Shown here in pieces: positions 1 to 64,000 of a DNA stretch of 64,000 nt. Origin of the DNA: Jiella soli. GTDB taxonomy: Bacteria; Pseudomonadota; Alphaproteobacteria; Rhizobiales; Rhizobiaceae. How positions within the stretch are numbered: position 1 is the stretch's first letter; each line of letters starts with the position of its first letter. A model generated the notes under the pieces. That model saw only the letters and a list, made by a program, of their open reading frames with translations. It made no database searches and was not told the DNA's origin. The stretch spans positions 154,735 through 218,734 of the forward strand of contig NZ_JAJAVB010000022.1 of NCBI RefSeq assembly GCF_020615385.1. Direction: 5' to 3'. The position numbers and the translations under genes were made by a program.

Positions 1-361
1 AAATGCCCTGGAACAGGCGGAAGGCGATCATCTCGTCGAGGCTGGTCGCAAAGCCGCAGGCTATCGAGGCGAGAACGAAGCCCGCGGCCGAGGCGATGAA
101 CAGCTCGCGCAGGCCGATCCGATCGGACAGCCAGCCGGTGACCGGCGTCATGATCGCCGCGGCGACGATGTAGGAGGTCAGGACCCAGGTGATCTGGTCC
201 TGGGCGGCACCGAGCGAGCCCTGCATGTTCGGCAGCGCGACATTGGCGATCGTGGTGTCGAGCACCTGCATGATCGTCGCGAGCATGATCGAGACGGTGA
301 TCAGACCCTTGTGGGGAACGCCCGCGCCGCCCTGCGGAGTGGCCGCCGCGGCGGCGCTCAC
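1..361 (-). CDS. DHA2-family MFS drug efflux permease (EmrB/QacA type), N-terminal part, runs off left edge
   Basis: The visible N-terminal 120 residues match the EmrB/QacA drug:H+ antiporter family. There is a first membrane helix with VLDTTIANVALP, the signature of TM1 in 14-TM DHA2 proteins, followed later by GWLSDRIGLRELF, the loop 2-3 motif. The start is a GTG whose last bases form the stop of the upstream hlyD gene (GTGA overlap at 358-361), so the two are translationally coupled. With the HlyD adaptor it should form an inner-membrane/periplasmic tripartite efflux pump. The C-terminus lies outside the window. Substrate is unknown. Confidence 0.9.
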   Translation of the reverse strand, partial: MSAAAAATPQGGAGVPHKGLITVSIMLATIMQVLDTTIANVALPNMQGSLGAAQDQITWVLTSYIVAAAIMTPVTGWLSDRIGLRELFIASAAGFVLASIACGFATSLDEMIAFRLFQGI

Positions 362-1680
362 CGCGATGCGGCTGCCGCGCTGGCGGTAGCCCCTCCATTC
401 CCGGCGGACGCGTCGGCGCTCGCCATGCCGGCGCCGCCCGACGTCGCCGCCATGGCGCTGCCCTGGTCGAGCCATTTATCGAGCCCGAGCGCGGTCACGG
501 TCGGCTGCAGGAACTCCGGCACACCGCGCGCCTTGCCCGTGTCGACGGTGACACTGGCGCTCATGCCGGCGCGCAGCGGCGGCATGCCCTGATCGTCGGC
601 GATGGCGATGCGCACCGGGATGCGCTGGACGACCTTCACCCAGTTGCCCGTCGCGTTCTGCGCCGGCAGCAGCGCGAATTCCGAGCCGGTCCCGGCGCCG
701 ATCGAGCCGACCGTGCCGTGAAAGGTCCGGTCGGGATAGGTGTCGAAGGCCACGTCGACGGGCTGACCGGCATGCATGTCGGTCAGTTCGGTTTCCTTGT
801 AATTCGCCTCGACCCAGCTGTCGCTCGTCTCGATGACGCTCATCACCGAGGTCGCGGGCGTCACATACTGTCCCACCTGGAGCCGGTCGGTCTGGCTGAC
901 GATGCCGGGCTCGGAAGCCGTCACGGTCGTGTGGGCGAGGTCCAGCTCGGCCGCGTGGAGCTTCGCCAGCGCCTGCATCACCTCCGGATGCTCGTCCGTG
1001 GCGATGTCCGGATTGCCGGCGAGCGCCGCCTTGGCCGACAGGACCTCCTGATCGGCGCTCGACAACTTGCCCTTTGCCTGCTGGAGGGCCAGGCGGGCAT
1101 CGTCGAGCGCCGACTGCGAGGCGACGCCACGCTTCACCAGCGCACTCTGCCGGTCGTAGGTCGTCTGCGCGGTCTGCAGCGCGTCGGCGTCGGACTGCCG
1201 GTCGGCGACTGCCTGCTTGTAGGCGGCCTTCAGCTTCTCAACGTCGAGACGCGCGCTTTCGAGATTGGCCTGCGCCTGTTCGACGGCGTTGCGATAGACA
1301 CTGTCGTCGATGGTGAAGAGGCGCTGGCCGGCCTTGACGAACTCGTTCTCCGAGACGGCGACGGAGGCGATCTGGCCGCTGACCTGCGGCATGACCGTCA
1401 CCCGGTCCTGCTGGACGTAGGCGTCCTCGGTGTTGATGTAGCGTCCGCCGGTGACCCAGTAATAGCCTCCGCCCGCGGCCAGAGCGAGCGGCACGGCGAC
1501 GATCAGCAGCTTGCGGATCGGCCGGCGCTTCTTCTTCGGCGTGGCGGCGACGAGCGGCTTCGCCGGCTGCTCGGCCGGCGCGGCTTCGGCCGACTTCGCG
1601 CTCTCGGCTGGGGACTCGGAGACCTTCGCCTCAAGCTTGTCGCCGGTCTCAAAGCTCTTCTTGTCGGGCTGGGCGTTCAT
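358..1680 (-). CDS. HlyD/EmrA-family periplasmic adaptor of drug efflux pump
   Basis: A 440-residue membrane fusion protein. It has a cytoplasmic acidic/Ala-rich leader (about 1-50), a single membrane helix near 56-75, a beta-barrel and lipoyl segment beginning YINTEDAYVQQDRVTV (typical of EmrA), a long alpha-helical hairpin rich in Ala, Gln and Asp, and a C-terminal barrel ending RAGMSASVTVDTG. It links an inner-membrane MFS pump to an outer-membrane channel. The start overlaps the marR stop by ATGA at 1677-1680, and the end overlaps the MFS start. The C-terminal 40 residues are low-complexity Ser/Ala/Gly, which is not conserved in the family. No outer-membrane channel gene is in view. Confidence 0.93.
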   Translation of the reverse strand: MNAQPDKKSFETGDKLEAKVSESPAESAKSAEAAPAEQPAKPLVAATPKKKRRPIRKLLIVAVPLALAAGGGYYWVTGGRYINTEDAYVQQDRVTVMPQVSGQIASVAVSENEFVKAGQRLFTIDDSVYRNAVEQAQANLESARLDVEKLKAAYKQAVADRQSDADALQTAQTTYDRQSALVKRGVASQSALDDARLALQQAKGKLSSADQEVLSAKAALAGNPDIATDEHPEVMQALAKLHAAELDLAHTTVTASEPGIVSQTDRLQVGQYVTPATSVMSVIETSDSWVEANYKETELTDMHAGQPVDVAFDTYPDRTFHGTVGSIGAGTGSEFALLPAQNATGNWVKVVQRIPVRIAIADDQGMPPLRAGMSASVTVDTGKARGVPEFLQPTVTALGLDKWLDQGSAMAATSGGAGMASADASAGNGGATASAAAASR

Positions 1681-2192
1681 GCGATTTCCCCCGTCGGCTC
1701 CCGCCTGCGTTCATCCGTTCCGTCCGGCTGCGGGTCGTCGCGCCGCGCCGGCCGTGCGGTCTCGCTGGCGGACAGATTCTGAATGATGGTGGAGAGAGCC
1801 TCGACCAGCGTCTCGCGCGTCGCGCGGTCAAGGCCGGTCTGGGCCTCCTCCAGGACCGTGGCGGCACGCGCCCGCATCGGCTCGAGAACCGTCCGCCCCT
1901 TCTCCGTCGTGAACAATTGCCGCGCGCGCCGGTCGGCCGGATCCTGGCGGCGCTCGACCAGCCCGGCCGCCTCCATGCGGTCGACGTGACGGCAGAGCGT
2001 CATCGGCTCCAGCTCGAGCAGGCCGGCGAGCGCCGTCTGGCCGATGCCCTCGTTCTTCGACAGGCGGGCGATGATCTGCGACTGCGCCGAGGTCATCGGC
2101 AGGTCGCGGCACTCCTTCTCGAAGCGCCGGCGCAGCAGCCGCGCGGCGTCGATGAGGAGCAGGCCGAGACTGGGAGCGTGGGATTGAGACAT
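1677..2192 (-). CDS. MarR-family transcriptional regulator
   Basis: A winged-helix regulator of about 171 residues. The DNA-binding part reads TSAQSQIIARLSKNEGIGQTALAGLLE, then RHVDRMEAAGLVERRQDPADRRARQL, the recognition helix and wing of MarR proteins. It heads a three-gene operon with hlyD and the MFS pump, so it is likely the local repressor responding to a drug or aromatic ligand. I chose the ATG at 2192 (MSQSHAP). An in-frame ATG at 2201 is possible. A longer reading to 2306 would run through the putative promoter/operator and is unlikely. Confidence 0.9.
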   Translation of the reverse strand: MSQSHAPSLGLLLIDAARLLRRRFEKECRDLPMTSAQSQIIARLSKNEGIGQTALAGLLELEPMTLCRHVDRMEAAGLVERRQDPADRRARQLFTTEKGRTVLEPMRARAATVLEEAQTGLDRATRETLVEALSTIIQNLSASETARPARRDDPQPDGTDERRREPTGEIA

Positions 2193-2194
2193 GG

Positions 2195-2228
2195 CTTGCA
2201 TATAATAAGCAGAGTTATGATAAGCAAG
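2195..2228 (-). promoter_or_regulatory. Putative promoter/operator of the marR-hlyD-MFS operon
   Basis: Immediately upstream of marR, read on the minus strand, is an A/T-rich stretch in GC-rich surroundings. It holds two tandem copies of a GCTTAT(C/T)AT element, one of them the near-palindrome TTATCATAA. CTTGC and GCAAG arms bound the whole segment. TTGCTT and TTATAT at about 16-nt spacing could serve as -35 and -10. The arrangement fits autoregulation by the MarR protein, but no binding is shown. Confidence 0.5.
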
Positions 2229-2391
2229 CGAAAGTGTACAGCGCTGAACCACGCTGTCGGGCCGGACGAAGTCTGGGAGACGACTGCCTGCCGCCACGGA
2301 AATCACAAGGCGTCGCAGTCCATGGCCGAGAGCCAGGCCGACGCGGAACGTCGCCCGCCCTCAACCCACCGGGATGTCGGCGCCCCTGCCC

Positions 2392-3699
2392 CTAGACGGC
2401 GAGTTCGCGCTCGGCATAGCTCGGCTCGCCGAAGACCCGCTTGTAGCGCGCGACTTCCGAAGCCTCGCCGGTCGCCTTGGCGGGATTGTCGGAGAGCTTG
2501 ACGGCAGGGCGGCCATTGGCCGTTGCGACCTTGCAGACGACCGAGATCGGGTCGAGGCCGACGATCGGCTCCGGCGCGACACCGCGGAAATCATTGGTGA
2601 GGTTCGTTCCCCAGCCGAAGCTCATGCGCACCCGGCCGTCGAAATGGCGATAGGTCCGCTCGATGGAATCGGAATCCATGCCGTCGGAGAAGACCAGCAG
2701 CTTATCGCGGGGATCCTCGCCCATCTTCTTCCACCAGGCGATGATCTCCTCGCCGCCTTCGATGGGCGGGGCGGAGTCGGGCCTGAAACCGGTCCATTTG
2801 GCAAGCCAGGCCGGGGCATCGCGCAGGAAGGCGGGCGTCCCAAACGTGTCCGGGAGCACGATCAGGAGGTTGCCGCCGTAATAGCTCTGCCATTCCTGCA
2901 GCACCGCGTACGGCGCCTCTCTCAGCGCCGTATCGTCCTTGGCGAGCGCCGAGAGCACCATGGGAAGCTCATGCGCATTGGTGCCGATCGCCTCGAGATC
3001 CGTCTCCATGGCGAGGAGCACGTTGGAGGATCCGATGAAGCGATTGCCGAGCCCTTCCTTCAAGGCCTCCACGCACCAGCGCTGCCACAGGAACGAGTGC
3101 CGCCGACGCGTGCCGAAATCGGAGATCCGAAGGTTCGGCAGCGCCTGCAGGCGCTCGACCTTCTCCCACATCTTGGCCTTGGCCCTGGCGTAGAGGACAT
3201 CGAGTTCGAAGCGCTTGAAGTCCTTCATCACGGCGCGGGACCGCAATTCGTTGATGATCGCCAGAGCCGGGATTTCCCACATCATCGTGTGGGTCCAGGG
3301 CCCGTGGAAATAGAGCTCGAACTGGCCGTCGACCCGGCGCAACTCGTATTCCGGCAGCCGGAACTCGGCGAGCCATTCGAGAAAGTCCGGCCGGAAGATC
3401 TGCCGCGTCCCGTAGAAGGTGTTGCCGGCGAGCCAGATCATCTCGCGCTTGGAAAAGGTGAGCGACCGGGCGTGGTCCAGCTGATCGCGCAGCTCGCGCT
3501 CGTCGATGATCTCGGCCAGCTTGACCCGCCGTGAGCGGTTGATCAGCGAGAAGGTGACGTCGACCTCGGGATGGAGGCCCCGCACCATCTGCAGCATCAG
3601 GAGCTTGTAGAAATCCGTATCGAGCAGGCTGCGGATGATCGGATCGAGCTTGAAGGTGTGGTTCCAGACCCGCGAAGCGATGTCGGTGGCGACCATCAT
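2392..3699 (-). CDS. pncB: Nicotinate phosphoribosyltransferase
   Basis: Cytosolic enzyme of the Preiss-Handler NAD salvage pathway, making nicotinate mononucleotide from nicotinate and PRPP with ATP. At 435 residues it has the family's full length. Recognised features are [13 protein letters not shown] near the N-terminus, [12 protein letters not shown] around the phospho-histidine region, [21 protein letters not shown], and a C-terminal [10 protein letters not shown] followed by [20 protein letters not shown]. Two consecutive Met codons open the gene; either could be used. It appears monocistronic, with no functional link to its neighbours. Confidence 0.97.
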
Positions 3700-3882
3700 T
3701 GCAAAATCTCCCTTCGCGCAAGAGGACGCGGGCGCCTCGCAGATCGGCGGCCGCCCGACCGCGTGGCTTTCGTCATCGCCTCGCTACCGGTACAGCGACC
3801 GGCCATTCATGCGCTGCAGATCGGCGCAGATGGACGTCCAGCTCCGCCTCGATGCTTCTTCGGAGCCGGAACGTTCGAAAGG

Positions 3883-4080
3883 TCAGTCCTTGCGTTCCAT
3901 ACGACCGACGACCCGCTTCAGGCTCGTCACGGACTGGGTGACATTGGAGCAGTCATGCACCGCGTCGGCCAGCGCCTGCTCGTCGACCGGTTTGCCGGCC
4001 TCGATCTCGTGCAGGAACTCGCAGATGTCAGTCACTCGGTCCTTGATCGAGTCGATCGCCGCATCGAGATTTTTCGTCAT
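3883..4080 (-). CDS. Small helical protein of unknown function (65 aa)
   Basis: A 65-residue reading frame starting ATG (MTKNLDAAIDSIKD), with an AAGG ribosome-binding-like sequence upstream. The product is soluble, mostly helical by composition and acidic, with two Cys. There is no signal peptide or membrane segment. I recognise no family. It lies between pncB and the PilZ gene, all on the minus strand, separated by 183 and 115 nt, so it is probably its own unit. Confidence 0.6.
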   Translation of the reverse strand: MTKNLDAAIDSIKDRVTDICEFLHEIEAGKPVDEQALADAVHDCSNVTQSVTSLKRVVGRMERKD

Positions 4081-4195
4081 GGCCTTATTCCCTCGGGCAT
4101 CCCCCAGAGAATCCGTTACAGGGAAAAGCCTGCGGAAGAAAGCGTCCGGTTCACGCTTTGCCGCGACGCACTCAGGAGTGCAAAGGCGTGGGCAC

Positions 4196-4627
4196 TCAGC
4201 GCCGCCAGGCGAAGTGTCGCGTCAGTCCGTCCGGCAGGCCTTCGGGCTCGATGCGGCGAATGCCACCTGCCTCGCTCACCGACTGGTCGGCTTGGCCGGA
4301 TTGGCCAACGGCGAACCCGCCGAAGGAGGCGTCCTCGTCCTCCCCCGCAACGTCGAGGAAGCGAATTCCCGCGAACATCGACCGGCGATAGACGAGCTTG
4401 GCCGGGCGCGCGTCCTTCTCCTCGCCGATCCTTATCGAGAACTCCTTGGGCAGATGCGCGGACTCGGCCAGCGTCAACAGGGCGCCCGTCGCAGACACGT
4501 TCCGCACGACGCAGTCGAAGGTCGAAAAGCCGTTGTTGAAGATCACCTTGCCGCGCTTGAGGACGCGCATGCGGGGCGCGACGCGGCGCTCCTCGTCGCT
4601 CTGCTCGTCATCCGGAATCGCTGTCAT
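4196..4627 (-). CDS. PilZ-domain protein (candidate c-di-GMP receptor)
   Basis: A 143-residue protein with a single PilZ domain. The RxxxR element is in RRVAPRMRVLKRGKV (near residues 12-26), and the second motif VRNVSATGALL matches the (D/N)xSxxG of c-di-GMP binding proteins. The C-terminal tail is Gly/Gln-rich. I chose the start MTAIPDD at 4627 because the PilZ domain begins soon after; longer readings run through non-coding-looking sequence. It probably senses c-di-GMP to affect motility or the envelope, but no effector domain or target gene is adjacent. Confidence 0.88.
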   Translation of the reverse strand: MTAIPDDEQSDEERRVAPRMRVLKRGKVIFNNGFSTFDCVVRNVSATGALLTLAESAHLPKEFSIRIGEEKDARPAKLVYRRSMFAGIRFLDVAGEDEDASFGGFAVGQSGQADQSVSEAGGIRRIEPEGLPDGLTRHFAWRR

Positions 4628-4891
4628 CTGCGGCCTCCGTCGAACCTCGCGAGCCCGCATTATCGGAAAAGTGCATGAGCAAAGCGTTAACTCGCGAGCA
4701 CGAGATTCAGCAGTTCTTGCCCACGGGCTGGCAATCTGGACGCCCGGGCTCGCGGGAAGGCACTCCAGCGGCAAAGTGCCACTCCCGGAGCCATCTTCCC
4801 GTGATTCCCCGCCCGCCCGCCCGCAGCGGCAATGCCGAAAGGACGGGCGAGACAGGGGGCCGTGGATCGGCGGCAGGCGCCGACCGGAGCG

Positions 4892-6578
<1,687 letters not shown>

Positions 6579-6637
6579 CTGCTCGATCTCCAGGCCCACC
6601 TGCTCCGCTCCCACGACTGTTCCCACCTCTGCGCTTG

Positions 6638-6655
6638 CCGTACCGTACGTTACGG
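6638..6655. promoter_or_regulatory. Near-palindromic operator between tetR and the divergent gene
   Basis: The 18-base sequence CCGTACCGTACGTTACGG equals its own reverse complement at 16 of 18 positions, the symmetry expected of a TetR-dimer site. It lies 60 nt upstream of the chosen tetR start and about 200 nt before the divergent gene at 6851. Repression of tetR itself is the simplest reading. Confidence 0.55.
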
Positions 6656-6850
6656 TTCGGCTGATAACGGCAAGTGACGCGCGATGCAAGAGGGCTGCGC
6701 CGCGATTGGATGCGTGAATGTGAACCAATCTCCGGCGCGGACGCGGCCCCGCGGGAGCGACGCCTCGAAGGGCCCTCGGCGAAGACGGTTCGGAACCAGC
6801 CCGGCTGCGGGAGATTCCCGATAGACCCCCGCCTCGAAAAGGAGACATCC

Positions 6851-7141
6851 ATGCCTCGCTCTTCGCAGCTGTCCCTGGCGCTCGCCGCCCTCCTCGCGGC
6901 CGCATCGTCCGCGCCCGCCTCCGGAACCACGTCCTCGCAGGGCGGAGAAGAGGCCGTCGCCACCCACCCCGACACGACGGTCCAGCCGGCGCAGGTCCGC
7001 AAGCACAAGCGGCATCGGTCGGGCGAGAAAAAGTCGGAACAGGAGGCGAGCACCCCGCCGGATCCCGACAAGACACCAATCCCCAGCGACGCGCCAGCCG
7101 CGCCGAACACGCCGGTCCCCGAGGGCAAGCCGGCGCAATAG
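6851..7141 (+). CDS. Small secreted basic/Pro-rich protein of unknown function (96 aa)
   Basis: Begins ATG after AAAAGGAGACATCC, a good ribosome-binding site. Residues 1-24 form a signal peptide (MPRSSQLSLALAALLAAASS). The remainder is low-complexity, with a basic patch RKHKRHRSGEKK near the middle and a Pro/Ala-rich tail. There are no Cys and no recognisable domain, so it is likely periplasmic or cell-wall associated. It is divergent from tetR and may be under its control. Confidence 0.65.
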   Translation: MPRSSQLSLALAALLAAASSAPASGTTSSQGGEEAVATHPDTTVQPAQVRKHKRHRSGEKKSEQEASTPPDPDKTPIPSDAPAAPNTPVPEGKPAQ

Positions 7142-7208
7142 GCGGTTTCCCCGCCCTGCAAGAAATGCGCTGACGGTACGGGAACCCAGGATTAGGGTCG
7201 CAGGCGAT

Positions 7209-7904
7209 ATGAGATACGGCATGATCCAACTTCGATCGCGCCGCCATATTCTGCGCTATTCCGTGCTGATCACCTTGGTCGCCGTGACGCCCACGGCGAC
7301 CTTCGTCTATCTCGTGACGCTGTTTTTGCCGTTTCAGGCGCGGGCCTTCGCCATGCTCCTCGCCATCGGCCTGCCGCTCGTCATCGCGTTCCCCGTGTCC
7401 TTGGTCGCGCTCAGGATCGTCAAGATCGTCGCAGACGCGGTGGACAAGCTCGAAACCTTCGTGAAGTTCGACGGGCTGACCGGCGCTCTTGCCCGCAGCT
7501 ACTTCCTGGAATCGGCGCGCCAGCGCCTTGTCGAAGGCGGGGTGGTGCTGCTCGTCGATGCCGATCATTTCAAGGCCATCAACGACACCCATGGGCACGA
7601 GATGGGCGACAACGCCCTGCGCACGATCGGCGAAACGCTGTCGCACGCGGTTCCCGCCGACGGTCTCGTCAGCCGGATCGGCGGAGAAGAATTCGCCGTC
7701 TTCCTGCCCGGCATCGCCTTTGAGTCCGGGATCGGTATCCGTCCGGACGAAGGGGTCAGACGTCCTGCCCGCAGGCCCGGCGGAAGCGGCGGACTGCCTC
7801 CGCCATGCCGTATTCGAGCGCATCCGCCGTCAGGCCATGGCCGATCGAGACCTCGGCGAGCTCCGGAATTCGTGCGACGAGCGGCGGCAGGTTCTGGACC
7901 GTGA
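7209..7904 (+). CDS. Membrane GGDEF protein, truncated (probably inactive diguanylate cyclase)
   Basis: The N-terminus has two membrane helices (about 16-37 and 45-70). A GGDEF domain follows: [36 protein letters not shown] and the active-site [13 protein letters not shown]. After GGEEF an intact cyclase needs about 80 more residues. Instead the frame passes through [10 protein letters not shown], which resembles the late-domain segment, and then enters the antisense of pdxJ, giving Arg/Pro-rich nonsense to a stop at 7902-7904. I infer an internal deletion plus a 3' truncation, so loss of function is likely. The last genuine codons are near 7755. Confidence 0.8.
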
Positions 7905-8502
7905 GATCGTGGCCGGCATTGACGCCGAGACCGAGACGATGCGCCGCATCGGCCGTCGCGCCCAGCTTTTCGACCCATTCTGCGGCCGCCTTCGGGTCGG
8001 AATGGGTCGCCCCGTATGGTCCGGTGTAGAGCTCGATCCGGTCGCAGCCCGTCCCGGCCGCCGCCTCGATCTGCGCAGGATCGGCGTCGGCAAAGAGCGA
8101 GACGCGGGCGCCCTCGCTCTTCAGCCGGGCGACGATCGGCTTGAGGAAATCCGCCTGCGCGCCGAAATCCCAGCCATGGTCGGAGGTCGGCTGGCTCGGA
8201 TCGTCCGGTACCAGCGTCACCTGCTCGGCCCGCGCGTCGACGACGAGCGACAGGAACTCATCAGAGGGATAGCCCTCGATGTTGAATTCCGCATCCGGGA
8301 ACTCTTCGTCGATGAGGGCACGGATCTCCGGCAGGTCGGAAAAGCGGACGTGACGCTGGTCCGGCCGCGGATGCACGGTCAGGCCGTGCGCTCCGGCGGA
8401 AAGCGCGATGCGGCCGAGCCCGGTGACGCTCGGCCACGGCAGGTCGCGCCGGTTGCGCAGCATGGCAATCGCATTGAGATTGACCGAAAGCATCGTCGTC
8501 AT
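7756..8502 (-). CDS. pdxJ: Pyridoxine 5'-phosphate synthase
   Basis: Cytosolic TIM-barrel enzyme joining 1-deoxyxylulose 5-phosphate with 3-amino-2-oxopropyl phosphate, the ring-closing step of DXP-dependent vitamin B6 synthesis. It is 248 residues, full length. Recognised motifs are [15 protein letters not shown] at the N-terminus, [47 protein letters not shown] and the C-terminal [13 protein letters not shown]. The gene is convergent with the broken GGDEF gene. acpS and lepB, frequent partners of pdxJ elsewhere, are absent. Confidence 0.96.
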
Positions 8503-8667
8503 CGCGGGAACTCGCCGTCCTTGGCCGGGGTCGCACTAGCCGGTCCAATAACCGATCGCAACAGTCGGCGCCACCGATGGATCGCCGGGCGCGGCCATCG
8601 GTGGCTTAGGCGTGTCCTCTCGAAGGTCAATACGCCGTTAGAGAGAGGGATGCGGACCGTTTGCCGG

Positions 8668-8685
8668 TTGACACGGGCATGCCCG
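8668..8685 (+). promoter_or_regulatory. TTGACA element abutting a perfect 12-bp palindrome, upstream of the CX18C-repeat gene
   Basis: A consensus -35 hexamer TTGACA (8668-8673) is followed directly by the perfect palindrome CGGGCATGCCCG (8674-8685), about 50 nt before the ATG at 8733. A palindrome in the spacer is a common repressor position. The candidate -10 (GTTCTG) is poor, so this is only suggestive. Confidence 0.35.
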
Positions 8686-8732
8686 CCCCTGTTCTGTGAG
8701 CGGCACATCGACGGTGTTGGGAGGGAGACCCC

Positions 8733-10820
8733 ATGGGCGGCTCGAAATTCATTCCGATCGTGATTGCAGGTCTTGTCGGCCTGTTCATCGGCTGGCTTCT
8801 CGGACCAAATATCGACGAGGCCAATCAGCAGCTGGCGACAGAGATCGACCAGCTGAAGGCGCCGATCGGTAACATCCAGACGAGCGTCCAGAGCTTGAAC
8901 GACACCGTCTCGCAGCAGGCGAGCCAGGCCGGCAACGGGGTCCAGGAAGCCGTCGCGGGACTTCAGACCCAGGTGGTCCAACTGACGGACCAGATGAAGG
9001 CGCAGACCGACGCTCTCGCCAATCTGGTCCAGGAGCAGGCTGCCCAAAAGTCGCAGGGCTCAGAGGCAAGCGACCAGTCCTCCAAGAAGATGGACGAGAT
9101 CGCCACGACGCTGCAGCGGGTCGAGCAGAACATCGAGCAGATCGGCCAGGCTCCGGCTCAGCCCCAGGCCCAGTCCGGCAATGCCGGTGGCGACCCCGCG
9201 GCGCTGGCGCAGCAGGTCGGCCCCAGCGGCGCCATCCTCCTGCCCGGCCAGGCGGCGATCTTCGGCGGCAGCACGGTCCAGCTCTCCGAGCTCTCCAGCC
9301 AGGACGGCAGCGCGACCATCGCCGTCGGCGGCCAGTCGCAGCAGGTGAAGTCCGGCTCGTCCGTCGATGTCGGCGGCGGCTGCACGGTGAGCGTGGCGGG
9401 GATTGCGGCAGGCGCGGCCTATCTTTCGGCCGACGGCTGCCAGAGCGGCGGCAGCCAGCAGCAGGCGGCATCCGGTCAGTCCGGCAGCGATCAGCAGCAG
9501 GCGACCGGCGGCCAGTCCGGTAGCGATCAGCAGCGCCAGCCGCAGCAGTCGGCGGGGAACGCCGGCAATCAGCCCTCCTCTAACACTGCTCCGGCACAGG
9601 GCGGCCAGCAGGGAGCTGCACAGACGGGCGACCAGCAGCAGGCCGCGAATACCGGCTCCGAGAGCGGCGGAACGAACTCCGCAAGCGTTCCGACCGGCGG
9701 CACCGCGACCTTCGGCAACACCCGCATCTTCGTCTCTTCCGTCGGCGACGGACAGGCAACGCTGTTCGCGGTCGGCGGTTCGGGCCGCAAAAAGGTCGAG
9801 GTCGGCTCCGCCATGGATGCCGGCAATGGTTGCCAGGTGACGCTGAACGGCGTCGAGAACGGCGAGGCGCAACTGAGCGCGAGCGGCTGCGACGGCAGCG
9901 GTTCCGGCGATCAGGCTGCGGCCAGCGATCAGGCCTCCTCCGACAACCAGCAACAGGCCGCGACGTCCACGGACGGACAGGCCGCCTCGGGCGGCAACGA
10001 GCCGGCGGCGGCTCCGGCGGCGACCTCGAACGAAGCCGCGAATTCGGCTTCGAACGGCGCCTCGGGCACGAGCGGCGGCTCGCAGCAAGCGGCCGCGTCG
10101 GGGAGCGGCAGCGGCGTCTCGGCGACCGTCCCGGTCGGCGGCACCGCGATCTTCGAGGGCGCGCGGGTCTTCGTCTCGGGGATCGGCGATAATCAGGCCA
10201 CCCTTTTCGCGGTCGGCGGTGCGGGCCGCAAGCAGGTGAACGTCGGATCCGCCATGGACGCGGGCAATGGCTGCCAAGTGACGCTCGAGAGCATTCAGGA
10301 CGGTCAGGCGACGCTCAGGGCGTCCGGCTGCGGGAACGACGCCGATGGCGCCAACGGCCAGGCGTCCTCCGGATCCGGAGAAAATGCGCAAGGAACGGCC
10401 GCGGCACCGGCGGACGAGGCGGCAGCCGCCTCCGGCACGAGTGGCGAAGACCAGTCGGCCTCGGCGAATGCCGGCACCTCCGAGGCGCAGCCGGCAGCTT
10501 CCGGCCAGGAGGCATCTGCGAACGCGTCGGCTAGCGGTTCCGGTCAGCAGGAGCAGCAGCCGGCCGCCACGGGCAACGGTTCCGGTCAGCAGCAGGCTTC
10601 TACCGGCGGCGACGGAATGATGACCGGGGAGACCCGCACCTTCGGCGAGCACAAGGTTTTCCTGTCGGCGGTCAACGACAATGGTGCGACGATCTACGTG
10701 ATGGGCGCCGGTCGCCAGCAGGTTGCCAGTGGCCAGTCGGCCGATCTCGGCAATGGCTGCTCGGTCAAGGTCGACCGCGTCGAGAACCGCACCGCCTATC
10801 TGTCGGCCAGCGGCTGCTGA
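8733..10820 (+). CDS. Membrane-anchored coiled-coil protein with four CX18C repeat modules
   Basis: 695 residues, preceded by GGGAGGGAGACCCC. Residues 7-24 form one membrane anchor, and 28-137 are Gln/Ala-rich coiled coil. Four modules of about 68-70 residues follow at 167-236, 318-386, 465-533 and 628-695. Each starts with a (T/V)xxGGTAxF-like strand and ends (N/G)GC...(A/S)(D/S)GC, with exactly 18 residues between its two cysteines (217/236, 367/386, 514/533, 676/695). These eight are the only cysteines I find. Linkers of 80-95 residues are rich in Gln, Ser, Ala and Gly. With the likely topology the modules would be periplasmic and disulfide-bonded. I recognise no named family. Confidence 0.85.
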   Translation: MGGSKFIPIVIAGLVGLFIGWLLGPNIDEANQQLATEIDQLKAPIGNIQTSVQSLNDTVSQQASQAGNGVQEAVAGLQTQVVQLTDQMKAQTDALANLVQEQAAQKSQGSEASDQSSKKMDEIATTLQRVEQNIEQIGQAPAQPQAQSGNAGGDPAALAQQVGPSGAILLPGQAAIFGGSTVQLSELSSQDGSATIAVGGQSQQVKSGSSVDVGGGCTVSVAGIAAGAAYLSADGCQSGGSQQQAASGQSGSDQQQATGGQSGSDQQRQPQQSAGNAGNQPSSNTAPAQGGQQGAAQTGDQQQAANTGSESGGTNSASVPTGGTATFGNTRIFVSSVGDGQATLFAVGGSGRKKVEVGSAMDAGNGCQVTLNGVENGEAQLSASGCDGSGSGDQAAASDQASSDNQQQAATSTDGQAASGGNEPAAAPAATSNEAANSASNGASGTSGGSQQAAASGSGSGVSATVPVGGTAIFEGARVFVSGIGDNQATLFAVGGAGRKQVNVGSAMDAGNGCQVTLESIQDGQATLRASGCGNDADGANGQASSGSGENAQGTAAAPADEAAAASGTSGEDQSASANAGTSEAQPAASGQEASANASASGSGQQEQQPAATGNGSGQQQASTGGDGMMTGETRTFGEHKVFLSAVNDNGATIYVMGAGRQQVASGQSADLGNGCSVKVDRVENRTAYLSASGC

Positions 10821-10845
10821 GCGGGACGAAAAACTCTTCCCTAGC

Positions 10846-10884
10846 GAGGGGCGCAGCTTTCCAGGAAGCTGCGCCCCTCTTTCG
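10846..10884 (+). terminator. Rho-independent terminator of the CX18C-repeat gene
   Basis: The arms GAGGGGCGCAGCTT and AAGCTGCGCCCCTC pair perfectly around a short loop and are followed by TTTCGTT. It lies 26 nt after the stop codon. Confidence 0.85.
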
Positions 10885-11065
10885 TTCGCGGCTCGCCCAT
10901 CCTTCTCACGCGACGGACTTCACCAGCCGCGCGAAAAAATCTGGCGCGAAACAGCGGCGACATCCCCGGGAAACGGAACGAATGCAGAAGGCGTCCCGAC
11001 GATCGGGCGGCCGGGGCAAATCCGGTCGGAACCGATCGGGGTCTTTCGTCCACCTGGAGCTGGTC

Positions 11066-11467
11066 ATGCGCAATATCGACAAGATCTACGCCTCGCTCGG
11101 CCTCGCCTGGCTGATCGGCGCCGCCGCCTTCGGCACCTGGCTCGGCGCCAGCGGCCATCCGAACTTCGCCCAGTCGCACGCCCATATCGGCCTTCTCGGC
11201 TTCGTCGCCTCGGTGCTGTTCGGTCTGATGCACAAGGCCTGGCCGGAGCTGCGGCAGAGCCGCCTCGCCCTGCCGCAACTCGTCGTCTACGAAGTCGGAA
11301 CGGTCGTCCTCTTGACCGGCAAGGTGATGATCGACGCCAGCGGCCAGCCGAACCTCCTCCTCATGACTGGCGCGCCCATCGTCATCATCGGCGGGGCGAT
11401 GTTCCTCTGGCTGTTCGTGAAGAGCCCGGCGACCGCACCGGCGACCATGCTGTCGCCGGCCGAATAA
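11066..11467 (+). CDS. Four-helix membrane protein, heme-copper-oxidase-subunit-I-like
   Basis: 133 residues starting MRNIDKIYASLGLAW after CTGGAGCTGGTC. Four hydrophobic helices are visible (about 8-28, 38-58, 72-90 and 97-116). The pattern SHAHIGLLGF with a following LMHKAWPEL resembles short alphaproteobacterial proteins annotated as cytochrome-c-oxidase (subunit I-like) fragments. The three His residues (two in SHAH, one in LMHK) could bind heme or metal, but this is inference. No other respiratory gene is adjacent. Confidence 0.7.
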   Translation: MRNIDKIYASLGLAWLIGAAAFGTWLGASGHPNFAQSHAHIGLLGFVASVLFGLMHKAWPELRQSRLALPQLVVYEVGTVVLLTGKVMIDASGQPNLLLMTGAPIVIIGGAMFLWLFVKSPATAPATMLSPAE

Positions 11468-11512
11468 ACCACATCGCGAGCCGGCCCGACCTCCTCGCGG
11501 ACCGGCTCAAAT

Positions 11513-11547
11513 GAAATCCGTTTGATCGCTTCGCGATAACGGATTTC
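11513..11547. repeat. 35-nt inverted repeat (possible dispersed palindromic element)
   Basis: The arms GAAATCCGTT..ATCGC and GCGATaACGGATTTC pair around TTC, with a short internal bulge. It sits in the gap between the convergent membrane-protein and helicase genes, is much more A/T-rich than its surroundings, and has the look of a dispersed REP-like element. Confidence 0.5.
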
Positions 11548-11576
11548 AAAGACGCTCAAACGCCGCGCTGCCCTCG

Positions 11577-11615
11577 TGATGCGGTCTCCGGCTGGATCAG
11601 CCGGAGACCGCATCA
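11577..11615. terminator. Perfect 18-bp stem hairpin between convergent genes
   Basis: TGATGCGGTCTCCGGCTG and its exact complement are separated by three bases. The right arm contains the stop codon of the helicase gene (11613-11615). There is no T-run on either side, so it may act as a bidirectional or Rho-assisted terminator, or as a 3' stabiliser of the helicase mRNA. Confidence 0.5.
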
Positions 11616-12740
11616 CTTGACGATGGTGAGGCTTTCGGCGGCCCTGGTGATCGCGGTGTAGAGCCAGCGGGCGCGGGTGTCCTTGAAGGCCCAGCTCTCG
11701 TCGAACAGCATGACGTCGTTCCACTGCGAGCCCTGCGCCTTGTGCACCGTCAGGGCATAGCCGAAGTCGAAATCGTCGAAACGCTTCTTCGTCGACCAGG
11801 GGATCTCCGAATCCGGCTCCTCGAACGCCGCCTTCAGGAGACGGATCTTCGCCGCACCCTGGTCGATATCGTCGTCGTCGGGCTTGACGAGGAGGTTGAC
11901 GCCAGGCTTTGCGGTCTCGCGCGAGGCGGTCATCACCTGCCAGAGCGAGCCGTTGAGCAGCCCCTTCGGCGGGTCGTTCCTGAGGCACACCAGCTTGTCG
12001 CCGGCCATCGGCAGCGCCCCCTCGAAGCCCTTCAGTTCGCGCAGACGGGCATTGTAGCGCCGGCGCGTGCGGTTGGTTCCGACGAGCACCTGGTCGGCGG
12101 CCAGAACCTTGTCCTGCTCGACCTCGCGCTTGGAGATGATCCTGGCCGTGCGGTAGTCCCCATACATCAACTCGCGCCCCTCGCGCACGGCGAGCGCCAG
12201 TTCGATGATCGGGTTGTCGCGCGCCTGGCGGTGGATCTCGGTGAGCAAATAGTCTGGCTCGGCCTCGGTGAAGAAGCCGCCGCCGGAGACCGGCGGCAGC
12301 TGGCCGGGATCCCCGAGGACGAGGATCGGCGTGCCGAAGGAGAGGAGATCGCGGCCCAGCGCCTCGTCAACCATTGAGCATTCGTCGACGATGACGAGCT
12401 TGGCCTTGGCGACCGGGCTCTGGCGGTTGAGGGAAAAGGTCGGCGAGACCCGCGAGACACCGCTGGTCTGGTCCTCGACCGTCTCCTCGCCGCGCGGCCG
12501 GTAGATCAGCGAATGGATCGTCCGGGCACTCTTGGCACCCTTGGACCGCAGCACCTGGGCGGCCTTTCCGGTAAAGGCGGCAAACTGGACGGCGCCGTCG
12601 ATGCCTTCGGCAAAATACCGGGCGAGCGTGGTCTTGCCGGTTCCGGCATAGCCGAACAGGCGGAAGATCGGCTGATCGCCGCGATCGAGCCAGTCGGCGA
12701 CGGCCCTGAGGGCCTCGTCCTGCTGGGGTGACAATTTCAA
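11613..12740 (-). CDS. RecD-like ATP-dependent DNA helicase (AAA superfamily 1B)
   Basis: About 375 residues. Walker A GYAGTGKTT lies at 30-38, Walker B LVIVDECSMVDE follows, then ILVLGDPGQLPPV (motif III) and the C-terminal UvrD_C_2-type motifs ALTVHKAQGSQW and LYTAITRA. These are the hallmarks of the short stand-alone RecD2/Dda-like helicases found in alphaproteobacteria. I prefer the TTG at 12740 (MKLSPQQDEAL) because GGAG sits about 7 nt upstream and homologues begin there. An in-frame ATG at 12794 would add 18 Arg-rich residues. It is likely involved in DNA repair or replication, and its partners are unknown. Confidence 0.9.
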   Translation of the reverse strand: MKLSPQQDEALRAVADWLDRGDQPIFRLFGYAGTGKTTLARYFAEGIDGAVQFAAFTGKAAQVLRSKGAKSARTIHSLIYRPRGEETVEDQTSGVSRVSPTFSLNRQSPVAKAKLVIVDECSMVDEALGRDLLSFGTPILVLGDPGQLPPVSGGGFFTEAEPDYLLTEIHRQARDNPIIELALAVREGRELMYGDYRTARIISKREVEQDKVLAADQVLVGTNRTRRRYNARLRELKGFEGALPMAGDKLVCLRNDPPKGLLNGSLWQVMTASRETAKPGVNLLVKPDDDDIDQGAAKIRLLKAAFEEPDSEIPWSTKKRFDDFDFGYALTVHKAQGSQWNDVMLFDESWAFKDTRARWLYTAITRAAESLTIVK

Positions 12741-12887
12741 GCGGGGTCTCCGGAGGCGTGGCCGTTCGATTCGAACGCAAATCGCTGCAGTCATTAAATC
12801 ATCTGCGGCTCGCACTGCCTACCGGCGGCAGGCGCAGCGAGGCAAGACCTCCGGTGGGTCCGCGCCGTCGAGCGAGCTTGTTCCGCC

Positions 12888-14873
12888 TCAGTGCAGTCGC
12901 AGCGTCTCCTGCTCCGGCCCCGCCGCCCTGGAGGCCAGCGCCTGGCCGATGGCGCGTTCGAGATCGCGCAGGCCGAACGGCTTGTTCAGAAGCTGCAGCT
13001 TGCGAAGCTCGCCTGCCGGCAGTTCGGCATAGCCGGTGGCGAGGATGATCGGAAGATGCGGCCAGGCGCCGTCGATCTCGCCCGCCAGCTGGCAGCCCGT
13101 CATCTGTGGCATGGCATGATCGGTGATGACGAGATCGACCCCCGGCTGCTGCCTAAGGATCTCGAGCGCATCCTTCGCCGAAATCGCCGTCAGCGCGACA
13201 TGGCCGAGATCTTCCAGCATCGATTCGGTGTTCATCAGGACCAGCCCGTCGTCGTCGACCGCGAGGATGGTCAGGGACCGGGATGCGGGCGTGGGCACAA
13301 GGCCCGCGTCTTCCGGCTCCTCGCGCGGCGTATCGGCGGGCGCCACTTCCGTCGCAGCCGGCAGCCAGACCTCGACACGGGTCCCCTTGCCCGGCCGGCT
13401 GTCGATATGGAGGCGGCCACCGAGCTGAGCGGCCAGGCCGTCCACCATGGACAGGCCGAGGCCGGTCCCCTTACCGACGCCCTTGGTGGTGAAGAACGGT
13501 TCGCGGGCGCGGGCGAGCGTCGCCTGATCCATGCCTTCGCCCTTATCGGCGACCGACATCATGACGTAGCGACCCGGGCGAAGACGAGTATGGTGGCCCT
13601 TGGCGACGATTTCGTCACGGACGGAAACCACGATCTCGCCGCCGGACGGCATCGCGTCTCGGGCATTGACCATGAGGTTCAGCAGCGCCGATTCCAGGTG
13701 ATTGGGATCGGCGCGCACCACCGGCAGCTCGTCCGGCAGGTCGAGCGTTATCGTGATGTCCGGCCCCAGGGACCGCGCGATGAGATCGCGCATCCCGTCT
13801 ACGAGTTCGTCGATCATCACGGGCTGCGGCTGCAATTCCTGTCCCCGCGCGAAGGCCAGCATGCGCTGGATCAGCGCGGCGCCGCGCTCTGCGCCGGTCA
13901 ATGCGTTGCGCAGAAGCGGCACGACATCCGCCTCCTCGGGAAGGCGGCGCAGCACCAGTTCCAGATTGCCGAGCACGGCGGTCAGGAGATTGTTGAAGTC
14001 GTGGGCGATGCCGCCGGTCAGCTGGCCGATCGCCTGCAGCTTCTGCGACTGGAACAGCGCCTCGCGCGCCGTGTCGAGCTCGAGTTCGGCATTGCGGCGG
14101 GCGGTCACGTCGCGGGTGATCTTGGCGAAGCCGATAAGGTCGCCGGCCCGGTCGTGGATCGCATCCAGCACGACATGGGCGAAGAAGCGGCTGCCGTCCT
14201 TGCGGACGCGCCAGGCTTCCCTCTCGAAGCGCCCCTCGCGCGTCGCGATCGCAAGGCTTCTCGCCGGCTCCCCTCGCTCGCGGTCCTCGGGCGTATAGAA
14301 CCGGGAGAAGTGCTGCCCGAGGATTTCCTCGGCCCGGTAGCCCTTGATCCGTTCGGCGCCGACGTTCCAGCTCGACACATGCCCGGCGGGATCGAGCATG
14401 TAGAGGGCGTAGTCGGACACGCCGTCGACCAGGATCTTGAACTGCGTCTCGCTCTTTTCCAGCGCCTCGCGTTCGCGAAGGCGCTCGCTCAGATCGCGCG
14501 TGACCTTGGCGAAGCCGAGCAGTTCCCCGACAGGGCTCAGGATCGGATCGACGACCACATGCGCCCAGAACCGTTCGCCGTTCTTGCGGACCCGCCAGCC
14601 CTCGCTCTCGAAGCGGCCCTGGCGGGCGGCCGTGGAAAGGATGCGCTGCGGCAGCCCGCCGTCACGATCCTCCTCGGTGAAGAAGCGCGAGAAATGGCGG
14701 CCCATGATCTCTTCGGCCGTATATCCCTTGAAGATCTGCGCGCCGGAATTCCAGCTCGAGACATAGCCGTCGGGATCGAGCATGTAGATCGCGTAATCGG
14801 TGATCGCATTGACAAGCAGTCGGTAGCGTTCCTCCTCACCCTCGACCAAGTCCGGCTCCTCGTTGCGGTTCAT
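12888..14873 (-). CDS. PAS-PAS hybrid sensor histidine kinase with C-terminal receiver
   Basis: 661 residues with no membrane segment, so a cytosolic sensor. PAS 1 (about 14-128) and PAS 2 (about 143-256) are near-duplicates, each with YxMLDPxGxVSSWNxGAxxxKGY. HisKA follows with [11 protein letters not shown] (His291), then a HATPase_c domain with [10 protein letters not shown] and [11 protein letters not shown]. The receiver domain has VDDDG near its start and [12 protein letters not shown] (Asp585). The start at 14873 follows GGAGGCGCGC; an ATG 12 nt further upstream is possible. The stimulus is unknown and no separate regulator is adjacent. Confidence 0.95.
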
Positions 14874-15158
14874 GCGCGCCTCCACGGCACAACTTTAACA
14901 TAGGCGAACATAGCGTTCGGATTCTGGCACGGGAATCCCCCGGCGAGAGCCAATCCGCCTTTTGATCGCTGGAATGCCGAAGAGGGGACCGATCGCGGCC
15001 GAGCGTGCCTGGTCGCCCGAACGCGCGCCGCGTGGACGGCAAGCGATCTCACGCAGGATTACCGCTGCATAATCATGAAGTTGCGCATTGCAGAAGATGC
15101 GACTCCAAAAGCGGTCGCACTCACGCTCCGGCGGCGGAAGAGGCTGCGAAGACCGTTC

Positions 15159-15731
15159 CTACATGCCATCCTTGCCGCGAGACAGTGCCGCGACACCGGT
15201 GCGGCAGACCTCGACCAGTCCGAGCGGCGCCATGATCGCCACGAACTTGTCGATCTTCGACGGGCGGCCGGTTATCTCGAAGACGAAATGCTCGATCGAG
15301 GAGTCGATCACCTTGGCGCGGAAGACGTCGGCAAGACGCAGCGCTTCCACGCGCTTGTCCGCCAGTCCCGCCACCTTGACGATCGCAAGTTCCCGCTCGA
15401 TCGGGCCGGTCTCGCCATCCTCGCCGGCGGCCCGCGTCAGGTCGACGACGCGGTGGACCGGCACGATACGGTCGAGCTGGCTCTTCAGCTGCTCGATCAC
15501 ATGGGGCGCACCGCGCGTCACGACGGTGATGCGCGAGAGATGCCGCTCATGCTCGGTCTCGGAGACGGTCAGGCTCTCGATATTGTAGCCGCGCCCGGAA
15601 AACAGGCCGATCACCCGGGCAAGAACGCCCGGCTCGTTGTCGACAAGGATGGCGAGCGTCCGCTTCTCGATCGCCTCCTTCTCGGGCGTGATGAAATAGG
15701 CCGAGGCGGGCGGCTGGACGGGCTGGCTCAT
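15159..15731 (-). CDS. ilvH: Acetolactate synthase small (regulatory) subunit
   Basis: 190 residues. The N-terminal ACT domain reads RTLAILVDNEPGVLARVIGLFSGRGYNIESL, which binds valine for feedback inhibition. The C-terminal domain activates the catalytic subunit. The start MSQPVQPPAS is at 15731; 13 further codons upstream lack support. Unusually, it is not directly behind ilvI: a 1.7-kb gene on the opposite strand lies between them. ilvH must therefore have its own promoter or depend on very long read-through from ilvI. Confidence 0.96.
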   Translation of the reverse strand: MSQPVQPPASAYFITPEKEAIEKRTLAILVDNEPGVLARVIGLFSGRGYNIESLTVSETEHERHLSRITVVTRGAPHVIEQLKSQLDRIVPVHRVVDLTRAAGEDGETGPIERELAIVKVAGLADKRVEALRLADVFRAKVIDSSIEHFVFEITGRPSKIDKFVAIMAPLGLVEVCRTGVAALSRGKDGM

Positions 15732-15899
15732 GACGGAAACTCGGTCGCTTCTGGTAATCGGGGGCACCATAGCTGCGATTGCGCAAAAGGAAAGCGGGCC
15801 AAGCCGATTGCGGAATGCGCTGGACGTCAGTCATGCGCGCTGCATCTTACCGTGCGAGATGTTCGCCGAATGATAACCGCAGAAAGTTGGGAGACTTGC

Positions 15900-17597
15900 A
15901 TGCGACAGTTGACGATGCTTACCGCCGCAGCCGCCCTGACGGCTGTGCCGGCAGTGGCCGGGGCCCAGAGTCTTGCGGGCAGCCAGTGTGCGCCGACGCA
16001 GGCGGCAGGCCAGCCGTCCTTCGAACTCCTGATCACCGTCGAAGGCGCCAGCGGTACGTTCCGCCTGACCTGCCGCGACGGCCGGCTGGTCGCGATCCCG
16101 GCAGAAGGCCAGGGTGGCACGAGCGAAGCGGCCACGGAGCAGCCGGCACAGGAGGAGACGACCTCCGCCGAAGTCGCGGGCGCTGCCAAGCGTGCGATCG
16201 ACAAGAGCGCGGGAGCCGCCGCAGCCGAGATCAAGCAAGGAGCCGACCTCTCCGAAACGCCGAACGTCGCCTCCGATGAGCAGCCTTCGCAGCCGGCGGA
16301 AGAGGAAGCCGCGGCTTCCGCGAGCGACGAGCCGTCCGGCATCAGCGCAGAGACCTCGGGGGTCGAGCAGGCGATCGAGGACAGCGCCAAGGCTGCCGCA
16401 TCCATGATGAAGGACGGGGCGGATCTTTCCGAGACGCCTGCGATCCTACCCGATCGGGATGCGGCGCAGTCGGACGCGGAGGAGACGGCGGCGAGCTCGG
16501 GTCCGCAGGGCGGCGAACCGGCGGCCGAAGATGAGGCCGGCACCGACCAGGCGAGCGGTCCCGAGGCCGGATCCGGCACGGCGGCCATGGACCCGCAGCA
16601 GGCCTCGCCCTCCGACAACGCCATGATAGGCACTCCGGCGCTGGAAGCCTCCGGCGCTGACGGCTCCGAGGATGAGCCGACCTCTTCAAAGAACAAATCG
16701 GCCGGTTCCTTGGCCGATACCGCAGAACAGGCAGAGGCCTCGGGCGGCGAGACCGCCGCCATGCCGATGAGCGATCAGGGTTCGGATCAAGCGACGCCGG
16801 AGCCCTCGACGGCGCAGGCGCCGGACATGGGCCCAGGCAGCGAAATGCCTGGAGGCGATACGAAGGGCGATCTGGCAACGCTCGGCATCTCGCCCGAGGC
16901 GACCGGCAGCGAGGCCGCCGAGGCCGCCGAGGCCGAAAGCGACATGGACCAGAGCGTGGACCCGTCTACGGCCATGAACGCGGCCGGCGTGACGGGTCAG
17001 GAGCCGACGGCGTCGGTCACGCAGACCGAGCGCGACGACAGCGCCGCCGGTCACACCGCAATGGCCAAGGACATGCCTTCGCCCGCCGAGATGAACAAGC
17101 CGGGCGTTTCGGCCGACGAAGCGGCCCCGGACGGCTCGTCCCTCGATGGCGACGAACAGAAGTCGAAGGACCGGATCGCCTCGCGCGAGACCGACCAGCC
17201 GGACATGGTTCCGGTGCCCCTCGTCGTCATCGGCAATGCCGAGCTTGCCCTGCCGGGTGTCAGCTTCAAGAGCGTGTCGGTCGCGGGCGAGGAGAAGGAT
17301 CGGGTCTATTCGCTGCGCGGGATCACCCGGCGCGGCACCGAGGTTTCGGTCGACGTCGATCCCACCGGTCATATCCGCCAGGTCGACCGCGAAATCGCTC
17401 CGGGCGACGTGCCGGATCCGATCGCGCGCATTGCGGATGCGGTGCTGCCCAATGCGGATATCGAGCATGTGACGCTGTCGAGCCGCGACAACTACCGAAG
17501 CTTCTTCATCTTCTCGGGCTCGGACGAGCGCGGCAGTCCGGTGGTCCTCGAGATCCGCTCGGACGGCCGGCGGGTCGAGTTCAAGAAGGGCATCTGA
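15900..17597 (+). CDS. Secreted acidic Ala/Ser-rich protein with internal duplication and PepSY-like C-terminus
   Basis: 565 residues, ATG after GTTGGGAGACTTGC. A signal peptide (1-22, ending AGAQS) precedes a short N-terminal domain with Cys30 and Cys58. A long acidic low-complexity region (70-430) contains a duplicated unit at 91-122 and 151-181, each with an amphipathic helix ending (Q/D)GADLSETP. The C-terminal 130 residues, from about 435, look folded (SFKSVSVAGEEKDRVYSLRG, then IRQVDREIAPGDVPDP) and resemble PepSY-type domains, though weakly. Probably periplasmic. It stands between ilvI and ilvH on the opposite strand, with no known role. Confidence 0.8.
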   Translation: MRQLTMLTAAAALTAVPAVAGAQSLAGSQCAPTQAAGQPSFELLITVEGASGTFRLTCRDGRLVAIPAEGQGGTSEAATEQPAQEETTSAEVAGAAKRAIDKSAGAAAAEIKQGADLSETPNVASDEQPSQPAEEEAAASASDEPSGISAETSGVEQAIEDSAKAAASMMKDGADLSETPAILPDRDAAQSDAEETAASSGPQGGEPAAEDEAGTDQASGPEAGSGTAAMDPQQASPSDNAMIGTPALEASGADGSEDEPTSSKNKSAGSLADTAEQAEASGGETAAMPMSDQGSDQATPEPSTAQAPDMGPGSEMPGGDTKGDLATLGISPEATGSEAAEAAEAESDMDQSVDPSTAMNAAGVTGQEPTASVTQTERDDSAAGHTAMAKDMPSPAEMNKPGVSADEAAPDGSSLDGDEQKSKDRIASRETDQPDMVPVPLVVIGNAELALPGVSFKSVSVAGEEKDRVYSLRGITRRGTEVSVDVDPTGHIRQVDREIAPGDVPDPIARIADAVLPNADIEHVTLSSRDNYRSFFIFSGSDERGSPVVLEIRSDGRRVEFKKGI

Positions 17598-17660
17598 CGT
17601 CCCTGCACTGGCGCGAAGCGCAGGTCCGCATCCGGACCGTGGGAGATCGGGAATCGAAAC

Positions 17661-17686
17661 GGCCGGCGCCTTCGAAGGCGCCGGCC
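17661..17686. terminator. Bidirectional terminator between convergent genes
   Basis: The 13-bp arms GGCCGGCGCCTTC/GAAGGCGCCGGCC form a perfect 26-nt palindrome flanked by AAAC on the left and ATTTCC on the right. It lies 63 nt after the secreted-protein stop and 42 nt beyond the ilvI stop, so it can serve both genes. Confidence 0.75.
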
Positions 17687-17728
17687 ATTTCCTTGACCGC
17701 TCCTGCGGTTCGCGTACTCCGTCCGGCC

Positions 17729-19513
17729 TTACACCAGGGCCCTGCCCTTGGCGTCGATCGCCCGGGCGACGACCTCGTCGGTCGCCTCCTCCGGCAGGAG
17801 GATCTCGTTATGCGCCTTGCCGGACGGGATCATCGGGAAGCAGTTGGCAAGGTTCGCCACCCGGCAATCAAACAGGACCGGCGCATCGACCGCGAGCATC
17901 TCGGCGATCGCGTCGTCGAGATCCGCCGGCTTCTCGCAGCGCATGCCGACGCCGCCATAGGCCTCGGCCAGCTTGACGAAGTCAGGCAGCGCCTCGGTAT
18001 AGGAATGCGACAGCCGGTTGCCGTGAAGCAGCTGCTGCCACTGGCGCACCATGCCCATGTACTGGTTGTTGAGGATGAAGATCTTGACGTTGGCGCCGTG
18101 CTGCACGGCCGTCGACATCTCCTGCATGTTCATCAGCACCGAAGCATCGCCCGCGATGCAGACCGACAGCGCATCCGGATGGGCGATCGCCGCGCCGATC
18201 GAGGCCGGCAGGCCGTAGCCCATCGTGCCGAGGCCGCCGGAGGTCAGCCAGCGGTTCGGCGCCTCGAAGCCGTAGAACTGCGCGGCCCACATCTGATGCT
18301 GCCCGACCTCGGTCGAGATGTAGGTCTCGCGGTCCTTGGTCGCCTCATAGAGCCGCTGGACGGCGTATTGCGGCATGATGACGTCTTCGTTCGGGCGGTA
18401 GGCGAGGCAGTTGCGCGCGCGCCAGGTCGCGATATCCTCCCACCAGGCCTTGAGGGCACGCTGATCCCCCGCGACCTTCCTCTCACGCCAGACGGCGATC
18501 AGGTCCCGGAGGACGTGAGCGACGTCGCCGATGATCGGCAGGTCAACCCGCACGTTCTTGTTGATCGAGGAGGGGTCGATATCGATGTGGATCTTCTTCG
18601 AACCCGGCGAGAAGGCATCGAGGCGACCGGTGATGCGGTCGTCGAAGCGCGCTCCGATGCACAGCATGACGTCGCAGCCATGCATGGCCAAGTTCGCCTC
18701 GTAGGTGCCGTGCATGCCGAGCATGCCCATCCAGCTCTTGCCGGAGGCCGGATAGGCGCCGAGGCCCATCAGCGTCGAGGTGATCGGGAAGCCGGTCATC
18801 TCGACGAACTCGGTGAGAAGCCGCGCGGCCTCGGGACCGGAATTCACCACCCCTCCCCCGCTGTAGATCATCGGCCGCTTGGCGGACGCGAGCAGTTCGA
18901 CCGCCGCAGCGATCCTGTCCGGATCGGCGTCGAGCTTCGGCCGGTAGCTCTCATGCGTGCGGTCGGCGGGCGGCGGGGAATAGAGGCCGGTCGCGAACTG
19001 GACGTCCTTCGGCACGTCGACCACGACCGGGCCCGGCCGGCCCGTGGTGGCGACATGGAAGGCCTCGTGCAGGATGCGCGCGAGGTCGTTGACATCCTTC
19101 ACCAGCCAATTGTGCTTGGTACAGGGACGGGTGATGCCGACGGTGTCGCACTCCTGGAACGCGTCGGAGCCGATCAGCGTCGTCGGCACCTGGCCGGAGA
19201 TGCAGACGAGCGGGATCGAATCCATCAGCGCGTCCTGCAGCGCCGTCACGGCATTGGTCGCGCCCGGTCCGGAGGTGACGAGCATGACGCCGGGCTTGCC
19301 GGTCGAGCGGGCGTAGCCTTCGGCGGCATGTCCCGCCCCCTGCTCGTGCCGCACGAGGATATGGCGGACGCTGTCCTGCTGGAAAAGCTCGTCATAGATC
19401 GGCAGCACGGCGCCGCCGGGATAGCCGAAGAGGTCGGTGACGCCGTTGTCCTTGAGAGCCTGAACGACCATCTCGGCCCCGGTCATCTCTCGCTGCTGTG
19501 CATTCGCGTCCAT
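17729..19513 (-). CDS. ilvI: Acetolactate synthase large (catalytic) subunit
   Basis: 594-residue thiamine-diphosphate enzyme making acetolactate or acetohydroxybutyrate from pyruvate. Visible are FGYPGGAVLPIYDEL, the catalytic Glu57 in HILVRHEQGAGHAAEG, VTSGPGATNAVT, the FAD/structural GMLGMHGTYEAN region, and the TPP/Mg motif GDASVLMNMQE...FILNNQYMGM. The start MDANAQQREM at 19513 lies 188 nt downstream of a leader-peptide gene and 76 nt after an attenuator terminator. It is therefore probably controlled by branched-chain aminoacyl-tRNA availability. The small subunit ilvH is displaced 2 kb downstream. Confidence 0.97.
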   Translation of the reverse strand: MDANAQQREMTGAEMVVQALKDNGVTDLFGYPGGAVLPIYDELFQQDSVRHILVRHEQGAGHAAEGYARSTGKPGVMLVTSGPGATNAVTALQDALMDSIPLVCISGQVPTTLIGSDAFQECDTVGITRPCTKHNWLVKDVNDLARILHEAFHVATTGRPGPVVVDVPKDVQFATGLYSPPPADRTHESYRPKLDADPDRIAAAVELLASAKRPMIYSGGGVVNSGPEAARLLTEFVEMTGFPITSTLMGLGAYPASGKSWMGMLGMHGTYEANLAMHGCDVMLCIGARFDDRITGRLDAFSPGSKKIHIDIDPSSINKNVRVDLPIIGDVAHVLRDLIAVWRERKVAGDQRALKAWWEDIATWRARNCLAYRPNEDVIMPQYAVQRLYEATKDRETYISTEVGQHQMWAAQFYGFEAPNRWLTSGGLGTMGYGLPASIGAAIAHPDALSVCIAGDASVLMNMQEMSTAVQHGANVKIFILNNQYMGMVRQWQQLLHGNRLSHSYTEALPDFVKLAEAYGGVGMRCEKPADLDDAIAEMLAVDAPVLFDCRVANLANCFPMIPSGKAHNEILLPEEATDEVVARAIDAKGRALV

Positions 19514-19589
19514 GATGTTTTCCGTCGCTTTGCGCCGCTTTCGACGCCGTCTCTCAAAGTCGCAAGGCCGGTCCGGGCCTCGAGGCAAT

Positions 19590-19613
19590 AAAAAAGGGCC
19601 CGTCGGGGCCCTT
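19590..19613 (-). terminator. Attenuator terminator of ilvI
   Basis: On the minus strand AAGGGCCC and GGGCCCTT pair around a short loop and are followed by TTTTTTATT, an intrinsic terminator located between the leader peptide stop (19649) and the ilvI start. Upstream, GCGCACAC..TGGC and GCCA..GTGTGCGC can form a competing hairpin overlapping the end of the leader coding region, giving the usual attenuator layout. Confidence 0.9.
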
Positions 19614-19648
19614 GAAATTGCGCACACGTGGCTGTCGCCGGACGGTCC

Positions 19649-19702
19649 TCAGACCGCCACGCGTGTGCGCCTTCCTACTACGAGAATGATCATCGTCGTC
19701 AT
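19649..19702 (-). CDS. ilv leader peptide MTTMIILVVGRRTRVAV
   Basis: A 17-codon reading frame whose codons 5-9 are Ile-Ile-Leu-Val-Val and which also has Val at 15 and 17. This is the composition of a branched-chain amino-acid leader peptide. It ends at TGA 19649-19651 inside the first attenuator stem and is followed by the intrinsic terminator at 19590-19613 and then ilvI. Ribosome stalling on the Ile/Leu/Val codons when those charged tRNAs are scarce should favour the antiterminator and let transcription reach ilvI. There is no ribosome-binding site: the ATG lies only a few bases after the predicted transcription start. Confidence 0.85.
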   Translation of the reverse strand: MTTMIILVVGRRTRVAV

Positions 19703-19710
19703 GGCGCGGA

Positions 19711-19739
19711 CGCTATGCCTCTGCGCAACCCGATGTCAA
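19711..19739 (-). promoter_or_regulatory. Promoter of the ilvI leader transcript
   Basis: On the minus strand there is a consensus -35 TTGACA (19734-19739), a 17-nt spacer, and ATAGCG (19711-19716) as a weak -10. Transcription would start about 19704, one to three bases before the leader ATG, implying a leaderless start. Confidence 0.65.
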
Positions 19740-20082
19740 CGACTTTATTGCGCAGGGCCACCGAATAGGAGAGTGCAACGCGAAGCCGGGCGCCCCGCCC
19801 GGCGAGGACGGCAGGCAAAAACGGGCCCCCGCCATTTCCCCGAGCCTACGAACAGAAAATCGAAACTACCTTCCTTTTCAAAAGAATCCTGAAATGCAAT
19901 TTCCAACAACAACAGCGTAAGCGACGGAAGATCGTCATCGATCAGGCAAGCATACAATTTTGCACCTGCGAAAACATCATGTCGGCTGTTGCCATTGCAG
20001 GAGATGTTCCACTACTCTTCCGATATCAGCTGCGAGGTCTGGGAGGAAACGACTTCGCACAGCTGGAGAATCGGGAGGAACA
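19740..20082. other. Intergenic region upstream of the TRAP operon
   Basis: 343 nt between the ilv promoter and the TRAP binding-protein gene. It is distinctly A/T-richer than its surroundings from about 19850 to 19990, which fits a promoter region for the TRAP operon, but I see no clear -35/-10 pair. A strong ribosome-binding site, GGGAGGAACA, ends it. A 70-codon minus-strand frame here looks non-coding. Confidence 0.5.
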
Positions 20083-21198
20083 ATGACAAACCAATTGGTT
20101 AATCGACGCAAGTTTCTCGGACAGTCGGCGCTGCTGGGCTCGGTCGCGGCTGCCGGAACGCTGGCGGCGCCGGCCATTGCGACCGCCGCGGGCGAAACCA
20201 CGACCTGGCGGGTGCAGACGTCCTGGCCCGGCGGCATCGGCCTCGACTTCTTCAAGGCCTGGTGCGCCTCCATCAAGGAGAAGACATCGGGCGAACTCGC
20301 CTTCACCCCCTTCGGCGCCAACGACGTCGTCGGCGACTTCCAGCTCTACGACGCGGTGAAGAACGGCGTCCTCGAGGCGATCAACCCCTATACGATTTAT
20401 GCGCAGGGCATCATCCCGGCGGCGGTGTTCCTGTCGTCCTATCCGCTCGGCCTGCGCAATCCCGCCGAATACGACACCTTCTACTACGGCCTCGGCGGCC
20501 TCGAGATCACCCGCGAGCTCTATGCCAAGCAGGGCATGTACTATGTCGGGCCGATCCAGCACGACGCCAACATCATCCATTCGAAGGTGCCGATCCGCTC
20601 GATCGACGATTTCCGGGGCCGCAAGATGCGCCTGCCCGGCGGCATGGTCGCCGAAGTGTTCCAGAAGCTCGGCGCCAAGACGACGGTGCTGCCCGGCTCG
20701 GAGATCTTCCCGGCGCTGGAAAAGGGTACGATCGACGTCGCCGACTATGTCGGGCCCGCGGTCAACTACTCGCTCGGCTTCAGCCAGGTGACGAACTACA
20801 TCTCGATGGGCCCTCCGGGCTTCATGTCTCTCTACCAGCCGGTCGACCTGATGGATCTGACCGTCGGGATGGATGCCTGGAACAAGCTGCCCGACAAGCT
20901 GAAGCAGTTCGTCGAGATGGAGGTCCACACCTATTCGGACCTCCATTACGCGGCGATTCAGAAGGCCGATCAGGAAGCCTGGCCGAAATTCGAGGCAGAC
21001 GGCACCGAGGTCACCCGCCTTACCCAGGACGATGTCGCGCTGATGACCGAAATCGCGGTGCCGATCTGGTTCGACTGGGCGAACAAGGACAAGGACGCCG
21101 CGCGGATCTTCAAGATCCAGCTCGACTACATGACATCCGGCTCGCTCGGCTATGTCGATCCGGTTCTCCTCGAAGGGCTCGAACTGACCGCCCTTTGA
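20083..21198 (+). CDS. TRAP transporter substrate-binding protein (DctP family), Tat-exported
   Basis: 371 residues. The N-terminus NRRKFLGQSALLGSVAAAG is a twin-arginine signal with cleavage near APAIATAA. The mature protein has the TRAP DctP/TakP fold pattern: WRVQTSWPGG, the helix FRGRKMRLPGGMVAEVFQKLGA with the family's conserved Arg, and the hinge segment IDVADYVGPAVNYSLGF. The TakP-like sequence suggests an alpha-keto acid or other carboxylate as ligand, but that is inference. It heads an operon with the fused small permease and the large permease (91 and 3 nt spacing). Confidence 0.93.
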   Translation: MTNQLVNRRKFLGQSALLGSVAAAGTLAAPAIATAAGETTTWRVQTSWPGGIGLDFFKAWCASIKEKTSGELAFTPFGANDVVGDFQLYDAVKNGVLEAINPYTIYAQGIIPAAVFLSSYPLGLRNPAEYDTFYYGLGGLEITRELYAKQGMYYVGPIQHDANIIHSKVPIRSIDDFRGRKMRLPGGMVAEVFQKLGAKTTVLPGSEIFPALEKGTIDVADYVGPAVNYSLGFSQVTNYISMGPPGFMSLYQPVDLMDLTVGMDAWNKLPDKLKQFVEMEVHTYSDLHYAAIQKADQEAWPKFEADGTEVTRLTQDDVALMTEIAVPIWFDWANKDKDAARIFKIQLDYMTSGSLGYVDPVLLEGLELTAL

Positions 21199-21289
21199 TG
21201 CCTCATGCGTCGCGGGAGACGCGCCGGGACCGACCCGGCGCGCCTGCGCGCGCCCATCCCTGCTTCATCCCCTTCATTCAGGAATCGCC

Positions 21290-22531
21290 ATGCCGAGCCT
21301 GACGTTCGTGCTGCCGCACTGGCTGTACTGGGCCATGCTCGTCGTGTTTCCGATCGTCGCCATGGTCATGGCCCGCCGCGGGCGCCGACCGACGCCTGGA
21401 AACCGACGGCTCTATTCGCTTCCGCTCGCCTATTTCGTGCTGATCACCGGCGGCATGCTCGGCCTGCACCGCTTCTACCTGAAGAGCCTGTGGGGCCTTC
21501 TCTACCTGCCGCTCTTCTTTGCGATCCTGTTCGCCAACGCGCACCAGCGCACCGCCCGCGAAGCCTTCTCCGACGCCAGCAACATCGTGCGCGTCTCGCA
21601 GTCGACGATCGAGCGCGAGACCGCGCGCGCCGAAGACGACGCGGCGCAGCTGGCCTCGCTGCGCGAGGATCTCGCGGCCGCCGAGGAAGGCTCCTTCGCC
21701 AAGCGCAGCGTCGAGCTGCGCCTGAAGCGGCAGGAGCGCCGCATGGAGTCCTCGCAGCAGCGGATCGCCCAGGCGGAGGCCGACCTGAGGGACAAGCAGG
21801 TGGTGGCCGATAGCTCCGGCGCCGACCGGCGCTACTGGGAAGTGTTCGCCTTCGTCTGCTTCCTCGCCATCCTCGCCTTCATGGCCCTCGACGCGGTCCT
21901 CATGCCGATGATGGTGCGGCGTGCGAACGCCCGGATCGACGACCGGGCGGACCCGGCGGATGAGGCGGTCGATGCCGTCGAACAGAGCGAATTCGAGAAG
22001 GACCGCTCGCATGTCGCTCGCGGCTGGAGCGGCTGGATCGATGCTCTCAGCTTCTACAGTGGCGAATTCGTCTCCTATTGGTCGGTCATCGCCGTCTTCG
22101 TCTACTACTACGAGGTCGTCGCCCGATACGTCTTCAATTCTCCGACCAACTGGGCCCATGAGGGCATGTATCTGATGTTCGGCATGCAGTATCTGATCAG
22201 CGGCGCCTATGCGATGCTGTGCGAAAGCCATGTGCGGGTGGACGTCTTCTACGCCCCGCTGTCGCCTCGGCGAAAGGCGATGGCGGATATTCTGACCTCG
22301 GTGTTCTTCTTTATCTTCGCCGGCGTACTGCTCGCCACCGGCTGGATCTTCGCGGCCGACGCGACGCGTGTGAACGAGGTCTCCTTCACCGAATGGCAGC
22401 TCGCCTACTGGCCGTTCAAATGGGCGATCGTGGTCGGCGCCGCGCTGATCGTCCTGCAGGGGGTCGCCAAGCTGGCCCAGGACTTCCGGGTCCTTGCAAC
22501 CGGCGTCCCGCACACCGCCAGGGAGGCCTGA
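21290..22531 (+). CDS. Fusion: TM2-like domain + coiled coil + TRAP small permease (DctQ)
   Basis: 413 residues, whereas DctQ proteins are usually about 160-220. Residues 10-85 have two or three helices with GGMLGLHRFYL at 54-64, the hallmark of TM2 domains. Residues 97-172 form a charged coiled coil (ESSQQRIAQAEADLR), and 183-208 is another membrane helix. A regular four-helix DctQ domain occupies about 250-405 (ARYVFNSPTNWAHEGMYL). It sits between the binding protein and DctM in a normal TRAP operon, so the DctQ part should work as usual. The role of the N-terminal extension is unknown. Confidence 0.9.
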   Translation: MPSLTFVLPHWLYWAMLVVFPIVAMVMARRGRRPTPGNRRLYSLPLAYFVLITGGMLGLHRFYLKSLWGLLYLPLFFAILFANAHQRTAREAFSDASNIVRVSQSTIERETARAEDDAAQLASLREDLAAAEEGSFAKRSVELRLKRQERRMESSQQRIAQAEADLRDKQVVADSSGADRRYWEVFAFVCFLAILAFMALDAVLMPMMVRRANARIDDRADPADEAVDAVEQSEFEKDRSHVARGWSGWIDALSFYSGEFVSYWSVIAVFVYYYEVVARYVFNSPTNWAHEGMYLMFGMQYLISGAYAMLCESHVRVDVFYAPLSPRRKAMADILTSVFFFIFAGVLLATGWIFAADATRVNEVSFTEWQLAYWPFKWAIVVGAALIVLQGVAKLAQDFRVLATGVPHTAREA

Positions 22532-22534
22532 GCC

Positions 22535-23890
22535 ATGGGTCTCGAGATCGAAATCGGCTGGCTCACGCTGATCATGTTCGGCAGCCTCTTGCTGCTGCTC
22601 ATGGCCGGCCTGCCGCTCGCCTTCGTCACCGGCGGCCTTGCCTGCGTCTTCTTGTTCGTCCTCGGCGACTGGCAGACGCTCAACATCGTGCCGTCCCGCA
22701 TCTTCCCGCTGATGACGAACTACCAGCTGTCGGCGATCCCGCTGTTCATCTTCATGGCGGCGATGCTCGAACGGGCGGGCATCATCAACGACATGTTCGA
22801 CGTCATCTACAAGGTGCTCGGCGGGCTCAACGGCGGGCTCGCCGCGGCGACGATCATCGCCTCGACCATCCTCGCCGCCATGGTCGGCGTCATCGGGGCT
22901 GCCGTCGTGACCATGGGCATCATCGCGCTGCCGGCGATGCTGAAGCGCAATTACGATCCCGAGATCGCCATGGGCTCGATCATGGCCGGCGGCACGCTCG
23001 GCATCCTGATCCCGCCCTCGATCCTGGCCATCATCTATGCGGTCGTCGCCGAACAGTCGGTGGGCGAACTCTTCATCGGCGCCGTGTTTCCCGGCCTGCT
23101 CCTATCCGGTCTCTACGTGCTTTACGTGGTCGTGCGCTCTTATATCAATCCCAAGCTCGGGCCACCGGCGCCGCTGGAGGAGCGGATCTCCTTCGTGGAA
23201 AAGCTGCGCGTCCTGTCGAAGATGTCGGCGCCGATCGCGCTCATCGTGGTCGTCCTCGGCGTCATCTTCTCGGGCGTCGCAACGCCCGTGGAAGCCGCAG
23301 GCATCGGCACGTTCGGCGCCTTCATCGTCGCCGCGATCCACAGGAAGCTCGACTGGCCGACCGTCCAAGCCGCCTGCCTGACGACGCTGAAGGCCTCGGC
23401 CATGGTGATCTGGATCATGTTCGGCGCGACGATCTTCGTCGGGCTCTACGTGCTCGAGGGGGGCCAGGAATTCGTCTCGGCGGCGATGCAGAGCATGGGC
23501 CTCGGGCCGTGGGGAATTCTGATCGTCATGCAGATCATCCTGATTTTCCTCGGCATGTTCCTCGACTGGGTGGGTATCCTGCTCCTGTGCGTCCCGATCT
23601 TCGTGCCGGTGATCAAGTCGCTCGGAGCTCAGAGCTTTGGACTCGAGACCCCGGACGATCTCGTCCTGTGGTTCGGCGTCCTCTACCTCGTCAACATGCA
23701 GATGAGCTTCCTGTCGCCGCCCTTCGGCTATGCGCTGTTCTATCTCAGAGGCGTCGCCCCGCCGGAAATCCCGATGACGCGGATCTTCCGTGCCGCCCTG
23801 CCCTTCCTCGGAATCCAGCTCATCGGCCTGGTCTTGTGCATGCTCTTCCCCGAAATCATCACCTGGCTGCCACGCATCGTCTATCACTGA
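22535..23890 (+). CDS. TRAP transporter large permease (DctM family)
   Basis: 451 residues, about 12 membrane helices, the Na+-coupled transport subunit. Typical signatures are NYQLSAIPLFIFMAAMLERAGI, AGGTLGILIPPSI and the C-terminal NMQMSFLSPPFGYALFYL. It starts 3 nt after the DctQ fusion stop. It pairs with the Tat-exported binding protein as an importer, probably of an organic acid. No catabolic gene is adjacent that would name the substrate. Confidence 0.95.
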   Translation: MGLEIEIGWLTLIMFGSLLLLLMAGLPLAFVTGGLACVFLFVLGDWQTLNIVPSRIFPLMTNYQLSAIPLFIFMAAMLERAGIINDMFDVIYKVLGGLNGGLAAATIIASTILAAMVGVIGAAVVTMGIIALPAMLKRNYDPEIAMGSIMAGGTLGILIPPSILAIIYAVVAEQSVGELFIGAVFPGLLLSGLYVLYVVVRSYINPKLGPPAPLEERISFVEKLRVLSKMSAPIALIVVVLGVIFSGVATPVEAAGIGTFGAFIVAAIHRKLDWPTVQAACLTTLKASAMVIWIMFGATIFVGLYVLEGGQEFVSAAMQSMGLGPWGILIVMQIILIFLGMFLDWVGILLLCVPIFVPVIKSLGAQSFGLETPDDLVLWFGVLYLVNMQMSFLSPPFGYALFYLRGVAPPEIPMTRIFRAALPFLGIQLIGLVLCMLFPEIITWLPRIVYH

Positions 23891-23960
23891 CGACCGGGAG
23901 CCTCGGCGCACGAGTGGAGCCGAAGCGCCTGACAGCGGTGCAACACCTTCAAGGCACACA

Positions 23961-24000
23961 AAAAGAAGCGACCGCCCGATGGCTCGGACGGCCGCTTCTA
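23961..24000 (-). terminator. Intrinsic terminator at the end of the DUF2934 gene, shared with the TRAP operon
   Basis: The arms AGAAGCG.CCG.CCGA and TCGG.CGG.CGCTTCT pair around TGGC. On the minus strand the stem is followed by TTTTTGTG, a good intrinsic terminator for the gene ending at 24047. It also closes the plus-strand TRAP operon region. Confidence 0.75.
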
Positions 24001-24046
24001 TCAAGGTCTCACAGGGAAGCGATGTGCCGCAGAAACGACAGGCAGG

Positions 24047-24433
24047 TCAGCGTCCCGTACCCGTCCGGGGCAGCATGTTCGAGACATTCGCCCCCTGTCC
24101 GATCGCAGCCTGCCCCGGAAAGCCCGTCCGTCGCCGCCAGGAATTCGCCAACCTGCGAGCATTCACCGCTTCTTCGGCATAAAGGTCTGCCGAGAAAGGC
24201 TCCGGCGTCCACAGCGCCCGGCGCAAGAGGTCGATCTCCTGCCGTTCTGCCTCGCGGCGATCCCACGCCACGGTGGCTGCAATCGGCTGTTGCGGCTCGC
24301 GTGGCATGCGGCTCGCATGGATGCGGTTCGCCTCCGCCCAATGCTCATGCTCGCGGCCGCTCGGGCAGCCTTCACGCTCCCAGATTTCATAGGCGAGCTT
24401 GCGCACCGCCTCCGCGTCGTCGATCTTCACCAT
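24047..24433 (-). CDS. DUF2934-domain protein
   Basis: 128 residues. The N-terminal segment VRKLAYEIWEREGCPSGREHEHWAEA (about 10-35) is the DUF2934 signature, widespread as small cytosolic proteins in Hyphomicrobiales. The C-terminal part is Arg-rich and not recognisable. I chose ATG 24433 (MVKIDDAEA); a TTG four codons upstream is possible. The function is unknown. It is followed by its own terminator. Confidence 0.8.
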   Translation of the reverse strand: MVKIDDAEAVRKLAYEIWEREGCPSGREHEHWAEANRIHASRMPREPQQPIAATVAWDRREAERQEIDLLRRALWTPEPFSADLYAEEAVNARRLANSWRRRTGFPGQAAIGQGANVSNMLPRTGTGR

Positions 24434-24683
24434 GGTTCCGCCCAACCGTTAATCCCCTCCGTCAGTCGCAAAGGGGGGTTCTCACGCAATACACTTCGCT
24501 AACGCTGTTGAGCCGCGCCGGGTTGCATGGACCGGGCACAAAAGCTTGGGACAACACGCAGATTTCGATTGGTGTCAGCTTCTCTGGACGGAAGATGTGT
24601 CCGACAGATCGAAACGAACGCCATCCAACCCCGACAAACGCCGCGCCGGGGCTGCACGCGCGACGAAGACCATCGTGGTCAAG

Positions 24684-24776
24684 TCACGCATGCAGCCACA
24701 GAGCAGCCACGAGGATAATTGCCCATATCGCGATGGTCGCCAGTAGAATGCCGGTCTCGGCTTGCTGGTAGGTCAT
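24684..24776 (-). CDS. Candidate 30-aa single-helix membrane peptide
   Basis: The ATG frame (MTYQQAETGI) has a hydrophobic helix LLATIAIWAIILVAALWL and ends TGA at 24684. An AAGG-like sequence lies upstream. It resembles the many very small membrane peptides missed by gene finders. It lies in the otherwise gene-free stretch 24434-24860, in which I see no other feature. Unverified. Confidence 0.4.
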   Translation of the reverse strand: MTYQQAETGILLATIAIWAIILVAALWLHA

Positions 24777-24860
24777 CGTCAGCCCTTGCCACCGCGCCGC
24801 CTCACGCAGCGCGGCAAGTGAACCGCATCAATGACTTAGCTAGTCCTACCGGACGAAGCG

Positions 24861-25559
24861 TCAACTTCGTCCGCGGTCGGCGCGCAGAGCTGCAAGGACA
24901 TTCGGCAGTTCGTCGAGCCTGTCGACCAGCGCGGTCGCGCCGAGCGCCTCCGGCGCAAGCACGGTATAGCCGCCGCGCACGGCGATCACCGTCATCGCCG
25001 CCGCCCGCGCCGCCTCGACGTCGTTCTCGCTGTCTCCGACGAAGACCACGTCGTCGACCGTCAGGTTCATCCGTTCGCAGGCAAGGAACAGAAGTCCCGG
25101 CTCGGGCTTCTTGGCTGGGCCGGCATCGCCCCCCACCACGACGTCGAGCAGACCGAGAAGCGCGAAGTGCTGGAGGATCTCACGGGTCGCGGCCTCCGGC
25201 TTGTTGGTGACGACGCCGAGTCTCACGCCAGCCTCGGCGAATTCCCGCGTCGCCTCGCTCGCGCCGGCGCACAGCGTCGTCAGTTCCGTCGCCCGCGGCT
25301 CGTAGATGGCGAGGAAGCGTTCGACGATCCTGTCGCGGGTCGCGGGGTCGAGTTCCTTGTCGAGCGCCGCATAGGCGCGTTCGATCAGCTTCGGCACGCC
25401 GCCGCCGACCATCCGCGTCACCGCCTCCAGCGTGAAGGGAGGCTCGCCATAGCTTGCGAGCGTCTCATTGAGGGACGCGTGGATGTCGGGCGCGGAATCG
25501 ATCAGCGTGCCGTCGAGATCGAACAGCACCGCCTTCGGCCAACCGGGAGCGGCGCTCAT
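24861..25559 (-). CDS. gph: Phosphoglycolate phosphatase (HAD superfamily)
   Basis: 232 residues. Motif I VLFDLDGTLIDS has nucleophile Asp14 and Asp16, motif II is in LGVVTNKPEA, motif III Lys in AKKPEPG, and motif IV is VFVGDSENDVEAA. The helical cap lies between motifs I and II. It removes 2-phosphoglycolate arising from DNA repair or RuBisCO. The start ATG at 25559 overlaps the redoxin stop (ATGA), so the pair is an operon. Related HAD phosphatases differ in substrate, so the exact specificity is probable rather than certain. Confidence 0.9.
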   Translation of the reverse strand: MSAAPGWPKAVLFDLDGTLIDSAPDIHASLNETLASYGEPPFTLEAVTRMVGGGVPKLIERAYAALDKELDPATRDRIVERFLAIYEPRATELTTLCAGASEATREFAEAGVRLGVVTNKPEAATREILQHFALLGLLDVVVGGDAGPAKKPEPGLLFLACERMNLTVDDVVFVGDSENDVEAARAAAMTVIAVRGGYTVLAPEALGATALVDRLDELPNVLAALRADRGRS

Positions 25560-26113
25560 GCGGCGTCCCTCCACTTGATCGAGCAGCCGATCGAGGGAAC
25601 CTGTTCTCGCGGGCCCTCGCCGGTCCTCGCGACCTGCCGCATCGCCTCGAAGAGGTCGCGCCGCGTTCCCTCCGGCGCCGTCTCCTTGCGCGAGGCGTCG
25701 ATCCGGCCGCGATATTGCAGGCCGAGATCGCGATCGAAGCCGAAGAAGTCCGGCGTGCAGACCGCGCCATAGGCTCGCGCGACGCTCTGGTCCTCGTCGT
25801 AGAGATAGGGGAACGGGAAGCCATGCGCCTTCGCGAAGGCCTGCATGGCCTCGAAGGAGTCCTGCGGATAGGTGTCGGCGTCGTTGGACGAGATCGCGAC
25901 CGTCCCGATGCCGAGTTCGGCAAGCTCCTTGGCGTCGCGCACCAGCCTGTCGATCACCGCCTTCACATAGGGGCAGTGGTTGCAGATGAAGACGATGAGA
26001 AGGCCGTTCTCGCCGCGCTGGTCGAGGATGCGATGCGTCTTGCCGTCGACACCCGGAAGCTCCGCGTCGACTGCCTGCCATCCGAAATCGCAGATCGGGG
26101 GCTGTGCTGCCAT
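25556..26113 (-). CDS. Thioredoxin-fold redoxin (AhpC/TlpA-like), cytosolic
   Basis: 185 residues. The segment ENGLLIVFICNHCPYVKAV carries Cys44-x-x-Cys47 (CNHC). It is followed by DRLVRDAKEL, ISSNDADTYPQDSFEAM and VCTPDFFGFD with the cis-Pro region, the pattern of the thioredoxin family proteins similar to Synechocystis slr-type redoxins. There is no signal peptide. The start at 26113 is supported by the conserved N-terminus. The substrate is not known. It is coupled to gph through a 4-nt overlap. Confidence 0.9.
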   Translation of the reverse strand: MAAQPPICDFGWQAVDAELPGVDGKTHRILDQRGENGLLIVFICNHCPYVKAVIDRLVRDAKELAELGIGTVAISSNDADTYPQDSFEAMQAFAKAHGFPFPYLYDEDQSVARAYGAVCTPDFFGFDRDLGLQYRGRIDASRKETAPEGTRRDLFEAMRQVARTGEGPREQVPSIGCSIKWRDAA

Positions 26114-26242
26114 GTCTCTCCCTTTCTCGTTTCGGTACCCGGCTCACGGATTAAGCGCGGCCGGGCCAAAAGGCGAGAGCGGAGGGAAGGCCGGCGGGAA
26201 GTTTTGCCCGCGGCAGCCGCGTAGCGGCGAGGCAGCCCCAGC

Positions 26243-26449
26243 TCAGATGGCCGGGTTGCGCGCGTCCGGCCAGGCGCACTTCCAGGTCTTCACCTTCCAT
26301 TTCGGATGGTCGCCGGCCCACGCGGCCACGTAGGGCATCGACAGCATCATGCATTGGGACAGGCCGTTGCCGGCCTGATAGGTCAGTCGTTCCTCGTGAC
26401 ACGAGGACGGGTTGGTGATCATGCAGACGGTAAGGATCAGATCGACCAT
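26243..26449 (-). CDS. Small Cys-containing conserved-looking protein (68 aa)
   Basis: Starts ATG with GGAGGAAGCGCCG upstream. The product MVDLILTVCMITNPSSCHEE... has four Cys and ends with the Trp-rich segment WAGDHPKWKVKTWKCAWPD. The hydrophobic N-terminus may be a weak signal sequence, with disulfides in the mature part. I recognise it only as a type of short hypothetical protein common in rhizobial genomes. It stands alone between the redoxin gene and fhcC. Confidence 0.7.
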   Translation of the reverse strand: MVDLILTVCMITNPSSCHEERLTYQAGNGLSQCMMLSMPYVAAWAGDHPKWKVKTWKCAWPDARNPAI

Positions 26450-26484
26450 CGGCGCTTCCTCCGGCGGGTTCTTCTTGTGCCCAC

Positions 26485-26519
26485 GCGCATCTACGGATGG
26501 CAGCCATCCGCGGATGCGC
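26485..26519. repeat. 35-nt two-tier hairpin downstream of fhcC
   Basis: The outer stem GCGCATC/GATGCGC and inner stem CGGATGG/CCATCCG (loop CAG) are separated by a 2-nt symmetric internal loop. It lies 100 nt after the fhcC stop and has no T-run. It may protect or end the fhc transcript. Confidence 0.45.
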
Positions 26520-26621
26520 CGGAGGTAGGGCGCAGGGCCTGGAACGGCCCTGCCTGGGACGCGCGACAGATTGGCCCACCCTCTTTTCCGGAGGGGACCA
26601 GCCGGAGCCGCTCGGAGCCCG

Positions 26622-27434
26622 TCAGCCGACCGGCAGGAAGATCTCGCCCTTGCCGAGAACGGCCGTGTCGCCGCCCAGCCGCCGCATGGAAAGTCCCGCG
26701 AAGGGCACAGCGCCAATCTCGCCGGCCGCGAACGCCCTGGCCATCACGGTCAGGATCAACAGATCGGCTAGGCCATTGTCGAGGAAGGTCGGCGACAGCC
26801 GCTCGGCGCCGCCGCACAGGATCAGCGTGCCGCGCTTCATCAGCCGGCCGGGCGTGCCCGCCGCCTTGCCGCCGACGACCAGCGTGCCGGCGATCATCCG
26901 GCTGCCGGCGTCTGGACCGGCATCGCCCATGATCGCGATCGTGCCGCGCCGCAGCCGGTCCGCGGCGCGCTCGCCGGCGCTTCCGCCGACCTTGATCGCG
27001 CCGCCGCTCATGCCGATCGTCTCGCCGTCGCGAACGCCGCCGAGATGGGCTCCTGCATCGCCCGCGATCGACAGGAAGCCGCCACTCATCGCCGATCCGG
27101 CATGGGCGCCGGCCGAGCCTGTAACGGTGATGCGGCCGTCTCGCATGACCCGGCCGCAGCGGATGCCGACATCGCCCTCGACGGTGATCGTCCCGCCCTC
27201 CATCGCCTCGCCGATCCGGTCGAAGCGCTCCGATCCGCCCTCGAAGCGGATGTCGGCGGGGTCGTCGCCGGTGACGTCGAAGAGGTCGCCCGCGCACACC
27301 GGCACCTTGGTCGTGCCGATGGGAAGCGCGGCGATCTCTCCGATCGACAGGCCGGTGAGCCGCGACGGGATCAGGGCGGAAAGGTCGAGCCGCTGTTCGG
27401 GCTCGGCCTTCTTGCGAAAGGTGAGGCCGCTCAT
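26622..27434 (-). CDS. fhcC: Formyltransferase/hydrolase complex subunit C
   Basis: 270 residues related to formylmethanofuran dehydrogenase subunit C (FwdC/FmdC). The body is a beta-helix built of Gly-rich repeats such as GGTITVEGDVGIRCGRVM, GGFLSIAGDAGAHLGG and RGTIAIMGDAGPDAGS. It is a structural subunit of the cytosolic Fhc complex, which moves the formyl group from H4MPT to the methanofuran analogue and hydrolyses it to formate. The start ATG overlaps the fhcD stop (ATGA at 27431-27434). Last gene of the fhcBADC operon. Confidence 0.96.
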   Translation of the reverse strand: MSGLTFRKKAEPEQRLDLSALIPSRLTGLSIGEIAALPIGTTKVPVCAGDLFDVTGDDPADIRFEGGSERFDRIGEAMEGGTITVEGDVGIRCGRVMRDGRITVTGSAGAHAGSAMSGGFLSIAGDAGAHLGGVRDGETIGMSGGAIKVGGSAGERAADRLRRGTIAIMGDAGPDAGSRMIAGTLVVGGKAAGTPGRLMKRGTLILCGGAERLSPTFLDNGLADLLILTVMARAFAAGEIGAVPFAGLSMRRLGGDTAVLGKGEIFLPVG

Positions 27435-28351
27435 GGCGCGAGATCCTTCAGATGGAAGTGGTGCGGTCCGAGATTGCCGCCGTAATTGCCGGCGCCGATC
27501 CTGAGCGCCCCTTCCTCCGGCCCGAGGTCGACGGCCGCCTTCAGCCCGACGCGCATGGCGTCGGCCACCGCGTCATAGGTCAGGCCGTCGATGACGATCT
27601 CCAGCACCGAGCCGATCTCCGGGCCGAGCGCCGAGTTCGTCACGCCCTTCAGCGTCGGACAATAGGCGTCGTTGGTGGAGGCCATCATGTTCTTGTACTT
27701 GCCGCCGACCTTGGAGCCGGAGCGCACGATGCCGCCGGGAAACGGCATGATCGCGCCGGAAACCTTGTTCATCGCGGCGACCGCCGCCTCGGCGGCGGCG
27801 AGCGCCTGGCGCGAGGTCCGGGCGAGGAAGAGGAGATTGCCGCCGCCGACGCCGGCCGAGGTGATCCCGGTCCGCGCCTCGCAGAGGAACTCGCCCTCCA
27901 TCACCGGCATGCGCCAGAAATGCTTGCCCTCGAACTTCTTGGAGACCTGCCAGCCATCGGCGAAATAGCGGATCGCCGAGCCGAGATCGATCTCCTCCTC
28001 GCCCTGAAGATCGGCATAGCAGGCCGAAGACGGGCTGGTCAGGATGCATTGGCCGAGCCGGGTGCCGAGCTGCTTGGCGAGCCCGTCCTTGGCCATCGAG
28101 AAGATGAGGATGCGCACGCCCGGCCGCCCGTCCCGTGTCTCATCGGGCGAAAGCAGCCGGTCGATGCCCGCCTCGCAGCCGCAGGCGATGACCGAGGTGG
28201 CAAAGCCCGTGAACGAGCGCGCCGCTTCGAGCGCCCATTTCTCGGAATCGGCTGTCACCTGGATCGCCGTCCCGGTCATCGGGAAGGCCTCGGCAAAGCT
28301 GTCGTCGATCGTCACGCCGTTGACGACCATCGGCTCGTTCACGTCCGGCAT
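27431..28351 (-). CDS. fhcD: Formylmethanofuran:H4MPT formyltransferase (complex subunit D)
   Basis: 306 residues, homologous to archaeal Ftr. Conserved stretches include MVVNGVTIDDSFAEAFPM, CGCEAGIDRLLSPDETRDGRPG, SPSSACYADL, VMEGEFLCEARTGITSAG, MPFPGGIVRSGSKVGGKYK and a C-terminal AGNYGGNLGPHHFHLKDL. It catalyses transfer of the formyl group between formyl-H4MPT and the methanofuran analogue. The start at 28351 overlaps the end of fhcA by 13 nt. Confidence 0.97.
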   Translation of the reverse strand: MPDVNEPMVVNGVTIDDSFAEAFPMTGTAIQVTADSEKWALEAARSFTGFATSVIACGCEAGIDRLLSPDETRDGRPGVRILIFSMAKDGLAKQLGTRLGQCILTSPSSACYADLQGEEEIDLGSAIRYFADGWQVSKKFEGKHFWRMPVMEGEFLCEARTGITSAGVGGGNLLFLARTSRQALAAAEAAVAAMNKVSGAIMPFPGGIVRSGSKVGGKYKNMMASTNDAYCPTLKGVTNSALGPEIGSVLEIVIDGLTYDAVADAMRVGLKAAVDLGPEEGALRIGAGNYGGNLGPHHFHLKDLAP

Positions 28352-29979
28352 TGCATCACCTTGAACGGATTTTCGCGGCCGAGGGCATGATCGGGCACTT
28401 CGAACCAGCGCGAGGAGAGCCCGTAGCTCTCGTCGAAATAACGGTCGAGGCGCTTGACCATCGCCTGGTCCGGCTCGGGGCGCAGGGTCAGGGCGCGGCC
28501 GAAGGTGCGCCTGATCACCGCCCCGTCCTTCACGACCAGCCGTCCGTCCTTGAGGACATAGGCCGCGCGCCCGAACATCTGCGCCTTGTCGTCGCCGGGG
28601 CGGTAGACCGCAACGTCGCCGACCGCGCCCTTGCCAAGATGGCCGCGATCGGGCGTCCCGAGCAGGCGGGCGGGCGCCGCCCGCGTCATCGTCGCGATCT
28701 CGCCGAGTGTATATTCGCGCTCGATCTCCGGCAGGCTGGTCATCTTGACCACCGACTTCGGCAGGGCGTCGAGCCATTTCTGGCGCACGCCCCGGTCCAT
28801 CAGGAGTGCGAAGATGTCGGGATAGGACGTGAAGGGCGCGCCGTTCGGATGGTCCGTGGTGAAGAACACCCGGCTCGGATCCTCGATCAGGAGGAAGAGT
28901 TCCAGCCCGATCGCCCATTGCAGCGCGTTGAAATAGCTCTTCTGCTTGTAGTCCATCGGCACGACGCCGCCGCCATTCGCCTCGTGATCCATGATCACGG
29001 CCTTCTTCGGGCTCGCCTGCCCCCGACCGGCGAACTGGCGCAATTCGTCGGAGGAGATCGTCACGGTCGGCCCGAACATCACCTGCCCGATGTCCACCGT
29101 CACCTCCTTGGTGGCATTGACGAGATCGGCGAGCCGCTGTCCTTCCGAGGAGAACCCGCGCTTGCCCTCCTGCCCATAGCCATAGAACTGGATATGGGCG
29201 AGATGCAGCGGCACGCCTTCCGCGGCCTTGATGGTCGCCTCGATGGCCGCGACCGACTGGCCCGGGACGCCGAGATTGTTGCAGTGGACATGGAGGGGAT
29301 GCGGGATGCCGAGCCGGTTCACCGTTCCCTGCAGGCTCTTCACGACCTGGCGCGAGGAGACGCCATAGTCCGGCACGACGTCGTCGAAGTCGAACTTGCG
29401 GACATTCTCCTTGAAGGCGGCGGAACCGCCGGCGTTGATGCATTTGACGCCCAGCGCCCGCGAGGTCGACACGACCCAGGCGACATAATCCTCGATCGCC
29501 GCATCGCTCTCACCATCGCGGATCATCCGCATCAGGAGATCGTCATTGCCGAGGACGACCAGCGTCGCCTTGTCGATGATCGGGGTGTCGGCGAGCTCCA
29601 TATGGGCATGCAGCGCGCTCTGCGGCGCCATCGCCGGCTCCACCACCGTGGTGAAGCCCATGGCGGCATAGCGCAGCCCGGTTTCTTCGGTGGTCCAGCC
29701 GACCTGGCCGAGCGGGGTCGTCGCCGGCCGCGCCTGATGGGCGCGGTGGAACTCCGGCAGCAGCAGCCGCGCCGTGTTCACATGGCCGCCGGCGATATGG
29801 GAATGGATGTCGATGGCCCCCGCCATGACGACGAGTCCGCTGCAGTCGATCGTCTCGTCGGCCGTGCGCCCCTCTCCCGGTGCGTCGACGACGACGCCGT
29901 CCTCGATGAAGACGTCGCCGACGCCGTCGCGCTCATGCGCCGGGTCGACGACATGGCCGTTCTTCAGGTGCGTCAGCAT
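28339..29979 (-). CDS. fhcA: Formyltransferase/hydrolase complex subunit A (amidohydrolase)
   Basis: 546 residues, homologous to FwdA/FmdA. The amidohydrolase metal site begins AIDIHSHIAGGHVN (near 55-68), with later HVHCNN, LAHIQFYGY and TTDHPNGAPFTSYPDI. It hydrolyses formylmethanofuran-type formyl groups to formate, and in bacteria works without the molybdenum/tungsten subunits of the archaeal enzyme. The start MLTHLKNGHVV follows AAGGAGGAGCGTCGCC. It sits between fhcB and fhcD in one operon. Confidence 0.97.
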   Translation of the reverse strand: MLTHLKNGHVVDPAHERDGVGDVFIEDGVVVDAPGEGRTADETIDCSGLVVMAGAIDIHSHIAGGHVNTARLLLPEFHRAHQARPATTPLGQVGWTTEETGLRYAAMGFTTVVEPAMAPQSALHAHMELADTPIIDKATLVVLGNDDLLMRMIRDGESDAAIEDYVAWVVSTSRALGVKCINAGGSAAFKENVRKFDFDDVVPDYGVSSRQVVKSLQGTVNRLGIPHPLHVHCNNLGVPGQSVAAIEATIKAAEGVPLHLAHIQFYGYGQEGKRGFSSEGQRLADLVNATKEVTVDIGQVMFGPTVTISSDELRQFAGRGQASPKKAVIMDHEANGGGVVPMDYKQKSYFNALQWAIGLELFLLIEDPSRVFFTTDHPNGAPFTSYPDIFALLMDRGVRQKWLDALPKSVVKMTSLPEIEREYTLGEIATMTRAAPARLLGTPDRGHLGKGAVGDVAVYRPGDDKAQMFGRAAYVLKDGRLVVKDGAVIRRTFGRALTLRPEPDQAMVKRLDRYFDESYGLSSRWFEVPDHALGRENPFKVMQCRT

Positions 29980-30004
29980 GGCGACGCTCCTCCTTGTTGA
30001 TAGG

Positions 30005-31132
30005 TCATGCCGCCGCGTCCCTCGCCTCGGGGGCAAGTTCCGCCGCAAGGGCGTTCAGGATCTCGGCGGCCGTTGGCAGCGCGCCGGCCCTTGCGCCTGC
30101 CGAAACCGGGGCGAAGCTGCCGAAGCGGGCGTTGAAGAAAACGCCGTCATGGTCACGGCCGGCAGCGGCGACGGAGAAAGCCACCTTTGCCGATCGCGGC
30201 GGAGCGGACATGCCGGATGCGACCGCGATGACCGGCAGGCTGCCCGTCCTTTCGGGCGGGGCGCTCTCCCCCTCGCCGAGCGCCGAGACGTCGATAAGAA
30301 GGTCCGCCTCTCCCGAGGCGGCCAGCCGGCCGGCCTCGAACAGAGTGGGATCGTGTTCGGGAGCGCCGCGGCCGAGCGACACCCGCAGCGGAAAGCCGGT
30401 CGCCCAGGTCGCGGCCAGCGCGGCGCCATAGACCTCGTCGCCCGGAAACACCGGCAGCGTCGAGAACCGCGTGCCGGCGTTGAGATCGCCGACGAGGCCG
30501 AGGAGCATCTCGGCCCCGAGCGCGTCCAGATCGCTCGCCGAGAAGATCGCGCAGCCGAAGCCCGCGCCCTTCAGCCAGCCGGCGAGTTCGCGCGTCTCGT
30601 CCGCCTGAAGCGGCCCCTGGCCGAACCGGCGGTCGGCAAGGGCGGCGCGAATCATCGACAGCGCGTCGGTGAGATCGGCCTTTTCGCAACGAACCAGCCG
30701 CACGGATGCCTTGCCCGGGAGCGTCGCGCCTTCGGGGGCGCCGAGCCAGACGACCTGCCGCTGGTGGCCGCGTGTGCGTGTGCCGAGGTCGGGCTCGCCC
30801 GCGAGCAGGAAGTCCGGCAGATCCGGGGCATGGGCGAACGGATCCGGCCCGACGAGGAGGATGCGGTCGGCACGCCGGCGCATCTCCGCGGGAGCGGCGA
30901 GGAAAGCGCCGGAATCGCGGATCGCCGAAATGGTCGGATAGATCGCCGCGGAGGAGTGGTGATCGATCACCCCGCCGGCGGCCCGGGCGAGCCCGATCGC
31001 GGCCCTTATCGCGGCCAGATCGGCTCGAAGCCCGTCGAAGATGGGAAGGCGGCTGGCGCGGAGGAGATCCGCTGCCGCGGCGACGGCTTTCTCACGGGAT
31101 GTCGGTTGCCCGTCGATCCATGCAATGTCCAC
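30005..31132 (-). CDS. fhcB: Formyltransferase/hydrolase complex subunit B
   Basis: About 375 residues, related to FwdB but without the N-terminal iron-sulfur and molybdopterin-ligand features, as usual for bacterial FhcB. Recognised parts are GVIDHHSSAAIYPTISAIRDSG near 55-76 and RILLVGPDPF, followed by NAGTRFSTLPVFPGDEVYGA. I chose GTG 31132 (MDIAWIDGQPTSREK), the first plausible start after the preceding gene; the ribosome-binding site is weak. The much longer open frame extending upstream to 34138 is antisense to other C1 genes and not real. Confidence 0.93.
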   Translation of the reverse strand: MDIAWIDGQPTSREKAVAAAADLLRASRLPIFDGLRADLAAIRAAIGLARAAGGVIDHHSSAAIYPTISAIRDSGAFLAAPAEMRRRADRILLVGPDPFAHAPDLPDFLLAGEPDLGTRTRGHQRQVVWLGAPEGATLPGKASVRLVRCEKADLTDALSMIRAALADRRFGQGPLQADETRELAGWLKGAGFGCAIFSASDLDALGAEMLLGLVGDLNAGTRFSTLPVFPGDEVYGAALAATWATGFPLRVSLGRGAPEHDPTLFEAGRLAASGEADLLIDVSALGEGESAPPERTGSLPVIAVASGMSAPPRSAKVAFSVAAAGRDHDGVFFNARFGSFAPVSAGARAGALPTAAEILNALAAELAPEARDAAA

Positions 31133-31206
31133 AACGCTACGCTTTCTGTGCCCGTGCCCGAAACTACTAGGTCGAACGGGAAGGTCAAAGCCCTTCCCGT
31201 CCCGGC

Positions 31207-31578
31207 TCAGGATTTGTCGTATTTGATATAGGCAAAGCGCGGGTCGTCCGGCGTGCCCTGCAGCGGTCCGTCCTCCTTGCCCGGCTGCCACATCACCACT
31301 TCCTCGATCTTCTTGGCGAGGGCGAAGTCGGATTCGGTGATCCCCTTGGCCGCATGGTTCATCAGCCGCACCTCCACCCAGGCATAGGATGCGGTGATGT
31401 CGGGATGGTGGAAGGCGGCTTCGGCGAGATGGCCGACGGCGTTGATCACCATCAGCGTGCCCTTCCAGCTGTTGGTCTTGTAGGTGCGCCGGATCCAGCC
31501 CTCCTCGAGCCGCCATGTCGGCAGTTCGACCTTCAGCTTCTCCTCGACTTCCGACTCCGAAAACGTCTTGGCGGCCAT
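31207..31578 (-). CDS. Pterin-4a-carbinolamine dehydratase
   Basis: 123 residues. The active-site element LAEAAFHHPDITASYAWVEVRL matches the (E/D)-x3-HHP...W pattern of the family, with a further conserved GITESDFALAKKI. The C-terminal extension (EVVMWQPGKEDGPLQG) is longer than minimal PhhB. Phenylalanine hydroxylase is absent here, and the gene heads the fhcBADC operon (75 nt before fhcB), so a pterin role tied to H4MPT is more likely. The start follows GGGAGAAAAGCC. Confidence 0.92.
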   Translation of the reverse strand: MAAKTFSESEVEEKLKVELPTWRLEEGWIRRTYKTNSWKGTLMVINAVGHLAEAAFHHPDITASYAWVEVRLMNHAAKGITESDFALAKKIEEVVMWQPGKEDGPLQGTPDDPRFAYIKYDKS

Positions 31579-31651
31579 GGCTTTTCTCCCTTGCCCGGAT
31601 GACATCAGCCGCAATAATAGGGTGCGGGCACTTGGAAGGCAGGACAATTTT

Positions 31652-32632
31652 TTGACTGACGATGTCGTCACTGTCTCGGCGCCGGCCCGTCTGCATCTGG
31701 GATTTCTCGATCCCGGCGGCAGTCTCGGCCGCAAGTTCGGCGGGATCGGCCTTGCGCTCGATCAGCCCACGACCCGGGTGAGCCTGCGCCGAAGCGCCCG
31801 CGACACGATCACGGGACCGGAGGCCGAGCGCGCCGCGCAGCATCTCGAGACGATGCGGCGCATGCTGTCGATCAGGGCGGCCCACGGTCTCGCCGTCGAA
31901 GAAGCGATTCCCGCCCATAGCGGCCTCGGGTCGGGCACCCAGCTCGCACTTGCCGTCGCGATGGCGCTTCGGGCGCTCGAAGGCCGCGAGCAGGATCCGG
32001 CAGGCGATGCCGCGCGGCTCGGCCGCGGCGCGCGATCGGGCCTCGGCGCGGCCTTCGTCTCGCATGGCGGGGTCGCCGTCGACGGCGGCAAGGGCGATTC
32101 GCAGCTGCCGCCGCCGCTCATCGCTCGGCTGCCCTTCCCCGAGGCTTGGCGCGTCATCCTCGTCCTCGATCCGAATGTCGAAGGATTCCATGGGCGGGAC
32201 GAACTCGACGCCTTCGCCGCCCTTCCCATCTTCCCTGAGAGCGGCGCGGCCGAGATCTGCCGGCTGGTCCTCCTGAAGGCCCTGCCGGGCCTTGCGGAAG
32301 CCGACATCGGCGCCTTTGGCTCTGCCATCGCCGCCATCCAGGAGATGGTTGGCGGTCATTTCGCGGCAGCGCAGGGCGGCATCTTCACCAGCCCCCGCGT
32401 AGCGGCGGCCTGCGCGGCGCTCGCTGCCGACGGGGCGCACGGGATCGGACAAAGTTCCTGGGGCCCGACCGGTTTCGCCTTCGCCGAATCGGAGCGCGAG
32501 GCGAAGCGGCTGGTGGAGCGCCTGCGCGCGGGCGGCACGGCGGAGCGGCTCGACCTGCGCGTGGTGTGCGGCCGCAACCACGGTGCGCTGATCGAACGCG
32601 GCGCCGCCCACAGACTGAACGCGACCGGCTGA
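31652..32632 (+). CDS. mptG: Beta-ribofuranosylaminobenzene 5'-phosphate synthase (H4MPT biosynthesis)
   Basis: 326 residues of the GHMP-like family, committing 4-hydroxybenzoate or p-aminobenzoate and PRPP to the H4MPT arylamine moiety. Seen are VSAPARLHLGFLDPGGSLGRKFGGIGLAL at the N-terminus, the Gly-rich AIPAHSGLGSGTQLALAVA ATP/PRPP loop, and late VGGHFAAAQGGIFTSP and GIGQSSWGPTGFAF. I chose the TTG at 31652 with AGGA 7 nt upstream; a GTG at 31622 is the alternative. It is divergent from the pcd-fhc operon with only 73 nt between them. Confidence 0.95.
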   Translation: MTDDVVTVSAPARLHLGFLDPGGSLGRKFGGIGLALDQPTTRVSLRRSARDTITGPEAERAAQHLETMRRMLSIRAAHGLAVEEAIPAHSGLGSGTQLALAVAMALRALEGREQDPAGDAARLGRGARSGLGAAFVSHGGVAVDGGKGDSQLPPPLIARLPFPEAWRVILVLDPNVEGFHGRDELDAFAALPIFPESGAAEICRLVLLKALPGLAEADIGAFGSAIAAIQEMVGGHFAAAQGGIFTSPRVAAACAALAADGAHGIGQSSWGPTGFAFAESEREAKRLVERLRAGGTAERLDLRVVCGRNHGALIERGAAHRLNATG

Positions 32633-32704
32633 CGCCGCCGCCACCCAACCCCTGACAAGCCCGCCCTTCGGCGGAAGAGACCTGAACGATCGGAGGACAC
32701 GAAG

Positions 32705-33601
32705 ATGGCCGACAAGCACATCCTGCACATGATGACGCCGCACAAGCACGTCAGCCCGTTCGACGTGAACATGGCGCTCGATGCCGGCTACGATTCCGTG
32801 ACGCCCTACGAGGAGGTGACACTCGAGGAGATCGCCGACCTCGTCCAGGACGTCATCTTTTCGCGCCCTCCCAATCTCGGCGTGAACTCGGCCGTCTTCT
32901 TCGGCGGCGACGACGCCGTCCTCGCGCTCGACATGATCGACGCAGCGAAGAACGCGCTGGTTCCGCCCTTCGGCTGCAACATCATGGCCGATCCCGCCGG
33001 CTCGTTCACGACCGCCGCGGCCATGGTCGCCTGCGTCGAACGCACGCTGAAGAACAAGCACCAGAAGGCGCTGAAGGACGTCTCGATCGCCGTCTTCGGT
33101 GCCACCGGCGTCGTCGGCTACTGCGCGGCCGTGATCGCGGCGCTTGAAGGCGCAAGGGTCCAGATCGTCGGCTATAGCGGCATCGACCGGGTCGCCAAGC
33201 GCGGCGACGAGATGAAGGAGCGCTTCGGCGCGAAGGTCGAGCCTGCCGACGGGTCCAGCGACGAGAAGAACACGACGATCGTGAAGGACGTCGACGTCAT
33301 CCTCACCGCCGCCAAGGCCGGCGTCCAGGTCCTCAGCGCCTCGCAGCTCAAGGCGGCGGGCAAGCTGCTCGTCGCCGCCGACGTCAATGCCGTTCCGCCG
33401 CTCGGCCTCGAAGGCGTCGACGTCATGGCCGATGCGGAACCCATCGAAGGCACGAATGCCTTCGGCATCGGCGCGCTGGCGGTCGGCCCGATCAAGTCGA
33501 AGACCGAGCATGGTCTCCTGCGCCGGATGATCGAGGCGGGCGAGCCGCAGGTCCTCGACTTCCGCGACGCCTTCCAGCTCGCCCGTACGCTGGTCTCGTG
33601 A
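32705..33601 (+). CDS. mtdB: NAD(P)-dependent methylene-H4MPT dehydrogenase
   Basis: 298 residues. It starts MADKHILHMMTPHKHVSPFDVNMALDAGYD and has PPFGCNIMADPAGSFTTAAAMVA and the Rossmann motif AVFGATGVVGYCAAVIAALEG at about 128-148. It oxidises methylene-H4MPT to methenyl-H4MPT in the cytosol. The paralogue MtdA is similar, but the length and the immediate coupling to mch favour MtdB. Its stop overlaps the next gene's GTG start (GTGA at 33598-33601). Confidence 0.95.
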   Translation: MADKHILHMMTPHKHVSPFDVNMALDAGYDSVTPYEEVTLEEIADLVQDVIFSRPPNLGVNSAVFFGGDDAVLALDMIDAAKNALVPPFGCNIMADPAGSFTTAAAMVACVERTLKNKHQKALKDVSIAVFGATGVVGYCAAVIAALEGARVQIVGYSGIDRVAKRGDEMKERFGAKVEPADGSSDEKNTTIVKDVDVILTAAKAGVQVLSASQLKAAGKLLVAADVNAVPPLGLEGVDVMADAEPIEGTNAFGIGALAVGPIKSKTEHGLLRRMIEAGEPQVLDFRDAFQLARTLVS

Positions 33602-34719
33602 GCGAGCCCGAGCGCCCATCGATCCTGGCCGCCGCCTTTTCGGCTCGCCAGATCGCGGCGAGCCTGAAACGCGCGGGCATCGACGCGCTGGCGCTCGACC
33701 TCTTCGGCGATCTCGACCTCGCCGAGGCGGCCGCGGAAAGCGAGGTCCTGCACGGCCATTATCCCGACGGGTTCGATGGCGACGCCCTCCTCGAAGCGCT
33801 CGAGCGGTTGGCTGCGGGACGATCTCCCGTCGGCTTCGTCTATGGCGCGGGCTTCGAGGACAGGCCTGAGCTCTTGGAGGCGATCGGCCGGCGCTGGCCG
33901 ATCCTCGGCACGGACGCGGCGACGCAGCGGCGGCTGAAGAATCCCGAAACCTTCGCCGCGCTTTGCCGCGCGGCCGGCATCGTACATCCGGAGATCCGGC
34001 GGAGGCCGCCGGGCGACGCACGGAACTGGCTGTCGAAGCAGGTCGGCGGCGCCGGCGGCAGCCATGTCGCCTGGGGAGACGCGGCACCGGCGGAAAACCG
34101 CTACTATCAGCGCTTCGTCGCCGGAGACCGCATCTCATTTGCCTTCGTCGCGTCCGGCGCCCGCCATTTCGGCCTCGGCTTCACCCGGCAATGGGCCGAC
34201 CCGTCCGCAGCGGAACCCTTCCGCTATGGCGGCGCGGTGGGCCCGCTGCCGGGACCGGTCGCGATGGCCGAGGCGATGGAGAACGCGATCGCGCGGCTCC
34301 TCGCCAAAATTCCGATCACCGGTCTCGCCAGCGCCGACTTCGTGCTCGCCGAGGACGAGCCGGTGCTGCTCGAGGTCAACGCACGGGCCGGCGCGACGCT
34401 CGACATCTTCGACAGCGATCTTCAGCCGGTGATGGCCCTGCATCTCGATGCATGCCGCGGCAAATTGCCGAAGACGCTCGCCGCGCCGCAGGAGTGCCGG
34501 GCGAGCGGCCTTGCCTGGGCCGATCGCGACATCGAGGTGCCCGCCGGCTTCCACTGGCCGGACTGGACGCGGGACCGCACGGCACCGCCGGCGCGATTTA
34601 GCCCGGGCGAGCCGATCTGTACCATTGTCGCGCGGGCGAACGACATTGCGGCGGCCGAGGCGTTGTTTCGCCGGCGGACGAGCGAAATCAAGATTGCTTT
34701 GGGGAGAAGAGCGGCATGA
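33598..34719 (+). CDS. ATP-grasp ligase of the C1 cluster (candidate MfnD-like glutamate ligase)
   Basis: 373 residues, GTG start fused to the mtdB stop. The ATP-grasp core includes NWLSKQVGGAGGSHVAW, YYQRFVAGDRISFAFVASG and the metal-binding LASADFVLAEDEPVLLEVNARAGATLDIF. Archaeal homologues of this group ligate glutamate to tyramine in methanofuran synthesis (MfnD). In methylotrophs the product is the tyrosine-containing analogue, so a Tyr-Glu ligase is a reasonable guess. The exact substrate cannot be read from sequence. It is coupled to mtdB and mch by 4-nt overlaps on both sides. Confidence 0.85.
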   Translation: MSEPERPSILAAAFSARQIAASLKRAGIDALALDLFGDLDLAEAAAESEVLHGHYPDGFDGDALLEALERLAAGRSPVGFVYGAGFEDRPELLEAIGRRWPILGTDAATQRRLKNPETFAALCRAAGIVHPEIRRRPPGDARNWLSKQVGGAGGSHVAWGDAAPAENRYYQRFVAGDRISFAFVASGARHFGLGFTRQWADPSAAEPFRYGGAVGPLPGPVAMAEAMENAIARLLAKIPITGLASADFVLAEDEPVLLEVNARAGATLDIFDSDLQPVMALHLDACRGKLPKTLAAPQECRASGLAWADRDIEVPAGFHWPDWTRDRTAPPARFSPGEPICTIVARANDIAAAEALFRRRTSEIKIALGRRAA

Positions 34720-35687
34720 GTCATTCAAGTGGTCTGTCGGTGAATGCCGGAGTCCTTTCGCTGGTCGAGGACATGCGTCTGCGGGCGGCGGAGCTTCGCA
34801 TCAGCGTGTCGCAGGGGCCGGCGGGTGAGACGCTGATCGATGCCGGATCGACCGTTCCCGGCTCGATCGAGGCGGGGCGGCTGATGACGGAGATCTGTCT
34901 CGGCGGCCTCGGCACCGTCGACATCGGCTCGTCACCCTATCTTACGCGCTGGCCGTTCACCCTCACCGTGCGGTCCTCCAATCCCGTGATCGCCTGCCTC
35001 GGGAGCCAGTATGCCGGCTGGCAGCTGACCTCGGGCGAAGGCGAGAACGCCTATTTCTCCATGGGATCCGGCCCGGCGCGGGCGCTCGCAGGCCGGGAGG
35101 ACCTCTTCCGCGACATCGCCTATGCCGACAAGAGCGAGCAGGCGACGATCGTCCTCGAGGCGGCGAGCCCGCCGCCCGAGGACCTGGTGCGCCGGATCGC
35201 CAATGACTGCGACATCGCGCCGGAAAACCTGACCATCGTCTTCGCGCCGACGCAGTCGCTCGCCGGTTCGGTCCAGATCGTCGGCCGCGTCGTCGAAGTC
35301 GCGCTCCACAAGGCGCATGAATTGAAGTTCGACCTCTCGCGGATCGTCGAGGGGATGGGTACGGCGCCGCTGGCCCCGCCGCATCCCGACTTCATCACCG
35401 CGATGGGTCGGACCAACGACGCGGTCATCTATGGCGGACGGATCATGCTCCATGTGACCGGCCCGGCCGACGAGGCGAAGGCCCTGGCGGAGAAGCTGCC
35501 GAGCTCGAATTCGAACGACTATGGCCGTCCCTTCGCCGACGTCTTCCGCCAGTACGAGGGCGATTTCTACAAGATCGACCCGATGCTGTTCTCGCCGGCC
35601 GAGGTCGAGGTTGTCTCCCTGGAATCGGGCGAGACCTACCGAGGCGGCGCGGTCGATCCCAAGCTGGTCGACGCATCCTTCGGCTGA
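34716..35687 (+). CDS. mch: Methenyl-H4MPT cyclohydrolase
   Basis: 323 residues. It reads SVNAGVLSLVEDMRLRAAELRI at the N-terminus, then GTVDIGSSPYLTRWPFTLTVRSSNPVIACLGSQYAGW, FSMGSGPARAL, TIVFAPTQSLAGSVQIVGRVVE and a C-terminal FRQYEGDFYKIDPMLFSPAEV, all typical of Mch. It hydrolyses methenyl-H4MPT to formyl-H4MPT, feeding the Fhc complex. The start overlaps the preceding ATP-grasp gene by ATGA. Confidence 0.97.
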   Translation: MSHSSGLSVNAGVLSLVEDMRLRAAELRISVSQGPAGETLIDAGSTVPGSIEAGRLMTEICLGGLGTVDIGSSPYLTRWPFTLTVRSSNPVIACLGSQYAGWQLTSGEGENAYFSMGSGPARALAGREDLFRDIAYADKSEQATIVLEAASPPPEDLVRRIANDCDIAPENLTIVFAPTQSLAGSVQIVGRVVEVALHKAHELKFDLSRIVEGMGTAPLAPPHPDFITAMGRTNDAVIYGGRIMLHVTGPADEAKALAEKLPSSNSNDYGRPFADVFRQYEGDFYKIDPMLFSPAEVEVVSLESGETYRGGAVDPKLVDASFG

Positions 35688-35694
35688 CCCGGCG

Positions 35695-36630
35695 ATGATG
35701 TCTCCGCCGCACATCCTGCTCGTAACCGCCGATCTCGACCGCCATGCCCGCGAGCTGATCGCGGCGTTCGGAGCGCGCGGCGCGATCGTGCACGCGATGG
35801 GCCTCGCCGAGATCGGCTTCGATACGGCCGCGCCAGGCGGCCTGTCGATTCCGCATTTCGGCGCCGGCCTGCCCGATGCGGTCTGCGTGCGCACGATGGA
35901 CGGCGGCAGCTTTGAGGCCGTCACCCGCCGGCTCGGCATCCTCCACGCCTTTGCGCGGCTGGGCGTCCTCGTTTCCAACGATGCCCGGGCGATCGAGAAT
36001 TGCGTCGACAAGTCGATGACGAGCTTCCTGCTCGCACAGGCGGGTGTTCCCAGTCCGCGCAGCTGGGCCATCGAAAGCCGGAGCGCGGCCGAGGCGATCG
36101 TGGCCTCGGAAAACCGGCCGTTGGTCCTGAAGCCGCTCTTCGGCGCGCAGGGCAAGGGGCTGAAGCTGATCGGAACGGCCGAAGACCTGCCTGCGCACGA
36201 TCAGATCGCCGGCGGCGTCTACTACCTCCAGCGCTTTGCCGGCTTCGCAGCCGCGGGCCGCTGGACCGACTATCGCATCCTCGTGTCCGCTGGCCGGGTC
36301 GTTGCCGCGATGCGGCGCGAGGCGCCGAACTGGATCACCAACATAAAGCAGGGCGCGACCGCCCTTCCGATGGCGTCCGACGCTGAGCTCGAGGACCTCG
36401 CTGTCGCCGCGGCCGCGGCGATCGGCGGCGATTTCTGCGGCGTCGATCTCCTGCGCGATCCGGACGGGCAGGCGCAGGTGATCGAGGTGAACTCCATGCC
36501 CGCCTGGACGGGCCTCAAGAAGGCGACCGGCCTCGACATCGCGGACATCCGGGCTCGCGATCTCCTCGCCGAGGTCGAGGCACGGCCGCACCGGGCCGGC
36601 GAGCCGGCCGCCCTGCCGGCGCTCGCATGA
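35695..36630 (+). CDS. RimK-like ATP-grasp ligase of the C1 cluster (candidate MptN-like)
   Basis: 311 residues beginning MMSPPHILLVTADLDRHARE. ATP-grasp elements are SFLLAQAGVPSPRSW, PLVLKPLFGAQGKGLKLI, WTDYRILVSAGRVVAAMRR and FCGVDLLRDPDGQAQVIEVNSMPAWTGL, closest in style to the RimK/MptN family that adds glutamate to H4MPT or similar carriers. The gene lies between mch (7 nt) and the CitG-like gene (4-nt overlap), so it belongs to the cofactor set. A polyglutamylating role on the methanofuran analogue is equally possible. Confidence 0.87.
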   Translation: MMSPPHILLVTADLDRHARELIAAFGARGAIVHAMGLAEIGFDTAAPGGLSIPHFGAGLPDAVCVRTMDGGSFEAVTRRLGILHAFARLGVLVSNDARAIENCVDKSMTSFLLAQAGVPSPRSWAIESRSAAEAIVASENRPLVLKPLFGAQGKGLKLIGTAEDLPAHDQIAGGVYYLQRFAGFAAAGRWTDYRILVSAGRVVAAMRREAPNWITNIKQGATALPMASDAELEDLAVAAAAAIGGDFCGVDLLRDPDGQAQVIEVNSMPAWTGLKKATGLDIADIRARDLLAEVEARPHRAGEPAALPALA

Positions 36631-37511
36631 CAGTTGACGCGAAGGCCGTCGCAGACGCCTTCGTCGCCGCCTGCGAGGCGGAACTGGACGTCGTGAAACC
36701 CGGTAATGTCCACCGCTTCGCCCCCGGCCATGGCATGGATGCGGCGCTGTTCGTCGCAAGTGCTGTTGCGTCCGCCCCCTTCGTCGCGGCGCCCGGCATG
36801 CCGGTCGGAGAACGGATCTTGAAGGCCACAGAGGCCAGCTGGCAGGCGGCCGGCATGAACACCAATCTCGGCATCGTCCTGCTTGCGGCTCCTCTGGCGG
36901 CGGCGGCCGAACGCCTAGACGCCGCCCGCCCCTCGCCCGCTGCCAGTCCTGCAGCCCTGCAAGGCGCGGTAAAGGCGGTCCTCGCCGACCTGACGGCAGA
37001 GGATGCCCGCGATGCCTTCGCCGCGATCGCCAGAGCCTCCCCGGGCGGGCTCGGCGATCGCAACAGCCACGATGTGCGGGACGCCCCGACGATCTCCCTC
37101 GTGGAGGCGATGAGTCTCGCTGCCGATCGCGACCTCGTCGCCCGGCAATATCGGGACGGCTTCGAGGGGGTCTTCGCGATCGGCCTTCCCGCTCTCGACC
37201 AGGCACCATGGGAGAGCGAACCCTTCGAGGGGCTCGGGTCGGCGCTCCACTGCTATCTCGCCTTCGCCGCGACATTTCCCGACAGCCACATCCTGCGGAA
37301 GTACGGGCTGGATCAGGCGGAAGCCGTGCGCCGGAGGTTTACCGAATTCAGCAAGCGACTGAGCGCTATAGGCGATTCTCGCCAGGCCGTGGCGACCGCC
37401 CTCGCCTTCGACGACGAGTTGAAGCGGTCGCGCCTCAACCCGGGCACCTCGGCCGACCTGACAGTCGCCTCGCTTTTCGCCAAATCCCTTGCGGAACCAG
37501 ACACGGGGTGA
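36627..37511 (+). CDS. CitG/MdcB-like (triphosphoribosyl-dephospho-CoA synthase family) C1-cluster protein
   Basis: 294 residues. It begins VADAFVAACEAELDVVKPGNVHRFAPGHGMDA, a family signature with the conserved KPGNVHR, followed by TNLGIVLLAAPLAAAAE and GGLGDRNSHDV. Members of this family accompany mch and mtdB in H4MPT-using methylotrophs and planctomycetes, and have no assigned reaction there. A role as a nucleotidyl- or ribosyl-type transferase in carrier assembly is guesswork. It starts in an ATGA overlap and is the last gene before fae. Confidence 0.88.
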   Translation: MTVDAKAVADAFVAACEAELDVVKPGNVHRFAPGHGMDAALFVASAVASAPFVAAPGMPVGERILKATEASWQAAGMNTNLGIVLLAAPLAAAAERLDAARPSPAASPAALQGAVKAVLADLTAEDARDAFAAIARASPGGLGDRNSHDVRDAPTISLVEAMSLAADRDLVARQYRDGFEGVFAIGLPALDQAPWESEPFEGLGSALHCYLAFAATFPDSHILRKYGLDQAEAVRRRFTEFSKRLSAIGDSRQAVATALAFDDELKRSRLNPGTSADLTVASLFAKSLAEPDTG

Positions 37512-37752
37512 TTGACTGTCGCACGTCGGGGTCCATGTGGCCCCGAAGCTATCTGGCTAACCGGTCCCGTTGGGACGCCGCCAACAAGGATAGCCGTATG
37601 CCGGGATCTCAGCCCGGCAGTCGGGAGGGAGATCGCTCGATGCGTCCGTATTGGGGCCGCGTCTTGCCGCTTTCTTCCCGGGATCGGAAGTTCTTCAATT
37701 GGGACGGCGGCGACGTCGGACCAGTTAGCGAAACATTTGGAGGAATTTGCTC

Positions 37753-38262
37753 ATGGCAACCATCAACAAGGTGATGGTCGGCGAGTCGCTCGTCGGTGAA
37801 GGCAACGAGGTCGCGCATATCGACCTGATCATCGGACCCCGCGGTTCGGCGGCCGAGTCGGCGTTCTGCAACTCCTTGACCAACAACAAGGACGGCTTCA
37901 CGACGCTCCTCGCGGTCGTTGCGCCGAACCTGCCCACCAAGCCGAACACGGTGATGTTCAACAAGGTGACCATCAAGGGCGCCAAGCAGGCCGTCCAGAT
38001 GTTCGGCCCGGCTCAGACCGCGGTTGCGCGCGCGGTCGCCGACAGCGTCGAGAAGGGCATCATCCCGGCCGCCGAGGCCGACGACCTGTTCATCTGCGTC
38101 GGCGTCTTCATCCACTGGGAAGCCGAGGACGACGCCAAGATCCGCGAGTACAACTACCAGGCCACGATGGAATCCATCGAGCGCGCCATCAAGGGCACGC
38201 CGACGGCCCAGGAAGTCGTACAGAAGAAGGGCTCCGCGGCTCACCCGTTCGCCGGAGCTTAG
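37753..38262 (+). CDS. fae: Formaldehyde-activating enzyme
   Basis: 169 residues condensing formaldehyde with H4MPT to methylene-H4MPT. The whole sequence is highly conserved: [16 protein letters not shown] with the family's active-site His (His22), then [43 protein letters not shown] and the C-terminal [11 protein letters not shown] follows GGAGGAATTTGCTC. It is separated from the upstream operon by 241 nt that hold two small GC hairpins, so it likely has its own strong promoter, as expected for an abundant enzyme, and its own terminator. Confidence 0.98.
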
Positions 38263-38386
38263 ACAAGAAACCATCCCGGGGAAGACGACAAGCCGGCGAT
38301 GCCCGCCGGCCTTCTCCGGCGATTGGCCGCCAAATTCGGCTTCCAATAGGAGCCGACCGTTTTCCTCAGGGAGAGCGTACAGACGG

Positions 38387-38416
38387 AAAGGGGCCCACAG
38401 CGGCCCCTTTTTCTTT
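38387..38416 (+). terminator. Rho-independent terminator of fae
   Basis: AAAGGGGCC and GGCCCCTTT pair around CACAGC and are followed by TTCTTTG. It lies 125 nt after the fae stop, between fae and the convergent HisA-like gene. Confidence 0.85.
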
Positions 38417-38459
38417 GTTGTCGGCGGAAAGTGCTTGGCCGGGATGAGCTGACGGACGA

Positions 38460-39158
38460 TCAGCCCTCAAGGGACCGGAGAAAGTCTTTCGTCAGCCGAC
38501 CGTCATGCAGCGCGGTCGCGACCAGAGCCCCGGCGATTCCGGCCTCGGAAAGAGCCGCGACGTCCTGCGGCCCGCGCACGCCTCCGGCCGCGAAGACGGC
38601 GCGGTCTCCAGCGAGGGTCTTGATGCCGCGCAGGCGGCCGAGGTCCGGTCCGGCGCTGCTGCCGACCTTGGCGAGCGTCATCGCGATCACCCGGCTCGGC
38701 CAGAGCGAGGCGTCGGAGAGGAGTTCCGCCGGCCCGAGAAAGGTCTCGCCACGAAAGTCGAGCGACAGGACGACGTCCGATTCGCCCGAGAAGGCGGCGA
38801 CGACCTCCGCGTCCGTCACCGATTCCGAGCCGAGCACGGCGACGCAGCCCGGCATCGCCCGCACCGCCTCGGCTTCGGCCCGGCTGCGAACGCCGGCGTC
38901 GACCCAGAACCGCATGGCCGGGAAAGCATCCGCCAGCGCCTCGATCACCTGCTCGTTGCGCGCGCCGCCTTCGATCGCGTCGAGATCGGCGATGTAGACT
39001 TTCGAAAAATCTGCGAGCGTCATCAGCCCCTTGGTCACCGCAACGGGATCAGCGCTTGGGGCAAGCGGGGTTTCGATTGGCCGGTAGTTTGCGCGATCGC
39101 CCATCACGCCGCGCACCACCAGCCCATTCTTGACGTCGAGAACCGGGATGATCTGCAT
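38460..39158 (-). CDS. HisA/HisF-like TIM-barrel protein of the C1 cluster
   Basis: 232 residues. It starts MQIIPVLDVKNGLVVRGV, which resembles HisA (IIPALDLxxGxVVR). It also has SKVYIADLDAIEGG, RFWVDAGVRSRAE and FAAGGVRGPQDVAALSEAG, consistent with a half-barrel repeat. It is not the histidine enzyme by context: its neighbours are fae and an MfnF-like gene, and archaeal HisA-related proteins occur in similar sets. The reaction is unknown. Confidence 0.88.
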   Translation of the reverse strand: MQIIPVLDVKNGLVVRGVMGDRANYRPIETPLAPSADPVAVTKGLMTLADFSKVYIADLDAIEGGARNEQVIEALADAFPAMRFWVDAGVRSRAEAEAVRAMPGCVAVLGSESVTDAEVVAAFSGESDVVLSLDFRGETFLGPAELLSDASLWPSRVIAMTLAKVGSSAGPDLGRLRGIKTLAGDRAVFAAGGVRGPQDVAALSEAGIAGALVATALHDGRLTKDFLRSLEG

Positions 39159-39326
39159 GAGGGTCCTTGTCGCGCGGCTTTGAATTTCGATGCTATAGGA
39201 ACCCTCTAGACCAGGGGCGCGGCCGGGGGAAACCCGCCAGTCGGCGATGGCGTGCTCCAGAGACTTCGGCGCCGGGGACGGAGCGTATTCGCCCGCCCCG
39301 CACCAGGGGCCAGAAACGGGACTGAC

Positions 39327-40358
39327 ATGCCAAGAACACTCGGTTGGGACGTAGGTGGCGCGCATCTGAAGGCGGCGCTCGCGGAGGACGACCGGATCCT
39401 GAAGATCTGGCAGGAGGCGACGCCGATCTGGCAGGGCCTGGAACATCTGGAGGCCGGCCTCACACGCATCCTCGGCGAGGTCGAGGAGATCGGCGGCGCC
39501 GAGCGGCACGCCATCACCATGACCGGCGAACTGTCGGACGTCTTCGCCTCGCGGCGCGAGGGGGTGGAGCAACTGACCCGGATCCTGTGCGAGCGCCTCA
39601 CCGGCGACGTGACGCTCTATGGCGGGGCGGCCGGCTTCCTGTCGCCGGGCCATGCCCGCGCCCATGCCGACGACATCGCCTCGGCGAACTGGCATGCGAG
39701 CGCGGCCCTCGCCGCCGCCGCGATCGAGGAGGCGCTGTTCCTCGACATGGGCTCGACGACCACGGACATCCTGCCGCTCCTCGGCGGCACCGTGCGCGCG
39801 CAGGCCAGCACCGATCGCGAGCGGCTGGTCGCGGGAGAGCTCGTCTATCAGGGCTACACCCGCACGCCGCTGATGGCGGTGGCGGCCAGGATCCCCTTTG
39901 CCGGGCGGGAGGTTCCGGTGATGAACGAATTCTTCGCCACCATGGCCGACGTCCAGCGGGTGGTCGGCATCCTCGACGAGAGCGACGACCTCTACCCGGC
40001 CGCCGACAGCGGCGACAAGGACGTCGAGGGATCGCGCCGCCGCCTCGCCCGCATGATCGGCATGGATTGCGGCCAGGCGAGCGACGGCGCGTGGGAATGG
40101 CTTGCCCATGCCTTCGCCGAAGCCCAGCTGCGCTTCGTCCACGACGCCGCGCTGAAGGTGCTGTCGCGCGACGATCTGTCGGACGACGCCTCCGTGGTGG
40201 TGGCCGGGGCCGGACGGCCGGTGCTGCGCCGGCTCGCGGCGCGGCTCGATCGCGGCGTCGTCGACTTTTCCGACCTGTTCGACTGCCCTGCCGAACTGCG
40301 CGACGCAGCCTGCCGCGCCGCGCCCGCGGCCGCGCTGGCGATCCTCGCCGGTCGCTGA
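39327..40358 (+). CDS. MfnF-like hydantoinase/oxoprolinase-fold protein (H4MPT-linked C1 transfer pathway protein)
   Basis: 343 residues. It begins MPRTLGWDVGGAHLKAAL (ASKHA-type phosphate loop), then AITMTGELSDVFASRREGV and ALFLDMGSTTTDILPLLGG, the second nucleotide-fold motif. The family is marked as linked to H4MPT C1 transfer, and the archaeal member MfnF joins the furan diphosphate to glutamyl-tyramine in methanofuran synthesis. With the MfnE- and MfnB-like genes 9-12 kb away, assignment to the methanofuran analogue is plausible. It is divergent from the HisA-like gene. Confidence 0.9.
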   Translation: MPRTLGWDVGGAHLKAALAEDDRILKIWQEATPIWQGLEHLEAGLTRILGEVEEIGGAERHAITMTGELSDVFASRREGVEQLTRILCERLTGDVTLYGGAAGFLSPGHARAHADDIASANWHASAALAAAAIEEALFLDMGSTTTDILPLLGGTVRAQASTDRERLVAGELVYQGYTRTPLMAVAARIPFAGREVPVMNEFFATMADVQRVVGILDESDDLYPAADSGDKDVEGSRRRLARMIGMDCGQASDGAWEWLAHAFAEAQLRFVHDAALKVLSRDDLSDDASVVVAGAGRPVLRRLAARLDRGVVDFSDLFDCPAELRDAACRAAPAAALAILAGR

Positions 40359-40405
40359 CCCATGCGCCCCGGCTCCCCGCAACACGCCGCCCCGAGGCGG
40401 AAGCC

Positions 40406-40939
40406 ATGACACAAGTGCCGGCGCATCTCGTCCAGATCGTGCCATTCGACGAGACGTATGCCGGTGCCGTCCGCGACCTCTTCGTCACGGTGAACCGCGC
40501 TCTCGCGCCACCGGACCGCCGCGCGGCATTCGAAGACTATATCGCGCGATCCATCGCCGCGGAGATCGGCCGCATCGCCGACTACTACCGCGAGCGGCAC
40601 GGCTCTTTTCGCTTGGCCATTGAGGGCGATCGCCTGCGCGGCATGTACGGCCTCGAGGCGACCGGTCCCGGCCGCATGGAACTGCGCAGGATGTATGTCG
40701 CGCCCGACTTTCAGCGGCGGGGCCTCGCGCGGCGAATGCTTGCCGACGCCGAAGCGGTCTGCCGCGCAACCGGGAGTACCGTCCTCGAACTCTCGACCTC
40801 GGAACTGCAGCAACCGGCCCTGGCGCTCTATCGCGGTGCGGGATTCGACCTCCTGCGCGAGGAGATCGCCGAGACCGGCAGCAACAAGACCATCGGTGGC
40901 GGTATCAGGCGGTTTCATTTCGAGAAGCGTCTCGGCTGA
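40406..40939 (+). CDS. GNAT-family N-acetyltransferase
   Basis: 177 residues. The acetyl-CoA binding motif A is in MELRRMYVAPDFQRRGLARRML (R-x-x-G-x-A), followed by LELSTSELQQPALALYRGAGF, motif B. The C-terminus RRFHFEKRLG is standard for the family. The substrate is unknown. It lies 47 nt after the MfnF-like gene in the same orientation, so it may be co-transcribed with it, but no biochemical link is evident. Confidence 0.9.
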   Translation: MTQVPAHLVQIVPFDETYAGAVRDLFVTVNRALAPPDRRAAFEDYIARSIAAEIGRIADYYRERHGSFRLAIEGDRLRGMYGLEATGPGRMELRRMYVAPDFQRRGLARRMLADAEAVCRATGSTVLELSTSELQQPALALYRGAGFDLLREEIAETGSNKTIGGGIRRFHFEKRLG

Positions 40940-41178
40940 TTGCCGGTGCTATAACCCCAGAAGCCGCATCGCGAAGACCGGCTGTCGCCCCCTTCGCACA
41001 GCAGGATCGTCGGCGACAGCGCTTCTCCCTCGCGCGATTTTCAGAAATATTCGGCCGTGCTCTTGTGATTCTTTTCGCTTTCCGCCATATTCGCAATGTC
41101 GATAGACGGCCGGACTTGGGCCCAGCGCTGAATTTCAGCGCGCTGTTCAAAGATTCTTCCTTCCCCATCGATCTACAA

Positions 41179-41201
41179 CGATCCGAAGGATTTTCGGATC
41201 G
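41179..41201 (+). promoter_or_regulatory. Hairpin in the cspA 5' leader
   Basis: CGATCCGAA and TTCGGATCG form a perfect 9-bp stem with a 5-nt loop, 30 nt before the cspA start. Long structured 5' leaders commonly give cold-dependent translation of csp genes. Whether this one does is inference. Confidence 0.4.
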
Positions 41202-41231
41202 ATCTGAACTATGTCTTGGAAAGGGTTTCCC

Positions 41232-41444
41232 ATGACGACGGGAACCGTTAAGTGGTTTAATTCTCAAAAGGGCTTCGGCTTCATCGCGCCTGATGACGGC
41301 GGCGCTGACGCCTTCGTCCACATCAGCGCCGTTGAGCGCGCCGGACTGAGCGACCTGCAGGACGGCCAGAAGGTCTCCTACGAGCTCGTTTCCGACCGCC
41401 GCACCGGCAAGAAGTCGGCCGACAACCTCCAGGTTGTCTCCTAA
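41232..41444 (+). CDS. cspA: Cold-shock-domain RNA/DNA-binding protein
   Basis: 70 residues, a single OB-fold cold-shock domain. RNP1-type KGFGFI and RNP2-type DAFVHISAV are present, after the canonical TGTVKWFNSQ start. Preferred start ATG 41232; a reading seven codons longer (from 41211) has no conserved content. It acts as a single-stranded nucleic-acid chaperone in the cytosol. A long A/T-rich leader with a hairpin lies upstream, and a strong terminator follows. Confidence 0.95.
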   Translation: MTTGTVKWFNSQKGFGFIAPDDGGADAFVHISAVERAGLSDLQDGQKVSYELVSDRRTGKKSADNLQVVS

Positions 41445-41555
41445 GCTCTTTCCGCGGCCGTAAGGCTCGCGGACCGTCCGCGTCGAGAGCGGGCCGACCA
41501 CGGATGTACTGGCGGCCCAACCGACGCGTTGACGACAACATCGCGCATCGCGCTG

Positions 41556-41591
41556 AAAAGGCCCTACTTCGAAGGAAGTGGGGCCTTTTTC
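41556..41591 (+). terminator. Rho-independent terminator of cspA
   Basis: AAAGGCCC..CTTC and GAAG..GGGCCTTT pair (one 2-nt internal mismatch) and are followed by TTC. It lies 112 nt after the stop. Confidence 0.85.
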
Positions 41592-41637
41592 GTATAGGGT
41601 GCCTAATCTACTGCCGCTCGCTTGCAGCAGGGTTCGA

Positions 41638-42099
41638 TCAGCCGGTCCACTGCGCATAGGCCGCGAGAAGCTCCGGAAATGCGTCTTGCGGCGGGAAGCG
41701 TTCGAAGCTGTGCTCCGCTCCGGCCGTCACGAACGGCATGCTTTCGCTGGTGAAGGTCTCGACATAGGGCGGGAAGGCCGGCGCATCGTCGAACATTGCG
41801 GAGCGGATGTTGACGAGGTCGTCCATCCCCTCAGGTCGGGTGAACAGCCAGCTCATGCACCAGCCGCAGAAATAGTGCCGCGTCGGGCCGTGCAGTCCGC
41901 CGATCACCGGCTCGCCGCTCGTTATGGTGAGGGCGTCGGCCGGATAGAGCGCGCTCAGCGAGAAGGCGCTCGACGTCATCTTCCGGCACCCGGTGCAATG
42001 GCAGGCCATGGTGATCAGCGGCCGGCCCCGCGCTGCAATCTGTACGCGCCCGCAACGGCAGCTCGCCTCGTGAACGGCATCCGTTCCTCCTGAGATCAT
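41638..42099 (-). CDS. GFA/CENP-V-family zinc protein
   Basis: 153 residues. The zinc-binding cysteines are in EASCRCGRVQI and MACHCTGCRKM, with YFCGWCMSW further on, the standard GFA pattern. The family is named after a glutathione-dependent formaldehyde-activating enzyme, but most members have no shown activity and this pathway organism already has Fae. A direct role in formaldehyde handling is therefore only a possibility. The start MISGGTDAVHE is at 42099; the longer frame is unsupported. Confidence 0.88.
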   Translation of the reverse strand: MISGGTDAVHEASCRCGRVQIAARGRPLITMACHCTGCRKMTSSAFSLSALYPADALTITSGEPVIGGLHGPTRHYFCGWCMSWLFTRPEGMDDLVNIRSAMFDDAPAFPPYVETFTSESMPFVTAGAEHSFERFPPQDAFPELLAAYAQWTG

Positions 42100-42176
42100 C
42101 GCTCGTCTCCCTGTCAGCGTTCCGCCCCTTCCTGCGCCACAGGACGATCCGTTTTGCAAGCTGGGTCCGAAAACGA

Positions 42177-42212
42177 GAAAGGGCCGGTGCGATGATCCGC
42201 ACCGGCCCTTTC
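42177..42212. terminator. Bidirectional terminator near the paoC end
   Basis: GAAAGGGCCGGTGCG and CGCACCGGCCCTTTC form a perfect 15-bp stem with a short loop. It lies 25 nt beyond the paoC-like stop on the minus strand and has A-tracts and T-tracts in its arms. Confidence 0.75.
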
Positions 42213-42236
42213 GAAGGCTGTTGTCGGGCAGTCGGC

Positions 42237-44468
42237 TCAGGCCGCGTCGTCGATATCCGCCGGCATGCCCGCCAGCACCTTGTCGAGCGTCATCGGATAG
42301 TCGCGCACCCTGACGCCGCAGGCGTTGTAGATCGCGTTGGTGACGGCCGCGCCGACGCCCGCAAGGGCGAGTTCGCCGATTCCCTTGCCCGCGAGCGGGC
42401 TCGCATAGGGATCATGCTCGGGCAGGAGCACGACTTCCAGCTTCGGCACGTCCGCATTCACCGGAACGTGGTATTCGGCCAGATCGTGATTGACGAGGAG
42501 GCCGCTGCGCGTGTCGACGACGAGTTCCTCGGTCAGCGCTGAACCGATACCCCAGATCTGACCGCCATAGCACTGCGAGGTGGCGGTCTTCTCGTTGAGG
42601 ATGCGGCCGGCCGCGGCCACGGTCAGGAGCCGCTTCACCCGAGTCTCCCCGGTATAGGCGTTGACCGCGACCTCGCAGAAATGCGCGCCATAGCTTGCCT
42701 GCGTGTAGTCCTCGTCGGTCTTGCCAGGCTCGATCGTGCCGAGTTCGGTCAGCGTCTCGCCGTTCAGGATTTCCTTAAACGGGATCTGCCGATTGCTGGC
42801 AATGGCTTGGCCGTCCTTGAGCGTCAGCCCGTCCGCCTCGACGCCGAGCCGCTGCGCGAGCTTCCCGATCACCGCTTCACAGGCGACATAGACCGACGAA
42901 CCCGCGCTATTCGCGCCCCAGGAGCCGCCAGAGCCCGAGGAGGGCGGCAGGTCGGTATCGCCGAGGATGACGTCGACATCCGCGACCGGCAAGCCCAGCA
43001 TCTCCGCAGCGATCTGCTGCAGGATGGTGTAGGTGCCGGTGCCGATGTCGGTCATCGAGGTCTTCACCGTCGCCCTGCCGTCCGGCGAGAGCGAGACCTC
43101 GGCCGAGGACTTCATCATCTGGTTCTTGCGCGACGCGGCGGCCGTGCCGTAGCCGATCAGCCATTCGCCGTTGCGCGTCGAGCCCGGCTTCTTCGGCCGC
43201 TGGTCCCAGCCGAAGCGCTTGGCGCCCTCTTCGAAACAGGCCATCAGCTTGCGCGAGGAAAACGGCTTGTCGTCCTGCGGGTCCTTGTCCGGCTCGTTCA
43301 GCCTGCGGAATTCGATCGGATCTAGGCCGAGATTTTCGGCTGCCTCGTCCATCGCGTTCTCGAAGGCCAGCATGCCCACCGCTTCGCCCGGCGCACGCAC
43401 CGCCGAGGTCATCAGGATGTCGGTCTCGGCGAGACGATGGGTGATCCTGCGGTTCTCCCCCGCATAAAGGAAGACCGAGGAAACGCCGGCCGGCTCGAAG
43501 AAGCCGTTGCCCGGGGAGTTGGTTGCGATGATCTCGTGCCCAAGCGCGACGATCTTGCCCGCCTTGGTGGTCCCGATGCGGACGCGCTGGATCGTCTCGG
43601 ACCGGCGCGAGGTCGCCTGGTAGACCTGCGGCCGGGCAAGCGCGAGCTTCACCGGGCGTCCTGCTGCCCGCGCGCCGAGCGCGGCGAGCACCGCATCCGG
43701 CCCGATGCCGAGCTTGTTGCCGAAGCCGCCGCCGATATAGGGGCTGAGCAGGCGGACCTTCTCGACCGGCACGCCGACGCCGTTGGCGATCTGCTTGACG
43801 TTCGATTCCAGCAACTGGCAGGACGACCACACGGTGAGCTTGTCGCCATCCCATTTGGCGACGCTCGCCTGTGGCTCCATCGCCGAGGAATGGTGGCTGG
43901 GTGTCGTATAGGTCTGGTCGAACTGGACATCGGCCTCGGCGAAGGCCTTTTCGAAGTCGCCGCGTTCGGTGTCCGCGGGCATCACGCCCTGGTCCGACTT
44001 GCGGCCCTCGCCCTTCACCTTGTCGAGGTCGAAGCGACCGTCCGTCGGCTGGTAGGACACCTTGACCAGCTTGGCCGCGTGGCGCGCGGCCTCGAAACTG
44101 GTGGCAACGATGACGGCCACCGGCTGGCCGTAGTGGAAGACCTCGCCGTCGACCGTCTGTGCGGCCGGGCTCATCGGCTGGGCCGAGGAGCGCAGGATCT
44201 TGTCGCCCGAGACGACCGCGAGGACGCCGGGGGCGGCCTTTGCCGCACGTTCGTCGATCCCGGTGATCTTGCCCTTGCCGATACCGGCCGTCACGACAAA
44301 GCCGTAGCCGATCTCCTTTTCATCGAGGAGATGCTCATAGGCATAAGGTGCCCGGCCGCAAACCTTGAGCGGCCCCTCGAAGCGGTCCAGCGGCTTGCCG
44401 ATGACGCCCTGCGTCGCCCGGTCGAGCCGGGTTTCGCCGATATTCTTGTCCATTACATGGGTGTTCAT
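42237..44468 (-). CDS. Aldehyde oxidoreductase molybdenum-binding subunit (PaoC type, xanthine dehydrogenase family)
   Basis: 743 residues. Moco-binding stretches are [12 protein letters not shown], the APGEA loop in [41 protein letters not shown], and the C-terminal [19 protein letters not shown] containing the catalytic Glu. Overall layout matches E. coli PaoC. It should oxidise aldehydes to acids, passing electrons to the FAD and iron-sulfur subunits encoded next door. Within this C1 locus formaldehyde or aromatic aldehydes are conceivable substrates, but that is inference. The start overlaps paoB by 4 nt. Confidence 0.93.
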
Positions 44469-45454
44469 CGGCCGGCTCCCTCGGTCACGTCGCGCAGCAC
44501 CGCAATCAGCGTGCGGCGGGCAAGCGGTATCTTGAAGTCGTTCTCACCCTGGCCCTTGGCCTCGGCGAGCAGAACGTCGGCGGCCTTCTGGAAGGTCGCA
44601 GTCGTCGGCGCCTCGCCGACGAGCGCGCGTTCGACCGCCGCATCTCGCCACGGCATGTGCGCGAGACCGCCAAAGGCGAGACGGGCATCGGTGATCTTGC
44701 CGCCGTCGGTCTTGACAACGGCGGCGACCGAGACGAGCGCGAAGGCGTAGGACGCACGGTCGCGCACCTTACGATACATGTGAACGCCACCGATCGGCAC
44801 CGGCAGACGGACCGCCGTGATCAGCTCACCCGGCTCCAGCACGTTCTCGATCTCCGGCGTGTCGCCCGGCAGACGGTAGAATTCGCCGAGCGCGATCTCG
44901 CGGGCCGACCCGTCGCCCTTCATCGTCTCGACCACGGCATCGAGCGCGCGCATCGCCACCGCCATGTCGGAGGGGTGTGTCGCGATACATTTGTCGCTCG
45001 CGCCGAGAATGGCGTGGATGCGATTGAAGCCGCCGATCGCGCCGCAGCCGGAGCCCGGCTCGCGCTTGTTGCAGGGCGTCGTCGTGTCGTAGAAATAGTA
45101 GCACCGGGTCCGCTGCAGGAGATTGCCGCCAGTCGAGGCCTTGTTGCGCAACTGGCCCGACGCGCCGGCGAGCAGCGCGCGCGACAGCACCGGATAGTTC
45201 TCCGCGATGCGCGGATCGGCGGCAAGATCGGCATTCGGCACCAGCGCGCCGATGCGCAAGCCGCCGTCCGCGGTCTCCTCGATCGTCTTCAGCGGGAGAC
45301 GGGTGATGTCGACCAGCGCCTCGGGCGTCTCCACCTCGAGCTTCATCAGGTCGAGGAGGTTGGTGCCCCCGGCGATGAAACGGGCCGCGCCGCCCTTCGC
45401 CAGCCGGCCGGCCTCGGCGAGATCGCTGGCGCGCGAATATTGAAACTCTCTCAT
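44465..45454 (-). CDS. Aldehyde oxidoreductase FAD-binding subunit (PaoB type)
   Basis: 329 residues. The FAD-binding signature is [14 protein letters not shown] (near 25-38), then [19 protein letters not shown]. The four-Cys pattern C-x7-9-C-x6-7-C-x12-16-C between RTRCYYF and SDKCIATHP matches the extra [4Fe-4S] cluster that distinguishes PaoB from ordinary XdhB subunits. The C-terminal CO_deh_flav domain follows. Translationally coupled to both neighbours by 4-nt overlaps. Confidence 0.93.
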
Positions 45455-45963
45455 GCCGGCTCCTTCGTCTTGTCGCTCGCGGTCCGGATGGCGTCGACGA
45501 TGTTCGGATAGGCCGAGCAACGGCAGATGTTTCCGCTCATGCGCTCGGAAATCTCGGTGTCGCTGAGGTCCTGCGAACCCGTCAGCCTGTCGCTGACATG
45601 GCTCGGCCAATTGTCCTTCACCTCGCCGAGCATGCCGACGGCGGAGACGATCTGGCCGGGCGTGCAATAGCCGCACTGATAGCCATCGTGATGGAGGAAA
45701 GCCTCCTGCATCGGATGCAGGCGGCCCGGCTCACCGAGCCCCTCGATCGTGGTGATCTCGTCGCCCTCATGCATGACGGCGAGGGTCAGGCAGGAGTTGA
45801 TGCGCCGGCCGTTGACGAGGACGGTGCAGGCGCCGCACTGGCCATGGTCGCAGCCCTTCTTGGTGCCGGGCAGAGCGAGATGGTCGCGCAGGGCGTCGAG
45901 AAGCGACGTCCTGATATCGGCATCGAGCTCGCGCTCGGTTCCGTTGACGGTCAATCTGATCAC
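45451..45963 (-). CDS. Aldehyde oxidoreductase 2Fe-2S subunit (PaoA type)
   Basis: 170 residues. The plant-type [2Fe-2S] site is [18 protein letters not shown], with the fourth ligand in INSCLTLA. The second cluster site is [12 protein letters not shown] with [12 protein letters not shown]. The protein begins directly [14 protein letters not shown], without the Tat signal that E. coli PaoA carries, so this enzyme is predicted to be cytosolic. First gene of paoABC. No paoD/xdhC-type Moco chaperone gene follows. Confidence 0.94.
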
Positions 45964-46153
45964 GTGAAATCCCTTCGGTTTCGGCGTCAGACGCCGCCAC
46001 GCGCTGCGGCAGTCTGGAACGGTTCGAAATCTGCAGGGACAACTATGGGAAGGGCGGAAAGGTTCGAGGGTGAGACGATCTGTTCAGACACGGGCGATCG
46101 ATAGGCGGCTATGGGCCCGCTTCCTACGGCTATAGCCTCACGTTCGGCGAAGT

Positions 46154-46627
46154 TTACCTGAACCCCGGCCGCGCAGCTTGGACATGGGCAAAATTGATCG
46201 CCTCAAATCCAGCATGCTCGGCTGCAAGATACAGATCGAGATCGTCGGTCAGTAGGACTGCGCCCGTTTCCGCCAAGCACAAGCTGACGCTGTCAGGCAG
46301 ACCCAGTCTGGTAAACTCGGCTCTGCGGACTGCCGTTTTGCTCTCGATGCTTTGCTCCGTCGCTGTCAGAATGAATCTAGAAAAAAGTTCTGTCAGCCGA
46401 GAACGGAGAGGATCGCCGATCTGTCGAAGAAGGTTCGACATTTCGGTCAGAATGTGCGGAGTGAAGATCAACTCGGAAGCCGGGGACACAAGCTCCTGAA
46501 GTATCTCGAAATCGCGCTGATCGTAGGCGCGCAGTTTCTTGTGCCTAGCGATGAGGTCGGTGCCGAAGAGGCCGACGACCAGCAGGACGGCGAGATTGGT
46601 GTCAAGGAGGACCGGCTTTGCCGCCAT
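46154..46627 (-). CDS. PIN-domain protein (possible ribonuclease toxin)
   Basis: 157 residues. The first acidic residue is in PVLLDTNLAVLL, Glu in TEMSNLLRQ, Asp in LGLPDSVSLCLA, and the final pair in VLLTDDLDLYLAA, the four-acid arrangement of a PIN nuclease. It begins exactly where the upstream gene ends (stop 46628, start 46627), so the two are one unit. Codon and base use is clearly less GC-rich than in the flanking C1 genes, pointing to acquisition. Conventional antitoxin folds (AbrB, RHH, Phd) are not seen in the partner. Confidence 0.85.
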   Translation of the reverse strand: MAAKPVLLDTNLAVLLVVGLFGTDLIARHKKLRAYDQRDFEILQELVSPASELIFTPHILTEMSNLLRQIGDPLRSRLTELFSRFILTATEQSIESKTAVRRAEFTRLGLPDSVSLCLAETGAVLLTDDLDLYLAAEHAGFEAINFAHVQAARPGFR

Positions 46628-46906
46628 CTAGTCCAGGTTCTCGCGCTTCGTAAAGGAAAGGACCTGTCCATCCGCATCACGGACTTTCACGACCCGGTAG
46701 GCGCGACGAATGGCGGGCTCTCCTGTGATCGTAGTGATGGCATTGCGCGACGAGTTCCATGGGCGTGAGAACCCAAGCGTGATATTCCAAGCCTGCTCTT
46801 CTTCGTTGTAGACGACTTCCTCAAGGCCGAGATTCGCGATATTCTCGTCTGCCAGTAGATCTGTGACATAATCCTTGGCAATTTTCGCAGCGAGCTTAAC
46901 TTGCAT
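46628..46906 (-). CDS. Unknown 92-aa partner of the PIN protein
   Basis: Begins MQVKLAAKIAKDYVTDLLADENI and contains EEVVYNEEEQAWNITLGFSRPW and RRAYRVVKVRDADGQVLSF. It looks like a small alpha/beta protein with an acidic central hairpin and a basic C-terminal strand. There is no DNA-binding motif I recognise. It is immediately adjacent to the PIN gene with no spacer and shares its lower GC content. It could be an antitoxin-like or substrate-targeting partner; both are guesses. Confidence 0.75.
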   Translation of the reverse strand: MQVKLAAKIAKDYVTDLLADENIANLGLEEVVYNEEEQAWNITLGFSRPWNSSRNAITTITGEPAIRRAYRVVKVRDADGQVLSFTKRENLD

Positions 46907-46983
46907 GCCAGTCTCCCGAAGCCGAGCACTTCGCCCCTTTTAAACCAACATATACCAGAAGATCCACACATCTCGGAAAGGCT

Positions 46984-47559
46984 TCAGCGCCCCGCCTCCA
47001 CCTCGGCGAGGTGCGCGATCACGCTTTCAAGCAGCCAGTACCAGGCCTGCTCCTCGTCCGGGCCCGCGGTCTTGTCGATGGCGATCTTCAGATAGGCGAT
47101 CTCGTCCTCGATCTTGTCCGGCGGCAGCATCTTCAGGCGGCTGACGAGGATCGCGGCTTCGAGGACGGCGGCCTTGGCCCGGTTCATCCCCTGGAACGGC
47201 CGGTGCTGACCCGAGGCGGCGACGCGGCAGGAAAAGCGCGGCCGCGTCTCGTCCTCCTTCACCGACACGACCTCGAGGACGTCGTGCGCGAGAGCCGCTT
47301 CGAGGCGGGGGACGTCGCAGCCCGGAACGGGAGCGAGCGGCCAGTCCTTGCGGCCGGTCAGGCAGCCGGCGAAGATCTTCGCCTCGTCGGTGTAGTTCAC
47401 GATGGCGATCCCCGTCGCCTCGACGTTCGCGAGCGTCGTCGAGGGGCGGAAGGGCGCGATCACCCAATGCTCGCCCTCCTGGATGATCCCGAGCGGCGCG
47501 ATATGCACCGCGCCGTCGGGCGAGCGCGTGGTGAGGATCGTTTCGCGGATATAGGGCAT
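46984..47559 (-). CDS. DUF447-family protein (flavin-reductase-like fold), H4MPT cluster
   Basis: 191 residues. It begins MPYIRETILTTRSPDGAVHIAPLGI, followed by IIQEGEHWVIAPFRPSTTLANVEATG and a helical C-terminus with HRPFQGMNRAKAAVLEAAILVSRL, characteristic of DUF447. Archaeal and methylotroph members occur beside H4MPT/methanofuran genes. The FMN-binding split-barrel-like N-terminus hints at a flavin or pterin reaction. No activity is assigned. It precedes nothing obvious on its 3' side; upstream lies the DHPS-like gene (37 nt). Confidence 0.87.
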   Translation of the reverse strand: MPYIRETILTTRSPDGAVHIAPLGIIQEGEHWVIAPFRPSTTLANVEATGIAIVNYTDEAKIFAGCLTGRKDWPLAPVPGCDVPRLEAALAHDVLEVVSVKEDETRPRFSCRVAASGQHRPFQGMNRAKAAVLEAAILVSRLKMLPPDKIEDEIAYLKIAIDKTAGPDEEQAWYWLLESVIAHLAEVEAGR

Positions 47560-47596
47560 GGGTCGTCTTTCTCGTGCCGGATGCAGCGCCTGTCGC

Positions 47597-48997
47597 TCAG
47601 GAGGTCTGCTTCTTCGCCTTCAACGTATGTCCGGCGGCTTCCAGCCGGGTGCGATCCTCTTCCCGGCGCGGCGCGGCGACGCCGAAGTCGAGGCCGGTAT
47701 CCTGCGCGTAGCGCTTGCCGAGCCGCCAGGCGATCTCCGCCTTCTGGAGCTCTGCCCCGAGATAGAAGGCATGGCCCGCGTCGTCCCCGACATCGAGATG
47801 GGGAAAGAACTCGAAGGCATCCGTCTCCACCACATGGACGTCGCGATTGTAGAGATGGACACCGTCCTCCGCCGTCTCGATGCGATAATTGCGGTCGCGG
47901 ATCGTCGCCGCCTGGTCGGCGAGTTCCTGCGGCGTCGCCGCGAACGGCTTGACGTCGTGGACCTGGAGCAGGCCCTTCGAATAGCCCCGCGGCAGGGCGT
48001 TATCGGCGCGCGCGGCATAGAGCATGCGCCGGGCCGCATCGTGCTCGGCGACCGTCTCGCGCGTATGCGGGCTGACATGGACGACGAGAAGATTGCGGAT
48101 GGCGAGTTCCGAGCAGATGCCGAGGAGGGTCGCGGTGATGCCGGACGTGTCGGCGTCGGTGAGTTCGGTGAGATTGCCGGTGCCCATCAGGATCTCGATG
48201 TCCGGATGGCGCGCGCGCAATTGGTGGTAGCGCACCAGCGAGGCCGAGAACCCAAAATGGATGGGATCGAGGATCGAGTCGGCGATGAAGTCGATCCCCA
48301 TCTGCCGCGCCCGCTCGATCGCCCGGTCGAGCGAGGCTTCGTCCTGCGGCGTCGTCGGCACGAGAATCGGCACGGCACCGCCGGCCTCGGCGACTTCCAT
48401 GCGCTCCTCGGTAAGGCTCAGGAGGAAGTCCGCGCCGGCCCGGGTCGCGCGCCGCAATTCTTCCGGGTCGGCCGAATCGACGCTGACGCCGAAGCCGTCC
48501 GCCTTCAGGGCCTGCACCGTCTCCTCCAGATGCGGGAACGGCGTGTCGGGCAGGCAGCCGAGATCGATCACCTCGGCGCCGGCCGCGCGCATCGGCTGGG
48601 CGCGTGCGAGGATCGCCTCCACCGATAGGGCGGAAGCGTCGACGATCTCGGCGAAGATGCGCATGTCGTGCCGGGAGAGATCCGGCGGCGCGCCCTTGCG
48701 GCCGAGAAAGGCTGGAAGATCCGCTAGCTCGTCCGGGCCGCGAGTGAACGGCACGCCGAACACTTCGGAGAGGCGGTCGAGATCGGCCCGGCAGCGGCCG
48801 GGCAGGATCACGCCGTCGGCCTCAACCGGCCGCTCGAGCCGGCGCTCGATGATCTCGCCGGTGGCGAGCGCCGCGACCTTCACCCCGATATCGGCAATCG
48901 CCCAGTCGAAGTCGGTCTCGCCGAGCCCGGCGAGCACGCGTTCGAGCCGGGGTCGGGCCAGATGCCCGGTCAAAAAGAGCAGTCGCTGTCTCGCCAT
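47597..48997 (-). CDS. Dihydropteroate-synthase-like protein (DUF6513/pterin-binding), H4MPT biosynthesis
   Basis: 466 residues. The N-terminal 120 (RLLFLTGHLARPRLERVLAGL) is the DUF6513 part. It is followed by a TIM-barrel related to dihydropteroate synthase: AQPMRAAGAEVIDLGCLPDTPFPHLEE, FGVSVDSADPEELRRATRAGADFLLSLTEE, GIDFIADSILDPIHFGFSASLVRY and ILMGTGNLTELTDADTSG. In H4MPT users such proteins are candidates for joining the pterin diphosphate to the beta-RFAP moiety made by MptG. The coupling reaction is inferred, not shown. Confidence 0.9.
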   Translation of the reverse strand: MARQRLLFLTGHLARPRLERVLAGLGETDFDWAIADIGVKVAALATGEIIERRLERPVEADGVILPGRCRADLDRLSEVFGVPFTRGPDELADLPAFLGRKGAPPDLSRHDMRIFAEIVDASALSVEAILARAQPMRAAGAEVIDLGCLPDTPFPHLEETVQALKADGFGVSVDSADPEELRRATRAGADFLLSLTEERMEVAEAGGAVPILVPTTPQDEASLDRAIERARQMGIDFIADSILDPIHFGFSASLVRYHQLRARHPDIEILMGTGNLTELTDADTSGITATLLGICSELAIRNLLVVHVSPHTRETVAEHDAARRMLYAARADNALPRGYSKGLLQVHDVKPFAATPQELADQAATIRDRNYRIETAEDGVHLYNRDVHVVETDAFEFFPHLDVGDDAGHAFYLGAELQKAEIAWRLGKRYAQDTGLDFGVAAPRREEDRTRLEAAGHTLKAKKQTS

Positions 48998-49089
48998 GAC
49001 CGGCTATGTCGGGTATTTGCGTCGGCTTGAAAAGCCTCGGCCGGCACGAGATGCGTCAAACTTCTCGCCGCCGGCTGTCGCCGCGCGGG

Positions 49090-49743
49090 TCAGGGTGCCG
49101 CCAGTTCCGGCACCGGGCGGCGCAGCGCAAGAAGCCGCCCGGGTATGTCGCCATCGGCAAGCCGCACCCCGGCCGCCGACATGTCTGCGGGACCCGCGAC
49201 ATAGACCCTCGTCCCGGCGTTCAGATGCTTGCCGAAGCTCTCGTCGACGATATGAGCGCCGACCAGCGCCTCGACCGTCGCTTCGAGCGGCACGTCGATC
49301 TGCTTGAACAGGCAGAGTCGCGCCTGCGGCAGCCTTGCCGCGAGCCAGGCTGAAAGCGAGTCCGACGTCACCGTCCAGTCGTGCGCGAGTTCCGGCGCAC
49401 CCAGCGCCAGGTCGCGCGGCATCCAGACCGGGATCTTTCCTGCCTCGATCGCCCGGTGGATCGCCGCGATGTCGCGGGCCTTCACCATCCGTTGCCCAAG
49501 CGACACCAGCGCGCAGCCGAACTGCTCCATGGCGAGGATCGCCATTTCATGCGCCGCATCGTCATCATAGGCGATCTGTCGTTGATACATCCGCACCGTA
49601 TCGGCGAAGGGCCCGCCCCCGGGCACCACGACCAGCGGCCCGCGCGCCTGCTCGATCGCCGCGACCCAGCGCTTGAGATCGGGAGAACTCGCCGAACTGC
49701 CACCGAATTTGACGACGAGGATGCCTTTAGTTTCCTTTTCCAT
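49090..49743 (-). CDS. Amino-acid-kinase-fold protein (candidate furan phosphate kinase MfnE)
   Basis: 217 residues. The amino-acid-kinase P-loop is GILVVKFGGSSASSPDLKRW, with VVVPGGGPFADTVR, DAAHEMAILAMEQFGCAL and late TVTSDSLSAWLAARLPQARLCLFKQ. Archaeal MfnE is an AAK-fold kinase making the furan-methyl diphosphate in methanofuran synthesis, and this gene lies beside the MfnB-containing gene, so the same role is likely. The start is ATG 49743; an extension to 49881 has no conserved content. Confidence 0.85.
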   Translation of the reverse strand: MEKETKGILVVKFGGSSASSPDLKRWVAAIEQARGPLVVVPGGGPFADTVRMYQRQIAYDDDAAHEMAILAMEQFGCALVSLGQRMVKARDIAAIHRAIEAGKIPVWMPRDLALGAPELAHDWTVTSDSLSAWLAARLPQARLCLFKQIDVPLEATVEALVGAHIVDESFGKHLNAGTRVYVAGPADMSAAGVRLADGDIPGRLLALRRPVPELAAP

Positions 49744-49956
49744 TTGCCCGCCCCGGACGCGTTTCACACCGCGTGTGCTGACCTTTCGGCCGCACGCGCA
49801 CTCCCTGCCCTGGCGGCCTTGCTGCGGCCGCTTCTCGATCGTGGGGGTTCCAAGCCTCCCGCCCGGCAACCCCGTCGCCATCTCCTGGCGATCTCAAAGG
49901 GAAATCATCGCCTCATTGCGCAAAAGAACAAGGGGGCACGATCAAATCCGTGACGA

Positions 49957-51045
49957 TTATGTGTCGAGATCGGTCCGCCTTCGCGTCAATTCGATGCCCA
50001 CCGCGCCGGGGCCGAGCGCAAGTTTTTCCACCCGCACCGTTACCTCGTGCACACGGCGATCGGCAAGAATCGCCCGGCACAGCGACAGCGCCAGCGTCTC
50101 GACGAGATCAGTGTGGCCGCGCTCGCCGAGGGCCCGGATCGCGTCCATGATGACGTCGTAGGAATAGATGTCGCCCATGGTCTCGGCGTCCGGCCGGATC
50201 CGGTCGATCTGTGCCTCCACGGAAAACCGGACATCCTGGCGCCGTCCGCGCTCATGGCCATAGGCGCCGATCTCCATCGCCATCGTCATGTCGCGCACGA
50301 AGATGCGGTCTTTCGCCACTCCCGCGCCGACGCTCTCCGTCGAAGGGCCATGGATCAGGCCGGCGATCCGCCGCACCGCGGGAAGGTCGACCGGGCCGTC
50401 GCGCCGGCCGGCGGCGAGCGCGCCGCGAAAGCCGAGATAGTCCGGCTCCAGCACGAGGAGGCGCGGCACGTCCGGCGGTTCCAGCGATCCGGCGAGCCCG
50501 GTCATCAGGCCGAGTCCCCTCGCCCGCTCCAGGAAGCTGCCAAGACTGGCGACCGAGAGATGCGACAGGAGGCCCTTCGGCCCACCGCCAGCCGGAGCGC
50601 CCTCGCCGCCGGTCTTCCCGATCGTGTCGATCATCGCGCCGGCAAAGCCCGCTTCCGCGAGCAAAGGCAGAAGATCGAAGTCCGGGTCGCCGTCGGCGAA
50701 GAAGACGGCAACGAGCCGGATCCTTTCGGCGAGCGGCCGGAGAGCGCTTATCACCGCCTCGCGCTCGCGCCGGCTCGCCGGGAACAGGCCGATCTTGACG
50801 AAGTCGGCCGCGGCGCGCGCCTCCACCTCGGCCGAGACGATGCGCGGCTCCATCGGCAGGTCGCCCGCCACCGCCGAGACCGGCCGGCGGCCAGCGACGC
50901 GGACGATCGTCGCCTTAAGGACCGCGGGCGGAACCGCGCCGAGCGCGCCCTTCGACGGGTCCTTCAGATCGACGATGTCGGCGCCGCCCTCGATCACGAT
51001 CCCGGCCTCGTCCGGACCGGTGACACTGGCCAGAAGCTTGGTCAC
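49957..51045 (-). CDS. Fusion of (5-formylfuran-3-yl)methyl phosphate synthase (MfnB) and dihydroneopterin aldolase (FolB)
   Basis: 362 residues. Domain 1 (about 1-232) is MfnB/DUF556: LLASVTGPDEAGIVIEGGADIVDLKDPSKGALGA with the candidate Schiff-base Lys28, DFVKIGLF (Lys84) and MIDTIGKTG (Lys144). Domain 2 (about 245-355) is FolB-like: KDRIFVRDMTMAMEIGAYGHERGRRQ, ETMGDIYSYDVIMDAI, THTDLVE-type helix and VTVRVEKLALGPGAVGIEL. Domain 1 makes the furan of methanofuran from glyceraldehyde 3-phosphate; domain 2 cleaves dihydroneopterin for the H4MPT pterin. GTG start overlaps the DUF3280 stop (GTGA at 51042-51045). Confidence 0.92.
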   Translation of the reverse strand: MTKLLASVTGPDEAGIVIEGGADIVDLKDPSKGALGAVPPAVLKATIVRVAGRRPVSAVAGDLPMEPRIVSAEVEARAAADFVKIGLFPASRREREAVISALRPLAERIRLVAVFFADGDPDFDLLPLLAEAGFAGAMIDTIGKTGGEGAPAGGGPKGLLSHLSVASLGSFLERARGLGLMTGLAGSLEPPDVPRLLVLEPDYLGFRGALAAGRRDGPVDLPAVRRIAGLIHGPSTESVGAGVAKDRIFVRDMTMAMEIGAYGHERGRRQDVRFSVEAQIDRIRPDAETMGDIYSYDVIMDAIRALGERGHTDLVETLALSLCRAILADRRVHEVTVRVEKLALGPGAVGIELTRRRTDLDT

Positions 51046-51599
51046 TTCAGGCTCTCGAACTGCGTCTTCAGGACGTTTTTCCACAGATAGTCGATGCCGC
51101 GCTGCCAGCTCTCGTCGGTATTCGAGCGGATGTCGGCGCTGCCGCGGGCGATCTGCTTCCCAGTGCCGACGTCGAAGGCATAGGCGTTGATGTTGAGAAT
51201 GAGGTTCGACACCTTCTGCACCGTGCCGATGACGGCGATATCGGCGCCGATATCCTTGGCGAAGGTGACCGCGCAATTGCCGCAGTTCTGAAGGTTCTGC
51301 TTCTTCGCCCTCGCCTCGACCGGCTGGGTGTCGACGATCGCGAAGTCCGGCAGCGCCCCGATGTCCTCGCGCAGCGTCGGCGCCATCTTGTCGAGGCGCG
51401 CCGTCTGGGCCGAATCCTCGCCCAACATCTGCCCCTCGAGGCTCGAATCGATCAGCTCGAAGTCGAACACCGCGACGTTCCGCTCCGCCGCAAGCGCCGG
51501 TGCCGCCATGGCCGCGAGCGCCGCCAGAACCAGGACAACGGGAAAAAGTCTCGCTTGCCTTACGAGGTCACGTCCGTAACTCATCTCTTGCCTGAACAT
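51042..51599 (-). CDS. DUF3280-type secreted protein of the methanol oxidation region
   Basis: About 185 residues. The signal peptide covers residues 11-37 (LFPVVLVLAALAAMAAPALA). The mature part VAVFDFELIDSSLEGQ, then PDFAIVDTQPVEARAKKQNLQNCGNCAVTFAKDIGADIAVIG, is the DUF3280/DUF2380 pattern associated with PQQ-dependent alcohol oxidation genes, and it contains a CGNC pair. I chose ATG 51599 with GGAGGAGCGAG upstream; ATG 51584 is possible. It is transcribed divergently from the ABC binding protein and coupled to the MfnB-FolB gene. Confidence 0.85.
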   Translation of the reverse strand: MFRQEMSYGRDLVRQARLFPVVLVLAALAAMAAPALAAERNVAVFDFELIDSSLEGQMLGEDSAQTARLDKMAPTLREDIGALPDFAIVDTQPVEARAKKQNLQNCGNCAVTFAKDIGADIAVIGTVQKVSNLILNINAYAFDVGTGKQIARGSADIRSNTDESWQRGIDYLWKNVLKTQFESLK

Positions 51600-51733
51600 C
51601 TCGCTCCTCCGCGACTGCGGCGCCCACACCGGTCCCTAGTGATAGCGCCCGGAAAGTGCGAGACAAATCGGCGACGGAAGGAGACATCCGCATCGGGCCC
51701 TGTGCAGCCGGCCGGATGTACGGGAGGACGATC

Positions 51734-52996
51734 TTGCTGAAACACTTTGCCAAACTCGCACGGGCCACCGCGACCGGTTCGGTCCTTTTGGCGCTCGTCT
51801 CGGCGCCTGCGCTGATGTTTGCGAGCCCTGGAACCGCACAGGCGGCCGCGGCGAATGCCGCCGGCGAGAAGCAGATGCAGGAGGTCAAGATCGGCTATCT
51901 GCGCACCTATGAGCGCACGCTGGCGCTCTCGGTGCTCGACATCCCGCCGGAGGACATCGGTCTTGCCGGCGCGAAGGTCGCGATCGCCGACAACGACACG
52001 ACCGGTTCCTTCCTGGGCCAGAAGTTCACCTTCGTTCCGGTGACGCTCGCGCCGGGCGAAGACGCGGTCGCGGCGGCCGAGACGATGCTCGGCGACGGTG
52101 TCCACTACATCGTCACCGATCTTTCGGCCGAGGACACGCTGAAGGTCGCGGATCTTGCCGAGAAAAGCGGCGCGCTCGTGCTCAATGCCGGGGCCGAGGA
52201 CGACCGGCTGCGCCAGGAGGACTGCCGCTCCAACATGCTGCACATCGCCCCGTCGCGGGCGATGCTGACCGACGGCCTGGCGCAATATCTGATGTGGAAG
52301 CAGTGGCGCGACTGGGCGCTGGTCGAGGGCGAGCATCCGGCCGACCAGGCCTTCGCCGACGACCTGAAGCGGGCCGCGACGAAGTTCGGCGGCAAGATCG
52401 TCGGTGAGAAGGTGTTCGAGGACAAGGGCGGCGCCCGGGCCACTGATTCCGGTCAGGCGCTGGTGCAACGCCAGATCCCGGTCTTCCTGCAGGACCTGCC
52501 CGATCACGACGTCCTGCTCGTCGCCGACGAAAGCGAGGTCTTCGGCACCTATGTGCCCTGGCGCACCTGGATCCCGCGCCCCGTCGCCGGCACCGCCGGC
52601 CTTGTCCCCGGTTCCTGGCACCCGGCAAGCGAACAATGGGGCGGCGCGCAGATCCAGAACCGCTTCGAGAAGGCGGCGGGCCGGCGCATGCAATCCAAGG
52701 ACATGCAGGCTTGGACCGCCGTGCGCGTCATCGGCGAGGCGACCTCGCGGACCCAGTCGGTCGATCCGCAAAAGGTCGATGCCTACATCAAGGGGCCCGA
52801 CTTCACCGTCGCCGCCTTCAAGGGCCAGCGCCTGACCTTCCGCGACTGGAACTGGCAGCTGCGCCAGCCGGTCCTGCTCGGCGAGGAGAATTCCGTGGTG
52901 ACGGCGTCGCCGCAGGAGGGCTTCCTGCATCAGGTGTCGGAACTCGATACGCTGGGGTTCGACCGGCCGGAGACCAAGTGCGTGTTCAAGGACTGA
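51734..52996 (+). CDS. ABC substrate-binding protein associated with PQQ-dependent alcohol dehydrogenase
   Basis: About 420 residues with a signal peptide ending near GTAQAAA. The mature protein (VKIGYLRTYERTLALSVLDIPPEDIGLAGAKVAI) is of the type I periplasmic binding (LivJ-like) fold group found with PQQ ABC systems. The start is taken as TTG 51734 because GGGAGG lies 7 nt upstream; ATG 51716 is in frame. The ligand is unknown. It heads the plus-strand block that holds the matching ATPase and permease about 5 kb downstream. Confidence 0.9.
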   Translation: MLKHFAKLARATATGSVLLALVSAPALMFASPGTAQAAAANAAGEKQMQEVKIGYLRTYERTLALSVLDIPPEDIGLAGAKVAIADNDTTGSFLGQKFTFVPVTLAPGEDAVAAAETMLGDGVHYIVTDLSAEDTLKVADLAEKSGALVLNAGAEDDRLRQEDCRSNMLHIAPSRAMLTDGLAQYLMWKQWRDWALVEGEHPADQAFADDLKRAATKFGGKIVGEKVFEDKGGARATDSGQALVQRQIPVFLQDLPDHDVLLVADESEVFGTYVPWRTWIPRPVAGTAGLVPGSWHPASEQWGGAQIQNRFEKAAGRRMQSKDMQAWTAVRVIGEATSRTQSVDPQKVDAYIKGPDFTVAAFKGQRLTFRDWNWQLRQPVLLGEENSVVTASPQEGFLHQVSELDTLGFDRPETKCVFKD

Positions 52997-53186
52997 CGAC
53001 CCGGCAGGAAGCACCTGACCGGGATATGGCAAACGATGCCAGCGGCCTTTGGGCAAGGCGGCCGAGAGGCGCGGAGGCTTCTGGCGAGGGCTCTGGCGAT
53101 GTAGGACTTGGACCGTCTCCCATGTCGCCGCGGCAGGCCGAGCCATCGCCGCGCGCCAGAACCAGGGTCGGTGCATCGTCTTCGCC

Positions 53187-54584
53187 GTGTCATTGAAAGC
53201 CCGCCTCGCCGCCACGCTGACCATCGCCTTCCTGGTGATCCTCCTGATCGGCGGGATCGTCACCTACAAACAGGCGCGCGACAATATCGTCACCGAACTC
53301 AGCGCCGCGCGCAGCGTCGCGATGAACCGGGTTGCGCAACTCGTCGCCGAACTGCCGGCGACGCGCGACGTGCCGGGAAAGCTTGCCGCCTTCGTGCGGA
53401 CCTTCAACGGCGACCGGCACGTCAAGGTGATCCTGATCAACTCGCTCGGCGTGATCGCCGACCAGTCCAGGCTCGCCAAGGACTATGATTCGATGCCGGA
53501 CTGGTTCGTCCAGCTTTTGGCGCCCGATCCATCGACGACGATCATGCCGCTGTCGGCGATTTCTGCACCGGTCACCTCCGTCGCCATCCTCGTCGATCCG
53601 CGCAACGAGCTGGCCGACACCTGGTTCGACCTCCTGACCGGGCTGGCGATCCTCATCCTCTTCGTGGTCATCGCCTTCGTCGCGGTCTGGATGGTCGCAG
53701 GCCGGGCTCTGCGGCCCCTCGCGACGATCGAGGCTGCGTTCGTGCGCATCGGCACGGGCGACTATGACGGCAAGGTTCACCCGTTCGGACCGCCCGAGAT
53801 GCGGCGGCTGGCGGAGGGACTGAACGTCATGAACCGGCGGCTCGAGGAGATCTCCGCCCGCAATCGGCGGCTCTCGGAGCAGCTCCTGCGCCTGCAGGAC
53901 GAGGAGCGCGCCGATCTCGCCCGCGACCTTCACGACGAGGTCGGGCCGCTGCTCTTCGCGATCGACGTCGACGCTTCGGCGATCGCAAGGCTGGCAAGGC
54001 CCGGGAACGCTCTCGAAGCGGACAAGGTCGCCCCCCTGCGCTCGCGGGCGGAGGCGATCAAGGCGGCCTCGCATCGCGCCCGCAAGGAGGTCCGCCGCAT
54101 CCTCACCAATCTCAGGCCCGGCACGATGCCAGGGCTCGGCCTCAAGGCTTCGCTCGACGACATGCTGGAGGATCTGGCGCGTCGGCACACCGACGTTCGC
54201 TTCACCGCCCAGGTCCCGGACGGCGACTGGGGCGGCACGCTGGAGGTCCTCGTGCTGAGAGCCGTTCGCGAAGCCGTCAACAATGCATTGCGCCACGGTC
54301 GGCCGTCGCACATATCGATCAGGATCACCGCCGATGGCGGCCGCCTCTCCTTCGCCGTGACCGACGACGGCGGCGGTCTTCAGACGGGCGGAACGGGTGG
54401 CGGGTTCGGCCTGATCGGCATGCGCGAGCGGGTCGAGGCCGCCGGCGGGGAGCTGACGGTGAGCGAAATTTTCCTCCCGCCGGGCGTGAGCGTCGAAGGC
54501 TACGTGCCGCTGCCGAAGGGCACGGGACCTGCCGAGGGGTGGGACGACGGCGGCGGGGCCGCGATAAGCGAGGACGACGCATGA
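53187..54584 (+). CDS. Membrane sensor histidine kinase (NarX/HisKA_3 type) with HAMP domain
   Basis: About 465 residues from GTG 53187. TM1 is at 8-27, a periplasmic sensor at 28-148, TM2 at 149-170 and HAMP at 171-223. The HisKA_3 motif is EERADLARDLHDEVGPLLFAID (phospho-acceptor His249), and the ATP site includes REAVNNALRHGRPSH and GGGFGLIGMRERV. The start is uncertain: the frame stays open upstream, but the N-terminal membrane anchor begins here. The next gene, its likely partner, overlaps by ATGA. By context it probably reports on alcohol oxidation or its metal/cofactor. Confidence 0.92.
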   Translation: MSLKARLAATLTIAFLVILLIGGIVTYKQARDNIVTELSAARSVAMNRVAQLVAELPATRDVPGKLAAFVRTFNGDRHVKVILINSLGVIADQSRLAKDYDSMPDWFVQLLAPDPSTTIMPLSAISAPVTSVAILVDPRNELADTWFDLLTGLAILILFVVIAFVAVWMVAGRALRPLATIEAAFVRIGTGDYDGKVHPFGPPEMRRLAEGLNVMNRRLEEISARNRRLSEQLLRLQDEERADLARDLHDEVGPLLFAIDVDASAIARLARPGNALEADKVAPLRSRAEAIKAASHRARKEVRRILTNLRPGTMPGLGLKASLDDMLEDLARRHTDVRFTAQVPDGDWGGTLEVLVLRAVREAVNNALRHGRPSHISIRITADGGRLSFAVTDDGGGLQTGGTGGGFGLIGMRERVEAAGGELTVSEIFLPPGVSVEGYVPLPKGTGPAEGWDDGGGAAISEDDA

Positions 54585-55234
54585 AGATCCTGATCGTCGA
54601 TGACCACACGGTGGTTCGGGACGGCGTTCGGCGCCTGATCGAGAGCCTGAAGGTGAGCGAGATCGGCGAAGCCGAGACGCCATCCGAGGCCCTCGCCGTC
54701 TTCCGCAGGCTCAGGCCCGACGTCACCGTGCTCGACATCAACCTGAAGAACGGCAGCGGGCTCGACGTGCTCAGGCGCCTGCGAGCCGACGATCCGAAGG
54801 CCAGGATCGTCGTCTTCTCGATGTATTCCGACATTGTCTACGCCGCCTCGGCGCGCCGCGACGGGGCGCTCGGCTACGTTTCGAAAAGCGCGCCGTCCGA
54901 CGAACTCCTCACCGCGATCGAAAAGGCGCTGGAGAACGAGGCCTATGTCGACAGGGAGACGGCGGCACTGATGGCCGAGCACGAGAGCGTCCGCTCCGGC
55001 GTGACCGACCTCTCCCGCCGCGAACTCCAGATCCTGCACATGCTGGGCGACGGCAAGAGCCTCACCGACATCGCCGAGGGGCTCGGCGTCGCCTACAAGA
55101 CCATCGCCAACACATCGACCCGGATGAAGGAAAAGCTTGGGGTCGAGCGGACCTCCGACCTCGTGCGCTTCGCGATCGAAACCAAAGGCGGCCGCATGCT
55201 CGAAGGTGGCGATCGATCGCATTCCGGGAAGTAG
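54581..55234 (+). CDS. LuxR/NarL-family response regulator
   Basis: 217 residues. The receiver has MKILIVDDHTVVRDG (Asp7-Asp8), phospho-acceptor Asp52 in VTVLDINLKNGSG, and Lys in GYVSKSAPSDE. The C-terminal HTH is LSRRELQILHMLGDGKSLTDIAEGLGVAYKTI...MKEKLG, the LuxR/GerE domain. It is coupled to the upstream kinase and resembles the AgmR/ErbR regulators of PQQ alcohol oxidation in pseudomonads. Likely targets are the neighbouring secreted and xox genes; no operator was identified. Confidence 0.94.
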   Translation: MKILIVDDHTVVRDGVRRLIESLKVSEIGEAETPSEALAVFRRLRPDVTVLDINLKNGSGLDVLRRLRADDPKARIVVFSMYSDIVYAASARRDGALGYVSKSAPSDELLTAIEKALENEAYVDRETAALMAEHESVRSGVTDLSRRELQILHMLGDGKSLTDIAEGLGVAYKTIANTSTRMKEKLGVERTSDLVRFAIETKGGRMLEGGDRSHSGK

Positions 55235-55360
55235 TCCCGTTGCTCTTCGGCAATCTCGTAAGCTAGCAATTCAATCGGCTGGTGTTCTCCACGGTTCGTC
55301 TCTCCCAAAGGCGAAACGTGGGGAACACCGGACACCGACGAACGAGACGGGAGGCTCGCT

Positions 55361-55636
55361 TTGACGATGATCGCTAAACTGGCATGTACCTGCGCATTCG
55401 CTTTCGCCGCCAGCGTCGCAATGGCTCAGGAATCGGATACGATCGAAGAGATGGCCTCCTCTGAGGAGGTTTCGAAGGTCGCCGAGACGCTGTCCAAGAT
55501 CGGATGCACCGCAACCGCGGTCGAGAAGGAGAGCGACGACCTCTTCGAGATCGACGACGCGACATGCCAAATCGGCCAATACGACATCAAGCTCAACGGT
55601 GACTACAAGATCATCGTGATGTCGATCGACGAGTAA
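55361..55636 (+). CDS. Small secreted acidic protein, possibly PepSY-like
   Basis: 91 residues starting TTG 55361 (GGGAGG six nt upstream); ATG 55367 is in frame. The signal peptide ends AMAQE. The mature part ESDTIEEMASSEEVSKVAETLSKIGCTATAVEKE..., then CQIGQYDIKLNGDYKIIVMS, has two Cys and a helix-strand-strand layout similar to PepSY domains. It lies between the response regulator and the beta-propeller gene. Function unknown. Confidence 0.78.
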   Translation: MTMIAKLACTCAFAFAASVAMAQESDTIEEMASSEEVSKVAETLSKIGCTATAVEKESDDLFEIDDATCQIGQYDIKLNGDYKIIVMSIDE

Positions 55637-55708
55637 CGAGCCGTCGCGCACCCTGCGTGGACGAGCAGGCGAGCATTCGCAGTCTGCTGCGGCTGATGGG
55701 AGGAATGA

Positions 55709-56683
55709 TTGAGACGACTGCCCCTTGCGGCTCTCGCCGCGACGCTCGCGCTGTCGGCAAGCCCGGCCTACGCCTACAAGGTCTTCGTGTCGAACGAGAA
55801 GGGGAACGACGTCTCTGTTCTCGACTCCGAACAGGACTTTGCCGTTGTCGACACGTTCGCCGTCGGCCAGAGGCCGCGCGGCATCGCCGTCAGCCCGGAC
55901 GGCAAGTCGCTCTACGTCTGCACGAGCGACGACGACATCATCAAAGAATTCGACACTAAGACGCATGCGTTCATCCGGACGCTGCCATCTGGCCCCGATC
56001 CTGAACTCCTGGTGGTGTCGCCCAGCGGCGACCAGCTCTATGCCGCCAATGAAGACGACAATCTCGTCACCGTCATCGACCTGAACACTGGTGCGCGCCT
56101 CGCCGAGATCCCGGTCGGCGTCGAGCCGGAGGGCATGGGTGTATCGCCAGACGGGCAGACCGTCGTCAATACGTCGGAAACGACGAACATGGCGCATTTC
56201 ATCGACCGCGACAGCCAGCAGATCACCGCCAACGTTCTCGTCGATTCGCGACCCCGCTTCGCCCAGTACAAGCAGGACGGGACCGAGATCTGGGTGTCGG
56301 CGGAGATCGGCGGCACCGTATCGGTGATCGACGCCGCGACCAAGGTGGTCAAGCACAAGGTTACCTTCGATATCCCAGGCATCCGCTCCGGGGCGATCCA
56401 GCCGGTGGGCGTGCGCATCACCGACGATGGAACCAAGGCCTATATCGCGCTCGGACCGGCCAATCGTGTCGCAGTCGTCGATGCCAACACCTACGAGGTG
56501 GAGGACTATATCCTCGTCGGCCAGAGAGTTTGGCAGCTCGCCTTTTCGCCGGACCAGAAATATCTCTTCACCACCAACGGCCTATCAAACGACATCACGA
56601 TCATCGACGTCGCATCCGACCGCGCCGTGAAGTCGGTTCAGGTCGGCCAGCAGCCATGGGGTCTCGCCGTCACGCCGGAATGA
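55709..56683 (+). CDS. YVTN beta-propeller protein associated with PQQ-dependent catabolism
   Basis: 324 residues, TTG start with GGGAGGAATGA upstream. The signal peptide ends SPAYAYK. About seven YVTN/NHL-like blades follow, recognisable as RPRGIAVSPDGKSLYVC, DPELLVVSPSGDQLYAA, EPEGMGVSPDGQTV, VWQLAFSPDQKYLFTT and QPWGLAVTPE. It belongs to the periplasmic beta-propeller group found with PQQ/ABC clusters. No catalytic residues are evident, so a scaffold or carrier role is likely. Confidence 0.92.
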   Translation: MRRLPLAALAATLALSASPAYAYKVFVSNEKGNDVSVLDSEQDFAVVDTFAVGQRPRGIAVSPDGKSLYVCTSDDDIIKEFDTKTHAFIRTLPSGPDPELLVVSPSGDQLYAANEDDNLVTVIDLNTGARLAEIPVGVEPEGMGVSPDGQTVVNTSETTNMAHFIDRDSQQITANVLVDSRPRFAQYKQDGTEIWVSAEIGGTVSVIDAATKVVKHKVTFDIPGIRSGAIQPVGVRITDDGTKAYIALGPANRVAVVDANTYEVEDYILVGQRVWQLAFSPDQKYLFTTNGLSNDITIIDVASDRAVKSVQVGQQPWGLAVTPE

Positions 56684-56739
56684 TCGCGCGGCAACCGTCG
56701 CCCGCGCGAGATCGATGATAACCACCGGGAGAAACTGTA

Positions 56740-57381
56740 ATGAAATCACCATGGCTCGTTCTAATGGCCGCATTGTTCGGTGTGGGCATCGCCTTCGCGC
56801 CGGCCGGCCCTGCTTTCGCCCAGCAGGCCGATGACGACGACGCGGCCAGCCCCGCGGCTTCCGCTACCGCACAGGCGGACGACGACGATGATGATGATGA
56901 TGACGGCGACGCCCAGAGCGCCAGCATGGTGCCGGCCGCCGAAGGACTGAAGATCCCTCCGGGTTCGGAGATGATGCCGGCGGCCGCCCTCAACGGCGAC
57001 CAGATCGGCCTGCCGAAGAACAGCCTGTCCTCGCAGATCATCACGCCGCTGGTCCTCGGCCAGGGCGGTCAGCCCTTCAAGGTCAGTCACACCGATTTCT
57101 ATCTGCGCGCCGGCCAAGCCTATCGCTGGGATATCAAGTCCGAGGGCGACATCGAATACAAGTTCAACGCGCCCGACTTCTTCCGCAATGTCTGGATGAA
57201 CCAGATCGTCATCGACGATCTCGAGGTTCATATGGCCGGCGCGCCGGCCTGGCTCGAATACGACGCCCACGGCACCATCACCGTGCAGTTCCAGACCGTG
57301 CGGCCCGGCCGCTACGACTGGCATGTCGGCGGCCTCGACAAAGAGCACGAGATGAAGGGCACGATCACCGTGGTGCCGTGA
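56740..57381 (+). CDS. Secreted cupredoxin-like protein with poly-aspartate segment
   Basis: 213 residues. The signal peptide is 1-27 (ending GPAFAQ). Residues 29-56 contain four, then nine, consecutive Asp. From about 70 onward a beta-rich domain (FKVSHTDFYLRAGQAYRWDIKSEG, then HGTITVQFQTVRPGRYDWHVGGL, then KGTITVVP) looks like a cupredoxin fold without the Cys ligand of blue copper sites. ATG follows GGGAGAAACTGTA. Its place in a XoxF-linked cluster suggests metal binding, but the metal is not known. Confidence 0.85.
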   Translation: MKSPWLVLMAALFGVGIAFAPAGPAFAQQADDDDAASPAASATAQADDDDDDDDDGDAQSASMVPAAEGLKIPPGSEMMPAAALNGDQIGLPKNSLSSQIITPLVLGQGGQPFKVSHTDFYLRAGQAYRWDIKSEGDIEYKFNAPDFFRNVWMNQIVIDDLEVHMAGAPAWLEYDAHGTITVQFQTVRPGRYDWHVGGLDKEHEMKGTITVVP

Positions 57382-57505
57382 CACCCCTAAACCACAGCGA
57401 CGACGAGGCCGCGGCTCGTTCCGCGGCCTCGCGTCGTCTGGCCCCTGCCCGATCAAGCCTTTGCCGTGTAGAGAGGACGAAGGCGCCGAAGAGAGCGATG
57501 CAAGA

Positions 57506-58300
57506 ATGCAGGACGGGACCGTGAACGATTCGGAAGCCCCCGGCGCCCCGGCCCTCAGCGTCGAGCATGTCAGCCATTCCTATGGCCAGAGGCGGGCGCT
57601 CGACGATGTCTCCTTCTGCGTGCCGCAGGGATCGTTCACCGCGCTGCTCGGGCCGAACGGCGCCGGCAAGTCGACGCTCTATTCGCTGATCACGCGTCTC
57701 TTCGACACGCGCGCCGGATCGATCCGGATTCTCGGCCATGACCTGCACCGGGAACCGGGGGAGGCGCTGCGCCGCCTCGGTATCGTCTTCCAGGCGCGCA
57801 CGCTGGATCTCGACCTGTCGATCCGGCAGAATCTGATCTACCACGCCGCGCTGCACGGAATTCCCAGCAAGATGGCCAAGGCGCGGATCGGCGAAATCCT
57901 GGCCGGGTCGGACCTGATCGACCGGCTCGGCGAAAAGGCCCGCAACCTCTCCGGCGGCCAGCTGCGCCGGATCGAGATCGTGCGCGCCTTCATGCACCGG
58001 CCGCGGCTGATCCTGCTCGACGAGCCGACGGTCGGGCTCGACATCCGCTCGCGCGCCGAGATCGTCGCCGAGGTGCGGCGCCTCGTGAAGGAGGAAGGCG
58101 TCTCCGTCCTCTGGGCGACGCATCTGATCGACGAGATCGACGAGAGCGATCGGGTCGTCGTCCTTCACCATGGCAAGGTCCTGGCGGAAGGCCGGGTCCC
58201 CGACATCGTCGCGGCCGAGCGCGTCGCGTCGATCCGCGAGGCGTTTTCCGGCCTCACCGGCCTTGCCGGCCGCCAGACAGATCTGGAGATGGCGTCGTGA
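57506..58300 (+). CDS. ABC transporter ATP-binding protein of the PQQ-associated system
   Basis: 264 residues. Walker A LLGPNGAGKSTLYS is at 48-61, the signature LSGGQLRRIEIVRAFMHRP, Walker B LILLDEPTVGLDI and the H-loop WATHLIDEI follow. Preferred start ATG 57506; GTG 57521 is possible. It pairs with the adjacent ABC-2 permease, which starts in a GTGA overlap, and probably with the binding protein at 51734. Import or export direction is unclear: the ABC-2 type permease suggests export while the binding protein suggests uptake. Confidence 0.93.
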   Translation: MQDGTVNDSEAPGAPALSVEHVSHSYGQRRALDDVSFCVPQGSFTALLGPNGAGKSTLYSLITRLFDTRAGSIRILGHDLHREPGEALRRLGIVFQARTLDLDLSIRQNLIYHAALHGIPSKMAKARIGEILAGSDLIDRLGEKARNLSGGQLRRIEIVRAFMHRPRLILLDEPTVGLDIRSRAEIVAEVRRLVKEEGVSVLWATHLIDEIDESDRVVVLHHGKVLAEGRVPDIVAAERVASIREAFSGLTGLAGRQTDLEMAS

Positions 58301-59145
58301 CGATCACCTCCTCGCATCAGGACACTCTGCCGGAGCGGCGCGGCTTTCCGCTCTCCGCCTACCTCATCTGCCTGCAGGGCATCGTTCTCCGCGAATGGCT
58401 GCGCTTCCTGCATCAGCGCGAGCGCTTCGTCTCCGCACTGGTGCGCCCGCTCCTGTGGCTGTTCATCTTCGCAGCGGGCTTCCGCCAGGTGTTGGGCGTC
58501 TCGATCGTCGCGCCCTATCAGACCTACATCCTCTACGAGGTCTACATCACGCCCGGCCTTGCGGGCATGATCCTGCTCTTCAACGGCATGCAGTCGTCGC
58601 TGTCGATGGTCTACGACCGCGAGACCGGGACGATGAAGACGCTGCTCGTCTCGCCGCTGCCGCGCTGGTTCCTCCTCACCTCCAAGCTTCTCGCCGGCGT
58701 CGCAGTCGGGGTCCTCCAGGTCTATGTCTTCTTCGCCATCGCCTGGTTCTGGGACGTCAAGCCGGAGTGGACCGGCTATCTCTACGCCCTGCCGGCGATC
58801 TTCCTCACCGGGCTGATGCTCGGCTCGCTCGGCATGCTGCTGTCGTCCCTGGTCCAGCAGCTAGAGAACTTCGCGGGGGTCATGAACTTCGTGATCTTCC
58901 CGATGTATTTCGCCTCCTCCGCGCTCTATCCGCTCTGGCGCGTCCAGGAATCCTCGCCGCTGCTCTACAAGATCTGCCAGGTGAACCCGTTCACCCACGG
59001 CATCGAGCTCATACGCTTTGCGCTCTACGGCCAGTTCAACGGTCAGGCGCTGCTGATCGTGCTCGGCTGCACCATCGTCTTTCTCGGAGGCGCAATCATC
59101 GCCTATGATCCGTCGCGGGGCGTCATCAGCCGCAAGCGCCAGTAA
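58297..59145 (+). CDS. ABC-2-type permease of the PQQ-associated system
   Basis: 282 residues with six membrane helices. RPLLWLFIFAAGFRQVL, YQTYILYEVYITPGLAGMILLFNGM and LLTSKLLAGVAVGVLQVYVFFAI, then FAGVMNFVIFPMYFASSALYPLW and the late VNPFTHGIELIRFALYG, are typical of ABC-2 permeases found with PQQ alcohol dehydrogenase genes. GTG start overlaps the ATPase stop. Two or more subunits with the ATPase form the inner-membrane complex. Confidence 0.93.
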   Translation: MTITSSHQDTLPERRGFPLSAYLICLQGIVLREWLRFLHQRERFVSALVRPLLWLFIFAAGFRQVLGVSIVAPYQTYILYEVYITPGLAGMILLFNGMQSSLSMVYDRETGTMKTLLVSPLPRWFLLTSKLLAGVAVGVLQVYVFFAIAWFWDVKPEWTGYLYALPAIFLTGLMLGSLGMLLSSLVQQLENFAGVMNFVIFPMYFASSALYPLWRVQESSPLLYKICQVNPFTHGIELIRFALYGQFNGQALLIVLGCTIVFLGGAIIAYDPSRGVISRKRQ

Positions 59146-59196
59146 CCGGCCGGACGGAGATCTCGATGGACGTTCACAACAAGGGAGAAGACCCCC

Positions 59197-60027
59197 ATGT
59201 CCGCCCGCAGAAGGCTTCGCTCCTCATTCGTCCCGACCCTGAGCGCCTCGGCGCTCGCGGCGTTCGTTCTGGCCGGGCCGCTTCCGGCCATTGCTCAGGA
59301 CGGCGCGACGCCCCGCGCGGTCCCGAAGGATTTCGTCCTCCCCGGACCGCCGCCGAAGGGTGCGCCCGAAACGGGCGCGTCGGCGCCGCAATCGGCTGGC
59401 GAGACGGCCGAAGGGGATCAGGCCAAGACACAAGGCAGGACGGCCGGCGCAGCGGAGAAACCCATGGCCTTCGCCCATGGTGCCGAAAAAGGCTCCACCG
59501 ACTGGCCCTGCGTTCAGCGCCGCATCGACACGATCACGCCGGCGACGATCTGGGCAGGGCCGGACCTTGCGCTCGCCGGCGGCGTCGAGCGAAGCCAGGA
59601 GATGCGCGCGCTCGTCGATCAGGTCGTTGTGCGTCGCCTGCCGGTCGACGAGGCTGAGGCGAAGGTGAAAGACTTCGTCGCTTCGCTCCCGCAGGAGGAG
59701 CGGGACGCCAAGGCCGCGGCCCTGTTTTCCGATATTCTGGCCCGGCTGAACAACGAGCGCAGCCAGGTGATGAGCGGCATCGAGCGCTATGGCGCGAAGC
59801 AGCGGGCAATGGCCGCGCGCCTGCGCGAGGAATCCAAGAAGATCAACGCGCTGCAGCGCTCGCCGACGAATTCGCCGACGGATCTCGACGAAGCGCATCA
59901 GCAGATCCTTTGGGACACGCGGGTCTTCGACGAGCGTCGGAAGTCGCTGAGCTATGTCTGCGAGGTGCCGACGCTGATCGAGCAGCGCGCCTTCGCGCTC
60001 GGCCGCGCGGTGCAGCAGGCGCTGTAG
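59197..60027 (+). CDS. Secreted helical protein of unknown function (276 aa)
   Basis: Begins ATG after GGGAGAAGACCCCC. The signal peptide ends PAIAQDG. A Pro/Gly-rich linker runs to about residue 90, and a helical, charged domain follows with WPCVQRRIDTITPATIWAGPDL near its start. VCEVPTLIEQRAF near the end carries the second Cys, so a disulfide (C104-C257 region) is likely. It is the last clearly cluster-linked gene of the plus-strand ABC block, 51 nt after the permease. I do not recognise a named family with certainty. Confidence 0.82.
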   Translation: MSARRRLRSSFVPTLSASALAAFVLAGPLPAIAQDGATPRAVPKDFVLPGPPPKGAPETGASAPQSAGETAEGDQAKTQGRTAGAAEKPMAFAHGAEKGSTDWPCVQRRIDTITPATIWAGPDLALAGGVERSQEMRALVDQVVVRRLPVDEAEAKVKDFVASLPQEERDAKAAALFSDILARLNNERSQVMSGIERYGAKQRAMAARLREESKKINALQRSPTNSPTDLDEAHQQILWDTRVFDERRKSLSYVCEVPTLIEQRAFALGRAVQQAL

Positions 60028-60116
60028 AGGCTGCAGAGGAAATCGACAGCTCGTGCATCCCAAAGTCGCGCGGGCGCGTTACGGGCTGGAACGTCCATCG
60101 ACAGAAGGAGATCGCA

Positions 60117-60377
60117 ATGGCCGACGCCAGCCGCATCAAGGAACATATGGAAGTCATCGGAGCCGACGGAGTGCATGTCGGCACCGTCGATCACGTCGAG
60201 GGCGACCGCATCAAGCTGACCAAGGCCGACAGCGGCGAAGGCTCGCATGAAGGCCACCACCACTTCATCCCGCTCGGCTTCGTCGCCGACGTCGAAGGCG
60301 ACAAGGTGCGGCTTTCGGCGAATGGCGACGTCGCCGTCTCCTTCGAGGAAGAGGCCGATTCGTCTCCCACGGGGTGA
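60117..60377 (+). CDS. DUF2171-domain protein
   Basis: 86 residues with AGAAGGAGATCGCA upstream. IKEHMEVIGADGVHVGTVDHVEGDRIKLTK and HHHFIPLGFVADVEGDKVRLS are the DUF2171 signature (PRC-barrel-like small proteins). The cluster of His in EGHHHFIPL is part of the family pattern. Cytosolic, function unknown. It stands 89 nt after the secreted helical protein, and the minus-strand xox genes begin on the other side. Confidence 0.9.
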   Translation: MADASRIKEHMEVIGADGVHVGTVDHVEGDRIKLTKADSGEGSHEGHHHFIPLGFVADVEGDKVRLSANGDVAVSFEEEADSSPTG

Positions 60378-60516
60378 ATGCGCAGACGAGCCGAAACGTG
60401 AGGCAGGACAAACCTTGCTGGCCGGGGATCAGCGAACGCAGATCCCCGGCCATCGATGTCACCAAGTTCGGTCTGATCGGTTGGAGCTCGGACGATCCAT
60501 TGAGTCGCCAGCCGCA

Positions 60517-61197
60517 CTATTCGTCCGGACGTGCCTCAGGCTCTTTTGACTGCAGCGGGAAGCCAGCTTCTTCCCAGCCGTCCGTGCCATCCGGATACCA
60601 GCGGACGGCCGTATAGCCCGCCGCGATTGCGCGTTTGGCGGCGTTGTAGCTCATCCAGCATTCGCGCTTGCAGTAGACGACGATCGGCTGGCCGAAGTCG
60701 CCGCCCGTCGCCCGCCTTAGCCCGTCGAGAAAATAGCGCTCCATCACCGGAGCCAGCGCACCATAGCCGGTGTCGACCAGCCAGAGCGATCCGGGGATGT
60801 CCTTGTGCAGCTTCGGCCGCCAGATCGTCCCTTCCGGCAGGCCCGCCGGGCGCGGCGCGCGGGGCAGGACGTCGATGAAGGGAACGCCGGCTTCGTGGAG
60901 GTTCTTGGCAGTCGCCGTGTCGATCACCGTGCCGCCGTGAAGCGTCGACGGCGTCGGCGCACGATAGGCGTCCATGCGGTAGCCGTCCGGTTCCGCAACT
61001 GTCCCGGCCGGGGCTTCGGGTTCCCCGCTTGCGCCGTCGCCGGAATTTCCGGCCAGTGTCGCTGTGCCCGCTACGACGGCGTGGTCAGCGGGGGCGGCCG
61101 CTTGCGCCGCCCCGCCCGAAGCGGACACGACGATCCCAGCGGCCAGCAGGGCAAGAACGAGCAAAGAGCGGCGCATAGATCCGGCTTTGAACGCCAT
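60517..61197 (-). CDS. PQQ-dependent catabolism-associated CXXCW rhodanese-like protein
   Basis: 226 residues with signal peptide ending GGAAQAAA. A rhodanese-fold domain follows, with VPFIDVLPRAPRPAGLP, the signature VVYCKRECWMSYNAAKRAIAAGY, and WYPDGTDGWEEAGFPL. The Cys-rich loop here is C-x3-C-W. Such proteins are periplasmic companions of PQQ alcohol dehydrogenases and may act in redox or cytochrome maturation. Preferred start ATG 61197; ATG 61176 (MRRSLLV) is also possible. It lies 14 nt after the xoxJ stop and so is in the xox operon. Confidence 0.9.
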   Translation of the reverse strand: MAFKAGSMRRSLLVLALLAAGIVVSASGGAAQAAAPADHAVVAGTATLAGNSGDGASGEPEAPAGTVAEPDGYRMDAYRAPTPSTLHGGTVIDTATAKNLHEAGVPFIDVLPRAPRPAGLPEGTIWRPKLHKDIPGSLWLVDTGYGALAPVMERYFLDGLRRATGGDFGQPIVVYCKRECWMSYNAAKRAIAAGYTAVRWYPDGTDGWEEAGFPLQSKEPEARPDE

Positions 61198-61211
61198 GCC
61201 GCGCCCGCGCC

Positions 61212-62111
61212 TCACCCCTTCGGCCCCGATGCCTCCTGCGGCGTCTTGCCGGTCTTCGACGAGATCGGATTGTCCTGTTCGTCGAGGAGCGGCACGCCAT
61301 AGGACAGGAGGATCTCGTTGATCGCATCCTGATTGTCCTGGATGACGCGGTTCAGCGTCCGCTTCCATTCCTGGTCCGCCGGTCGCACGCCCATGGTGAT
61401 GCGGAAGGCCGTCGCGGGACCCTTCCCCTCGTGGGTCAGCGGAACGACCGCGTAATCCTTGTCCGACTCCTTGGCATAATAGCCGGCGAGCGGCCCCCAC
61501 AGCACGGCCGCGTCGATCGTCCCCTTGTCGAGGTCCTCGATCATCGACTTGGCGGAATTCTCGCGGCGCGTGTCGACCATCAGCTGATAAGGCTTGGCGT
61601 CCTTGATCAGGCCGGCCCGCGCGAGATAGGTCGCCGGCGGCGTCCCGGCGACGATGCCGATCCGCTTGCCCTTCAGCTTCGGATCTTCGATCGTCGTCAC
61701 CCCGGCAAGGTCCCCGCCCTTCGGATAAACCAGCGCATAGGCCGTCCGGTAGTAGGCGTTGGTGTTCTGGACCAGCTCGTCGCCCTGCGGATAGCTCATG
61801 ATGATGTCGCAGAGATTGGAGCCGAGCGTCATCCGCACGAAGCCAGTCGCCTGGGGGAAGTAGGTGTAGGACACCGACTTCCGCCCGAGCTTGTCCGCGA
61901 TGAACCGCGCCACCGCCTGTTCGAAGCCCCCCTCCGCCTGGTTGGAATAGGGCATGTTGTTGGGATCGGCGCAGACCCGGAGGACGTCGGGATCGACGAG
62001 CTCGATCTCACCGCCGAACTGGCGGTCCACCTGTGCCGATGCCTGGATCGGCATCGCCAGCACCAGCGCGCCAGCGAGCCCGAGGACGAACTTCGAAAAG
62101 GCTGTTGTCAT
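61212..62111 (-). CDS. xoxJ: XoxJ-type periplasmic substrate-binding-like protein
   Basis: 299 residues. The signal peptide ends IQASAQ. The SBP_bac_3-like mature fold has LRVCADPNNMPYSNQAEGGFEQAVARFIADKLGR, the Cys-bearing GSNLCDIIMSYP, and DAAVLWGPLAGYYA, the MxaJ/XoxJ pattern. XoxJ is thought to assist activation or assembly of the lanthanide methanol dehydrogenase. It starts 4 nt after xoxG and is followed by the CXXCW gene. Confidence 0.94.
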   Translation of the reverse strand: MTTAFSKFVLGLAGALVLAMPIQASAQVDRQFGGEIELVDPDVLRVCADPNNMPYSNQAEGGFEQAVARFIADKLGRKSVSYTYFPQATGFVRMTLGSNLCDIIMSYPQGDELVQNTNAYYRTAYALVYPKGGDLAGVTTIEDPKLKGKRIGIVAGTPPATYLARAGLIKDAKPYQLMVDTRRENSAKSMIEDLDKGTIDAAVLWGPLAGYYAKESDKDYAVVPLTHEGKGPATAFRITMGVRPADQEWKRTLNRVIQDNQDAINEILLSYGVPLLDEQDNPISSKTGKTPQEASGPKG

Positions 62112-62115
62112 TCGA

Positions 62116-62868
62116 TCAGAATCCCAGGCAGGAATATTCCTGGTCCTGAGCCTCCTTGTTCTTGTCGTGCGGCTTGGGCTCGCCGCGCGGGATCACCCCG
62201 TCGGCACGGCCGCGCAGATAGACGTAGATCGCATCGAGCGAGCACATGACGTTGGGGTCCTCGCCCCAGGCCGGCATCACCGAATTGCCCGACGGGCTCC
62301 ACTTGTTCTTCTGGCCGCTGACCACGATGCCGGCGAAGTCGTAATAGCTGAGATTGGTCAGCTGGTCGGTCAGGTTCGGTGCGAAGGAGGAGCCGAGGCC
62401 GTCCGGCCCGTGGCACTGCATGCAGTTCGCCATGTACTTCTTGTAGCCGCGCCAAGCGTACCAGTCATAGGTGCCGTCAGCGGAGATATTGTAGACGGGG
62501 TTACCGGCCGAGTCCTTGTACTCGCCGAGATCGCCCTTCTCTCCCGAATTGCCCTCGGCAGCGGTATCCTTAGACGGATGGGCGTCCGGCTTCATCTTGT
62601 CGTTCGACGCCATCTGCTTGTCGCTGGAGGCCTGCCCGCCGGAATCGGCAGCGGCTGCGGCGTCGGGCGAACCCGCGCCGGCATCGGTCTTCGCGGCAGC
62701 CGAAGAACCGTCCGCCTGGGAAGCCGCAGCTGCGCCCGTCTCGCCGGCGCTCGTGGCCGCCCCAGCAGACTGGCCGGCCGGGACGATCGTCGTCCCGCTC
62801 TGGGCGATCGCCAGCCCCGACGTCGAGAGCAGGATGGTTGCGGCGAACGCATAGAACTTCTTGGTCAT
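62116..62868 (-). CDS. xoxG: XoxG cytochrome c, electron acceptor of XoxF, with long Ala/Ser-rich linker
   Basis: 250 residues. The signal peptide is 1-22 (ending GLAIAQ). The heme site is MANCMQCHGPDGLG with Cys149, Cys152 and His153; the distal Met is probably in NSVMPAWGED. Between about 30 and 115 lies a low-complexity acidic Ala/Ser/Gly stretch that ordinary XoxG proteins lack. ATG follows AGAGGTTTGC. It accepts electrons from XoxF in the periplasm and passes them to a terminal oxidase cytochrome. Confidence 0.93.
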   Translation of the reverse strand: MTKKFYAFAATILLSTSGLAIAQSGTTIVPAGQSAGAATSAGETGAAAASQADGSSAAAKTDAGAGSPDAAAAADSGGQASSDKQMASNDKMKPDAHPSKDTAAEGNSGEKGDLGEYKDSAGNPVYNISADGTYDWYAWRGYKKYMANCMQCHGPDGLGSSFAPNLTDQLTNLSYYDFAGIVVSGQKNKWSPSGNSVMPAWGEDPNVMCSLDAIYVYLRGRADGVIPRGEPKPHDKNKEAQDQEYSCLGF

Positions 62869-62970
62869 GCAAACCTCTAGGATTGAGACGGTCCTGCCTA
62901 GCCCCGCCGGGGTCTGGGGCCCGACATCGTCAGATGCGCGAGAAGGACCAGAAAGCCCTCCCCTCATGAC

Positions 62971-63010
62971 GAGAGCCCGTCGTCCAGCATTTGCCTGACA
63001 GCGGGCTCTC
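62971..63010 (-). terminator. Stem-loop between xoxF and xoxG
   Basis: GAGAGCCCG and CGGGCTCTC form a 9-bp stem around a 22-nt loop in the 194-nt xoxF-xoxG gap. With the hairpin directly after xoxF it could reduce, but need not abolish, read-through into xoxG, giving more XoxF than XoxG. Confidence 0.45.
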
Positions 63011-63020
63011 GGAAACGCCG

Positions 63021-63054
63021 CGACCGGCCCCGGCGAAGCTGCCGGGACCGGTCG
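63021..63054 (-). terminator. Hairpin directly after the xoxF stop
   Basis: CGACCGG..CCGGC and GCCGG..CCGGTCG pair around a short loop, starting 9 nt beyond the stop of xoxF. It is followed by GCGGCG rather than a T-run, so it is probably a stabiliser or weak terminator. Confidence 0.5.
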
Positions 63055-63062
63055 TTCAGTCC

Positions 63063-64000
63063 TTACTTGGACGCGGTCTGGTCCGGAACGGTGAAGACCG
63101 TGAGCTGGCCGCCGAGCGCGGTGTACTTCGACAGCGCGGCGTAGCCGCCGACGGCGCCGAGACCGGCGTTCGGGTCGGTCAGACCAGCCGCCAGACCGAT
63201 GCCGGCCCAGCCGCCGACGCCGGACAGGATGCCGACATACTCCTGGCCGTCATGCTCATAGGCCATGACGTTGCCGATGATGCCGGACGGGGTCTTGAAC
63301 TTGTAGAGTTCCTCGCCCGTCTTGGCGTCGACCGCCTTCAGATAGCCTTCCAGCGTGCCGTAGAACACGACGCCACCCTTGGTGGCGAGAGCGCCCGACC
63401 ACACCGAGAACTGCTCGGGCAGCGACCATACGATCTCGCCCTTGCCGGCGTCCCAGGCGATGAAGTTGCCCATGCCGCCATGGCTGTTCGGCGCAGGATA
63501 CATCGACAGGGTCGCACCGACGTAAGGCTGACCGGCCGTGTAGGCGACGCGGAACGGCTCGTAGTCCATGCAGACGTGGTTGGTCGGCACGTAGAACAGC
63601 TTGGTGTCCGGCGAATAGGCTGCCGGCTGCTGATCCTTGGTACCCAGCGCCGCCGGACAGATGCCGGTGGAGTTGGTGTCCTCGCCGTTCTGCTCGGTCG
63701 AGTACTGCGAGACCACCTGCGGCCGGCCGTACTGGTCCGAGCTCTTGTCCATGACGACTTCCGTCGCCCAGTTCACGGCCGGATCGTACTTCTTGGCGAC
63801 GAGCAGTTCGCCGCTCTCGCGGTCGAGCGTGTAGGCGAAGCCGTTGCGGTCGAAGTGGACAAGGGCCTTGTGGTCCTGGCCGTCGACGGTGACGTCGGCG
63901 AGGATCATCTCGTTGACGCCGTCATAGTCCCACTCGTCGTGCGGGGTCATCTGGTAGACCCACTTCGCCATGCCGGTGTCGGCATCACGCGCCATGATCG
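63063..64000 (-). CDS. xoxF: Lanthanide-dependent methanol dehydrogenase, C-terminal part (N-terminus outside window)
   Basis: The last 311 or so residues of a PQQ quinoprotein propeller. [11 protein letters not shown] (63912-63944) carries the catalytic Asp of the family (codon 63927-63929) and two residues on the extra Asp (63921-63923) that replaces Ala of calcium-type MxaF and marks XoxF as a lanthanide enzyme. Propeller tryptophan-docking segments [13 protein letters not shown] and [15 protein letters not shown] and the C-terminal [14 protein letters not shown] follow. It oxidises methanol in the periplasm and donates electrons to XoxG. Confidence 0.97.

Follow-up and report, generated by a model that had tools for sequence, protein, structure and literature searches.

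The gene at positions 8733-10820 of the window (the whole 64,000-nucleotide stretch of DNA analysed here) is best explained, with a rough probability of 0.55, as encoding an inner-membrane-anchored periplasmic tether which would provide multivalent protein docking by way of a new domain. Its N-terminal helix would lie in the inner membrane and the remainder would be extracytoplasmic, with several compact, mostly acidic, disulfide-closed beta domains borne on a helical stalk and on disordered linkers. The copies of this module would probably dock with avidity onto at least one protein partner in the periplasm; we propose that the protein would thereby gather or position such partners near the membrane. 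It is the architecture of the protein that suggests docking, while the presence of an acidic region after the hydrophobic anchor points to a periplasmic location, and the conservation and pairing of the cysteines, taken with that topology, argue for a disulfide. The gene, the architecture, the predicted fold class, the conserved cysteines, the variable copy number and the similarity between the two halves of the module are all computational results. That the CX16-18C module represents a new, undescribed domain family is well supported. It would add to the known periplasmic domains one that is clearly delimited, varies in copy number and already has orthologs to work with, which makes its structure and partner directly testable.

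The open reading frame lies on the + strand, running from the ATG at 8733 to a stop ending at 10820; it encodes 695 amino acids and is present in a single copy in its own genome. A Shine-Dalgarno-like GGAGGGAG (8720-8727, +), recognised by reading the sequence, ends 5 nt before the ATG, and a terminator-like hairpin with a 15-pair stem (10846-10879, +), detected by a consensus scan only, follows the stop; the gene is thus probably transcribed alone, as its own unit. On its 3' side, 11066-11467 (+) encodes a small hydrophobic protein that had no match in the NCBIfam scan, and the matching place is occupied likewise in the relative loci L043 and L050.

An earlier note, made from the letters of the DNA, had claimed one N-terminal membrane helix, a coiled coil and four modules. 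The translation is as it described, and its module ends (9440, 9890, 10331 and 10817) agree with ours. Residues 1-28 (8733-8816) form the sole hydrophobic stretch by Kyte-Doolittle analysis, in keeping with the single membrane helix, and this anchor is conserved in the relatives. Residues 27-137 (8811-9143) are predicted by AlphaFold2 to be helical, at low pLDDT and with a hydrophobic period of 3.6, so that a coiled coil is plausible there. There follow module 1, of the membrane-proximal type (9207-9440), module 2 (9678-9890), module 3 (10095-10331) and the terminal module 4 (10614-10817), all delimited by alignment and profile; all four are folded in the full-length AlphaFold2 model, and the fourth has a pLDDT of 86 when predicted alone. 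Between them lie three linkers predicted to be disordered, at 9444-9674, 9897-10112 and 10341-10607 (residues 238-314, 389-460 and 537-625, with pLDDT about 30 in the full-length prediction). Across the family, the linkers consist to 84-99% of Gln, Ser, Gly, Ala, Thr, Pro, Glu and Asn, and the majority of modules are acidic. The cysteines of the protein are at 217/236, 367/386, 514/533 and 676/695, giving four CX18C pairs with no further cysteine, the last of them being the final residue of the protein, on which module 4 ends. The 18-residue spacing on which the earlier note remarked is thus exact here; in the family as a whole it is not absolute, ranging from 16 to 18, with a few modules of relatives being CX16C or CX17C.

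No Pfam or NCBIfam family model describes the modules, and literature text searches found no paper on such a family; the named Pfam domain that might have accounted for them was looked for, and none lies over the module. Sequence searches of Pfam, NCBIfam, PHROGs and the PDB returned chance or coiled-coil matches only. When the 298 genomes sampled from the same GTDB family were searched with a profile of the four modules, relatives were detected in 21 (the gene's own genome included), belonging to 10 of 109 genera; the genome searches covered samples of species rather than all genomes. The class and phylum samples, with 288 and 179 further genomes respectively, gave no module match, and neither did plasmids. 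Weak order-level matches in G340, G543, G549 and G615 were set aside as being located in unrelated frames, and that in G612 has two stops inside the match. A contig scan with a single short pattern matched just two close relatives, giving named loci in Aurantimonas sp. 22II-16-19i and a Fulvimarina MAG. The relatives have a common N-terminal anchor resembling MGGSKFIPIVVAGLVGLFIGWLLGPDxDD; its profile gave strong matches in the same 21 genomes only, along with nine weak ones (E 1e-3 to 7e-3). The module is found in other genomes, but only narrowly: in one group of the GTDB family and, as remote relatives, in two further families of the order.

The number of modules per protein varies from one to five, in line with the variable repeat number that had been suggested for relatives. 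After the start, every one of the 22 proteins (75 modules) has exactly two cysteines for each of its modules; the set includes close relatives such as those of L033 and L053 and so does not amount to 22 independent cases. Both cysteine columns are invariant across 39 aligned modules, and five ortholog pairs indicate purifying selection, with dN/dS of 0.10-0.32 in the modules.

With 12 sequences as input, AlphaFold2 predicted a single module to be all-beta with eight strands, at a mean pLDDT of 86; with three sequences as input, the full-length prediction again had all four modules folded (block pLDDT mostly 75-94), the fold being in both cases a prediction from few sequences. The small beta domain with a conserved cysteine pair that had been proposed from the letters is borne out to this extent, and the opposite case that had been raised, of disordered segments with non-conserved cysteines, finds no echo in the predictions or the alignment. 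The first half of the module resembles the second in register, with an hhalign score of 21.3 against a maximum of 18.0 in 150 column-shuffled controls, so that the module looks like an internal duplication in which a beta unit of roughly 32 residues occurs twice. In the sister profile A5 this signal is less distinct and does not stand out clearly, 3 of 150 shuffles reaching the score.

In all 21 relative loci the gene adjoins pdxJ, and in 12 of them a recD-like helicase gene lies on the other side; between these two it stands alone. Its named neighbours, pdxJ, ilvC and the recD-like gene, all have housekeeping functions, with no linked partner gene among them. The loci of same-family relatives lacking the gene, where read, have no such ORF at the corresponding site: pdxJ and the recD-like gene are 33-149 nt apart in L120, L121, L128 and L134, and in the others either other genes intervene or a recD-like gene was not seen in the stretch read. 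A single branch of the pdxJ+recD tree splits carriers from non-carriers, and the distribution of the gene fits one gain or one loss. In the module tree, which is built on few columns and leaves many forks unresolved, the membrane-proximal position, that of module 1, forms a supported group of its own (100/99) that includes both single-module proteins. The middle modules appear there as lineage-specific duplications, as with modules 2 and 3 of the window protein, which are nearest to each other.

A match to the module profile in G307, from another family of the order (E 2.3e-4), was the entry point to a sister group which spans two other families of the order and has the same cysteine pair. A single pair of sister and window-type profiles gave an hhalign probability of 88 (E 3.4e-6), and the cysteine columns are invariant in a joint alignment of the two types of module. 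The two would thus be homologous members of one superfamily, the tie being a remote one. Among the plans repeated in the sister group are nine modules on a single anchor (G307, G390), a helix with just one module (G306) and a fusion of the module with cytochrome c (G307, G448). Five sister loci were collected, four of them annotated (L078, L088, L089 and L090, the fifth being L087). In L078 (6676-10086) and L090 (5812-9627) there are single-anchor proteins with nine cysteine-paired modules each, representing an undescribed sister family, that of L078 having no match in Pfam or NCBIfam; L087 (7557-8558, +) and L088 (7237-9972, -) encode cytochrome c proteins with a cysteine-paired module on the N-terminal side.

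These neighbourhoods raise a more specific but clearly less probable reading, in which the protein is a docking scaffold for periplasmic PQQ (quinoprotein) alcohol oxidation, its modules keeping a dehydrogenase or a cytochrome c close to the membrane. In all four annotated sister loci the modules lie beside PQQ-associated genes: L078, L088 and L089 have PQQ-alcohol-dehydrogenase-associated ABC or binding-protein genes over cut-off, and L090 has a beta-propeller that matches a PQQ model below cut-off; the two cytochrome c fusions point the same way. Further, PedC (TIGR03861) scores above cut-off in 19 of the 21 carriers vs 2 of 16 same-family non-carriers (Fisher p 4e-6), a co-occurrence confounded by ancestry because one tree branch separates the two sets, and a PQQ-dependent catabolism cluster with a PQQ_ABC_repeats beta-propeller, PQQ_ABC_ATP and the PedC permease is present in the window itself (55709-59142, +). 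Against this, the window-type gene is 48 kb from that cluster, at a housekeeping locus, and the association has exceptions in both directions, G158 and G274 having the gene without PedC over cut-off and G011 and G015 the converse. If the link through the sister group is true, the module would be an unrecognised docking element around PQQ/cytochrome c alcohol oxidation in Hyphomicrobiales. Within the cluster, the product of 56740-57381 has an N-terminus resembling a signal and contains nine Asp in a row. Elsewhere in the window, a frame at 49957-51276 (-) has matches, all under the respective cut-offs, to (5-formylfuran-3-yl)methyl phosphate synthase-like models; proteins of this kind are seen in C1 metabolism.

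The docking tether remains our preferred account of the window protein, and two further readings have been weighed beside it. Flexible modular proteins can act as spacers rather than docks, and the long flexible linkers and repeated modules would suit a binder of cell wall or polysaccharide, or an elastic element spacing the inner membrane from the wall; since the modules match none of the known families that bind wall or carbohydrate and are mostly acidic, this seems unlikely. Less probable still is an adaptor of the HR type, which, like GspC, GspB/OutB and PilP, would link the inner membrane to a secretin, or some similar machine, in the outer membrane. GspB has a single membrane helix, a variable-length linker and a small all-beta periplasmic domain, and OutB anchors the secretin to the inner membrane and wall (PMC9239104). 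The window protein resembles OutB in having a single anchor, a variable linker and a small predicted all-beta domain, and its module gave VIA fold matches to LspC (Z 5.3 over 55 residues, a middling value) and PilP (Z 3.1-3.5). The HR domain, on the other hand, is six-stranded (PMC3169554) and has a secretin as its working partner, whereas the module has eight predicted strands, a conserved cysteine pair and up to five copies; when 39 modules were searched against Pfam at E up to 1, HR and PilP models were absent among the matches, and there is no secretin among the named neighbours. That there is no real domain at all, high-GC DNA giving long open frames on both strands and the linkers being low-complexity, can be dismissed as highly improbable in view of the dN/dS values, the cysteine count and the confident predicted fold.

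Other known folds were compared with the module. A Foldseek search of the PDB gave nothing significant, and none of the VIA matches reaches Z 8, below which a match may mean only a common beta arrangement. Among them were those to the cytochrome c haem lyases CcsBA (Z 7.4) and CcmF (Z 6.3), middling beta-fold matches to large multi-span proteins unlike the window protein, and to the DUF1608 domain of the Methanosarcina S-layer (Z 7.2, again middling, over 72 residues), which belongs to an archaeal lattice protein. The DUF1608 model is absent among the Pfam matches of the modules, while another archaeal S-layer model, S_layer_N, gave sub-threshold matches in 4 of 39 (about 14 bits vs a cut-off of 27).

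Viral fold matches reached TM 0.78, and one good match was named carbon storage regulator. When compared with the CsrA core, half 2 of the module scored 19.8 in register (shuffled maximum 12.2, with none of 150 shuffles reaching the score), and half 1 showed no resemblance (17 of 150 shuffles reaching its score); since this comparison was chosen after the fold hint, the likeness is treated as a lead and not as a family assignment. PF02599 (CsrA) is absent from the matches that the 39 modules gave at E up to 1, and the genome as a whole contains no match to it. CsrA forms homodimers in which strands 1 and 5 are swapped (PMC3791407), whereas the window module is part of one chain on a membrane anchor. 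A bolder scheme, to which we would give a small chance, is that the whole superfamily arose from a CsrA-like beta unit duplicated in one chain and closed by a disulfide, one to nine copies of which would dock the machinery of PQQ alcohol oxidation and of cytochrome c in Hyphomicrobiales. A further comparison is with the sister modules of the PQQ clusters, which share the invariant cysteine pair with the window protein but form a separate subfamily, with one to nine modules and a different gene neighbourhood.
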